Shown here: one piece after another, positions 1 through 38,415 of the stretch
Position numbering within the stretch: position 1 is the first letter of the stretch
How the letters are laid out: the number at the start of each line of letters is the position of its first letter
DNA from: Algibacter sp.
Lineage (GTDB): Bacteria; Bacteroidota; Bacteroidia; Flavobacteriales; Flavobacteriaceae
DNA: 38,415 nt
Assembly: GCF_029245835.1 (NCBI RefSeq)
Contig: NZ_JAQWOO010000040.1
Coordinates: 1-38,415, forward strand
Reading direction: 5' to 3'
The notes under the pieces: generated by a model
Seen by the model: only the letters and a program-made list of their open reading frames with translations
Database searches by the model: none
Told to the model about the DNA's origin: nothing
Program-made: the position numbers and the translations under genes

Positions 1-2001
1 TATAGTGTGTACTAAATTATCATTTATAAAAACCTTGTAAGTCGTTCCACTAACTTCTCCTCGTATGACATCACCTTCTACTACGGTATAATTAACTTTA
101 CCTATAGATCTTACTGAACCGTTAGTCATAACTAACATCTGTACTACACTACCACTACACTGCCATACTACACTCGATGTTGCATCACATCTAAGTGCTA
201 TACCCGACCAAGAAACGCCACCTCCTGCAAAAGTAGCTTCTGCCCATTGGTCGTCACCAAAAGTTCCCTTACGGAAAGCTACAGCAAATGTTCCTCCGCC
301 TGTCTCAATATTTTCAACTGTATTTGAAACTATACCAGCAGCGCCTCCTCCAAGTCCTGTAGAATGAGTCCAGTCTGGACCTAAATCATTAGAATCTGTT
401 CTATTAAAATTATCTGAAAAAAGATTGCCGCCATTCGCTGTATAGCCATCGCCATCAGCATCGATAACTACTGAGCCATCAGAAGTCGCTGGATTACAAT
501 CATCATCAATACCATTATTAACAATTTCTGTTGCGCCTGGATTGACATTCTCATCCGTATCATCACAATCGGTATTGTTATCAACATACCCTGATGGTTT
601 TGGGGCTGAAATTTGAGTCACAAAAGGATTACCAAAAGTATCTGAATCCAAATCCTGATACCAAGTTCTGGTTTTTTCAATAGTGAAATAATCAGTTATA
701 TCTCCATTTTTCCTTAAAAATTTTAGAGTAATGTTATAATCATTCACTTCAAGAATTGAAGATCCCAGGTTTGATACAGAATAATACATGGCATTATGAT
801 CTAAACTAGCAGCTGTTTCGTCTGAAGCCGTGGAGGTTACCACATAAACAGTACCTAATCCAGCATTTTCTCCAACACTTGTTTTACTATATGCCCCGTC
901 ACCATTAATTTTACCATCCCCTTGACCCGTTTGACCAACTGTGTGTGTTGCTAAATCAAATGTATTTGACAATCCATAATGACCATTAATGAAATAAGAT
1001 CTCTCATAAGAAACGCTGTGTGCTGCGATTACTAAATCTACTCCATTATCTTCGAGCATAGGAACAAAATTCTCCCTCATTTCCCTTAATTCAATTCCAG
1101 CAGGATTGCCATCGCCATCAAAACCTTCAGAAGCATGATAACCCTTTGAATAAGGTGGATGATGCCATAATGCCACTATCCATTGTTGAGTTGTGTTCTG
1201 AATATCATTTTCAGCCCAATCGTACATAGCACCTCCAACTGCCCTATTTTCATCAAAAGAATTCAATACAATAAAATGTATATTACCATAATCGAAGGAA
1301 TAATATGATTCTGTCCCAGATGCCATCCCTCCGGACTCTCCTGATGTAGGAAATGTAAAAATATCGTAATACGGTCCTGTTTGTGATCCTGAGTTTGCTG
1401 TTTCACCTTCATGATTTCCTAAACAAGACCAGGCAATTGTATTTTTTAATTGAGAATCATAGGTGTCAAAAATTTTCTCCTGATATTCAGAATCCGTACC
1501 ACTATTCATTGCATTATCTCCTAAGAAAAGTATTCCATCCGATTCATTAGATCCAATATAAGAATAGTAGGCGTCTCTAACTTCTTCTGCATCTTGTCTT
1601 GCGGAACTACCGCCGCGACCTGCATTTCCAACAACCCAAAAAGTGTATGGGTTTGATGTTCCAATAGTAGGATGCGTTTTAAAGTAAATGTCTGTACTGC
1701 CACTTAGTAAAGCTCCGCCTGTTCCTATCCTGTAAAAATATTTTGTACCTGGTGATAATCCTGTAATTTCTAGTTCGTGATCAGTTTTAGGAGTTGTTTG
1801 ACTCAAAGATAAATTATAGCTTGTATCCGTACTATATTCTATAATCGACGATGTACTAGAATTTGTTCTCCATTTTACAATAACACTTGTTGGTGTGCCT
1901 TTTTGAAGATAAGGGCCTCTAATGATAGTTTGGCTTAATGAAATGTAACTAACAAATAAGCTAAGACTTGCAGCTAATAATAATTTGTAATTCTGTTTCA
2001 T
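1..2001 (-). CDS. Secreted purple-acid-phosphatase-like metallophosphoesterase, 3' end off window
   Basis: An open frame from ATG at 2001 runs to the left edge without a stop (667 codons), so the C-terminus is missing. Visible parts: a signal peptide (about residues 1-24), an FN3-like purple acid phosphatase N-domain (26-110), a calcineurin-like domain (about 118-350), a MopE-type Asp-rich repeat (DCDDTDENVNPG onward, 478-503) likely to bind Ca2+, and from about 525 a jelly-roll/LamG-like region starting FSDNFNRTDSND. Phosphoesterase blocks are recognisable: LGDN at 160-163, LGNHE at 194-198, WHHPPY at 279-284 and AHSVSYER at 327-334. Usual metal ligands are changed at three places: GNAG instead of GDxG (N126), GDNAM instead of GDxxY (M165), and AHSV instead of GHxH (V330). 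Secretion is clear; phosphatase activity is doubtful. A type IX secretion C-terminal domain could lie off-window. Confidence 0.85.
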   Translation of the reverse strand, partial: MKQNYKLLLAASLSLFVSYISLSQTIIRGPYLQKGTPTSVIVKWRTNSSTSSIIEYSTDTSYNLSLSQTTPKTDHELEITGLSPGTKYFYRIGTGGALLSGSTDIYFKTHPTIGTSNPYTFWVVGNAGRGGSSARQDAEEVRDAYYSYIGSNESDGILFLGDNAMNSGTDSEYQEKIFDTYDSQLKNTIAWSCLGNHEGETANSGSQTGPYYDIFTFPTSGESGGMASGTESYYSFDYGNIHFIVLNSFDENRAVGGAMYDWAENDIQNTTQQWIVALWHHPPYSKGYHASEGFDGDGNPAGIELREMRENFVPMLEDNGVDLVIAAHSVSYERSYFINGHYGLSNTFDLATHTVGQTGQGDGKINGDGAYSKTSVGENAGLGTVYVVTSTASDETAASLDHNAMYYSVSNLGSSILEVNDYNITLKFLRKNGDITDYFTIEKTRTWYQDLDSDTFGNPFVTQISAPKPSGYVDNNTDCDDTDENVNPGATEIVNNGIDDDCNPATSDGSVVIDADGDGYTANGGNLFSDNFNRTDSNDLGPDWTHSTGLGGGAAGIVSNTVENIETGGGTFAVAFRKGTFGDDQWAEATFAGGGVSWSGIALRCDATSSVVWQCSGSVVQMLVMTNGSVRSIGKVNYTVVEGDVIRGEVSGTTYKVFINDNLVHTI

Positions 2002-2661
2002 AACAACTTAATTTATTCTGTTATGTTTCATATTTGATTAAGTAAATTCTCATGGGTACTTAAATCAAATCAGCAAAAAGCATCAATACTTTAAAAAGTG
2101 AATTAATAAGTTAAAATTATGCTAAAGGTTTTCATAACAAAAGATTTATATAAACAATTTATAAAATGTTAATAGAATTAAAACTGATAAATATCATTTA
2201 CCAAATAATATTTATCTTACACATATATAGTTGTACAATAAGCAATATGATACGTATAGTATAATCAAAACATACCGTCAAATAAAGAGTGTTCCGTTAA
2301 CATTTCAGAAGAAAATTTTAAGAATTAATTTTTTTTTAGAAACTGTAGAAAACTTTCGATTTTTACCAAACCTCAAGTTACATAACATGTTACACTTATT
2401 ATAACCCCTACAAGTTCAGAATGATATTTTAAATAATGCATTCGAGAAAAGAAATATTAACTTTTCTAGCTTTAGAAATAGAAAGCATAATATTTTTAAA
2501 ACATTAAAAATCATATTTTGTAATTTTAAATATCCTACTTTTTTTATTCAAAAAAATATCTTTATTAAGTCGAACTCAGGTTTTGAGGAACTATACTTGT
2601 ATTTAATTTTTTGTTATTAAAAAAATACCTAAAACGACATATATTCACCATTTTAAGATTC
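2002..2661. other. Non-coding spacer upstream of the phosphoesterase gene
   Basis: About 660 bases of very AT-rich DNA with no convincing gene on either strand. It must contain the promoter of the minus-strand phosphoesterase gene, but I found no good match to the flavobacterial -7 element. The only clear structure is a perfect 9-bp inverted repeat at 2186-2216, listed separately. Confidence 0.6.
2186..2216. repeat. 9-bp perfect inverted repeat
   Basis: GATAAATAT (2186-2194) and ATATTTATC (2208-2216) are exact reverse complements separated by 13 bases. The repeat lies about 185 bases upstream of the phosphoesterase start. It could be a regulator site or a hairpin in a long leader. In AT-rich DNA a chance origin is possible. 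Confidence 0.35.
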
Positions 2662-2703
2662 AAAAAAAAGGAGCAGAAATTTTTGCTTTCTACTCCTTTT
2701 AAT
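2662..2703 (-). terminator. Rho-independent terminator of the SDR/lactonase/GT2/ATP-grasp operon
   Basis: Read on the minus strand, AAAAGGAGTAGAAA and TTTCTGCTCCTTTT form a 14-bp stem with one G.U pair around a GCAAAAA loop, followed by a T run (A run at 2662-2669 on the plus strand). It lies about 120 bases after the stop of the last operon gene (2824), where the operon should end. Confidence 0.85.
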
Positions 2704-2823
2704 TAATCTTTTAGTCTAACAGAACTTTTTAAGTATCCTTGATTTTTTGGTTTTTTTCCTTTGTGATTTCGTTATCAAGTTTTTTTTACAAACCGTTTAT
2801 TATAAACGACATAATAAATTATT

Positions 2824-3594
2824 TTACCTTCCTAAATATCCCCCATCAACTGGGATAATAGTACCCGTAATATAATCACTAGCTGGTGATGCTAAAAACA
2901 CTGTTAATCCTTTTATATCCTCTCCATTACCCCACCTTTTCATAGGAACTCTCATGAACACTTCTTCTGTTCTTTTTTTGTCATTTATCAAGGCCGTATT
3001 TAACTGCGTATCCATATATCCAGGAGCTATACCGTTAACACAAATTCCCTTATCTGCCCAATCATTGGATAGGGCTTTGGTTAACTGTGCAACACCTCCT
3101 TTAGAAGCAGCATAAGCTGGAATAGTGATTCCTCCTAAAAAGCTCATTAAAGAGGCTATATTTATTATTTTTCCGCCTCCATTTTCTATCATGGTATTGC
3201 CTGCATATTTACAATAATAGAAAGTAGCATCTAAATTTATTGCAATAACCTTACTCCACTCCTCCTCTGGAAAATCTTCACTAGGATATCTTCTTTGAAT
3301 CCCTGCAGAGTTTATTAAAATATCTACAGTACCTCCCAAAATTTCTAAAGCAGCTTTATAGGAATCTTTAATTTGTTCAATCTTACTTACATCTGCTTTA
3401 AAAGGACTAACATTAAGTCCCTTATCAACCAGATCTTTACACATATCAAATACGCGATCATCATAATCAATAACTACAGTTTGGGCACCTGCTTCAGATA
3501 TTGCTTCAACCATAGCTATTCCAAGATCACCTGCTCCTCCAACTACAATAGCCTTTTTTCCTGTTAACTTAAACTGTTCTAAAATATTTTGCAT
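2824..3594 (-). CDS. SDR family oxidoreductase, KduD-like
   Basis: A 256-residue classical short-chain dehydrogenase/reductase. Nucleotide-binding glycines are GGAGDLG (19-25), followed by acidic D43 at the end of strand beta-2, which favours NAD(H). NSAG is at 95-98, N120 is the structural Asn, and the catalytic Ser-Tyr-Lys are S148, Y161 and K165. NSAGIQRR, the NGIAPGYMDT segment and the ending VDGGYLGR resemble 2-deoxy-D-gluconate 3-dehydrogenase (KduD). It is the last gene of a five-gene minus-strand operon, 92 bases after the ATP-grasp gene, with a terminator downstream. No pectin-degradation genes (KduI, polygalacturonase, SusCD) are nearby, so I infer it reduces or oxidises a sugar or sugar acid for glycan synthesis. 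The family is certain; the substrate is unknown. Confidence 0.9.
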   Translation of the reverse strand: MQNILEQFKLTGKKAIVVGGAGDLGIAMVEAISEAGAQTVVIDYDDRVFDMCKDLVDKGLNVSPFKADVSKIEQIKDSYKAALEILGGTVDILINSAGIQRRYPSEDFPEEEWSKVIAINLDATFYYCKYAGNTMIENGGGKIINIASLMSFLGGITIPAYAASKGGVAQLTKALSNDWADKGICVNGIAPGYMDTQLNTALINDKKRTEEVFMRVPMKRWGNGEDIKGLTVFLASPASDYITGTIIPVDGGYLGR

Positions 3595-3686
3595 TATTTA
3601 GTTTTTTATTTCTAAATCCTATAATTTATATTTCAAAATAAAGGGATTTTGTTTTGTTTTTATCTATTTGTTAATTCCTGAATAAA

Positions 3687-4979
3687 TTACTTTTTATCAA
3701 AAATATAATCCTCTGTATTCCATGGTTTTACCCATTCCAAAACCATATCGTTTCCTTTAGGGTCAGTAATTTTTAATAAGTTTTGAATGTCTTCAATAGT
3801 TTGATTAATCTCAAAAATTGAATTTCCAGCAGTATAAATTCTGAATAAAACCTGTCTTTCTGTACCAATAAAATCTTCCTTCACAGTATCACCTTCATGA
3901 AAGCGTTCTACAACAAAATGAACATTCTTATGCGCTTTCATTTCATCCAAGCCTTCAATTGAATCAATTTTTCCTGCTTTTAAAAGAACCCAAACAGAAC
4001 AAGCCGCTTTACCTCTAAACATGTAGTCATTTTTTTCGGGAAAATCATCTTCCCCAAAAACACCTGTAAATGCATAGTTTATTAGCATTTTTCTGTGATC
4101 AAACTCATTAATATGAGCGAGATGAATATGAGGCGCTTCGCCTTGTAGTCTAAATCCTGGGTCATATATATAAAAATTATTGTTTTCAATAAAAAACTGA
4201 ATATTGAGTACTCCAGCCGGAACATTTAGTCCTTCAAACATCGCACATAATTTAGGATGCACTTCTTTTAAAAACAATTCGGTATACATTGAAGGATATA
4301 CTGTACCTGTTGCAATTGGACTGGAATCACCTTGTAACCTTGTTAGTTGCCTGTCATAAGTTGCTGAAAGGTAGGGGGTGCCGTTTCTAAAAGTATAATA
4401 CACCGCCATATCATCACAATTTGTATCCATATATTTTTCAACCAAGACTACGCCTTTCTTAGAATGTTTCAATGCATTGTGCACGGTAGCAATATAGTCT
4501 TCATCATCTCTACAAATCTTCATTCCTACTCCTCCACCACTATCTACTGGTTTCACCATTAAAGGATAACTAATGTCTTTTGGTTTTTCTATTTCAGAAT
4601 CTTTTGTTAAATAAATTCCAGGGATGTCCTGTATATCGTACTTTTCACAATAACGTTTAAATCCATCCTTACTGCAAAATGCATCTATAGCCTTTTCATT
4701 TGCATAGCAGGGCATGTTTAACTTTTCACAGATCTTCTGGTATGGTATGACTAAAATATCAGCAACCCCAACTAAAATACCATCCACATTTCTTTCTCTT
4801 GCAACAGCTACAATTCCATCAACATCAAAACCATCTATCTCATAGGTTTCAGAGGCTCTTTTTTTCGCAGGAGTGTCAGGAACTGGATCAATAACAATAG
4901 TGTGTATGCCCATTGATTCTGCAATATCTACCAAAACAGCAGTTTCAGGGTTTCCTCCAAGAATTATAAGTTTTTTCAT
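3687..4979 (-). CDS. ATP-grasp domain carboxylate ligase
   Basis: A 430-residue ATP-grasp enzyme of the carbamoyl-phosphate-synthase-like type. An N-terminal Rossmann-like pre-ATP domain starts IILGGNPETAVLVDIA (5-20). The central domain has the ATP-binding Lys and Gly-rich loop in VKPVDSGGGVG (142-152) and VEKYM (180-184). The usual Mg2+ motif E-x-N-x-R appears as YDPGFR (272-277), with Gly in place of Asn. A C-terminal lobe follows (about 320-430). Members join a carboxylate, through an acyl phosphate, to an amine or other nucleophile. It sits 41 bases after the GT2 gene and before the KduD-like SDR. A sugar acid released by the lactonase-like protein of the operon is a possible substrate, which is inference. 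It could also ligate amino acids independently. Confidence 0.88.
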   Translation of the reverse strand: MKKLIILGGNPETAVLVDIAESMGIHTIVIDPVPDTPAKKRASETYEIDGFDVDGIVAVARERNVDGILVGVADILVIPYQKICEKLNMPCYANEKAIDAFCSKDGFKRYCEKYDIQDIPGIYLTKDSEIEKPKDISYPLMVKPVDSGGGVGMKICRDDEDYIATVHNALKHSKKGVVLVEKYMDTNCDDMAVYYTFRNGTPYLSATYDRQLTRLQGDSSPIATGTVYPSMYTELFLKEVHPKLCAMFEGLNVPAGVLNIQFFIENNNFYIYDPGFRLQGEAPHIHLAHINEFDHRKMLINYAFTGVFGEDDFPEKNDYMFRGKAACSVWVLLKAGKIDSIEGLDEMKAHKNVHFVVERFHEGDTVKEDFIGTERQVLFRIYTAGNSIFEINQTIEDIQNLLKITDPKGNDMVLEWVKPWNTEDYIFDKK

Positions 4980-5020
4980 TTGTATTTGTATTTAATGATA
5001 TTTTTATTAATTTTTTCTAC

Positions 5021-6256
5021 TCAATTAATTCCAACGTATTTAAAATCTTCATCAAAACCTAAATGAGATAATAGGTTACTTATTTCTTCTTCGTTAGAAT
5101 TTATTTTTACAATTTTATTTTTATCAATACCCATTAAATCCAATTCGGTTTTAATTGAAGCATAAGTAGTTGGATTAATAGTTGCGATTATTAAAAAATC
5201 AAAGTCATTGTTGTTAATGGAACTGATGGGTTCAACAGTATTTCCATCTATATTTAAATCGTGAAAATCAACGTCAATCCACTTAACAATTTGAAAAAAA
5301 CCTACTTTTTTATTAGTCGATAAAATATGCTGTCCGAAAGAACCAGAACTATAAACTACGACTTTTGAGCCCTGTTCTAACCTCAAAAAGGGATTGAATA
5401 AAATACCACCAGAAGGATCCTCAATCAATCCTCCAGATCTAATCAAAATTTGTGAGTATAAATAATATTTAATTTGTTTACTTAGATTTTCTTGACTAAG
5501 CACATGACTTAGTTTTAGTTTTAAAAAGTTCATCAGTAAACCTAATCTGTAATATTCAATTTTAGGATTTTCTATAGATTTTACTATGGAATCATGCCTT
5601 TGTCTGTAATAATAAAGTGGAATTCTACTTATTACTAAACTTTTTGAAATGGCTAGGTAAGAATAGGTTATTGCCGCATCTTCACCCATAATAATTTCGT
5701 TTGGAACATCAAAAAGGACTTGATTTAATAATGCTCTTTTAAAAAGCTTATTCCAAACGTATGTAGATATATCGTGTTCGCAAAAATCACCATTATAAAT
5801 TGCATTTGGTAAAATTGAAGATTTGATTTCATTCTCATTGTAAATCCCTGCTATTTTCGGTTTAATAGTTTCAATTTTTCCATCAAATTCTCTAAAACGA
5901 CCTGTCTCAACTAGGTCAGAATTATTTGCTTCGGCAAGTTTAAATAACGTATCTAGATAAAACTTATCTACCCAATCGTCTCCATCAACATAAGAAATAT
6001 ATTTGCCCTTAGCGGCTTTTAAACCTGCTTTTCTTGCACTTAATAACCCGCCGTTTTTTTTATGAATAACTTTTATTCTAGTATCTTTTTTCGAATAATC
6101 ATCACAAATTTTTGGACAATTATCAGGACTACCATCATCTACCAAAATTAGTTCAAAGTTCAAGAATGATTGATTTAAAAGGCTATCAATACATTCAGGT
6201 AAATACTTTTCAATTCGAAAAATTGGAACTATTACGCTAATTTGAACAGTAATCAT
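5021..6256 (-). CDS. GT2 family glycosyltransferase with C-terminal Rossmann-like domain
   Basis: 411 residues. The N-terminal GT-A domain starts ISVIVPIFRIEKYLPECIDS, with LVDDGSPDN (38-46) for nucleotide binding and the DxD-like metal motif DGDDW (91-95). The chain GGLLSARKAGLKAAKGKYIS is typical of capsule and LPS transferases using UDP- or dTDP-sugars. After about residue 300, KVVVYSSGSFGQ and DFDFLIIATINPTTY look like a Rossmann-like nucleotide-binding module, as occasionally appended to glycosyltransferases. It has no transmembrane segment and so is probably a cytoplasmic enzyme acting at the membrane face. It sits 4 bases after the SMP-30-like gene, which suggests co-translation. Donor and acceptor cannot be read from the sequence. 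Confidence 0.9.
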   Translation of the reverse strand: MITVQISVIVPIFRIEKYLPECIDSLLNQSFLNFELILVDDGSPDNCPKICDDYSKKDTRIKVIHKKNGGLLSARKAGLKAAKGKYISYVDGDDWVDKFYLDTLFKLAEANNSDLVETGRFREFDGKIETIKPKIAGIYNENEIKSSILPNAIYNGDFCEHDISTYVWNKLFKRALLNQVLFDVPNEIIMGEDAAITYSYLAISKSLVISRIPLYYYRQRHDSIVKSIENPKIEYYRLGLLMNFLKLKLSHVLSQENLSKQIKYYLYSQILIRSGGLIEDPSGGILFNPFLRLEQGSKVVVYSSGSFGQHILSTNKKVGFFQIVKWIDVDFHDLNIDGNTVEPISSINNNDFDFLIIATINPTTYASIKTELDLMGIDKNKIVKINSNEEEISNLLSHLGFDEDFKYVGIN

Positions 6257-6260
6257 AAAT

Positions 6261-7079
6261 TTAAATTTTATCTAATTCTAAGTAAAACAATCCGCCTCCG
6301 TAAATATCTTCTTTAAAGTCTTCTTTAGCTGTTGTAATATATAAGTTAGAATAATTATCAAAACAACATGAGGTAACGTTACTACAAGGCAATTTTATTT
6401 CTTCTATCTTTTCACCGTTTAAAGGATTCCATTTAGATATACATCCACCGCCCCATTCAGCAATCCATAGCATACCGCTTTTATCAATACACATACCATC
6501 AGGATTACCAGCACCTGTAAATTCAATGACGTTTGATTTAAACTTTACCTCTCCAGTTTTTAAATCATAAGCATACTTCGCTACTTTTTTTGTTGGTGTA
6601 TCAATAAAGTAAAGAAATTTACCATCGTGCGAAAAGGCTAAACCATTTGAAATAGTGGTGTTTTTAATAATTGTTTTATACTCACCCTTATAATAAGAAA
6701 ATACCCTTCCTATTTTTTCTTTAACTTCTGGATACCCCATTGTTCCAATAATAACTCTTCCGATTGGGTCTTTTATTCCATCATTATATCTCACCGATTT
6801 ATCTATATCAATTTGAAAAACTAATTTCTTTTGTAATGTATTGAAATCAATTTCGAAAAAACCATTTTTAGAGGACACTAAAATTATTTTTCTTTTTAAT
6901 AAAAAAACACAACTAACAGGAGAATCTAGTTTCATACTTAAAATTTCTTTAGTTGAAGGATTATAACAATAAACCAAACAATCCAAAATAGAAACAAAAT
7001 AGAGATAATTGTTTTCTTTATCAAAAACAGGACCTTCTAAAAGTTCTGAACTAGAATAAAAAACTAAAGATGGAATCAT
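6261..7079 (-). CDS. SMP-30/gluconolactonase/LRE-like lactonase
   Basis: 272 residues forming a six-bladed beta-propeller of the SMP-30/regucalcin family, which hydrolyses sugar lactones using one divalent metal. All four family metal positions are recognisable: E15 (LEGPVF), N99 (RYNDG), N145 (ISNGLAF) and D194 (GNPDGM). The block KDPIGRVIIGTMGYP is also characteristic. There is no signal peptide, so it is cytoplasmic. It lies between an SDR (8-base gap) and the GT2 gene (4-base gap). An SDR that oxidises a cyclic sugar to a lactone followed by this hydrolase would yield an aldonic acid; that pairing is inference. It could instead act as a regulator or on a non-sugar lactone. Confidence 0.9.
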   Translation of the reverse strand: MIPSLVFYSSSELLEGPVFDKENNYLYFVSILDCLVYCYNPSTKEILSMKLDSPVSCVFLLKRKIILVSSKNGFFEIDFNTLQKKLVFQIDIDKSVRYNDGIKDPIGRVIIGTMGYPEVKEKIGRVFSYYKGEYKTIIKNTTISNGLAFSHDGKFLYFIDTPTKKVAKYAYDLKTGEVKFKSNVIEFTGAGNPDGMCIDKSGMLWIAEWGGGCISKWNPLNGEKIEEIKLPCSNVTSCCFDNYSNLYITTAKEDFKEDIYGGGLFYLELDKI

Positions 7080-7087
7080 AAAATTAA

Positions 7088-7834
7088 TTATATATATTGA
7101 CCCGCAGTTACTCTAATCAATGAACCTGTTGTCATTGCAGATTCATCAGAGATTAAATGCATTACTGCAGGCACAGGATCAAAACGATTACAAATACGAC
7201 CCAATGGAAGAATTTTAGCGGCTTTGCGTTTTAATTCTTCTTCAGTCATTCCTTCTGAATCTCTTAATTCAATTTCTCCTTCTGTATTTGTCCAACCCAT
7301 AACCACGTAATTTGATCGAATACCATGCTCAGCATAATGATGTGCTAAATGAGTCGACAAAGTGTAAAGCGCACTTTTGGTAAGCGCATATGCCGCCCTA
7401 TTTTTCATACCATAATCCATATGAGCAGAACCAAAAAATATTATAGAACCTGTTTTGAATTCAATCATAGATTTTAATACATGTTTAAGCAGAAAATATT
7501 GAGACTTAAGATTGACATTAAAAACGCTATCATAAACATCTTCTTCAGTTTCAGTAATAGAAGCAATAGGAGTTATTCCGGAGTATAAAACTAAAGCATC
7601 TATCCTTTTAAATCTTTTTATTGTCTGAATGAAAAAATTTTCAATTTCGCTAATTGAATTTAAGTCAATTTCATGAAAATAGAGCTTATCTTCTGCTTGC
7701 AAAGATTCGATAATCTTATTTCCTTCACTAGAATTTCGACCACAAAAAGCAACATTATAACCTTTTTTTAAACAGGATTCAAGTACCGCGTTACCTACTC
7801 CTTTGGTTCCTCCTAAAATCATTACTGTTTTCAT
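7088..7834 (-). CDS. SDR family oxidoreductase, first gene of the operon
   Basis: 248 residues. The cofactor loop is GGTKGVG (8-14) and R33 after beta-2 (FCGRN) suggests NADP(H). LYSG (83-86) replaces the usual NNAG. N108, S136, Y149 and K153 form the active site (GSAHMDYG, AYALTK). The C-terminus ends ITVAGQYI-like (RVTAGQYI), an SDR C-terminal pattern. It is first in the five-gene operon and follows a 400-base divergent spacer with a candidate -7 element at 7877-7884. Its position directly before a lactonase suggests a sugar dehydrogenase or a ketoreductase in nucleotide-sugar chemistry. It is clearly a different subgroup from the SDR at the operon end, so the two are unlikely to be redundant. 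Confidence 0.9.
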   Translation of the reverse strand: MKTVMILGGTKGVGNAVLESCLKKGYNVAFCGRNSSEGNKIIESLQAEDKLYFHEIDLNSISEIENFFIQTIKRFKRIDALVLYSGITPIASITETEEDVYDSVFNVNLKSQYFLLKHVLKSMIEFKTGSIIFFGSAHMDYGMKNRAAYALTKSALYTLSTHLAHHYAEHGIRSNYVVMGWTNTEGEIELRDSEGMTEEELKRKAAKILPLGRICNRFDPVPAVMHLISDESAMTTGSLIRVTAGQYI

Positions 7835-7876
7835 AAATATGTTTAGTTAATAATATTATTTAATTTTAGCATAGTT

Positions 7877-7884
7877 CAAATCTA
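7877..7884 (-). promoter_or_regulatory. Candidate -7 element of the SDR/lactonase operon
   Basis: CAAATCTA on the plus strand reads TAGATTTG on the minus strand, a full match to the Bacteroidota -7 consensus TAnnTTTG, 43 bases before the ATG at 7834. No TTG is visible at the expected -33 spacing. Confidence 0.4.
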
Positions 7885-8204
7885 ATTTATTTAATACTAG
7901 AACTAATTATTTAATCTATATAACGAAATTAAACTCGTTTAAAAGAGTTATTAAAATTAAAAAAATAATTAAATATAAATATCAAAAAAGACTATTAAAT
8001 TAATAATCTAATTCTTTCATGTGTAAAAAAGGCATTTATGAATAATGGATAATAATGATGCTTTCGAAGCTATTTATATGAAATTTTTTCTTATTAAAAT
8101 TGAAGTCTATTCATATAAAAAGATAATATATTGCTATTATTTACACATTACATGCAGTTTGATCTTTTTAAACGAAAAAATTTAGTTTTACAATCACGAA
8201 AATG

Positions 8205-8212
8205 TACATTTG
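8205..8212 (+). promoter_or_regulatory. Candidate -7 element of the phosphoglycosyl transferase operon
   Basis: TACATTTG matches TAnnTTTG and lies 23 bases before the ATG at 8236. The -33 region is T-rich (TTTAG at 8181) rather than a clear TTG. Confidence 0.45.
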
Positions 8213-8235
8213 CTTTCTAAAAATTTAAAATTAAC

Positions 8236-8841
8236 ATGTATAAAAATTATTTTAAGAGACTATTAGATATAGTTGCTGCTATAGTTGGATTAATTATCCT
8301 CTCACCCATTATAATTTTTTTGATAATTGTTTTAAGCATTAGTTTTAAAGGCAATCCGTTTTTTTTACATCCAAGACCGGGAAAAAATAGTGTAATATTT
8401 AAGGTTTTAAAGTTTAAATCTATGAATGATAAAACCGATGAGAATGGCGTTTTATTACCACATAACATGAGAGTTACAAAAACTGGAGATTTTATAAGAA
8501 AGCTCTCGTTGGATGAATTACCTCAACTTATCAATGTTTTAAAAGGCGATATGAGTTTAATTGGCCCAAGACCTTTAGAGGTTCGTTACTTACCACTATA
8601 TAATGATTTTCAAAAGCAAAGACATAATGTAAAACCAGGTATTTCAGGTTGGGCACAGGTTAATGGACGAAACGCTGTTTCATGGGACGAAAAATTTGCA
8701 ATGGATGTTTGGTATGTAAAAAACATATCATTAAAAACTGATTTAAAAATTGTAATATTAACGATAAAGAAAGTGTTGTTAAGAAAAGACGTGAATGCTA
8801 GTGAATCTTTAAACATGGCTCCATTTTTAGGTAATAAATAG
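8236..8841 (+). CDS. PglC/WcaJ-type phosphoglycosyl transferase (priming sugar transferase)
   Basis: A 201-residue bacterial sugar transferase. It has one N-terminal hydrophobic segment (about 9-36) of the monotopic reentrant type, then the catalytic region with SLDELPQLINVLKGDMSLIG (91-110), where D93-E94 form the Asp-Glu dyad at the same numbering as in Campylobacter PglC. GPRPLEVRYLPLY and KPGISGWAQVNGR complete the signature. Such enzymes transfer a phospho-sugar from a UDP-sugar to undecaprenyl phosphate, starting a lipid-linked oligosaccharide. The length is that of the minimal PglC form, without the N-terminal membrane domain of WbaP/WcaJ. It is first in the plus-strand group and divergent from the SDR/lactonase/GT2 operon, so it probably starts the glycan those genes build. 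Confidence 0.93.
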   Translation: MYKNYFKRLLDIVAAIVGLIILSPIIIFLIIVLSISFKGNPFFLHPRPGKNSVIFKVLKFKSMNDKTDENGVLLPHNMRVTKTGDFIRKLSLDELPQLINVLKGDMSLIGPRPLEVRYLPLYNDFQKQRHNVKPGISGWAQVNGRNAVSWDEKFAMDVWYVKNISLKTDLKIVILTIKKVLLRKDVNASESLNMAPFLGNK

Positions 8842-8977
8842 CCTAATATTATTTAGCATACCATAAACCTTAAGAATAAATTCAGCATTAAAATACTTAA
8901 GTAAATCTTATTTTCCCTAAATGAGAAAAACGAATAAAAGGTATTTAAAAATTAATGATTAATAGCAAAAAAAAATA

Positions 8978-10024
8978 GTGAAAATAGAAATTCTAAGAGA
9001 AAAAATAGAATGGGATGAATTTTTACAAAGTGTAGATGATTATGATTTTTATCACACTTTCGATTATCATCATATTTCTAAATCAGAATCAGATGAAGCT
9101 GTTTTGATTAAATACACAAATGGTGAAATTTTCATAGGTCTCCCCCTATTAATAAGAAAGATTAAAAGCACTGATTATTATGACGCCATATCGGTTTATG
9201 GGTATTCTGGGCCTATAGGAAGCCGAACGCCTTTAAACTTCAATAAATTAAATTACGAGAAAACTTTACTTGATTTTTTTAATAAAAAAAAGATTGTTAC
9301 CGTTTTTGTTAGGCTGAATCCATATTTGACATTCCAAAATATTCTTTTTTCTAATTTAGGGGAGTCATTTTATTTTGGAGAATTGTGTTACCTAGGAAAA
9401 ATAGTTAATATTAATACTTCTAAACCATTAAAATCTCAAAGAAAAAAGTACCAAAGAAGATTAAAAACTCATATTAATAAAGCAAACAGACTTCTAACAT
9501 TAAAAATTGCTGAAACGAAAGAAGATTTTCAACATTTTAAAATATTATATTACAAAAACATGGAACGCGTAAAAGCTAGGGAAAGTTATTTTTTTAGTGA
9601 TGAATATTTTGAAAAATTTAATACCTCTAAGGACTTTAAAACAGAAGTCTTACTTGCTATTGATAATGAAACAAAAAAAATTATAGCAGGCTGCATGTTT
9701 GTAAAAACCAACACCATGGTACAATATCATTTATCGGGTTCAGATGAAAATTATTTACATTTAAATGGTATAAAATTCCTTATCGACCAAATGAGAATAA
9801 AAGCAAGCAATGAAGGCTATAATAATTTCAACCTTGGTGGTGGTTTAGGAGCAAATGAAAATGATTCTTTATTTAGATTTAAAGCCTCTTTCTCGGACGA
9901 ATATCATCCTTTTTTTGTTTGGAAACTTATTACCAATGCTACAGCATATAAAGAGATTTGTAAAAAAAATAAAATAAATTACAAAAGCTCTACTTTTTTT
10001 CCAATGTACCGGTTGAATGAATAG
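8978..10024 (+). CDS. FemAB-like GNAT-fold transferase
   Basis: 348 residues starting at GTG 8978, since a stop (TAG 8963-8965) lies in frame just upstream. LPLLIRKIKSTDYYDAIS and YGYSGPIGS near the N-terminus and FNLGGGLGANENDSLFRFKA near the C-terminus are characteristic of FemAB-like/Acetyltransf_6 proteins found in exopolysaccharide and peptidoglycan clusters. The basic stretch KSQRKKYQRRLKTHINKANR resembles the Lys/Arg-rich helix of these enzymes. Members transfer amino acids from aminoacyl-tRNA, or acyl groups, to amino sugars or peptides. No signal peptide or membrane segment is seen. It lies 136 bases after the phosphoglycosyl transferase gene. The donor is unknown; the ACP encoded nearby is one possibility. 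Confidence 0.82.
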   Translation: MKIEILREKIEWDEFLQSVDDYDFYHTFDYHHISKSESDEAVLIKYTNGEIFIGLPLLIRKIKSTDYYDAISVYGYSGPIGSRTPLNFNKLNYEKTLLDFFNKKKIVTVFVRLNPYLTFQNILFSNLGESFYFGELCYLGKIVNINTSKPLKSQRKKYQRRLKTHINKANRLLTLKIAETKEDFQHFKILYYKNMERVKARESYFFSDEYFEKFNTSKDFKTEVLLAIDNETKKIIAGCMFVKTNTMVQYHLSGSDENYLHLNGIKFLIDQMRIKASNEGYNNFNLGGGLGANENDSLFRFKASFSDEYHPFFVWKLITNATAYKEICKKNKINYKSSTFFPMYRLNE

Positions 10025-10075
10025 CAATTTATTGTTTGGCTTCCAATTATTACTAAAATCCTAACATTAAAAATA

Positions 10076-10804
10076 ATGCAGAAAAACTTAAATAAAACGC
10101 TCTATTCAGAACAATTATTTAAGGTTTGGTCTGAAAAAAAAGAACTACTTCCAATTGAAGATTATTTTATAAAAAAATATTTTTCCAATAAAAAAGCAAA
10201 AACTCTTGAAGCTGGAACTGGAGGAGGTAGAATAATTTTTGAAATTGAGAAACTTGGGTTTATTAATCTTGAAGCTTTTGATTATGTAGAAAAAATGATT
10301 AGTTTTTGTAATAACAAAAAACAACATTTAAAATCTTCAATAAAATTTAAAACTGCTGACGCTACATATCTAAATGAATACCAAACAGAAGAATTTGAGT
10401 ATCTTATTTATTTACAACAAGTACTATGTTTTATTGATAAAGAAAAGCTCCCAGAAGCTTTAAAAGAAGCTCACAGAATAGGCAAAGAAGAAAGCCTTTA
10501 TATATTTTCGTTTCTAAACTGGGATTCTAAAATATACAATCCTATTTTAAGTGTATTAGTTAATTTTTTAAGAATTTTAAGAATTGAAAAAATAAACAAA
10601 TACAAATTACCTTGGCTAAATATTAACGAAAAATTTAATTGGCGTTTTTTAAATAAAAACCAACCTAATAATCTTTGGTTTAAAGAAAAGCATATTTTAG
10701 AAATTTTAAAAAATAATGGATTTTCAATTATTGAAATTAAAAGCAAAATAAATTCTTCAGATAAGATTGGTCACATTCACATAGCCTGCAAAAAGGCTAA
10801 TTAA
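10076..10804 (+). CDS. Class I SAM-dependent methyltransferase
   Basis: 242 residues. SAM motif I is LEAGTGGGR (44-52), with an acidic end of beta-2 (LEAFDYVEKM), then AD in TADATYLNE and the motif IV-like FEYLIYLQQVLCFI. The layout is that of UbiE/Methyltransf_11 enzymes acting on small molecules or sugars. It has no signal peptide. It lies 51 bases after the FemAB-like gene and 21 before the next GNAT gene, so it is probably co-transcribed. In a glycan cluster an O- or N-methyltransferase of a sugar is the likely role, but the substrate cannot be read. Codon use is extremely AT-rich here. Confidence 0.85.
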   Translation: MQKNLNKTLYSEQLFKVWSEKKELLPIEDYFIKKYFSNKKAKTLEAGTGGGRIIFEIEKLGFINLEAFDYVEKMISFCNNKKQHLKSSIKFKTADATYLNEYQTEEFEYLIYLQQVLCFIDKEKLPEALKEAHRIGKEESLYIFSFLNWDSKIYNPILSVLVNFLRILRIEKINKYKLPWLNINEKFNWRFLNKNQPNNLWFKEKHILEILKNNGFSIIEIKSKINSSDKIGHIHIACKKAN

Positions 10805-10825
10805 TTTCGATAGTTTAATTATTTA

Positions 10826-12061
10826 ATGGAATCAAAAAACAGCCCTTTTACTACAAATTATTTTCAAAATATTTGGAAAAAACACTTCATTTCAAATAAA
10901 AAAATAGAGCGCTTTAAATTTATAGATGGTATACGTTTTTATAAAAACAAATTTTCAGTTTTTTTTAATGTTGGTAAAAACTTAACTAAAGGGACTAATT
11001 ATGATTTAAATAACCATACCGATTATAAAAATAAAACCCTTGTTATTTATGACGTTTTACCACACCTCATTAAAAAAACAAATACATTACCAAAACATAT
11101 AGGGGTTTTAAAATCTAAACAATATCCTGGTTTTTTAATACATCTGGAACAATTTAAAAACATTGAGGACTACCTTTTAAATACGTTTAGTAAAAATACG
11201 AGAATGAAAATGCGGAAATTCACTAATCGTTTAAGTGCGTGTTTTGAGATATCTACAAAAATGTTTTACGGAAATATTGATAAACATGAATATGACAAAA
11301 TTTTTGAGTATTTTTTGGTTTTATTACAAAAACGATACTCAGATAAACAAGTTTCATATAATAACATGCAATCATCAGAATGGAGTTTTTATAAAGAAGT
11401 TGCTTATCCATTAATATTAGAAAAGAAAGCATCTTTATTTGTTGTTTATGACAATGACACACCTATTGCAATCACTTACAACTACCATACAAAAGACACT
11501 TTAATAGATGCAATTACGGTTTTTGATATTGATTATTCTAAGTTTAATTTAGGCTATATAAATAACTTAAAGCTCCTTAATTGGTGTTTTGATAATAAAT
11601 TAAAAGTATTAGATTTTTCTAAGGGCTATTTTGATTACAAAAAACGAATGTGCACACTTGAATATGATTTTGAGTACCATATTATTTATGATAAATCATC
11701 TCTTTTATCAAGATTAAAAGCTATTAGCTATTATAATTTCTTTGAATTTAAAACTTACTTAAGGAATAAAAATTTCAATACTAAATTTCATAAATTCACA
11801 TACCGGCTTAAAAACAAATCAAAATTAAAAGAAAAAATTGAAGTAAAGAATCTGGAAAAATTAGATACTTCTTTAAATTTAAGTTTAATAGATATTAGAA
11901 AAAATACAAATTATAATTTTTTAAAAAGTCATGTATACGCTTTTTTATATCTTGCTGTAAAGCCTTATGAAGACATAGAATTATATAAGGTAAATAATGC
12001 TGATAATATATATATATTAACAAGTGATTCTCTTATTCAAGAAATAAAATTTATAGATTAA
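10826..12061 (+). CDS. GNAT-fold (Acetyltransf_6-like) protein of the glycan cluster
   Basis: 411 residues. The middle part, from SKNTRMKMRKFTNRL through a core with EKKASLFVVYDNDTPIAITY and KLKVLDFSKGYFDYKKR, matches the layout of the CelD/BcsL-type GNAT-like proteins in polysaccharide clusters: a basic helix, then a beta-strand pair, then an LDFSKG block analogous to LNLGGG of FemAB relatives. The C-terminal 110 residues are Lys/Asn-rich with no recognisable domain. There is no signal peptide. It is the last gene of the plus-strand group and ends 51 bases from the converging ACP gene. An acyl or aminoacyl transferase role is inferred from the fold; substrates are unknown. Confidence 0.7.
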   Translation: MESKNSPFTTNYFQNIWKKHFISNKKIERFKFIDGIRFYKNKFSVFFNVGKNLTKGTNYDLNNHTDYKNKTLVIYDVLPHLIKKTNTLPKHIGVLKSKQYPGFLIHLEQFKNIEDYLLNTFSKNTRMKMRKFTNRLSACFEISTKMFYGNIDKHEYDKIFEYFLVLLQKRYSDKQVSYNNMQSSEWSFYKEVAYPLILEKKASLFVVYDNDTPIAITYNYHTKDTLIDAITVFDIDYSKFNLGYINNLKLLNWCFDNKLKVLDFSKGYFDYKKRMCTLEYDFEYHIIYDKSSLLSRLKAISYYNFFEFKTYLRNKNFNTKFHKFTYRLKNKSKLKEKIEVKNLEKLDTSLNLSLIDIRKNTNYNFLKSHVYAFLYLAVKPYEDIELYKVNNADNIYILTSDSLIQEIKFID

Positions 12062-12112
12062 TTTATTCACTTAAAATCGTACCAACAAAACTAGACATTC
12101 CACCCTTAATAT

Positions 12113-12358
12113 TTATCCCTGTATTTCTTTCATTACAGTATTAATTAAGTCTCCAACATTCTCCATAGACATTAAATCCATCAATTTGAATTTAATATTA
12201 AAAGCACTCTCAACATCATTCATAATAAGTAAATGTGTTATGGATTCCCATCCATCAACATCTTTTGCAGTGGTTGTTTCATTTAACTCAAAATTATCAT
12301 GCTCTAGAACTCTAACAAAAGATTTTCTTATTGAAACTAAAATTTCTTCTTTATTCAT
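12113..12358 (-). CDS. Acyl/peptidyl carrier protein
   Basis: 81 residues, the usual length of a free carrier protein. The phosphopantetheine site is S39 in DVDGWESITHLLIM, matching the D-x-W-(D/E)-S pattern of ACPs found next to adenylation enzymes. The fold is predicted all-helical and acidic. It overlaps the preceding ligase gene by 8 bases (ATGAATAA), which indicates translational coupling and that the two products act together. The ligase would load an amino acid or acyl group on the pantetheine arm, and a transferase would then take it. The closest functional analogies are DltC and the carrier proteins of sugar N-acylation systems. Confidence 0.9.
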   Translation of the reverse strand: MNKEEILVSIRKSFVRVLEHDNFELNETTTAKDVDGWESITHLLIMNDVESAFNIKFKLMDLMSMENVGDLINTVMKEIQG

Positions 12359-13850
12359 TTATTATCAAGCTTTTTAGTTGTTTTCTATCTATTTTTCCGT
12401 TTTTATTATGAGGTAAATTATCAATAAAAAAGACTTTTTTAGGAACCATATAATCTGAAAGCTTCGTACTCAAATAGTCCATTAAATCTTTAGTATCAAA
12501 TTTAAAACTTTCTATAACAAGTACAAGTTCATCATTATTACTAGAATTTTTAACATCTATTACCAAATTGTTTTTAGATTTCATAGATATATGATTTCTA
12601 GCATGATACTCAATCTCACCTAACTCAACTCTATAGCCTCCTATTTTTACTTGAAAATCTTTTCTTCCAACGTACATGTAAAACCCGTCGCCATCTCTAA
12701 AGCATAAATCTCCAGTTTTATAAAATCTTTTTATTTCAGCTGAATCTGTTTTATGTAAAAAAAAAGACGAGGCATTTAGTTCATCATTTTTCCAATAACC
12801 AGAAGTTAATTGATTACCTGATAAGCACAACTCACCTTCTATATTGTCGCCAATAATGTTTCCTAAATCATCCAAGATAAGACAATCAACGTTTTTAAAA
12901 GGTTTTCCTATGGATATTACACCTTTATGTGATTTGGTGTCCTGCTCAAACTTATAATAATTACTGCATACAGTAAACTCAGTTGGTCCATAATGGTTTA
13001 AAATTACACTATTGGGTATACAGTTAAGCCACTCTTTAACAACATCTTCATATAATTTTTCACCGCCAAAAATAGAATATCTTACTGATGGAGCATTTAT
13101 TTCAGAAAAATAAGGTCTTAAATAATAGATTATTGATGGCACCATTTTAAGCACGGTTAGTTTGTACTTTTCTAAAAGTTTATAAATATATAAATATTTT
13201 ATAGCATTTGAAGGTACGGTGTAAACACAAGCTCCAACTAAAAGCGCTGGTAAAAGTGCTGTTAATGAAGCGTCAAATGTTAAATCGTACATTTGCAAAC
13301 ACCTATCGGATGAATTCAATTTGTATTCCTTATCTAAATCTAATTCTGTAACTAATGCGTTTAAGTTTTTAAAACTAATAGGAATACCTTTTGGTGTGCC
13401 TGTACTACCACTGGTAAATAAAACATAAGCGATATTAGTTTCGTTAAAATTTATAGTTTCAAATTCTGAATTATTACTAAATTCTGTATGATTTGGGTTA
13501 AATATTTTAAAATCAGAAAAATCATCTTTATCAGAAGAATCAAAAATATATGTTACATCAATTAATTTTAAAATATCTATATTTCTACTTTTTGAAGCTG
13601 TTGAATTTATTGGTACGTATGCCTTTCCTTCCATCCACAACGCTAATACTGTAGCATAAGTCTCTAAATCATTATTTGTAACTAATCCAATATGCTTTTC
13701 ATCAAAATCTATATTTTTAACTATAACACTGCGTATTTTAGTGATACTGTTTAATACGTCTTGGTAAGTAAAAAAAGTATCATTTATACAAAAAGCATTC
13801 CTCTCATTATTTTCATTAAATGACTTATATAGGCTGCGAATTAAATTCAT
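12351..13850 (-). CDS. Stand-alone adenylation (amino acid/acyl ligase) enzyme
   Basis: 499 residues, a single ANL-superfamily adenylation domain resembling NRPS A domains and DltA. Core motifs: A3 FTSGSTGTPKG (145-155), A4 FDAS (192-195) with D193 at the position that anchors an amino acid's alpha-amine, A5 NHYGPTE (285-291), A7 YKTGD (377-381), A8 GRKDFQVKIGGYRVELGEIE (395-414), and A10 NKNGKIDRK with the catalytic K486. No condensation or thioesterase domain is attached. It sits 11 bases after the GNAT-like gene and overlaps the ACP gene. It probably makes aminoacyl- or acyl-AMP and loads the ACP. A DltA role is disfavoured because no DltB-type MBOAT gene is present in the window. Confidence 0.92.
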   Translation of the reverse strand: MNLIRSLYKSFNENNERNAFCINDTFFTYQDVLNSITKIRSVIVKNIDFDEKHIGLVTNNDLETYATVLALWMEGKAYVPINSTASKSRNIDILKLIDVTYIFDSSDKDDFSDFKIFNPNHTEFSNNSEFETINFNETNIAYVLFTSGSTGTPKGIPISFKNLNALVTELDLDKEYKLNSSDRCLQMYDLTFDASLTALLPALLVGACVYTVPSNAIKYLYIYKLLEKYKLTVLKMVPSIIYYLRPYFSEINAPSVRYSIFGGEKLYEDVVKEWLNCIPNSVILNHYGPTEFTVCSNYYKFEQDTKSHKGVISIGKPFKNVDCLILDDLGNIIGDNIEGELCLSGNQLTSGYWKNDELNASSFFLHKTDSAEIKRFYKTGDLCFRDGDGFYMYVGRKDFQVKIGGYRVELGEIEYHARNHISMKSKNNLVIDVKNSSNNDELVLVIESFKFDTKDLMDYLSTKLSDYMVPKKVFFIDNLPHNKNGKIDRKQLKSLIINE

Positions 13851-13861
13851 AAAGCTTTGTT

Positions 13862-14959
13862 TTATAAGAAATTACCATCTCCATCGTTTAAAATAGTATC
13901 TTGAAAATTCATATCTAAATCATTATGAACTAGAGATAATAGTTTTTTTGAATCGGCGTAAACAATTAAGTATCTGTTTTTTAAACGCTCTGCTAAAACA
14001 GTGTTTTCGGTTTGAAGTAATGTACATTCTGATTTTATTAAATTAGCCATTAGAGCATCAATACAGTGATTAAAATCATCTTGATTTGCTAGGAAGTAGC
14101 GCAATACAAATCTCCCCCCCTTTACTAAACCCGATATAAAACCAATTGTTTCGCCCTCTTTTTCTACCATAAAACTTAAATTATGAATCTTATTTGATAC
14201 ACTCTCGAGTAAGCATTTATATTTTGGCCTTACTTCTCCTTCTGTAATAACATGATACTGATTATTACTTATTTGCCAATCTATGTATTTTTGTGTTTTG
14301 GGCACTATATCAGTAACACAAAAATTTTCGATAAACGCCCAGTCTTTATTATTAATATTAGATATGAATCTATAGGATATTTTTTTTGTTCTTTTTTTAC
14401 TTTTATAACTGTTTATTAAAAATGTTATCTTTTTAGACGTTTTGTCTAGGAATCTCAACAGAGTCTTTACTTTTTTTAGTCCACTTTTTTTACTAATTAA
14501 AATTTTGTGATCTAAATTAAAAACAATAACATACCGCATTCTCTCTGAAAACAACGTAAAAGGCTGTTTTTCATAATATGCTTTAGTATCATCACCCAAA
14601 AATCTTACAATAATCTGATTTTTTGCTTCGGTTAAAGAATTACTTTTTATATAAGTTGGGAGCACTGTATTCATATAATTATTTGCAATCCACCATCTTT
14701 GGCTCCAAAATATTTTTTTTAAATTACCCTTTCCTTTTTTAATAAAATCTGGCATTAATGAAACAAAAGCTATTATTGTATGCTTTTCATAACCTAGAAC
14801 TGCAAATACATCTTCATTATCAGCTCGCGTGTTTTCCAACATCCATTTTGCTTTATTCAAAGAAAAAGGAGGTTCGTAGGAGTCACCCCAAAATTTATTT
14901 TCAGCTACGGCTTCTTTAAGACTACCCTTTGTTAATATAATTACCTCAAGATTATTCAT
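13862..14959 (-). CDS. GNAT-like putative N-acyltransferase
   Basis: 365 residues with no signal peptide. The N-terminal part (NKFWGDSYEPPFSLNKAKWM, FAVLGYEKHTIIAFVSLMPD) and a C-terminal repeat of the pattern (LSFMVEKEGETIGFISGLVKGGRFVLRYFL) look like two GNAT-type halves joined by a Lys-rich linker (about 170-200). Motif A is not well conserved by eye, so the call is moderate. It is first in a three-gene operon with the adenylation enzyme and ACP, 11 bases upstream of the former. By analogy with adenylation-carrier-acyltransferase trios that acylate amino sugars, I infer that it takes the group from the ACP. An unrelated acetyl-CoA-dependent role is possible. Confidence 0.6.
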   Translation of the reverse strand: MNNLEVIILTKGSLKEAVAENKFWGDSYEPPFSLNKAKWMLENTRADNEDVFAVLGYEKHTIIAFVSLMPDFIKKGKGNLKKIFWSQRWWIANNYMNTVLPTYIKSNSLTEAKNQIIVRFLGDDTKAYYEKQPFTLFSERMRYVIVFNLDHKILISKKSGLKKVKTLLRFLDKTSKKITFLINSYKSKKRTKKISYRFISNINNKDWAFIENFCVTDIVPKTQKYIDWQISNNQYHVITEGEVRPKYKCLLESVSNKIHNLSFMVEKEGETIGFISGLVKGGRFVLRYFLANQDDFNHCIDALMANLIKSECTLLQTENTVLAERLKNRYLIVYADSKKLLSLVHNDLDMNFQDTILNDGDGNFL

Positions 14960-15081
14960 TAAATTTTAACTAATATTTTCGAATTAAACAACCGATATAA
15001 ATTTATACTAATAATAAAAAATAATTTAAAATTGAAAATATATAATAGTTATACAACTAACAAGTTTTAAGTGTGTAATAT

Positions 15082-15109
15082 AAAAAAAGCCCCGAATTAG
15101 GGCTTTTAC
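15082..15109 (-). terminator. Rho-independent terminator after the Lrp/AsnC gene
   Basis: Read on the minus strand, AAAAGCCC and GGGCTTTT form an 8-bp stem around TAATTCG, followed by more Ts. It lies 24 bases after the stop of the regulator gene at 15133. Confidence 0.85.
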
Positions 15110-15132
15110 AAATAATTTATTTGAAATAAACT

Positions 15133-15612
15133 TTACATATCATTAAATATAGAATGCATCAAACGCTTTTTATCATTTATACTTTCTTCAAGAGAAATCA
15201 ACGTTTCGGTTCTATAAACACCTTCTATATCATCTAATAAAAATATAACTTCTTTAGCATGCTCTGTACTTCTAGCCCTAATTTTACAAAAAATATTAAA
15301 CTTACCTGTTGTAATATGCGCTACAGTAACATAAGGAATTTCGTTTATACGTTCTAAAACAAATTTTGTTTGAGAGGTATTATTTAAATAAACGCCTACA
15401 TAAGCAATAAAAGAATATCCTAATTTTTTATAATCTAGCATCAATGACGAGCCTTTTATTATACCTGCTTCCTCCATTTTCTTAACACGTACATGAACTG
15501 TACCTGCTGATATTAATAATTTTTTAGCAATATCAGTAAATGGAATTCTTGTGTTATCTATTAACATGTCAAGAATTTGATGATCGATTTCGTCTAATTT
15601 AATTTTTCCCAT
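15133..15612 (-). CDS. Lrp/AsnC family transcriptional regulator
   Basis: 159 residues. An N-terminal winged HTH (about 5-60: DEIDHQILDMLIDNTRIPFT, then the recognition helix around ISAGTVHVRVKKMEEAGII) is followed by a RAM/AsnC ligand-binding domain (about 68-145), which starts YSFIAYVGVYL and contains the turn THITTGKFNIFC-like (AHITTGKFNIFC). The length is standard for the family, whose members sense amino acids or their products and form octamers. It follows the M14 carboxypeptidase gene by 70 bases in the same direction and is closed by a terminator, so the two are probably one operon. A link between peptide breakdown and amino acid sensing is plausible but inferred. Confidence 0.93.
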   Translation of the reverse strand: MGKIKLDEIDHQILDMLIDNTRIPFTDIAKKLLISAGTVHVRVKKMEEAGIIKGSSLMLDYKKLGYSFIAYVGVYLNNTSQTKFVLERINEIPYVTVAHITTGKFNIFCKIRARSTEHAKEVIFLLDDIEGVYRTETLISLEESINDKKRLMHSIFNDM

Positions 15613-15682
15613 AATTCACTATTCTTAAATAAGAGACGAAATTAATACATTTTCATTAGAAATATAGTAAAATTTGTATGTT

Positions 15683-16828
15683 TTATTTCGATAAAAGCAT
15701 TACTTTTTCATTATTCAATATTACGCAAACGTTTTCGTAACCTTCTTTTAATAATTCTCCACCTACACCTAAAGCCTCAAAACCATTAGCTTCAATCTCT
15801 TTATGCCCATAAAAACCATCTAATCTTTCAATCTTAATAACTTTTGGCATAAATTCAATGGTATTGCCATTTAAATATTCTTGAAACTGAATGCCTACAT
15901 CCACCAATTCATTATTGACTTTCGCTTTTCTAATAATGATATCTAAAAAACATTTGTCATTTTCAGGAATATCAAAATAGGGTTTGTAACCACTCCCGTT
16001 AATCTCATTTTTTGAGATATAATCTAAGGAAATCAAGTAAGACATATAAATTAATTCTCTTGTTTGCTCCCGTTCATAATCATCATCAAAATGTCCAGCT
16101 TCAAAAAGTATAGTTGGTATGTTTTCATTTTGAAACGTATCTCCTACACAGTTCAGATTAAACGCATCATCGTAAACACCCACTTGATTTGGTATAACTT
16201 TTTGCAAGGCTATATTCATAACGCCTATTATTTCCATCGCAACCTTTCTATTAGGCGTTAAAGTACAATCATCGTCTTGTGCTGGTGATAAAAATGAAAC
16301 TGTTGCAGAATGATTTGTTGTTCCAGCGCTAAAAATAGTACGTTGTCCGTGTAAATTATAACAATAATGAGGCTTAAACGATTCAAATATTTTGCGCAAA
16401 ACATTACTTTCTGGCTGTGTTAAATTTTGTGCATCTCTGTTTAAATCTACTTCATTTGCGTTTATACGCGTATAAGCCAGAGCGCCATCGGGATTTAAAA
16501 TAGGGATAATATATAAAGTGCAACTATCTAGTATATGTGTAAGCTTAGATTTTGAATCTAAAAGGGTATTTAAAAGATCGAATAAAGCCTTTGTTGTGGT
16601 AGATTCATTTCCGTGCATTTGAGACCACATTAAAACTCTCTTTTCACCTTTACCAATTTTTAATCCATAAATAGGATTACCTAAAACAGATTCTCCTATG
16701 GTTTCAAAATTTATAAATTTTACCAAATCATCCAACAAAGGTTCTATGTGTTTATTGGTGATGTATCTATGAAATATGCGCCCTTCTTTATACCTTGAAA
16801 ACAACGCTTTTAAATCTTCTATCTGCAT
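15683..16828 (-). CDS. M14 family zinc carboxypeptidase
   Basis: 381 residues. Zinc ligands H72 and E75 are in SQMHGNEST, and H160 is in NLHGQR. The substrate-binding Arg is in DLNRDAQ (R131), and the catalytic Glu is E243 in LFEAGHF. The LNPDGA block (111-116) is also typical. There is no signal peptide, so it appears cytoplasmic. The C-terminal 120 residues form an additional beta-rich segment of unknown role. The start ATG at 16828 is preceded by a -7 match at 16847-16854, which leaves only a short leader. It is transcribed away from the XRE regulator gene and probably together with the Lrp/AsnC gene. It probably trims peptides; specificity is unknown. Confidence 0.92.
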   Translation of the reverse strand: MQIEDLKALFSRYKEGRIFHRYITNKHIEPLLDDLVKFINFETIGESVLGNPIYGLKIGKGEKRVLMWSQMHGNESTTTKALFDLLNTLLDSKSKLTHILDSCTLYIIPILNPDGALAYTRINANEVDLNRDAQNLTQPESNVLRKIFESFKPHYCYNLHGQRTIFSAGTTNHSATVSFLSPAQDDDCTLTPNRKVAMEIIGVMNIALQKVIPNQVGVYDDAFNLNCVGDTFQNENIPTILFEAGHFDDDYEREQTRELIYMSYLISLDYISKNEINGSGYKPYFDIPENDKCFLDIIIRKAKVNNELVDVGIQFQEYLNGNTIEFMPKVIKIERLDGFYGHKEIEANGFEALGVGGELLKEGYENVCVILNNEKVMLLSK

Positions 16829-16846
16829 ACTAATTATTTATGTAGA

Positions 16847-16854
16847 CAAATGTA
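16847..16854 (-). promoter_or_regulatory. -7 element of the M14 carboxypeptidase gene
   Basis: CAAATGTA reads TACATTTG on the minus strand, a full match to TAnnTTTG, 18 bases before the ATG. It is embedded in one arm of an 11-bp inverted repeat. Confidence 0.45.
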
Positions 16855-17077
16855 AACATTTACTTTTTTACATTTGTAAACAATTATTTTTAAGGTTTTG
16901 TTTACATAATTAAACAAATTTGATCTAGAATTGTAAACCACATTTTATTTTTTTTATATAAATAAAAAAATGTTTTTAAATATTTATAAATCAATTAATT
17001 AAATACAACTATGTCAACTAAAAATATTACATAAACAACCAAATCATAATACTAAATTTCTTTATTTTAATTTATAT

Positions 17078-17093
17078 TGTTACATTTGTAACA
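17078..17093 (+). promoter_or_regulatory. Palindromic operator overlapping the XRE gene -7 element
   Basis: TGTTACA-TT-TGTAACA is a perfect 7-bp palindrome. TACATTTG (17081-17088) inside it matches the -7 consensus, 32 bases before the ATG at 17121. This is the layout expected for autorepression by the XRE protein. Confidence 0.55.
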
Positions 17094-17120
17094 CTAAAAA
17101 AGCCCAAACCTAAATTCACA

Positions 17121-17492
17121 ATGATAAACACTGAAGACTTCATAAAAAGACTCCAAAAAATCATTGATTACTATGGCGAATCCGCTTCTTCTTTCGCTGA
17201 AAAAATTGGAGTTCAACGCTCAAGTATTTCTCATATTTTGTCAGGCAGAAACAAACCTAGTTTAGACTTTATTTTGAAGATCCTCTCCGCCTTCCCTGAA
17301 GTAGATTTGTATTGGTTATTTAATGGCAAGGGCAAATTCCCTTCCGAAGAAAAAACTGTAGACACCATAGAAGATATAACACCTCCTGAGTCCAATCATA
17401 AAAATTTGATAGCAGAAGTTAAAAAAGACAAAACTATTGACCGTATTGTTATTTTTTATTCTGACGGAAGTTTTAAAAACTATGACAATTGA
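17121..17492 (+). CDS. XRE family HTH transcriptional regulator
   Basis: 123 residues. A Cro/CI-type helix-turn-helix occupies about 6-65, with SASSFAEKIGVQRSSISHIL as the HTH core and the conserved G-R-N-K-P-S turn after it. VDLYWLFNGKGKFPS is a frequent ending of this domain in Bacteroidota regulators. The tail (about 80-123) is acidic and then basic, with a short beta-like end (RIVIFYSDGSFKNYDN). There is no peptidase or ligand domain. Its promoter carries a perfect palindrome over the -7 box, and a related palindrome lies by the divergent M14 gene, so it is a candidate local repressor of both. That regulatory link is inference. Confidence 0.9.
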   Translation: MINTEDFIKRLQKIIDYYGESASSFAEKIGVQRSSISHILSGRNKPSLDFILKILSAFPEVDLYWLFNGKGKFPSEEKTVDTIEDITPPESNHKNLIAEVKKDKTIDRIVIFYSDGSFKNYDN

Positions 17493-17505
17493 TTATATAG
17501 TTTCT

Positions 17506-17513
17506 TAGCTTTG
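17506..17513 (+). promoter_or_regulatory. Candidate -7 element of the lipoprotein gene
   Basis: TAGCTTTG matches TAnnTTTG and lies 19 bases before the ATG at 17533, just after the XRE gene stop. A TTG at 17489-17491 is closer (14 bases) than the usual -33 spacing. Confidence 0.4.
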
Positions 17514-17532
17514 CATTTTAATACTTTTTTTT

Positions 17533-17916
17533 ATGAGATTTTTATTTTGCCTTGCCTTATTAAGTCTTTCTAGCTGCTACGAAACAACCAGAAACTGCAA
17601 TGACTATAAAACCGGTGCATATCGTTTTGATTATAATGTAGACGGAGTTGCTAAAAGCGGAGATTTTAAAAGAACAGAGCGCTATAGCATCAATTTTTAT
17701 GACGGAAAAACTGATAGCTCTGAAGTGAAATGGATAAATGATTGTGAATTTATTTTATATAAGATAAATCCCAAATCTATCTCTGAAAAAGACCCTATTC
17801 ACATGAAAATACTAACCACAACAGATAGTTCGTATACATTTGAATACGCTAAAGCATCCTTTAACGAAGGTGAAAAGAAAAGAAAAGAAAAAGGTATTGC
17901 TTATAGAATTAAATAA
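17533..17916 (+). CDS. Small predicted lipoprotein, conserved unknown
   Basis: 127 residues. A lipoprotein signal peptide ends in LSSC with the lipidated Cys at 15. The mature part begins YETTRNCNDYKTGAYRF and contains WINDCEFILYKINPK, a pattern I remember from short flavobacterial lipoproteins with no established role. Two mature-domain Cys residues (in RNCND and NDCEF) could form a disulfide. The product should be anchored in a membrane facing the periplasm or surface. Its stop lies 2 bases from the stop of the converging gene. Any function is unknown. Confidence 0.75.
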   Translation: MRFLFCLALLSLSSCYETTRNCNDYKTGAYRFDYNVDGVAKSGDFKRTERYSINFYDGKTDSSEVKWINDCEFILYKINPKSISEKDPIHMKILTTTDSSYTFEYAKASFNEGEKKRKEKGIAYRIK

Positions 17917-17921
17917 TTCTA
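17904..17921. terminator. AT-rich palindrome spanning two converging stop codons
   Basis: TAGAATT (17904-17910) and AATTCTA (17915-17921) form a 7-bp stem with a 4-base loop that covers both stop codons of the tail-to-tail genes. It is a weak hairpin without GC, so a terminator role is only possible. Confidence 0.3.
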
Positions 17922-18419
17922 ATTTATAGGATATAAGAAGTGATCCACTAAATTAAACTTCAATTCCTTTTTGTTTGTAATTTCATAAGTTAAAAAAATT
18001 TCACCCCAGTATTGACCATCAGAGAAATCTGCAATTATCCATTTATGATTTAGCATTTTTACGGTGTTTAACAACATTTTTCTTCCTTCACTAGCAGCAT
18101 AAGGAATTATAGGATGTTCTCCTTTCGCTTCGTTCAACTTATAAAGTTCGTCTTTTATAAAAGGAATGAGTTCATCTATTTTATAGCCTTCATTCTCAAA
18201 ATAACTCATAGCATCTTCGTTTCTATTCAAATTAAAATGAGACACTTCTAAAATATCATTTTGCAACACAGCAACAGAATCTTTATAAATTTTAAGCTGA
18301 GAATTACTAGTCTCTAACTTTTTATTTATGGCTTCAAAAATACGTTTCGAGTTTACATACTGAAAAACGACCAATAGTGCTGCAAAAACAAACAAATACA
18401 TAAAAATTCTTTGCTTCAT
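17919..18419 (-). CDS. Membrane-anchored conserved protein of unknown function
   Basis: 166 residues. One N-terminal membrane segment (about 5-23, IFMYLFVFAALLVVFQYV) is followed by a heptad-like stretch (about 27-58, INKKLETSNSQLKIYKDSVA) that may form a coiled coil. A globular domain follows with EGRKMLLNTVKMLNHKWIIA and a C-terminal FLTYEI-KKELKFNLVDHFLYP-like region. The bulk is probably periplasmic. It starts 12 bases after the MBL hydrolase gene and is probably co-transcribed with it. I do not recognise a family with a known role. Confidence 0.75.
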   Translation of the reverse strand: MKQRIFMYLFVFAALLVVFQYVNSKRIFEAINKKLETSNSQLKIYKDSVAVLQNDILEVSHFNLNRNEDAMSYFENEGYKIDELIPFIKDELYKLNEAKGEHPIIPYAASEGRKMLLNTVKMLNHKWIIADFSDGQYWGEIFLTYEITNKKELKFNLVDHFLYPIN

Positions 18420-18431
18420 TATATTTAAAAT

Positions 18432-19193
18432 TTAAACTGTTATTTTTAATCCATCATAAGCCAAAAACACCCGTTTTGGCAATGATCGTTCAACCTCTTC
18501 ATGAAAACCCAACAAATGACTAATATGTGTCAAATAAGCCGTTCCTGGATTTACTTTCTCTACAAACTCCAAAGCTTCTTCTAAGTTAAAATGTGATTGA
18601 TGCGGCTTAATACGCAAAGCATTAATTACTAATACTTTCACATTTTTAATTTTTTTAATTTCTTTATCAGAAACTGTTTTCATATCTGTTAAATATGCGA
18701 AATCCTTAAATCTAAATCCGAATACCTGAAGCTCATTATGCTTTCCGTTCACAGGTATTACCTCTAAATCATTTAACTTAAAAGGTTTATTCTTAACCCT
18801 ATTTGTGACCACTTCTGGCGCTCCTGGATATCTATTTTCTTTTTTAAACACGTAATCAAAACGTTTTTTGATAGATTTTAAAACACGTTTGTGTGCGTAA
18901 ATAGGAATATCACCTTGTCGAAAATAGAAAGGCCTAATATCATCCAAACCTAAAACATGATCAGAATGCTCATGCGTAAACACAATACCATCAATTTTTT
19001 TTACATTTTCCCTTAGCATTTGATACCTAAAATCTGGACCACAATCTACTACATAAGCAAAATTATCCCATTCTACTAAAACAGAAACACGCAAGCGCTT
19101 ATCTTTTGGATTGTCACTTAAACAAACTGGATGATCACTCCCAATAATAGGAATCCCCTGAGATGTACCAGTACCTAAAAATGTAATTTTCAA
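18432..19193 (-). CDS. MBL-fold metallo-hydrolase, PhnP-like
   Basis: 253 residues. The metallo-beta-lactamase signature is THEHSDH (73-79, ligands H74, H76, D78, H79), with further candidate ligands H152, D170 in YLTDMK and H223 in THISH. The N-terminus TFLGTGTSQGIPIIGSDHPVC resembles the PhnP (phosphoribosyl cyclic phosphodiesterase) subgroup rather than beta-lactamases or glyoxalases. There is no signal peptide. It is divergent from the 491-aa protein gene and upstream of the membrane-anchored gene. It probably cleaves a phosphodiester; the natural substrate is unknown. No other phn genes are present. Confidence 0.88.
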   Translation of the reverse strand: MKITFLGTGTSQGIPIIGSDHPVCLSDNPKDKRLRVSVLVEWDNFAYVVDCGPDFRYQMLRENVKKIDGIVFTHEHSDHVLGLDDIRPFYFRQGDIPIYAHKRVLKSIKKRFDYVFKKENRYPGAPEVVTNRVKNKPFKLNDLEVIPVNGKHNELQVFGFRFKDFAYLTDMKTVSDKEIKKIKNVKVLVINALRIKPHQSHFNLEEALEFVEKVNPGTAYLTHISHLLGFHEEVERSLPKRVFLAYDGLKITV

Positions 19194-19210
19194 ATATCTT
19201 AAGTTTTGTA

Positions 19211-19218
19211 CAAAAATA
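19211..19218 (-). promoter_or_regulatory. Candidate -7 element of the MBL hydrolase gene
   Basis: CAAAAATA reads TATTTTTG on the minus strand, a match to TAnnTTTG, 18 bases before the start at 19193. Confidence 0.35.
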
Positions 19219-19229
19219 ACTTTATTTTT

Positions 19230-19258
19230 TTGTTTGCTATACTTATTTGATACCTTTG
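19230..19258 (+). promoter_or_regulatory. Promoter of the 491-aa conserved gene
   Basis: TTG (19230-19232), an 18-base spacer and TACCTTTG (19251-19258) match both parts of the Bacteroidota promoter. Transcription would begin near 19264, about 23 bases before the ATG. It is the best sigma-ABfr-type match seen in the window. Confidence 0.55.
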
Positions 19259-19286
19259 TAAATACAAGACGTAACCTATAAAGAAT

Positions 19287-20762
19287 ATGGAAATTACCAT
19301 TAAAGGAGATAAAAAATTTGATGACATCCCTTCATTAAAATCAAAAGCCCTTCGCATAAACTTAAACGAGAATATTTACGGAACATTTGCTGAAATTGGT
19401 GCTGGACAAGAAACTTGTCGTCATTTTTTCAGAGCTGGTGGCGCCTCAGGAACTATTGCTAAAGCCATGTCTGCTTACGATAAAGACTTTAGCGATGCCA
19501 TTTACGGAGCCGAAGATGATGGACGCTATGTTACCGAAGCCCGTTTAAGAAAAATGCTTATACACGAAATGGACTTAATGGAAAACAGGTTAACTCGTGA
19601 AAAAAATCCAAATAAAATATTTTTTACTTATGCTAATACTGTAGCTACTATAGATTTTGCAAAACAATTTAAAGGTCATGGATGGGTTGGAATAAAATAT
19701 CAAGTAGAAGCAAACGCTGATTATAATGAAATTATTCTTCACGTTCGTTTTAAAGAAACTGACGCCAGATTACAACAAGAAACCCTAGGTATACTTGGAA
19801 CAAATTTAATTTACGGCGCTTTTTACAAGTATAACGAGCCCAAGAAATTACTTCGTTATTTATATGATCATTTAGACAAGGACCAAATAGAAATAGATAC
19901 TATAAACTTTTCCGGACCTGTTTTTGAAAACATTGATAACAGATTGATGAGCTTACAATTGGTTAAAAATGGCATGACTGATGCCGTAATGTTTGGCCCT
20001 GACGGAACAAATGTTTTACCAGCTCGCGTATTTTACAAGAAAAACATTTTAGCACTTCGAGGTAGCTTTAGACCCGTAACAAAAGTAAATATGGCTATGT
20101 ATGAGAAATCATACGAAATGTTTATTAAAGAAAACAAGGTTGATGAAAAGAAAACTGTCGTTGTTTTCGAAATTACCCTTTCAAATTTAAGAGCTGAAGG
20201 CGAAATCGACGAACAAGATTTTATAGATAGAGCAGACTTGTTATGTTCTTTAGGGCAGTCTGTTATGATATCTAACTTCCAAGAATACTTTAAGGTAGTT
20301 GAGTACTTTTCAAACTACACAAAAGCACGCATGGGGTTAGCCATGGGTGTTAGTAATTTAGTAGATATTTTTGATGAAAAATATTACCGCCATATGAGTG
20401 GAGGGATACTAGAAGCGTTTGGTAAATTATTCTTTAAAGACTTAAAAGTATATCTATACCCTATGAATGATGCCAAAACAGGCGAACTTATTACTAGCGA
20501 AAACTTAAAAGTTTATCCGCGTATGAAAGAATTATATAAATTCTTCAAATACAATGGGAAAGTTATTGATATTATAGATTACGACGAAAGTATTATGAAT
20601 ATATTTTCTAGAGATATATTACGCATGATTACGAATGGAGAAAGTGGTTGGGAAGAGATGGTTCCAGAAGGAACTGCTGAGTTAATAAAGGATTATAGGT
20701 TATTTGGATATACCCGAAGACCTCTAACACTTAACCGAAGAAAATCTCAAAAGAAAAAATAA
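19287..20762 (+). CDS. Conserved 491-residue protein of unknown function
   Basis: 491 residues, no signal peptide and no membrane segment, therefore cytoplasmic. The start ATG follows a good promoter at 19230-19258. Conserved-looking blocks include YGTFAEIGAGQETCRHFFRA (about 31-50), FTYANTVATIDFA, ALRGSFRPVTKVNMAMYEKS and the C-terminal half with LRAEGEIDEQDFIDRADLL. The tail is basic (RRKSQKKK). I recall close relatives across Flavobacteriaceae carrying conflicting database names (an adenylyltransferase, a TonB receptor). I see no HxGH nucleotidyltransferase motif and no outer-membrane features to support either. It is monocistronic, with its own promoter and terminator, which fits a housekeeping role. 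Confidence 0.85.
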   Translation: MEITIKGDKKFDDIPSLKSKALRINLNENIYGTFAEIGAGQETCRHFFRAGGASGTIAKAMSAYDKDFSDAIYGAEDDGRYVTEARLRKMLIHEMDLMENRLTREKNPNKIFFTYANTVATIDFAKQFKGHGWVGIKYQVEANADYNEIILHVRFKETDARLQQETLGILGTNLIYGAFYKYNEPKKLLRYLYDHLDKDQIEIDTINFSGPVFENIDNRLMSLQLVKNGMTDAVMFGPDGTNVLPARVFYKKNILALRGSFRPVTKVNMAMYEKSYEMFIKENKVDEKKTVVVFEITLSNLRAEGEIDEQDFIDRADLLCSLGQSVMISNFQEYFKVVEYFSNYTKARMGLAMGVSNLVDIFDEKYYRHMSGGILEAFGKLFFKDLKVYLYPMNDAKTGELITSENLKVYPRMKELYKFFKYNGKVIDIIDYDESIMNIFSRDILRMITNGESGWEEMVPEGTAELIKDYRLFGYTRRPLTLNRRKSQKKK

Positions 20763-20770
20763 ATTTTTAA

Positions 20771-20807
20771 AATCGGCTATTTTAATTTAGGATAGCCGAT
20801 TTTTTTT
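20771..20807. terminator. Bidirectional terminator between converging genes
   Basis: AATCGGCTAT (20771-20780) and ATAGCCGATT (20792-20801) form a perfect 10-bp stem, followed by a T run on the plus strand. The last bases overlap the stop codon of the PrxQ gene (20806-20808). Confidence 0.9.
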
Positions 20808-21258
20808 ATGCCAATATTTGAGCTGCGTGTTCCTTAGTTTTCACTTTTTCAATAACACGCTCAACAACACCATCTTCATTTATTAAAAATGTCATCCTGT
20901 GAATTCCATCATATGCTCTACCCATAAACTTTTTTGGCCCCCAAACACCAAAAGCGTTAATAACAGTTTTATCTTCGTCTGCTAGAAGCGGGAAAGGGAA
21001 CTCATATTTATTTTTAAAATTAGCTTGACGTTTTTCAGAATCTGCACTTACACCAAGCAACTCATAACCTTGAGCTTGCAACTCTTTGTAATTGTCTCTT
21101 AAATTACAAGCCTCTACCGTACACCCTGGAGTACTTGCTTTAGGATAAAAAAACACGATTAGTTTTTTTCCTTTATAATCACTTAACGAAATGGTATTTC
21201 CTTGTTCGTCTTTTGCCGTAAAATTAGGAACAGCATCCCCTTGTTTTAATGTTTTCAT
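20806..21258 (-). CDS. bcp: Thioredoxin-dependent peroxiredoxin, Bcp/PrxQ type
   Basis: 150 residues from ATG at 21258; an in-frame TTG two codons earlier is not preferred. AhpC/TSA fold with GDAVPNFTAKDEQGN near the start and the active site YPKASTPGCTVEAC, where C46 is the peroxidatic and C51 the resolving Cys (the 1-5 spacing of the PrxQ type). T43 and the distal Arg (in IHRMTFLI) complete the site. It reduces hydroperoxides using thioredoxin in the cytoplasm. It is divergent from nth, a DNA repair gene, which suits a stress-defence neighbourhood. Nothing in it is unusual. Confidence 0.95.
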   Translation of the reverse strand: MKTLKQGDAVPNFTAKDEQGNTISLSDYKGKKLIVFFYPKASTPGCTVEACNLRDNYKELQAQGYELLGVSADSEKRQANFKNKYEFPFPLLADEDKTVINAFGVWGPKKFMGRAYDGIHRMTFLINEDGVVERVIEKVKTKEHAAQILA

Positions 21259-21353
21259 TTGCAAATTTAATTTTTTAAGCTCGTCAAATGGAATTCGATT
21301 AACAATAATTTTTTATCACACATAAATTATTAGTTATGCTCATTTCATAATCT

Positions 21354-21361
21354 TAACTTTG
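21354..21361 (+). promoter_or_regulatory. Candidate -7 element of nth
   Basis: TAACTTTG matches TAnnTTTG, 22 bases before the nth ATG at 21384. Confidence 0.4.
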
Positions 21362-21383
21362 ATTTTTATCAAAAATACAACTT

Positions 21384-22043
21384 ATGACTAAACAAGAAAA
21401 GGTAAATTTTGTTATTAATACATTATATAAACTTTATCCTGAAATCCCGATTCCGCTAGATCATAAAGACCCATATACCTTATTAATTGCCGTATTGTTA
21501 TCTGCACAATGTACAGATGTTCGAGTAAACAAAATAACACCTATTCTTTTTGCTAAAGCAGATAACCCATATGATATGGCAAAACTATCTGTAGACGACA
21601 TAAAGGAAATCATAAAACCTTGCGGATTGTCACCTATGAAAAGTAAAGGCATTTATGGTTTATCAAAAATTCTTATTGAAAAACATAATGGTATAGTCCC
21701 TCAAAGCTTTGAAGATTTAGAAGAATTACCTGCTGTAGGCCACAAAACTGCTAGCGTTGTAATGTCTCAAGCATTTGGTATTCCTGCATTCCCTGTTGAT
21801 ACCCACATTCACAGATTAATGTACCGATGGAATTTAACCAATGGAAAAAATGTAGCTCAAACCGAAAAAGACGCAAAAAGATTATTCCCAAAAGAGTTAT
21901 GGAATGATTTACATCTTCAAATTATTTGGTACGGACGCGAATACTCTCCAGCAAGAGGCTGGGATTTAGAAAAAGATATTATCACTAAAACTATTGGTAG
22001 GCAAACTATCCTAGACAATTATTATAAATTAAAAAAGTCCTGA
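21384..22043 (+). CDS. nth: Endonuclease III-like DNA glycosylase/AP lyase without 4Fe-4S cysteines
   Basis: 219 residues. The HhH-GPD core is intact: LLSAQCTD (38-45), the helix-hairpin-helix LPAVGHKTASVV (115-126) with catalytic Lys K121, and VDTHIHR (138-144) with catalytic Asp D139. The enzyme removes oxidised pyrimidines and nicks the abasic site. Oddity: canonical Nth ends with four Cys (C-x6-C-x2-C-x5-C) holding a 4Fe-4S cluster, but here the region is REYSPARGWDLEKDIITKTI and has no Cys. The only Cys residues are C43 and C80. The frame is intact to its stop, which lies inside a terminator stem. I believe this loss is shared by other Flavobacteriaceae, which is remembered, not checked. 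Confidence 0.93.
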   Translation: MTKQEKVNFVINTLYKLYPEIPIPLDHKDPYTLLIAVLLSAQCTDVRVNKITPILFAKADNPYDMAKLSVDDIKEIIKPCGLSPMKSKGIYGLSKILIEKHNGIVPQSFEDLEELPAVGHKTASVVMSQAFGIPAFPVDTHIHRLMYRWNLTNGKNVAQTEKDAKRLFPKELWNDLHLQIIWYGREYSPARGWDLEKDIITKTIGRQTILDNYYKLKKS

Positions 22044-22069
22044 TTTTTTTTTACAAAATCAGGACTTTT
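22033..22069. terminator. Bidirectional terminator between nth and the 48-aa gene
   Basis: AAAAGTCCTGATTTT (22033-22047) and AAAATCAGGACTTTT (22055-22069) form a perfect 15-bp stem with A and T tracts at the base. The nth stop codon (22041-22043) lies within the left arm, and the right arm lies 7 bases from the stop of the small minus-strand gene. Confidence 0.9.
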
Positions 22070-22075
22070 AAAAAA

Positions 22076-22222
22076 TTAATTTAGAAGCGCTTCAAACTTC
22101 ATTTTATTATAATCTATAACACTTAAAGCTTTAGAATAATTTAGAAGAAAATTAACCGTTTCTTCTCGCGGTTCGAGATTATCTATTTTTTTAATAGAAT
22201 TTTCAGAGTAAATTTTTGCCAT
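22076..22222 (-). CDS. 48-residue conserved small protein
   Basis: ATG at 22222 to TAA at 22076 encodes 48 residues: it begins MAKIYSENSIKKIDNLEPRE, continues with a VNFLLNYSKALSVIDY segment, and ends KFEALLN. The composition is balanced and looks like a folded helical peptide, not random AT-rich translation. The frame ends neatly at the terminator that closes the convergent nth gene. It lies 57 bases after the ECF sigma factor stop and is probably co-transcribed. There is no signal peptide, Cys or membrane segment. I recall near-identical small proteins in other Flavobacteriaceae. Function is unknown; a modulator of the sigma factor is one guess. Confidence 0.7.
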   Translation of the reverse strand: MAKIYSENSIKKIDNLEPREETVNFLLNYSKALSVIDYNKMKFEALLN

Positions 22223-22279
22223 TTTTTTTAGTTAAGGGATTATTTACACCAATAACGAAGCAAAATTCACTTTATTGTA

Positions 22280-22864
22280 TTAATTAGTTAAAACGATATT
22301 ATGCTTTTCAATAATCTTACGCAAGTTAATTAAGGCATAACGCATTCTTCCTAAAGCCGTATTAATACTAACGCCCGTTCTTTCAGATATTTCTTTAAAA
22401 CTCATATCATTATAAATACGCATCATCAAAACTTCTTTTTGATCATCAGGTAACTCGTCTACCAAACGCCTTACATCATTTTCAACCTGTTCTTTAATAA
22501 TCGTTTTTTCCGCATTCAATGTCGTATCACTTAATACAGAAAAAATACTAAACTCGCCTGTATTATGAAATTTAGGCATACGGTTATTCTTTCTAAAGTA
22601 ATCAATTACTAAATTATGCGAAATACGCATCACCCATGGCAAAAACTTACCTTCTTCATTATAAGCGCCACGTCTTAGCGTGCGAATCACTTTTATAAAA
22701 GTATCTTGAAAAATATCTTCAGCAACGTCTCTATCGTATACTTTAGAATAAATGAAGCTATAAATTCTCTGTTTATGCCTTTTAATTAAAATTTCTAGCG
22801 CACTTTCGTCTCCTTTAATGTAGTTACTAACTAAGGTAGCATCTGTAATAAGTTGTCGTTGCAT
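22280..22864 (-). CDS. RNA polymerase sigma factor, ECF/sigma-70 family
   Basis: 194 residues from ATG 22864 (MQRQLITDATLVSNYIKG); a TTG seven codons upstream is unlikely to be the start. Region 2 spans about 20-90, with YDRDVAEDIFQDTFIKVIRT (2.2) and LPWVMRISHNLVIDYFRK (2.3-2.4). After a linker of about 40 residues, region 4 has LPDDQKEVLMMRIYNDMSFK and the HTH EISERTGVSINTALGRMRYA. There is no anti-sigma gene with a membrane segment next to it; instead a 48-aa gene follows. It is divergent from uvrA. A candidate promoter lies about 110 bases upstream. The regulon cannot be inferred. Confidence 0.93.
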   Translation of the reverse strand: MQRQLITDATLVSNYIKGDESALEILIKRHKQRIYSFIYSKVYDRDVAEDIFQDTFIKVIRTLRRGAYNEEGKFLPWVMRISHNLVIDYFRKNNRMPKFHNTGEFSIFSVLSDTTLNAEKTIIKEQVENDVRRLVDELPDDQKEVLMMRIYNDMSFKEISERTGVSINTALGRMRYALINLRKIIEKHNIVLTN

Positions 22865-22970
22865 AATATTTACTTTTAAGTGCAAGAAGTAAGTCTTCGT
22901 TGCTTGGGGTTATTAAGTTTAAAAGTAATTTTATACTATAGATGCGTGTTTATGAAGTTATTATAAGTTT

Positions 22971-23002
22971 CAAATATAACAACAATCGTTCCTAAAAAAC
23001 AA
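22971..23002 (-). promoter_or_regulatory. Candidate promoter of the sigma factor gene
   Basis: On the minus strand TTG (23002-23000), a 21-base spacer and TATATTTG (22978-22971) match the two-part Bacteroidota promoter. A leader of about 100 bases would precede the ATG. Confidence 0.45.
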
Positions 23003-23067
23003 TAAATCGCATTTTTTTTAACAATTTATTCGACAAATGGTTATTTTTTATGCTCGTTGACTTGTAT

Positions 23068-23075
23068 TATCTTTG
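23068..23075 (+). promoter_or_regulatory. Candidate -7 element of uvrA
   Basis: TATCTTTG matches TAnnTTTG, 23 bases before the uvrA ATG at 23099. Its position argues that the upstream in-frame TTG (23057) is promoter DNA, not coding. Confidence 0.45.
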
Positions 23076-23098
23076 CAAATTATTCCCTTAAAAAATCT

Positions 23099-25882
23099 AT
23101 GAACACTATTCTTTCCGAAGTAAACGCAAAAGAAAACATCATTATCAAAGGTGCAAAACTGCATAACCTGAAAAATATAGATGTTGTTATTCCTAGAAAT
23201 AAATTAGTAGTTATTACGGGTTTATCAGGTTCTGGAAAGTCTAGCTTAGCTTTTGATACGCTTTACGCAGAAGGCCAACGACGCTATGTTGAAAGCCTAT
23301 CGAGTTATGCACGCCAGTTCTTAGGGCGATTAAATAAACCAAAAGTAGATTATATAAAAGGTATTTCTCCCGCTATAGCTATTGAGCAAAAAGTAAATTC
23401 TACAAACCCTCGTTCAACAGTTGGCACAACCACAGAAATTTATGATTACTTAAAATTATTATTTGCTAGAATTGGCAGAACCTATTCGCCAATTTCTGGT
23501 TTAGAAGTAAAAAAAGACACCGTTACAGATGTTTTAAATTATTTAAAAACATTTACTGAAGGCAAAAGACTCCTGCTCCTTGCTCCTATTCACTTAGAAG
23601 AAGGACGCACTATAGAAGACAAACTAAAAACATTAAATCAACAAGGTTATGCTAGAATAAAAGTTAATGATACTATTTTACGAATTGATGAAGCAGAATC
23701 TATTTCAAAAAAAGATACCGTTTTATTGGTTGTAGATAGAATCATCACGAAAAATGAAGAAGATTATTTTAATCGATTAGCAGACGCCATACAAACCGCT
23801 TTTTTTGAAGGTAAAGGCGAGTGTGTCATAGAAGATTTAAGCAACACAAAACAACGGTCTTTTAGCAGTAAGTTCGAGCTAGACGACATCACTTTTCTTG
23901 AACCTAATGTCCATTTATTTAGTTTCAATAACCCTTATGGTGCCTGCCCTAAATGTGAAGGGTATGGTGATATTATTGGAATTGATGACGATTTAGTAAT
24001 CCCAAACACAGGACTTTCTGTTTACGAAAACGCTATTTTCCCTTGGCGCGGAGAAAGTATGAGCTGGTATAAAGATCAATTGGTTAATAATTCCCATAAA
24101 TTCAATTTTCCAATTCATAAACCCTATTTCGAATTAACCGATGCTCAAAAAAAACTAATCTGGACAGGAAATAAATATTTCGAAGGATTAAATTCATTTT
24201 TTGCAGAATTAGAATCTAAAGCTTACAAAATTCAAAACCGTGTCATGCTATCACGTTACCGTGGAAAAACAAAATGTAAAGTCTGTAACGGTAAGCGTTT
24301 GCGTATTGAATCTAATTATATAAAAATTGCAGGTTCAACAATTACCGATTTAGTTGAAATGCCTATAGATAAGCTAGCAAACTTCTTTAATCAATTAGAA
24401 TTAAATGATTACGACACCCAAATCGCCAATAGATTATTAAAGGAAATTAATAATCGATTATCATTTCTTACTAATGTTGGTCTGGATTATTTAACGTTAA
24501 ACAGAAAATCAAACACGCTTTCAGGGGGCGAAAGCCAACGTATAAATCTAGCAACCTCTTTAGGTAGTAGTTTGGTAGGCTCTATGTATATTTTAGACGA
24601 ACCCAGCATTGGCCTCCATCCAAAAGATACCGAACGCTTAATTTCGGTGTTAAAATCGTTGCGCGATTTAGGCAATACAGTTATTGTAGTGGAGCACGAT
24701 GAAGATATTATGAAAGCCGCAGAATATATTATTGATATTGGTCCTGAAGCTGGAACATCTGGTGGTCACGTAGTTGCTGATGGTACTTATACCAATATTC
24801 TAGCATCAGAATCGTTAACAGCAAAATACTTAAATGAAGAACTAAAAATTGAAGTTCCTAAAACAAGAAGAACATCAAAATATCATATAGATATTATTGG
24901 AGCGCGCGAAAACAACCTAAAAAACATCGATGTTACATTTCCGTTAGGCATGCTTACCGTAATTACTGGTGTCTCAGGAAGCGGAAAAAGCACCTTAGTA
25001 AAAAAAATATTATTCCCTGCATTGCAAAAAAAACTAACTGATTTTGGAGATAAACCAGGTCAATTTACAGCTTTAGAAGGCAATTTTAGCAATATAAAAC
25101 ATATAGAATTTGTAGACCAAAATCCAATCGGAAGGTCCTCCAGATCTAATCCAGTAACCTATATAAAGGCTTATGATGATATTCGTGCCTTGTATTCAAA
25201 ACAGAAATTAAGTGCTATTAGAAATTACCAAGCTAAACACTTTTCTTTTAACGTAGATGGCGGTCGTTGTGAGACTTGTAAAGGCGAAGGTGAAGTAACC
25301 ATTGAAATGCAATTTATGGCCGATGTGCATTTAGAATGTGAAACCTGCAAAGGCAAACGCTTTAAAAAAGAAGTGCTTGAAGTGATGTTTGCAGATAAAA
25401 ATATTGACGATATTCTAAATTCAACCATCGATGATGCTATTGCCTTTTTTGAAACTACAGAGCAAACTAAAATTAAAAATAAATTACAACCCTTACAAGA
25501 CGTAGGTTTGGGTTATGTTACCTTAGGTCAAAGCTCCTCTACGCTTTCTGGTGGCGAAGCGCAGCGTATTAAATTGGCTTCGTTTTTAGGCAAAGGGAAT
25601 AATAAAGATAAAGCCCTATTTATTTTTGACGAACCCACAACAGGCTTACACTTTCACGATATTCAAAAACTTTTAAAGTCATTTAATGCTTTAATCGCCA
25701 AAGGCCATTCCATTATAGTCGTAGAGCACAACATCGATTTAATAAAATGTGCAGACCACATTATAGACCTCGGTCCTACAGGAGGTGAAAAAGGCGGAAA
25801 CTTAGTGGCTTCAGGAACTCCCGAAGACATTATAAAAGTAAAAGCATCCGAAACTGGTACGTATTTAAAAGAAAAACTGTAG
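23099..25882 (+). CDS. uvrA: Excinuclease ABC subunit A
   Basis: 928 residues from ATG 23099, close to the 940 of E. coli UvrA. It carries two ABC ATPase modules. Module one has Walker A GLSGSGKSS near 40, then ESLSSYARQFLG, a zinc-binding pair CPKC and CKVC, and signature LSGGESQRINLA. Module two has Walker A GVSGSGKST, DQNPIGRSSRSNPVTY, the zinc finger CETC...CETC (about 725-755), signature LSGGEAQRIKLAS and Walker B LFIFDEPTTGLH. UvrA recognises damaged DNA and loads UvrB in nucleotide excision repair. It stands alone (no uvrB nearby), divergent from the sigma factor. All catalytic motifs appear intact. G+C is visibly higher than in the glycan island. Confidence 0.97.
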   Translation: MNTILSEVNAKENIIIKGAKLHNLKNIDVVIPRNKLVVITGLSGSGKSSLAFDTLYAEGQRRYVESLSSYARQFLGRLNKPKVDYIKGISPAIAIEQKVNSTNPRSTVGTTTEIYDYLKLLFARIGRTYSPISGLEVKKDTVTDVLNYLKTFTEGKRLLLLAPIHLEEGRTIEDKLKTLNQQGYARIKVNDTILRIDEAESISKKDTVLLVVDRIITKNEEDYFNRLADAIQTAFFEGKGECVIEDLSNTKQRSFSSKFELDDITFLEPNVHLFSFNNPYGACPKCEGYGDIIGIDDDLVIPNTGLSVYENAIFPWRGESMSWYKDQLVNNSHKFNFPIHKPYFELTDAQKKLIWTGNKYFEGLNSFFAELESKAYKIQNRVMLSRYRGKTKCKVCNGKRLRIESNYIKIAGSTITDLVEMPIDKLANFFNQLELNDYDTQIANRLLKEINNRLSFLTNVGLDYLTLNRKSNTLSGGESQRINLATSLGSSLVGSMYILDEPSIGLHPKDTERLISVLKSLRDLGNTVIVVEHDEDIMKAAEYIIDIGPEAGTSGGHVVADGTYTNILASESLTAKYLNEELKIEVPKTRRTSKYHIDIIGARENNLKNIDVTFPLGMLTVITGVSGSGKSTLVKKILFPALQKKLTDFGDKPGQFTALEGNFSNIKHIEFVDQNPIGRSSRSNPVTYIKAYDDIRALYSKQKLSAIRNYQAKHFSFNVDGGRCETCKGEGEVTIEMQFMADVHLECETCKGKRFKKEVLEVMFADKNIDDILNSTIDDAIAFFETTEQTKIKNKLQPLQDVGLGYVTLGQSSSTLSGGEAQRIKLASFLGKGNNKDKALFIFDEPTTGLHFHDIQKLLKSFNALIAKGHSIIVVEHNIDLIKCADHIIDLGPTGGEKGGNLVASGTPEDIIKVKASETGTYLKEKL

Positions 25883-25902
25883 TTTAATAACAATAATTAT
25901 TT

Positions 25903-25980
25903 GGGCGTTACCTAAAGGTCGGGCTTTACGTTATATCTTTTTAAAGTGTTATTGCAAGGAGCGAGCGACTTGGCAATCTG
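25903..25980. repeat. Flavobacterial intergenic repeat elements (two types)
   Basis: Two sequences lie side by side in the uvrA/DUF3667 spacer. The first (25903-25940) has GGGCGTTACC and GGTCGGGCTTTACG, a pattern I remember as dispersed in Bacteroidota genomes. The second (25951-25980) begins ATTGCAAG and ends CTTGGCAAT, an imperfect hairpin. Both are far more GC-rich than the surrounding spacer. Copy number cannot be judged from this window. Confidence 0.5.
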
Positions 25981-26089
25981 CTAATTTTAGTACTAAATCT
26001 TATTTATTGCGTTAATGCATTAAAAAGGATGCCACTGCAATCCCTAACGCAAAAAAGCATACAGCATCAATTAAACTAATCGTTAAAGT

Positions 26090-27190
26090 TTAATAAAACA
26101 TAAACGCAAACACCCCTAAAATAAACGTTGTTAATGGCGCCACCAATAATAAAAACAGAAACGTCGTCATACTAGTTTTAAAAAAGGTTTTGAAAATCCC
26201 TTGCTGATAAAAGCGCCTTAATGCTAAGTATAAATACACAAAGGTAGACAACGCGACCAACCAATCAATCCAATCTGGGATATCCACAATAAAATTAACT
26301 GCAAGAATGATGCTAAACACAGTAAATAGAAACGAGAAAAAATAAAAACTAAACACCAAATGGTGTGCATACAAACCTTGTTTTCTATATAAAATTTTCA
26401 AAATAAGCGCGAAAATTGGCAATAAGAAAAACATCGCAATTGGTATGGTATCATAAAACGTTTGCAGAATACTTCCACCCTTTCTCGATTTGTAAAACCT
26501 TAATGCCTGTTTAGCAAATCGTCTTTCAAAAGCACCCGCATCGGCATCCATCCCCATGGTTGTAAAAATAACTTCATCTGGTGCATCTATAGCTATTAAG
26601 GAATCTATAGTTTTAGTAGCGACATCAAAACTAACAATGTCATTCTTTCTAAAATCTTCGACTTCAACCAGCGGGTCAGTTTTTTCATCAGAAAATCCAT
26701 GGATAAACTTATTTTTCTCTAGAGTTTCTCGAATTTCGAGTCTAGTAATAGAATCTTCTGTTTTCTGCTTAGAAAATTGTATGGCATTAATAGAATGTTT
26801 AACAAAATCATTTCTAATCGTATCAGTTACTTTATGTTGATTCAGTGTTTTGGCAATCGTATTATCTAAACTCTGAACCTGACTTCTCTGAACAAATGAA
26901 AACAAAAAGAAAAACACCACGGCAATAAACAAATACATTTGCGCTGGATGCAAATACAATAAACGTTTCCCTTCTATAAATCGGCTAGCTAAGAAGCCTG
27001 GTTTAAAAAGTAAAGGCAGAAAACTTTTAAAAAACCGCGCATCAAAAGAAAAATAATTGCTTATTGTGTTATAAAACAACACCTTAACAGTGAGCTCGTC
27101 TTTGACTTGCTGTCCACAATGCGGACAAAATTTAAAACTTTCTTTAAACTGCTTTTCACAATTTTTACAAGTTTCTAATTGGTTAGACAT
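26090..27190 (-). CDS. DUF3667-like membrane protein with N-terminal zinc ribbon
   Basis: 366 residues from ATG 27190 (MSNQLETCKNC); an in-frame TTG 17 codons upstream gives an unlikely extension. Cys pairs C8/C11 (CKNC) and C22/C25 (CPHCG) form a zinc ribbon. A first membrane segment (about 80-100) follows LLYLHPAQMY, then a charged soluble region (about 100-245), then about four membrane segments to the C-terminus (from PIAMFFLLPIFALIL). This is the layout of DUF3667 proteins, which have no known biochemical role. It is monocistronic and converges on uvrA. Confidence 0.8.
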   Translation of the reverse strand: MSNQLETCKNCEKQFKESFKFCPHCGQQVKDELTVKVLFYNTISNYFSFDARFFKSFLPLLFKPGFLASRFIEGKRLLYLHPAQMYLFIAVVFFFLFSFVQRSQVQSLDNTIAKTLNQHKVTDTIRNDFVKHSINAIQFSKQKTEDSITRLEIRETLEKNKFIHGFSDEKTDPLVEVEDFRKNDIVSFDVATKTIDSLIAIDAPDEVIFTTMGMDADAGAFERRFAKQALRFYKSRKGGSILQTFYDTIPIAMFFLLPIFALILKILYRKQGLYAHHLVFSFYFFSFLFTVFSIILAVNFIVDIPDWIDWLVALSTFVYLYLALRRFYQQGIFKTFFKTSMTTFLFLLLVAPLTTFILGVFAFMFY

Positions 27191-27347
27191 AAAAAAAGAT
27201 TGGTTTCTATAAAAGTAAAAAAAAGATTTAACATTCGGCAAGAACTATAAGTTTTATAATCAAACACTAACACTTTTAGCATGCTTATTAAAACCAGTTA
27301 ACAAAATGAAATCTGAAAAACTATAGAGAAGGCAAAATAAAATCTTT

Positions 27348-27602
27348 ATGATTAAGAAAAGAGTATTACTAGTACTTGTAATCAGCAACAGAATTAAACA
27401 GCCTAAAACAAAAATAAAGCTAGCAAAAAAGAAAAACTATCACTTCACACAACCCATTATGTTAATGGAATGTGGTATTGAGTTTTTATTTTTTCCTGAT
27501 AGAAGATTTGATTTTAATACCAATTCTAACCAGAGCCATTATTATTATGGAAGTAATTTTAAAAGAAGCTACGTAAATACAATACTTAGGGACACAAATT
27601 AA
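27348..27602 (+). pseudogene. Probable remnant of a relative of the 28391 secreted protein
   Basis: 84 codons. The segment CGIEFLFFPDRRFDFNTNSN closely resembles DGIEFSVFRDGQFDFNILRN in the intact gene at 28391, but the frame stops soon after (RSYVNTILRDTN) and lacks the Tyr-rich repeats and basic tail. The N-terminus (MIKKRVLLVLVISNRIKQPK) is a poor signal peptide, hydrophobic for only about seven residues. This fits a truncated, decayed paralogue. A degenerate -24/-12-like stretch (TTAGCATG at 27276-27283) lies upstream. A short functional protein cannot be excluded. Confidence 0.45.
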
Positions 27603-27618
27603 AGCTGGAGAGCTCAAA

Positions 27619-28197
27619 TTATAAATCCAATACAGAGCCCGAAATAGACACTACTAACTGTTCCAATTTTTCACCACTTTGTATTTCAATATCAGCTTTG
27701 GGAATAAAGTTGTATTCCAATCCAACTCTTGTCTTACCTGATTCGAATCCACCTCTTAAAAGCAAGCCTATTTTGTTATTCATACTTCCCTCCAGTTCTT
27801 CTGAAGAACCGTTTCTACGCAAAAGATCTACATAACTAAACACATAATACCTTAAACCCAAACCTAAATAAGGACAATGTTTATCATTATTTAAATAATA
27901 ATCAAAAGTAGGTGTAAACGAAATAACAGCATTATCAGATTCATCGTCTAAAAAAAAATCAGAACTAATTTTTTTAAACTGTTGAGCATTTAAAACAACC
28001 CCAAAACGCATTCCAATGGCAGTATTATCTGAAATTTCAAGTTTCGGCTCAATATTCAGTAATAATCCTAAATTTTCTATATCTGAAAACATGAGAACTC
28101 CTGGTTCTATTCTCAGTTTTATACCCTGATTTACTTGAGCTGTTAAATTAAATAAATTGAACATTAATAATACGAACACTAATTTCTTCTTAAGCAT
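27619..28197 (-). CDS. Outer-membrane beta-barrel family protein
   Basis: 192 residues. A signal peptide ends near residue 21 (NLFNLTAQ). The rest alternates polar and hydrophobic residues in short strands (GVLMFSDIENLGLLLNIEPK, TAIGMRFGVVLNAQQF, CPYLGLGLRYYVFSYV, GLLLRGGFESGKTRVGLEYN) separated by polar turns, as in eight-stranded OmpW/OprF-like porin-like barrels. There are no enzymatic motifs. It is monocistronic and divergent from the basic secreted protein gene, whose promoter is of a different type. The substrate or partner is unknown. Confidence 0.75.
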   Translation of the reverse strand: MLKKKLVFVLLMFNLFNLTAQVNQGIKLRIEPGVLMFSDIENLGLLLNIEPKLEISDNTAIGMRFGVVLNAQQFKKISSDFFLDDESDNAVISFTPTFDYYLNNDKHCPYLGLGLRYYVFSYVDLLRRNGSSEELEGSMNNKIGLLLRGGFESGKTRVGLEYNFIPKADIEIQSGEKLEQLVVSISGSVLDL

Positions 28198-28340
28198 AAC
28201 TTTTTATTGAATAACTATTATAGAGTTAAACGAAATGCTGTTTTTTTCTTACAAATTCGAAGTGCTCCTTTTTCAACTTAAAAAAAGTCAACAACTAAAT
28301 TCCTTTTATACAAAAGGGTTTAAAGGCTATTTCATTTTTT

Positions 28341-28355
28341 TGGCACGCTGTTTGT
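28341..28355 (+). promoter_or_regulatory. Sigma-54-like -24/-12 promoter
   Basis: TGGCAC (28341-28346), five bases and TTGT (28352-28355) match TGGCAC-N5-TTGC with one difference (T for the last C). The GG and G(C/T) spacing is exact, and the ATG follows at 28391. It is the only good -24/-12 match noticed in the window. Confidence 0.6.
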
Positions 28356-28390
28356 AGATACTAAAACAGTAACCCTTAAAATTTACAATT

Positions 28391-29668
28391 ATGAAAAAGT
28401 TTATATTCTTATTAGCAGGTTTAGTCCTCACAGGATTCACTGTTAACGCAACTACAACCAACATAGAGGCAAACGCAAATGCAGTAGCAACGTATTATGG
28501 AGGTTATGGAAACTCTTTTATATTTAATGTAGATGGTATTGAGTTTTCTGTGTTTAGAGATGGACAATTCGATTTTAATATCCTGAGAAACAATTCGCGC
28601 TTTGGCGTTAATTTTAATTCTCGAAACACAAGCATCAGCTTTAACTCGGGTTACAATTATAATGCTTACGTGCAGTATGATGAATTTGGAGCCATTATTC
28701 AGATTGAAAATATCCCTATTTATTATGATTATTACGGACGTATTAGTCAAGCTGGAAACGTAAACATTTTCTACAACAACTTTGGCCATATAAACCGCAT
28801 TGGAGGCTTAAATGTATATTATAGAAACAACATTTTTTCCCATTATACTGGATTTATAAACATCTATAACAGAGCTTATGTTTTTAGACCTTGGCACAGA
28901 TATTATAGCATTCCTGCTCGCAATTACTGCGTGGTTTATAACAGGCCTTACAGACAGTTTTACAACCCAGTTCGTTACACTTATAATAGGCCGTTTTATA
29001 ATAATTATAGACCTAGAACAGCTATTGCTACCAGAAGCGGAAACACAATTTCTAGAAACAGAAGTTATACTACAGTAAATAGAAGCACGAGAAACGTAAC
29101 TCAAGTTAACAGAAGCGCAAACTCTAGAAGAGCTGTTGCTAGTAATAACTCAACTTCAAGACTTGGCAATAGTACTACAAATAGAAGTACTAGAACTAAT
29201 AATAAAATTGGAGAAAGACAAACAACCAGACGCGATAATGGTTCGATTAATAGAGATACCAGAAGAACCACATCATCTACTGTTAACAGAGATGCATCAA
29301 AAAGGAAAAACACAAGCACAAGAAGAACCTCCTCTGAAAATAATTCTCAAATAAATAATACTAGAAAAACGCGTGCAGTGGTTAATAGAAGTAACAATAC
29401 ACCGAATACAAGAGCCATTGAGGTAAAACGTGAACAAAAAACTAGAACGGTTCAAAAACCAAAAAGCACAAATACTCGTACATATAAAAGAAGTGATAAT
29501 AATACTAGAAATACGCAAGTTGCACAGCGCACTGTAAGTAAACCAAGAACAACGCAACAACGCACAGTTACAAGGTCTACGCAAAGCAGAACGCCTAAAG
29601 CAACACAAAGTAGAAGTAGTTCTAGCAACAATACAAGATCGACAACTTCAACAAGAAGACGATCATAA
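28391..29668 (+). CDS. Secreted protein with Tyr/Asn-rich repeats and a long Arg/Thr/Ser/Asn tail
   Basis: 425 residues. A signal peptide (1-20, FIFLLAGLVLTGFTVNA) is followed by a Tyr/Asn/Gly-rich domain to about 205. That domain has short repeats of the type YYGRISQAGNVNIFYNN and FGHINRIGGLNVYYRNN. Residues about 205-425 are almost only Arg, Thr, Ser, Asn and Lys, are strongly basic and predicted disordered, and end TSTRRRS. It should be exported and could bind acidic polymers (DNA, LPS or acidic polysaccharide); that is inference from charge. A sigma-54-like promoter lies 36-50 bases upstream and a terminator follows the stop. A decayed relative lies at 27348. I recognise no characterised family. 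Confidence 0.85.
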   Translation: MKKFIFLLAGLVLTGFTVNATTTNIEANANAVATYYGGYGNSFIFNVDGIEFSVFRDGQFDFNILRNNSRFGVNFNSRNTSISFNSGYNYNAYVQYDEFGAIIQIENIPIYYDYYGRISQAGNVNIFYNNFGHINRIGGLNVYYRNNIFSHYTGFINIYNRAYVFRPWHRYYSIPARNYCVVYNRPYRQFYNPVRYTYNRPFYNNYRPRTAIATRSGNTISRNRSYTTVNRSTRNVTQVNRSANSRRAVASNNSTSRLGNSTTNRSTRTNNKIGERQTTRRDNGSINRDTRRTTSSTVNRDASKRKNTSTRRTSSENNSQINNTRKTRAVVNRSNNTPNTRAIEVKREQKTRTVQKPKSTNTRTYKRSDNNTRNTQVAQRTVSKPRTTQQRTVTRSTQSRTPKATQSRSSSSNNTRSTTSTRRRS

Positions 29669-29690
29669 AAATTTTGGTTGGTTAGTTAGG

Positions 29691-29738
29691 AAAGCCCTGC
29701 GAAATGTATGCCTCAAAGCAGCATCGCGGGGTTTTTCG
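29691..29738 (+). terminator. Rho-independent terminator of the basic secreted protein gene
   Basis: AAAGCCCTGCGA (29691-29702) pairs over 12 positions, with two G.U pairs, with TCGCGGGGTTTT (29724-29735), and a T run follows. It starts 23 bases after the stop at 29668. Confidence 0.75.
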
Positions 29739-29755
29739 TTTTTAGAGTTTTTTTT

Positions 29756-29790
29756 CATTCCACGTAGGCGGAAATCTCTTTTTAAAATAA
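29756..29790. repeat. REP-like element, degenerate copy
   Basis: CATTCC-8-GGAAATCTCTTTTTAAAA resembles both arms of the hairpin pair at 32597-32669 (CATTCC, loop, GGAATC, T-rich tract). It lies between the basic secreted protein and flippase genes. Confidence 0.45.
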
Positions 29791-29817
29791 CTTTTAATTT
29801 AAGGTTTTCACAGTTTA

Positions 29818-29837
29818 CACTGAGCGCAGTCGAAGTG
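29818..29837. repeat. Short GC-rich intergenic palindromic element
   Basis: CACTGAGCGCAGTCGAAGTG has CACT/AGTG ends and a GC-rich core unlike the spacer around it. I remember this word as a dispersed element in Flavobacteriaceae. It lies just before the stop of the flippase gene. Confidence 0.45.
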
Positions 29838-29854
29838 CGGAATTGCAAATAGTT

Positions 29855-31312
29855 TTATTTCAACTTCAAATACTTCTTTATCAAAATCGAAATATCCTCA
29901 GAAAAATTAAGTCGATACACAACAAACACATAAATTAAAGTAATTAGCGTAGACTTTAAGCCTATATTAATAATGGGATGGAACGGAAACTCCCAGAAAT
30001 AAAAGAATAAAACAGTCGCTACTAACAGTATACCAATTTTTAAAGTAGAATTTGTAAAAGGGAACATTTTAAACTTCTTATAAACAAAGAATAGTTTTAT
30101 AGAGTTATATCCAAAAATGGCAATAAAAGTAGCAATACCAGCACCATTGATTCCTAAGATAGGTATGAAAATAACATTTAATAATATCATTAAAATTACA
30201 AGAAAAACACCTAAAACTAAAACGATTCGGTAATAATCACTATTAAATAAAATCGCATTATTACTCCCTAAAACATTATCATAAAGTTTTGTAAAGCTTA
30301 TCATAAAAACCACCAATAAACCACTACTAAATTCTTCTGGAATTATATAATAAAGCTGATTAATATTTAAAACTATCAGTAAAAAAATAAAACCCCCAAC
30401 TATAAATAGATTCAATGAACTACGCTTATATAAATCTTCTAAAGCATCAAAATCTTTTTCATTTAGATATTTAGCAGATAATGGTGATAATATTTGATGC
30501 ATAGAACGTTGAGGAACTGCTATTACTGAGGCCGTAAAAATAGCCACATTATAATAAGCAATCTCTTTAATATCAATATACTGCCCTAACATCACTTTAT
30601 CAACATCTAAAAGTATAGTAGCTACTGAGCCTGCAATGATAATTAAAATTGAATATTTTAGAATATTACGCAAATTAGCTACTCGTTTAAAAATAATAAC
30701 TGGAAGTTTTACACTAAATGCATGTATACTCATTACAAGAGTTCTTAACACATAAATCATTACAAGCCCTAACATAAATTGCTCAAGGTTTACAATTTCA
30801 AAATGCAATAAGAACAATAATAACATAGCGCCCACTCTATGAAACACTTCTTTCATAAAATTCCCAAAAACCGTTTGCATTTGTACTTTAGCCCATGCAA
30901 AAAACACCTCAAAATAAGCTAATGCAATAGCAATAATTACGGTATGCCATAAATAGTTTTTTATGATTTCATTTTTCTCTGATAAGAAGCCAGCAATAAC
31001 GTCATAACTCATATAAATAATAAGTGATAATGGAATTATGACACATATTGGTAAAAACAACATGAGCGTTAAAAAACTATTTAACGAGATTCTGGTTTTA
31101 AAAGAAGAGTAGAATTTAACTAAAGTATTATGCGCTCCGAAAGCCATTAACGGCATAATTACATAGGCCAAGGATAGCATATAGCCCACCATACCGTAAT
31201 ACTCATCACTTAGGAATTCCGTGTATAGAAATAAGGTGTTAATGGCGCCTATAAAAAACCCTAAATAGGTAGAAATGATATTTTTAAAGGATTGTGAGGC
31301 AACGACTCCCAT
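29855..31312 (-). CDS. Polysaccharide flippase-like (MOP/Wzx family) membrane protein
   Basis: 485 residues with about 12-14 hydrophobic segments spread along the whole length. The N-terminus (SQSFKNIISTYLGFFIGAIN) and the middle block VDKVMLGQYIDIKEIAYYNVA match the polysaccharide biosynthesis protein/O-antigen flippase family. The latter resembles the D-x-x-M-L-G-x-x motif seen in Wzx and MurJ relatives. It should flip a lipid-linked sugar across the inner membrane. Its ATG overlaps the TAA of the upstream GT4 gene (TAATG), so the two are coupled. It is the only flippase in the window and lies over 15 kb from the phosphoglycosyl transferase, so service to that locus is uncertain. Confidence 0.9.
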   Translation of the reverse strand: MGVVASQSFKNIISTYLGFFIGAINTLFLYTEFLSDEYYGMVGYMLSLAYVIMPLMAFGAHNTLVKFYSSFKTRISLNSFLTLMLFLPICVIIPLSLIIYMSYDVIAGFLSEKNEIIKNYLWHTVIIAIALAYFEVFFAWAKVQMQTVFGNFMKEVFHRVGAMLLLFLLHFEIVNLEQFMLGLVMIYVLRTLVMSIHAFSVKLPVIIFKRVANLRNILKYSILIIIAGSVATILLDVDKVMLGQYIDIKEIAYYNVAIFTASVIAVPQRSMHQILSPLSAKYLNEKDFDALEDLYKRSSLNLFIVGGFIFLLIVLNINQLYYIIPEEFSSGLLVVFMISFTKLYDNVLGSNNAILFNSDYYRIVLVLGVFLVILMILLNVIFIPILGINGAGIATFIAIFGYNSIKLFFVYKKFKMFPFTNSTLKIGILLVATVLFFYFWEFPFHPIINIGLKSTLITLIYVFVVYRLNFSEDISILIKKYLKLK

Positions 31313-32592
31313 TATAATAAATTAGCTAATGATTCAGTAAGCGCTTTTCTGTGGTATTTTTGCAAACCTATAGGATGCGACTGTAATGTTTTATTCTGAA
31401 AAGCCTTAAAGTGGTCTAAGATAATTCTTTTTAACGAGTCGTAATCATAGTAATTGAAGTATTGGCCGGTATTGGTTTCTTTGATGATTTTTTCAACATC
31501 TGAATCTTTAGGTCCAATAGCAATAATAGGTCTATTAGAAATCATATACTCAAATAATTTTCCAGGAATGATGCACTTAGTACCTTCTGAATCTATTTCA
31601 ATTAAAAGTAATAATTGAGATTTTTTTTGAAATTCAACAGCTTGTTTATGAGAAACATAACCTACATTAACTACATAATCTATTAAACTATAACCTTCAA
31701 GAGATTCTAATACTTTGTTACTAACAGAACCTATGAGGTTAAGCTGAAATTCTTTTGAAAAACCATCATAATCAGTTACTAAATCACTCAAAACCCGCCA
31801 TAAAACTTCCGGATTTCGTTTTGATAACAACGACCCGATATGCGACAATGTAAATTTAGAATCCATTTTAAAATTCACATCAGTTTCGTTATCATAACCG
31901 TTTGTAATAACCTCTATAGGTGTATTTGTTATTTTTTCAAACTCCTTTTTAGTAGTAAAACTCGTGACTATCATTTGATCCGAAACATTTAACACCTGAT
32001 TCTCAAGCGACCTATGTTTTGCTTTTGAAGCTGGCGTCAACTTTAATTGTTTATGATAACCAATAGTTGTCCATGGGTCTCTAAAATCCGCTATCCACTT
32101 TACACCTAGTTTCTGTTTTAATTGTAAACCTATAAGATGCACACTATGTGGCGGACCTGTTGTAACAATAGTTTCTATATTTTCTTTTTCAACATAATCT
32201 AAAAGAAAAGATACTGAAGGCTTTACCCAGCCTACTCTAGCATCTGGAATAAAAAAATTACCCCGCACATAAAGCATCGCTCTTTCTATAAAGGATTGCT
32301 CTTTTTTATCAGAAATAATGCCTTTACTAATGGTTTTGGATGATTTTTTAGATAAAAATTTAGCCCATTTATATGGTTCATTTATAGGATGCTTAATTAC
32401 AGTAATAGCTTTAGAAACTTCAGCAGCTAAACTTTCATCAACTATGGGGTAATTTGGGTTTTTAGGAATAAAAACTATTGGCTCGATATTAAATTCTGGA
32501 AGATATTTTACAAACTTTAACCAACGCTGTACCCCAGGACCTCCTGCTGGTGGCCAATAATAAGTGATTATGAGTACTTTTTTTTTATCCAT
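31312..32592 (-). CDS. GT4 family glycosyltransferase
   Basis: 426 residues from ATG 32592 (MDKKKVLIITYYWPPAGGPG). The in-frame ATG at 32601 lies in a hairpin repeat and is less likely to be the start. GT-B fold: the N-terminal Rossmann domain has YYWPPAGGPGVQRWLKF, and ADFRDPWT near 170 is typical of this flavobacterial subgroup. The C-terminal domain has SHIGSLLSKRNP and the donor-site block GTKCIIPGKLFEYMISNRPI, with the second Glu-containing E-x7-E region reduced to one clear Glu. It is a retaining enzyme using a nucleotide-sugar donor in the cytoplasm. It overlaps the flippase start by one base and follows yfhO after a repeat. Confidence 0.9.
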   Translation of the reverse strand: MDKKKVLIITYYWPPAGGPGVQRWLKFVKYLPEFNIEPIVFIPKNPNYPIVDESLAAEVSKAITVIKHPINEPYKWAKFLSKKSSKTISKGIISDKKEQSFIERAMLYVRGNFFIPDARVGWVKPSVSFLLDYVEKENIETIVTTGPPHSVHLIGLQLKQKLGVKWIADFRDPWTTIGYHKQLKLTPASKAKHRSLENQVLNVSDQMIVTSFTTKKEFEKITNTPIEVITNGYDNETDVNFKMDSKFTLSHIGSLLSKRNPEVLWRVLSDLVTDYDGFSKEFQLNLIGSVSNKVLESLEGYSLIDYVVNVGYVSHKQAVEFQKKSQLLLLIEIDSEGTKCIIPGKLFEYMISNRPIIAIGPKDSDVEKIIKETNTGQYFNYYDYDSLKRIILDHFKAFQNKTLQSHPIGLQKYHRKALTESLANLL

Positions 32593-32596
32593 TTTT

Positions 32597-32669
32597 GTCA
32601 TTCCCTTGAAAAAGGGAATCTTTTTAAGAGCGTTTGGATTTTAAAGATTCCTGCCTTCGCAGGAATGCA
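32597..32669. repeat. REP-like pair of matched hairpins
   Basis: Two perfect hairpins each have 8-bp arms and 4-base loops: ATTCCCTT-GAAA-AAGGGAAT (32600-32619) and ATTCCTGC-CTTC-GCAGGAAT (32647-32666). They point toward each other across a T-rich 27-base spacer, with GTC before the first and GCA after the second. The element fills the gap between yfhO and the GT4 gene and touches the GT4 start. Confidence 0.75.
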
Positions 32670-32671
32670 AA

Positions 32672-35113
32672 CTACACTTTTGATGGTTTATTATTTCGCT
32701 TGAACTCATAAAACAATCCACTAATCAACAACAGCCCAAGTAAAATAGAACTCGCTAAAGTTATTTTACTCCCTGTTTTAACCACATCTGGATCGAATTT
32801 AAATTCTATTGTGTGTTTTCCTGCAGGAACTTCCATACCACGTAAAATATAATTCACACGCATATGATTCACTTCTTCATTATCAATTAATATTTTCCAG
32901 CCATCAGGATAATAAATCTCTGAAAACACAGCAAAACCTTTGTTTGTATTATTAGATTGATACTTTAAGTAATTTGGTTTAACCTCTGTAAGCTTGATAG
33001 TTGCTAAAGAATCAATTACATAATCATTTTTAATGTTTTTAAAATACTCAAGAGCTTTATGCGGTGAATAAACAGCCTTATTTTTACTATCTAAACTATC
33101 TAAGGCTTTAATTTCTTCAGTAGCAGAATCCAACATTTTTAATGATTTCACAAACCATGCATTGCCATTTGCTGTTTCATTTTCATAAGGATAAGCATTT
33201 CCTTTTTCATCTTGCGCTACAATATATTTTGTATTAAACATATTCAACACATTAATATTATTTTGAGCGATATAAAAATCAAACACTTCTCTGTAACGTC
33301 TTAATTCTGCAGCATTGTAACCATTTAAAGAATTATGATAATACGACGGTTTTGAAGGTCCTGAAACCAAATCAAAAACTCTGTAATGTGATTTATCATT
33401 TAAAATAAATTTGTCTACCTCCGAAGCTTGGAAAGGCTTGCTCATTTTTACTCCAGAAACAAAGTCATCATTATTAACATAACGCCTATCAACACCAACC
33501 AAATCAAAGAGTATTAAAGCACCAAAAATGACAATAACCAGTCGCTCTTTTAGTGTGTCCTTTATAAATAAATAAATAACTCCAGCAGATAGTAATACTA
33601 AAATTAACGTTCGAATGGCATCTTGTGTAAATAATGATTTTCTATCGGTTTTTAAAGCATCCACAAAATCTTGTCCGTAACTCTGACGGTAAAAACCGTC
33701 ATTGGAACCAACAAAATCGAATAATGACGCTTTAAACAACAAAAACACCAATGTTATTCCTCCAGTTATAATCGCTGAATATTTCAAAGCTTTAAGCTTA
33801 TCGTCTTTACTTTCAAAATCATTAAACAATCTAACTAGACCAAAAATCGCTAATGCAGGAATACATAACTCTAAAATCACTTGAATAGAACTTACTGCCC
33901 TAAACTTGTTATATAACGGTATATAATCAATAAAGAAATCCGTTAAAAACCCTAAATTCTTTCCATAAGATAATAACAAAGAAAATAGCGTTCCTCCAAC
34001 GAGCCACCATTTTAATCGGCCTTTTACTAAAAATAAGGCAAAGACAAACAAAAACAAGATAGCTGCACCTACATAAGCTGGTGCCTCAACTATAGGCTGG
34101 TCGCCCCAATAGGTTGGTGCACGTTTAACTTCTTGAGCCGCTTGAGTGGTTGTAGCCCCTAATTTTCTATACGCTTCATAGGTTGCAGAATCTTTTCCAA
34201 CATCTTCAGCATTCCCCCCTCCTGTAAATCGAGGAATAAACAAATTAAATGTTTCTGTAATACCATAACTAAACTGGGTAATATAATCTCTATCTAATCC
34301 AGAAGTAACTTCTTTAGGCGACCTATCCGGATTTATTGTGAGTTCACTTTTACTTCGTTTGCTTTCTTTTACATATTCTTTTGTTGCCAAAAAATTTGTA
34401 GCATTCAAAGCTATTGACAAAGCAACAGCTGCAACTAAAACACCAATAGATTTAAAGTAGTGTGTAAGCATCTGCTTTTTATAAGCATCAACTAAATAAG
34501 CAATACCTAAAACAATCACTAAAAACATTAGGTAGTAAGTCATTTGGAAATGATTTGCAACCAATTCAAGCCCCATTGCTATAGTCGTTAATAAAAAACC
34601 AACAATATATCGTTTTTGAAACACCAATAAAATACCACTTAAAACCAGTGGCATATAAGCTATAGCATGCGCTTTACTATTGTGTCCAACACCAAGAATG
34701 ATAATTAAATACGTTGAAAACCCAAAGGCTAAGGCGCCAAGCACTGCAAGTTTAAAATCTACTTTGAGCACTAATAAAAACACATAAAAACTCAATAAAT
34801 ATAGAAATAAATAATCTGCTGGTCTTGGCAAAAAACGTAACGCTGAATCTAGTTTCTTAATATAGTTATGCGGATATCTTGCCCCCAATTGATACGTTGG
34901 CATCCCTCCAAAAGCACTATTAGTCCAATAGGTTTCTTCTCCAGTTTCAGCCTTAAAATCGGTTTGCTGCTTACTCATGCCGATATATTGCACGATATCA
35001 TTTTGATATATCGCTTTTCCTTTTAAAACAGGATTAAAATACGCCAGAGAAATAATTACAAAACCTAGTAAAACCAGTACGTGAGGTAATAATTTTTTAA
35101 TTGAAAATTGCAT
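32672..35113 (-). CDS. YfhO family membrane protein
   Basis: 813 residues. A first membrane segment (about 10-28) is followed by a periplasmic loop containing YQNDIVQYIGMSKQ and WTNSAFGGMPTYQLG, then about 11 more segments to about residue 520, and a large soluble C-terminal domain (about 540-790). A last segment (KITLASSILLGLLLISGLFY) precedes a short basic tail. This matches YfhO proteins, a GT-C-like family linked to addition of sugars to cell-surface polymers. It is second in the DUF4834-YfhO-GT4-flippase string (31-base gap upstream), which suits a cell-envelope glycosylation role. The reaction is not established here. Confidence 0.88.
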   Translation of the reverse strand: MQFSIKKLLPHVLVLLGFVIISLAYFNPVLKGKAIYQNDIVQYIGMSKQQTDFKAETGEETYWTNSAFGGMPTYQLGARYPHNYIKKLDSALRFLPRPADYLFLYLLSFYVFLLVLKVDFKLAVLGALAFGFSTYLIIILGVGHNSKAHAIAYMPLVLSGILLVFQKRYIVGFLLTTIAMGLELVANHFQMTYYLMFLVIVLGIAYLVDAYKKQMLTHYFKSIGVLVAAVALSIALNATNFLATKEYVKESKRSKSELTINPDRSPKEVTSGLDRDYITQFSYGITETFNLFIPRFTGGGNAEDVGKDSATYEAYRKLGATTTQAAQEVKRAPTYWGDQPIVEAPAYVGAAILFLFVFALFLVKGRLKWWLVGGTLFSLLLSYGKNLGFLTDFFIDYIPLYNKFRAVSSIQVILELCIPALAIFGLVRLFNDFESKDDKLKALKYSAIITGGITLVFLLFKASLFDFVGSNDGFYRQSYGQDFVDALKTDRKSLFTQDAIRTLILVLLSAGVIYLFIKDTLKERLVIVIFGALILFDLVGVDRRYVNNDDFVSGVKMSKPFQASEVDKFILNDKSHYRVFDLVSGPSKPSYYHNSLNGYNAAELRRYREVFDFYIAQNNINVLNMFNTKYIVAQDEKGNAYPYENETANGNAWFVKSLKMLDSATEEIKALDSLDSKNKAVYSPHKALEYFKNIKNDYVIDSLATIKLTEVKPNYLKYQSNNTNKGFAVFSEIYYPDGWKILIDNEEVNHMRVNYILRGMEVPAGKHTIEFKFDPDVVKTGSKITLASSILLGLLLISGLFYEFKRNNKPSKV

Positions 35114-35144
35114 GAACCTGATTTATGAAAAATGATTTCGAAAA

Positions 35145-35408
35145 TTAGTCAATTTCTTCGTAATCTACATAATCCCCAACATCTTTATTTGAAGCTTTAG
35201 TATTAGGAATCTTATCTATAGTAACTTCACCTTCCTTTTTTAGAGGTTCTTGTTTCTGCCCTTTACTGAATTGTCCAAACTGATCTCCAAAACGTTTTTC
35301 GGCTTTTTTTGCAGCGTATTTTAGTAAAAAAGGCGCAAATATTCTTGAAAGTATTTTAATTCCGTAATAAACTAAGGCAATTATAAGTATGGTTCTTAAT
35401 AAACCCAT
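35145..35408 (-). CDS. DUF4834 family small membrane protein
   Basis: 87 residues. One N-terminal membrane segment (about 5-28, TILIIALVYYGIKILSRIFA) is followed by a basic, then acidic soluble tail containing KKAEKRFGDQFGQF and the ending DVGDYVDYEEID. That ending (conserved G-(E/D)YVDYEEI) is the hallmark of DUF4834 in Bacteroidota. Its role is unknown. It is first in the minus-strand string leading to yfhO, with a -7 match 27 bases upstream. Confidence 0.85.
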   Translation of the reverse strand: MGLLRTILIIALVYYGIKILSRIFAPFLLKYAAKKAEKRFGDQFGQFSKGQKQEPLKKEGEVTIDKIPNTKASNKDVGDYVDYEEID

Positions 35409-35434
35409 TTTTAAGATTTTATTATAATATATTA

Positions 35435-35442
35435 CAAAAATA
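35435..35442 (-). promoter_or_regulatory. Candidate -7 element of the DUF4834-yfhO operon
   Basis: CAAAAATA reads TATTTTTG on the minus strand, a match to TAnnTTTG, 27 bases before the start at 35408. Confidence 0.4.
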
Positions 35443-35496
35443 CAATTCTATCTGTTTAAAAAACCCTCAAGAATGATAAAAAAAATATAAAATATC

Positions 35497-35504
35497 TATA
35501 TTTG
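35497..35504 (+). promoter_or_regulatory. Candidate -7 element of the outer-membrane protein gene
   Basis: TATATTTG matches TAnnTTTG, 40 bases before the ATG at 35545. Confidence 0.4.
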
Positions 35505-35544
35505 AATATTACATTTTCTTAAAGAAAGTTTTAAACCCAGAATT

Positions 35545-36564
35545 ATGACCCCAATTAAATATACACTTTTTTTCCTACTATGTTTAGCTACCTCTCAAGC
35601 ATTTTGCCAATATACTGATGTTATAAACTCTAACCGACCAGGCGTTTCTAGAAGTGCTTTTTCTGTCGGAACCAATGTTGCTCAATTTGAAATTGGCCCA
35701 TATAGTATTAAAGAAGAGAGAACGCCAGCTGTCGCCTATGAAGTTTCAGGTTTTGGAATAGATTTTGCCGCGCGTTATGGATTGCTTTTTGAAGAATTAG
35801 AATTGAATATTGAAGGGACCTACCAAAATGATACAAAAACATTTAATTCAAATTTTTCAAATGAAGAGAGTCGAGCTAATTTCAGATTCCTAGCTATTGG
35901 TGCAAAGTATTTAGTTTTCGACCCCTATAAAAATGCTGAAGAAGATAAACCTAATCTTTATAGCTGGAAAGCAAACCGACAGTTTAAATGGAAATCTTTA
36001 ATACCTGCTGTTTCAGTGTATTTAGGCGCTAACTATGACTCGAAACCAAACCCGTATACGTTTTCAGGAGTTGAAGGTTTTAGCCCCAAAGTCATGATTG
36101 CGACACAAAATAATTTCTCTGGCGGCTGGGTTTTTGTAATGAACTTAATTAAAGATAGAATAGGAACTGATCAATCAGATTTTCAATACATACTAACCCT
36201 AACACACTCTTTCAGTCCTAAATGGGTTATTTTTGGAGAAACTCAAGGCATTAAAAGTGATTTTTACGCGGATAACCTTTTTAGGTTTGGTGGTGCCTAT
36301 TTATGGAGTAAAGATTTCCAATTAGATACAGCTCTAACTTTTAACACAAAAGACACACCTTCGGTTTTTAGTGTAAATTTTGGGGCTTCATACCGTTTAG
36401 ATTTTCACAAAGACAAAGAAATAGACAATGGCACTTCTGCGAAAGATGAAGGTCAAAGAAGATTCAATAGAAAAGGAAAAAATAAAAAGAAGCGCAAAAA
36501 AGAAGACGTTTTAGAAAACAAAATTAAGAAACAAAAAAAGAAAGACACAGATTTTGATGAATAA
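35545..36564 (+). CDS. Outer-membrane transporter-like beta-barrel protein with basic tail
   Basis: 339 residues. A signal peptide ends about residue 21 (FFLLCLATSQAFCQ). The mature start TDVINSNRPGVSRSAFSVGT is characteristic of the MetA-pathway phenol-degradation-like (PF13557 type) barrel family. Barrel-like strands follow to about 290 (NFSGGWVFVMNLIKDRIG, YLWSKDFQLDTALTFN). The last 45 residues are Lys/Arg-rich (KGKNKKKRKKEDVLEN, then KIKKQKKKDTDFDE), which is unusual for a barrel that should end with a strand and may bind peptidoglycan or LPS. It lies 27 bases before the GNAT-fold gene and is likely co-transcribed. The transported substrate is unknown. Confidence 0.8.
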   Translation: MTPIKYTLFFLLCLATSQAFCQYTDVINSNRPGVSRSAFSVGTNVAQFEIGPYSIKEERTPAVAYEVSGFGIDFAARYGLLFEELELNIEGTYQNDTKTFNSNFSNEESRANFRFLAIGAKYLVFDPYKNAEEDKPNLYSWKANRQFKWKSLIPAVSVYLGANYDSKPNPYTFSGVEGFSPKVMIATQNNFSGGWVFVMNLIKDRIGTDQSDFQYILTLTHSFSPKWVIFGETQGIKSDFYADNLFRFGGAYLWSKDFQLDTALTFNTKDTPSVFSVNFGASYRLDFHKDKEIDNGTSAKDEGQRRFNRKGKNKKKRKKEDVLENKIKKQKKKDTDFDE

Positions 36565-36591
36565 CCAACCATCAACTTGCATCAATACACT

Positions 36592-37713
36592 ATGATAACA
36601 CTTAAAGAAGTTCGAACTAACAAAGACTTAAAAGCTTTTGTAAAGTTTCCATTTACACTATACAAAGATTCTAAATATTGGGTTCCTCCTATTATAAGTC
36701 AAGAAATGAAGACTTTTAGTAAAAAGGAGAATCCCGTATTTAATGATGCCAATGCCATTTTATATTTAGCTTATAAAAATGGGGCTATTGTTGGTAGAAT
36801 TGCAACTATAGTTAATTGGCTGGAGGTAAAAGAGCAAAATCAAAAAAAAATGCGCTTTGGGTGGTTTGATTTTATCGATGATTTAGAAGTATCGAAAACA
36901 CTTTTAAACAAAGTTGAAGAAATTGGAAAAACACACAATTTAGATTACACTGAAGGTCCTGTGGGATTTTCTAATCTAGACAAAGTTGGTGTTATGACAG
37001 AGGGCTTTGAATCTATAGCATCTATGGTTACTTGGTACAACCACGCGTACTATGTAAAGCATTATGAAGCCGCCGGTTATAACGTAGAGAAATCCTATTC
37101 TGAAAGTAAATTTCCTTTTGAAAATGTAAAGCCAAAGTTTTTTAAAAAAGCACAAGAGCTTATTAAAAGACGTTATCAACTGACGCCTTTAAAGCTTACA
37201 AAAACTGAGGAGGTTATGCCTTATGCAGATAAAATGTTTGACTTATTCAATGAAAGCTACGCATCATTATCTTCATTTGTTGCTATTAATGATGTTCAAA
37301 AAGCATATTTCAAAAAGAAGTTTATCAGTTTTATAAACCCAGAATACATCAAATTTGTTGTTGATAAAGATGACAATATGGTTGGGTTTGCCATCGTTAT
37401 GCCTGCTTTTTCTAAAGCTTTACAAAAAATGAATGGTAAGTTATTTCCTTTTGGGTTTAGACATATTATGCATGCGAAAAAACACAGTAAGGACGTTATC
37501 TTTTATTTAATAGGCATTCACCCCGATTATCAAAATAAGGGTGTTCATGCTGTAATATTTAACGAATACTACGAAACATTCAAAGAAAAAGGCATTGAAA
37601 CATGTTATAGAACACCAGAATTAGAAGATAATGAGGCAATTAAAAAAATATGGAAACACTTCTTCCCTGAAGTTTATAAACGTAGAAAAACATTTAGAAA
37701 AAATATCGTGTAA
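36592..37713 (+). CDS. GNAT-fold N-acyltransferase-like protein
   Basis: 373 residues from ATG 36592; an in-frame TTG five codons upstream is rejected. The N-terminal half (VPPIISQEMKTFSKKENPVF, YLAYKNGAIVGRIATIVNW) and the C-terminal part (VVDKDDNMVGFAIVMPAFSK, then IGIHPDYQNKGVHAVIFNEY) give a GNAT core. The latter block corresponds to the acyl-CoA pyrophosphate loop (Q/R-x-x-G-x-G/A) with Q-N-K-G-V-H. There is no signal peptide. It converges on a gene for an alpha-oxoamine synthase. The family is known in Bacteroidota and its size is like that of GNAT proteins implicated in bacterial ceramide formation. That role here is a hypothesis only; an amino acid acyltransferase is equally possible. 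Confidence 0.8.
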   Translation: MITLKEVRTNKDLKAFVKFPFTLYKDSKYWVPPIISQEMKTFSKKENPVFNDANAILYLAYKNGAIVGRIATIVNWLEVKEQNQKKMRFGWFDFIDDLEVSKTLLNKVEEIGKTHNLDYTEGPVGFSNLDKVGVMTEGFESIASMVTWYNHAYYVKHYEAAGYNVEKSYSESKFPFENVKPKFFKKAQELIKRRYQLTPLKLTKTEEVMPYADKMFDLFNESYASLSSFVAINDVQKAYFKKKFISFINPEYIKFVVDKDDNMVGFAIVMPAFSKALQKMNGKLFPFGFRHIMHAKKHSKDVIFYLIGIHPDYQNKGVHAVIFNEYYETFKEKGIETCYRTPELEDNEAIKKIWKHFFPEVYKRRKTFRKNIV

Positions 37714-37714
37714 T

Positions 37715-37748
37715 AAAAAATCCGATTCAAAATTGAATCGGATTTTTT
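37715..37748. terminator. Bidirectional terminator between converging genes
   Basis: AAAAAATCCGATTCAA (37715-37730) and TTGAATCGGATTTTTT (37733-37748) form a perfect 16-bp stem with A and T tracts at the base. It separates the GNAT-fold gene from the alpha-oxoamine synthase gene. Confidence 0.92.
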
Positions 37749-37767
37749 ATTTAAACCCTTAAGATAT

Positions 37768-38415
37768 CTACTCACCCATTGCCGCCATTACAGCTGCAGA
37801 AAGGCGTTTATAAGTACCATTATCTAATCGTTCTCTTATCGCATCAAAAGCATCTAAAGTTTCTGATACATCTTGTAAAGTATGCGTCGCTGTAGGAATC
37901 ATTCTTAATAAAATCAAACCTTTAGGTATTACAGGGTAAACCACTATGGAACAAAATATTCCGTAATTTTCGCGCAAGTCTCTAACTAAAGCCATCGCTT
38001 CAGGAATACTTCCTTTTAAATAGACCGGTGTTACACAACTTTGCGTTGTACCAATATCAAAACCGCGTTCTTTTAAACCAGATTGTAACGCATTAACAAT
38101 CTTCCAAAGATTTGCTTTTAGCTCAGGCATGGTTTTAAGCATTTCTAAACGCTTTAAAGCCCCTACCGTTAATTGCATTTGCAAAGATTTTGCAAACATT
38201 TGAGAACGTAAATTATATTTTAAGTAATCAATAATTTCTTTATCGGCAGCAATAAAAGCTCCAGTACTTGCCATAGACTTAGCAAATGTGGCAAAATACA
38301 CATCTATTTGATCTTGAACACCTTGTTCTTCTCCAGCTCCAGCTCCAGTAGCACCTAATGTCCCAAAGCCATGAGCATCATCAACTAGCAACCTAAAATT
38401 AAATTTACTTTTTAA
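37768..38415 (-). CDS. Alpha-oxoamine synthase family PLP enzyme, 5' end off window
   Basis: The C-terminal 215 residues are visible; the frame is open to the right edge, so the N-terminus is missing and the internal TTG at 38391 is not a start. LVDDAHGFGTLGATGAG contains the PLP-pyridine Asp and ring-stacking region of the family, and TFAKSMAS holds the PLP-binding Lys. RSQMFAKSLQMQL and VVYPVIPKGLILLRMIPTATHT complete the fold. Members condense an amino acid with an acyl-CoA (glycine C-acetyltransferase, 8-amino-7-oxononanoate synthase, serine palmitoyltransferase). The DDAHGFG-TGAGAGEEQG form is one I associate with flavobacterial proteins of debated name. Substrate choice cannot be made from this half. 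Confidence 0.85.
   Translation of the reverse strand, partial: LKSKFNFRLLVDDAHGFGTLGATGAGAGEEQGVQDQIDVYFATFAKSMASTGAFIAADKEIIDYLKYNLRSQMFAKSLQMQLTVGALKRLEMLKTMPELKANLWKIVNALQSGLKERGFDIGTTQSCVTPVYLKGSIPEAMALVRDLRENYGIFCSIVVYPVIPKGLILLRMIPTATHTLQDVSETLDAFDAIRERLDNGTYKRLSAAVMAAMGE

Follow-up and report, generated by a model that had tools for sequence, protein, structure and literature searches.

The window, by which we mean the whole stretch of 38,415 nucleotides of Algibacter sp. DNA analysed here, begins with a gene on the minus strand whose frame stays open for 667 codons and runs off the contig end (Table 1). Both the Pur_ac_phosph_N domain and the calcineurin-like Metallophos domain of its product score above the Pfam cut-off, and the protein thus has the domains of a purple acid phosphatase (PAP); it is the sole PF16656 protein of the source genome, a count that covers PF16656 only. 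A Cu-binding MopE motif and a lectin-like repeat follow, and a second, diverged copy of this repeat is found on contig C40. At E 0.01 a sequence comparison with solved structures gave nine PAP sequences and nothing else, the best being wheat PAP phytase (E 4.5e-15). The AlphaFold model of the protein is weak (mean pLDDT 54.5, pTM 0.65), with the three positions of main interest below lying in or beside stretches of pLDDT <50; PAPs rank first in a Foldseek search with this model (6gj9, 3.3e-14), at an rmsd of 9-14 Å in the PAP rows, and because the model is weak we used the match for the PAP fold only and not for the geometry of the site.

Table 1. Features of the PAP-like gene and its flank (positions are those of the window; residue numbers are those of the predicted protein)
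Feature	Position	Strand	Basis
PAP-like gene, residues 1-667	1..2001	-	ORF open at contig end
Signal peptide, residues 1-23, probable	1933..2001	-	by-eye reading of translation
Pur_ac_phosph_N (PF16656), residues 33-109	1675..1905	-	Pfam E 1.1e-12
N126, at M1 Asp of GDxG	1624..1626	-	codon AAT; plant PAP alignment
Metallophos (PF00149), calcineurin-like, residues 150-331	1009..1554	-	Pfam E 4.3e-12
D162, bridging Asp, 13/13 clade members	1516..1518	-	codon GAT
M165, at M1 Tyr of GDxxY	1507..1509	-	codon ATG; plant PAP alignment
N196, M2 ligand, 13/13 clade members	1414..1416	-	codon AAT
H197 of GNHE, kept in window gene and L027; Leu/Ile in other 11	1411..1413	-	family alignments
H280, M2 ligand, 13/13 clade members	1162..1164	-	codon CAT
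H328, M2 ligand, 13/13 clade members	1018..1020	-	codon CAC
V330, at second (M1) His of GHxH	1012..1014	-	codon GTT; plant PAP alignment
Cu-binding_MopE motif (PF11617), residues 478-506	484..570	-	Pfam E 1.5e-07
Lectin-like repeat, about residues 524-667, cut by contig end	1..432	-	weak sub-threshold PF24268 match
131 bases identical to end of contig C40, likely gene continuation	1..131		sequence identity
Gap of 822 bases between PAP-like gene and SDR gene	2002..2823		TPR gene here in A. luteus (L028)

The assignment of the PAP ligands to the Fe(III) site (M1) and to the second metal site (M2) is established: the Asp of GDxG, the Tyr of GDxxY and the second His of GHxH belong to M1 only, the Asn of GNH(D/E), the His of VxxH and the first His of GHxH to M2, and the Asp of GDxxY bridges the two. 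The ligand register of the window protein was set by alignment to solved plant PAPs and by family alignments. In the former, GDxG falls on GNAG, GDxxY on GDNAM, GNHE on GNHE and GHxH on AHSV, and the His of VxxH falls on H280. Against the full set D, D, Y, N, H, H, H, given as a seven-ligand rule in the part of the tea plant PAP study covered here (PMC6515233), the window protein has N, D, M, N, H, H, V, and the M2 set of bridging Asp, Asn and two His is complete (D162, N196, H280 and H328). It shares with wheat phytase (6git) and the kidney bean PAP (4dhl) the N-terminal PAP domain and the calcineurin-like domain, five motif blocks in the same order and four of the seven ligands, but all three M1-only ligands are replaced and the phmmer similarity is just 25-58 bit. 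The original prediction, made from the sequence of the window, had placed N126, M165 and V330 at the Fe-site positions and taken the other four residues to be intact, which both sets of alignments bear out; the three codons that it had read directly are indeed AAT, ATG and GTT, its residue numbering is right, and the frame is open and the motif residues of the fold are present, as it had stated. The least number of base changes from the canonical to the observed codons is one for N126, three for M165 and two for V330. Since at least six base changes are needed, the three residues can hardly be put down to sequencing error, and the clade-wide pattern described below also speaks against this origin, which we rejected.

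The search for homologues drew on overlapping samples, namely 60 relatives, 397 genomes of the family, 10 of the genus, 395 of the order and 68 of the genus to which the Winogradskyella loci belong, and a set of named genomes was scanned once as well; as the family and order searches were samples, the clade counts given here refer to sampled genomes only. Thirteen distinct flavobacterial homologues with altered M1 positions were found: the window gene, one from a Flavobacteriaceae MAG (L027), one from Algibacter luteus (L028) and ten from genus g176, which we take to include Winogradskyella because L029 and L030 share their first 350 residues with two g176 rows (L076 and L075, respectively). 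For the same reason L029 and L030 were dropped from the rows, being retained for the domain and synteny work; L049, L050 and L001 were dropped as duplicates of L027, L028 and L008. Repeat loci of genomes already included (L100-L109) and a duplicate reading of the L098 gene (L099) were left out of the 40-row tree set, and L019-L021 fell below the alignment cut-off in the wider family alignment. All altered rows group together in a single clade (support 100/100), both with the ligand columns included (37 rows) and with these columns excluded (40 rows), on a stem that is long (0.47 changes per column in the 37-row tree). Both PAP domains are present in all five clade members scanned (window, L027, L028, L029 and the L083 gene). 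All seven ligands are intact in each of the 27 closest canonical relatives examined, 26 from the 40-row tree set and one read separately. Flavobacterial PAP-like proteins of the canonical kind that carry a type IX tail (L009, L010 and L052-L068) have the same domains as the window protein and a core identity to it of 50-61%, except for L062 (49%) and L063 (38%); in contrast to the window gene, none of them lacks any of the seven ligands. Canonical relatives this close, whose existence the original prediction had said would make the window gene a lone decayed copy, are thus known, but so are 12 further altered homologues; a lone decayed copy is rejected for the clade, with its 13 altered homologues in one supported group, and may still describe the window copy. 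In the 68 genomes of the genus with Winogradskyella the altered gene was found in 10 and the canonical gene in five, and no genome had both at E 1e-25. Among viral contigs no relative of the window protein was found; three phage records matched at 25-28% identity, and 18 plasmid records matched, all at <60% identity, those among the matches listed at 22-35%.

The states at positions 126, 165 and 330 are N-M-V in the window gene, N-Y-L in L027, which thus retains the Tyr and has Leu at 330, H-G-E in two members and G-D-E in nine; over positions 126/162/165/196/197/280/328/330 these members read NDMNHHHV, NDYNHHHL, HDGNLHHE and GDDNIHHE, respectively. D162, N196, H280 and H328 are retained in 13 of 13 members, and no change on the tree is needed at any of the four; the fewest changes that the tree allows are three at each of positions 126, 165 and 330 and two at 197. 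The His of GNH(D/E), at position 197, is lost in 11 of the 13 members and E330 is fixed in the same 11, so that the change is wider than the loss of one site; D165 is fixed in all nine G-D-E members. What had been proposed from the window alone, namely a mononuclear enzyme, a binding protein or a new chemistry following losses confined to one site, is upheld in part: M1 is altered, and D162 and the M2 ligands kept, throughout the clade. Confinement to one site is true of the window gene and L027, but not of the 11 members that also lack His197, and the co-occurrence of N, M and V that might have been expected in a clade was not seen, as the combination is present in the window gene only. Nor is there support for three independent losses, as the group label changes once, on the clade stem, with at least three state changes at each position.

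Ninety-nine core columns are invariant in 24 canonical relatives; 71 of these are the same throughout the 13 clade members, and 28 differ in one member or more and five in every member. The columns altered in 12 or 13 members number nine, and they include each of the three M1-specific ligands (hypergeometric 5.4e-4, to be taken as a guide only, since all columns evolved on a single tree). A set of 13 more distant relatives always has D126 and H330 but never Tyr at 165; loss of the Tyr alone would thus be unremarkable, and it is the losses at 126 and 330 that carry weight. That D162 and the three M2-only ligands are all kept does not reach significance in the 99-column test (chance 0.26), because 71 of the columns are unchanged anyway; that the second metal site was specifically spared is hence a description and not a tested excess. 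The other six columns changed in at least 12 members are 138, 292, 390, 393, 397 and 438. Three of them (390, 393 and 397) are Gly positions within a single conserved loop (window about 811-834, minus strand), which is of the form TGSAG... in canonical proteins and of T-S/A-x-x-S/A types in the clade, G390 and G393 being changed in all 13 members.

To gauge selection, dN/dS was computed for clade pairs with >82% core identity, of which there are nine, all between G-D-E members. The values are 0.043-0.107, versus 0.0-0.095 in 15 canonical pairs, a sixteenth being a single gene read twice and therefore left aside; with dS near 1 in most of the G-D-E pairs the figure is rough. The low values in these close pairs indicate that the G-D-E form is maintained, and the altered protein is under purifying selection in this subgroup. 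The nearest relative of the window gene is 67% identical, too distant for dN/dS, and the selection figure says nothing direct about the window gene. The altered site is a property of the clade, and the view that it is maintained by selection and is not the random decay of a single copy is supported, directly so for the G-D-E pairs.

The contig end bears on the state of the window copy. Of the clade members scanned, the two that are complete (L029 and the L083 gene) have a type IX sorting domain, as do canonical L009 and L010, whereas the window gene, L027 and L028 are all cut ahead of any secretion tail. The frame on C40 that likely continues the window gene has MopE and lectin-like repeats, then an in-frame TGA (C40:104942-104944), and beyond it a segment recognised by eye as resembling a type IX tail. 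As the C78-C40 joint falls within a repeat with copies 87.8% identical, the TGA could be real or an assembly fault, and the joint itself may be one too. A gene for a TPR protein lies directly upstream of the PAP-like gene in 11 of the 13 clade loci and is present in 10 of 10 wider canonical regions, nine of which have it beside the PAP gene, the exception being L090, where about 3 kb separate the two; it was seen in 12 of 27 short canonical loci, whose flanks are often too short to show it. The window locus and the L027 locus have no TPR gene. In A. luteus (L028) the TPR gene stands between the PAP-like gene and an SDR gene 94% identical to that of the window; the corresponding gap of the window holds no TPR gene, nor any remnant of one above the chance level, and the best TPR match in the genome of the window is 22% identical at E 8e-4. 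The missing TPR partner, the TGA before the tail-like segment and an M1 combination that matches no other clade member would fit a window copy in decay within a clade whose other members are functional. We regard this as improbable, given a frame open over 667 codons in which all fold-motif residues and H197 are retained, the equal lack of a TPR gene in L027, and a joint and a TGA that may both come from the assembly.

Building on the observed ligand states, single clade, domain make-up and purifying selection among G-D-E members, we favour a reading to which we would give about an even chance, namely that the window protein is a surface PAP-fold binding protein, a pseudo-phosphatase that binds no more than a single divalent metal, in its M2 site. 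The Flavobacteriaceae clade would have lost the Fe(III) site once, in its ancestor, the positions of that site having varied since while D162, N196, H280 and H328 were held. The hydroxide that attacks the substrate in a PAP is activated by the Fe(III) site, and departure of the leaving group is assisted by the His of GNH(D/E). Without a metal at M1 the hydroxide nucleophile would not be activated, and with M1 gone, and His197 gone in 11 of the 13 members, the PAP reaction is not expected. The four retained residues could hold one divalent metal at M2, through which the protein, probably displayed at the cell surface by type IX secretion, may bind a ligand that is acidic or carries phosphate, with help from the MopE and lectin-like repeats. 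By the usual criteria for a pseudoenzyme, the predicted catalytic residues are lost in the window protein, and selection is seen in the G-D-E subgroup alone.

The fixation of E330 in 11 of 11 members with an H-G-E or G-D-E site, and of D165 in all nine of the latter, would also suit an M1 site rebuilt with acidic ligands for a hard metal (Mg, Mn or Ca), E330 standing with D165 or H126 beside D162; the protein would then be a hydrolase or a metal-binding protein with a new chemistry, and the window gene a side branch with an empty site. Purifying selection as strong as in canonical genes is in keeping with such a remodelled enzyme. We nevertheless think it unlikely: His197 is missing from the same 11 members, V330 and L330 stand in place of the Glu in the window gene and L027, respectively, and the rebuilt site is predicted from sequence. 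That the PAP fold is an inert domain of a surface adhesin, binding no metal and acting as a scaffold, is suggested by the lectin-like and MopE repeats; we hold it to be very improbable in view of four metal-ligand residues invariant in 13 of 13 members, even though their retention alone is not significant. Returning to the loss of the Fe(III) site, a wider proposal that we make tentatively, and with some doubt, is that in this PAP lineage the site became either an acidic one (E330 with D165 or H126) or none at all with the other site fixed, a two-metal enzyme thereby turning into a one-metal or hard-metal surface protein of which the window protein would be the barest form.

Among metallophosphoesterases of other kinds, MPPED2 has a Gly in place of a metal His. 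MPPED1 and MPPED2 are a metallophosphoesterase pair set apart by one histidine, according to a figure legend (PMC10547211), and are intracellular class III enzymes with a motif set unlike that of the window protein. In tea plant, CsPAP2, CsPAP29b and CsPAP3b are PAPs with missing ligands; as in the window protein, the Asp of the first block is lost there, PAP29 types have Phe for the Tyr of the second block, and five candidates without three of the five blocks were called inactive, the portion of the article covered describing no joint loss of the three M1 ligands with M2 intact (PMC6515233). Single losses of M1 ligands in plant PAPs are, on the same partial source, already known (PMC6515233). 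No report of a PAP lineage in which every M1 ligand is replaced was found in the part of the literature covered, and such a lineage is apparently new; in the CC-licensed part of PMC we found no paper on a PAP pseudoenzyme or on a metallophosphoesterase with one site lost. The seven-ligand, N-Y-L, N-M-V, H-G-E and G-D-E forms make up an evolutionary series in which one site is dismantled or rebuilt and the other held; comparison of its members would test whether M2 alone binds ligands or catalyses, and bears on the role of a phosphatase fold at the cell surface once it is no longer a phosphatase. Annotation pipelines would label these altered proteins phosphatases.

Some features of the neighbourhood deserve mention in their own right. 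The TPR gene is coupled to PAP-like genes across the Flavobacteriaceae (for instance L028:2069-2863, L091:6439-7302 and L092), the two genes overlapping or standing a few bases apart in many loci, and its product has a signal-peptide-like start followed by AHG(D/S/N)L. A di-haem cytochrome c peroxidase gene lies near the canonical PAP-like gene in four of the ten wider regions (L088, L089, L090 and L094), the L088 gene (L088:9105-10976), the only one submitted to Pfam, being identified as CCP_MauG. A SusD-family gene (L091:2525-4246, by Pfam), with a relative in L095, is found upstream of the TPR-PAP pair, which hints at a nutrient-uptake locus for canonical members. In the window, the PAP-like gene adjoins genes of surface-polysaccharide type by Pfam (2824-8841), coding for SDR, ATP-grasp, family 2 glycosyltransferase, SMP-30-like and bacterial sugar transferase proteins.
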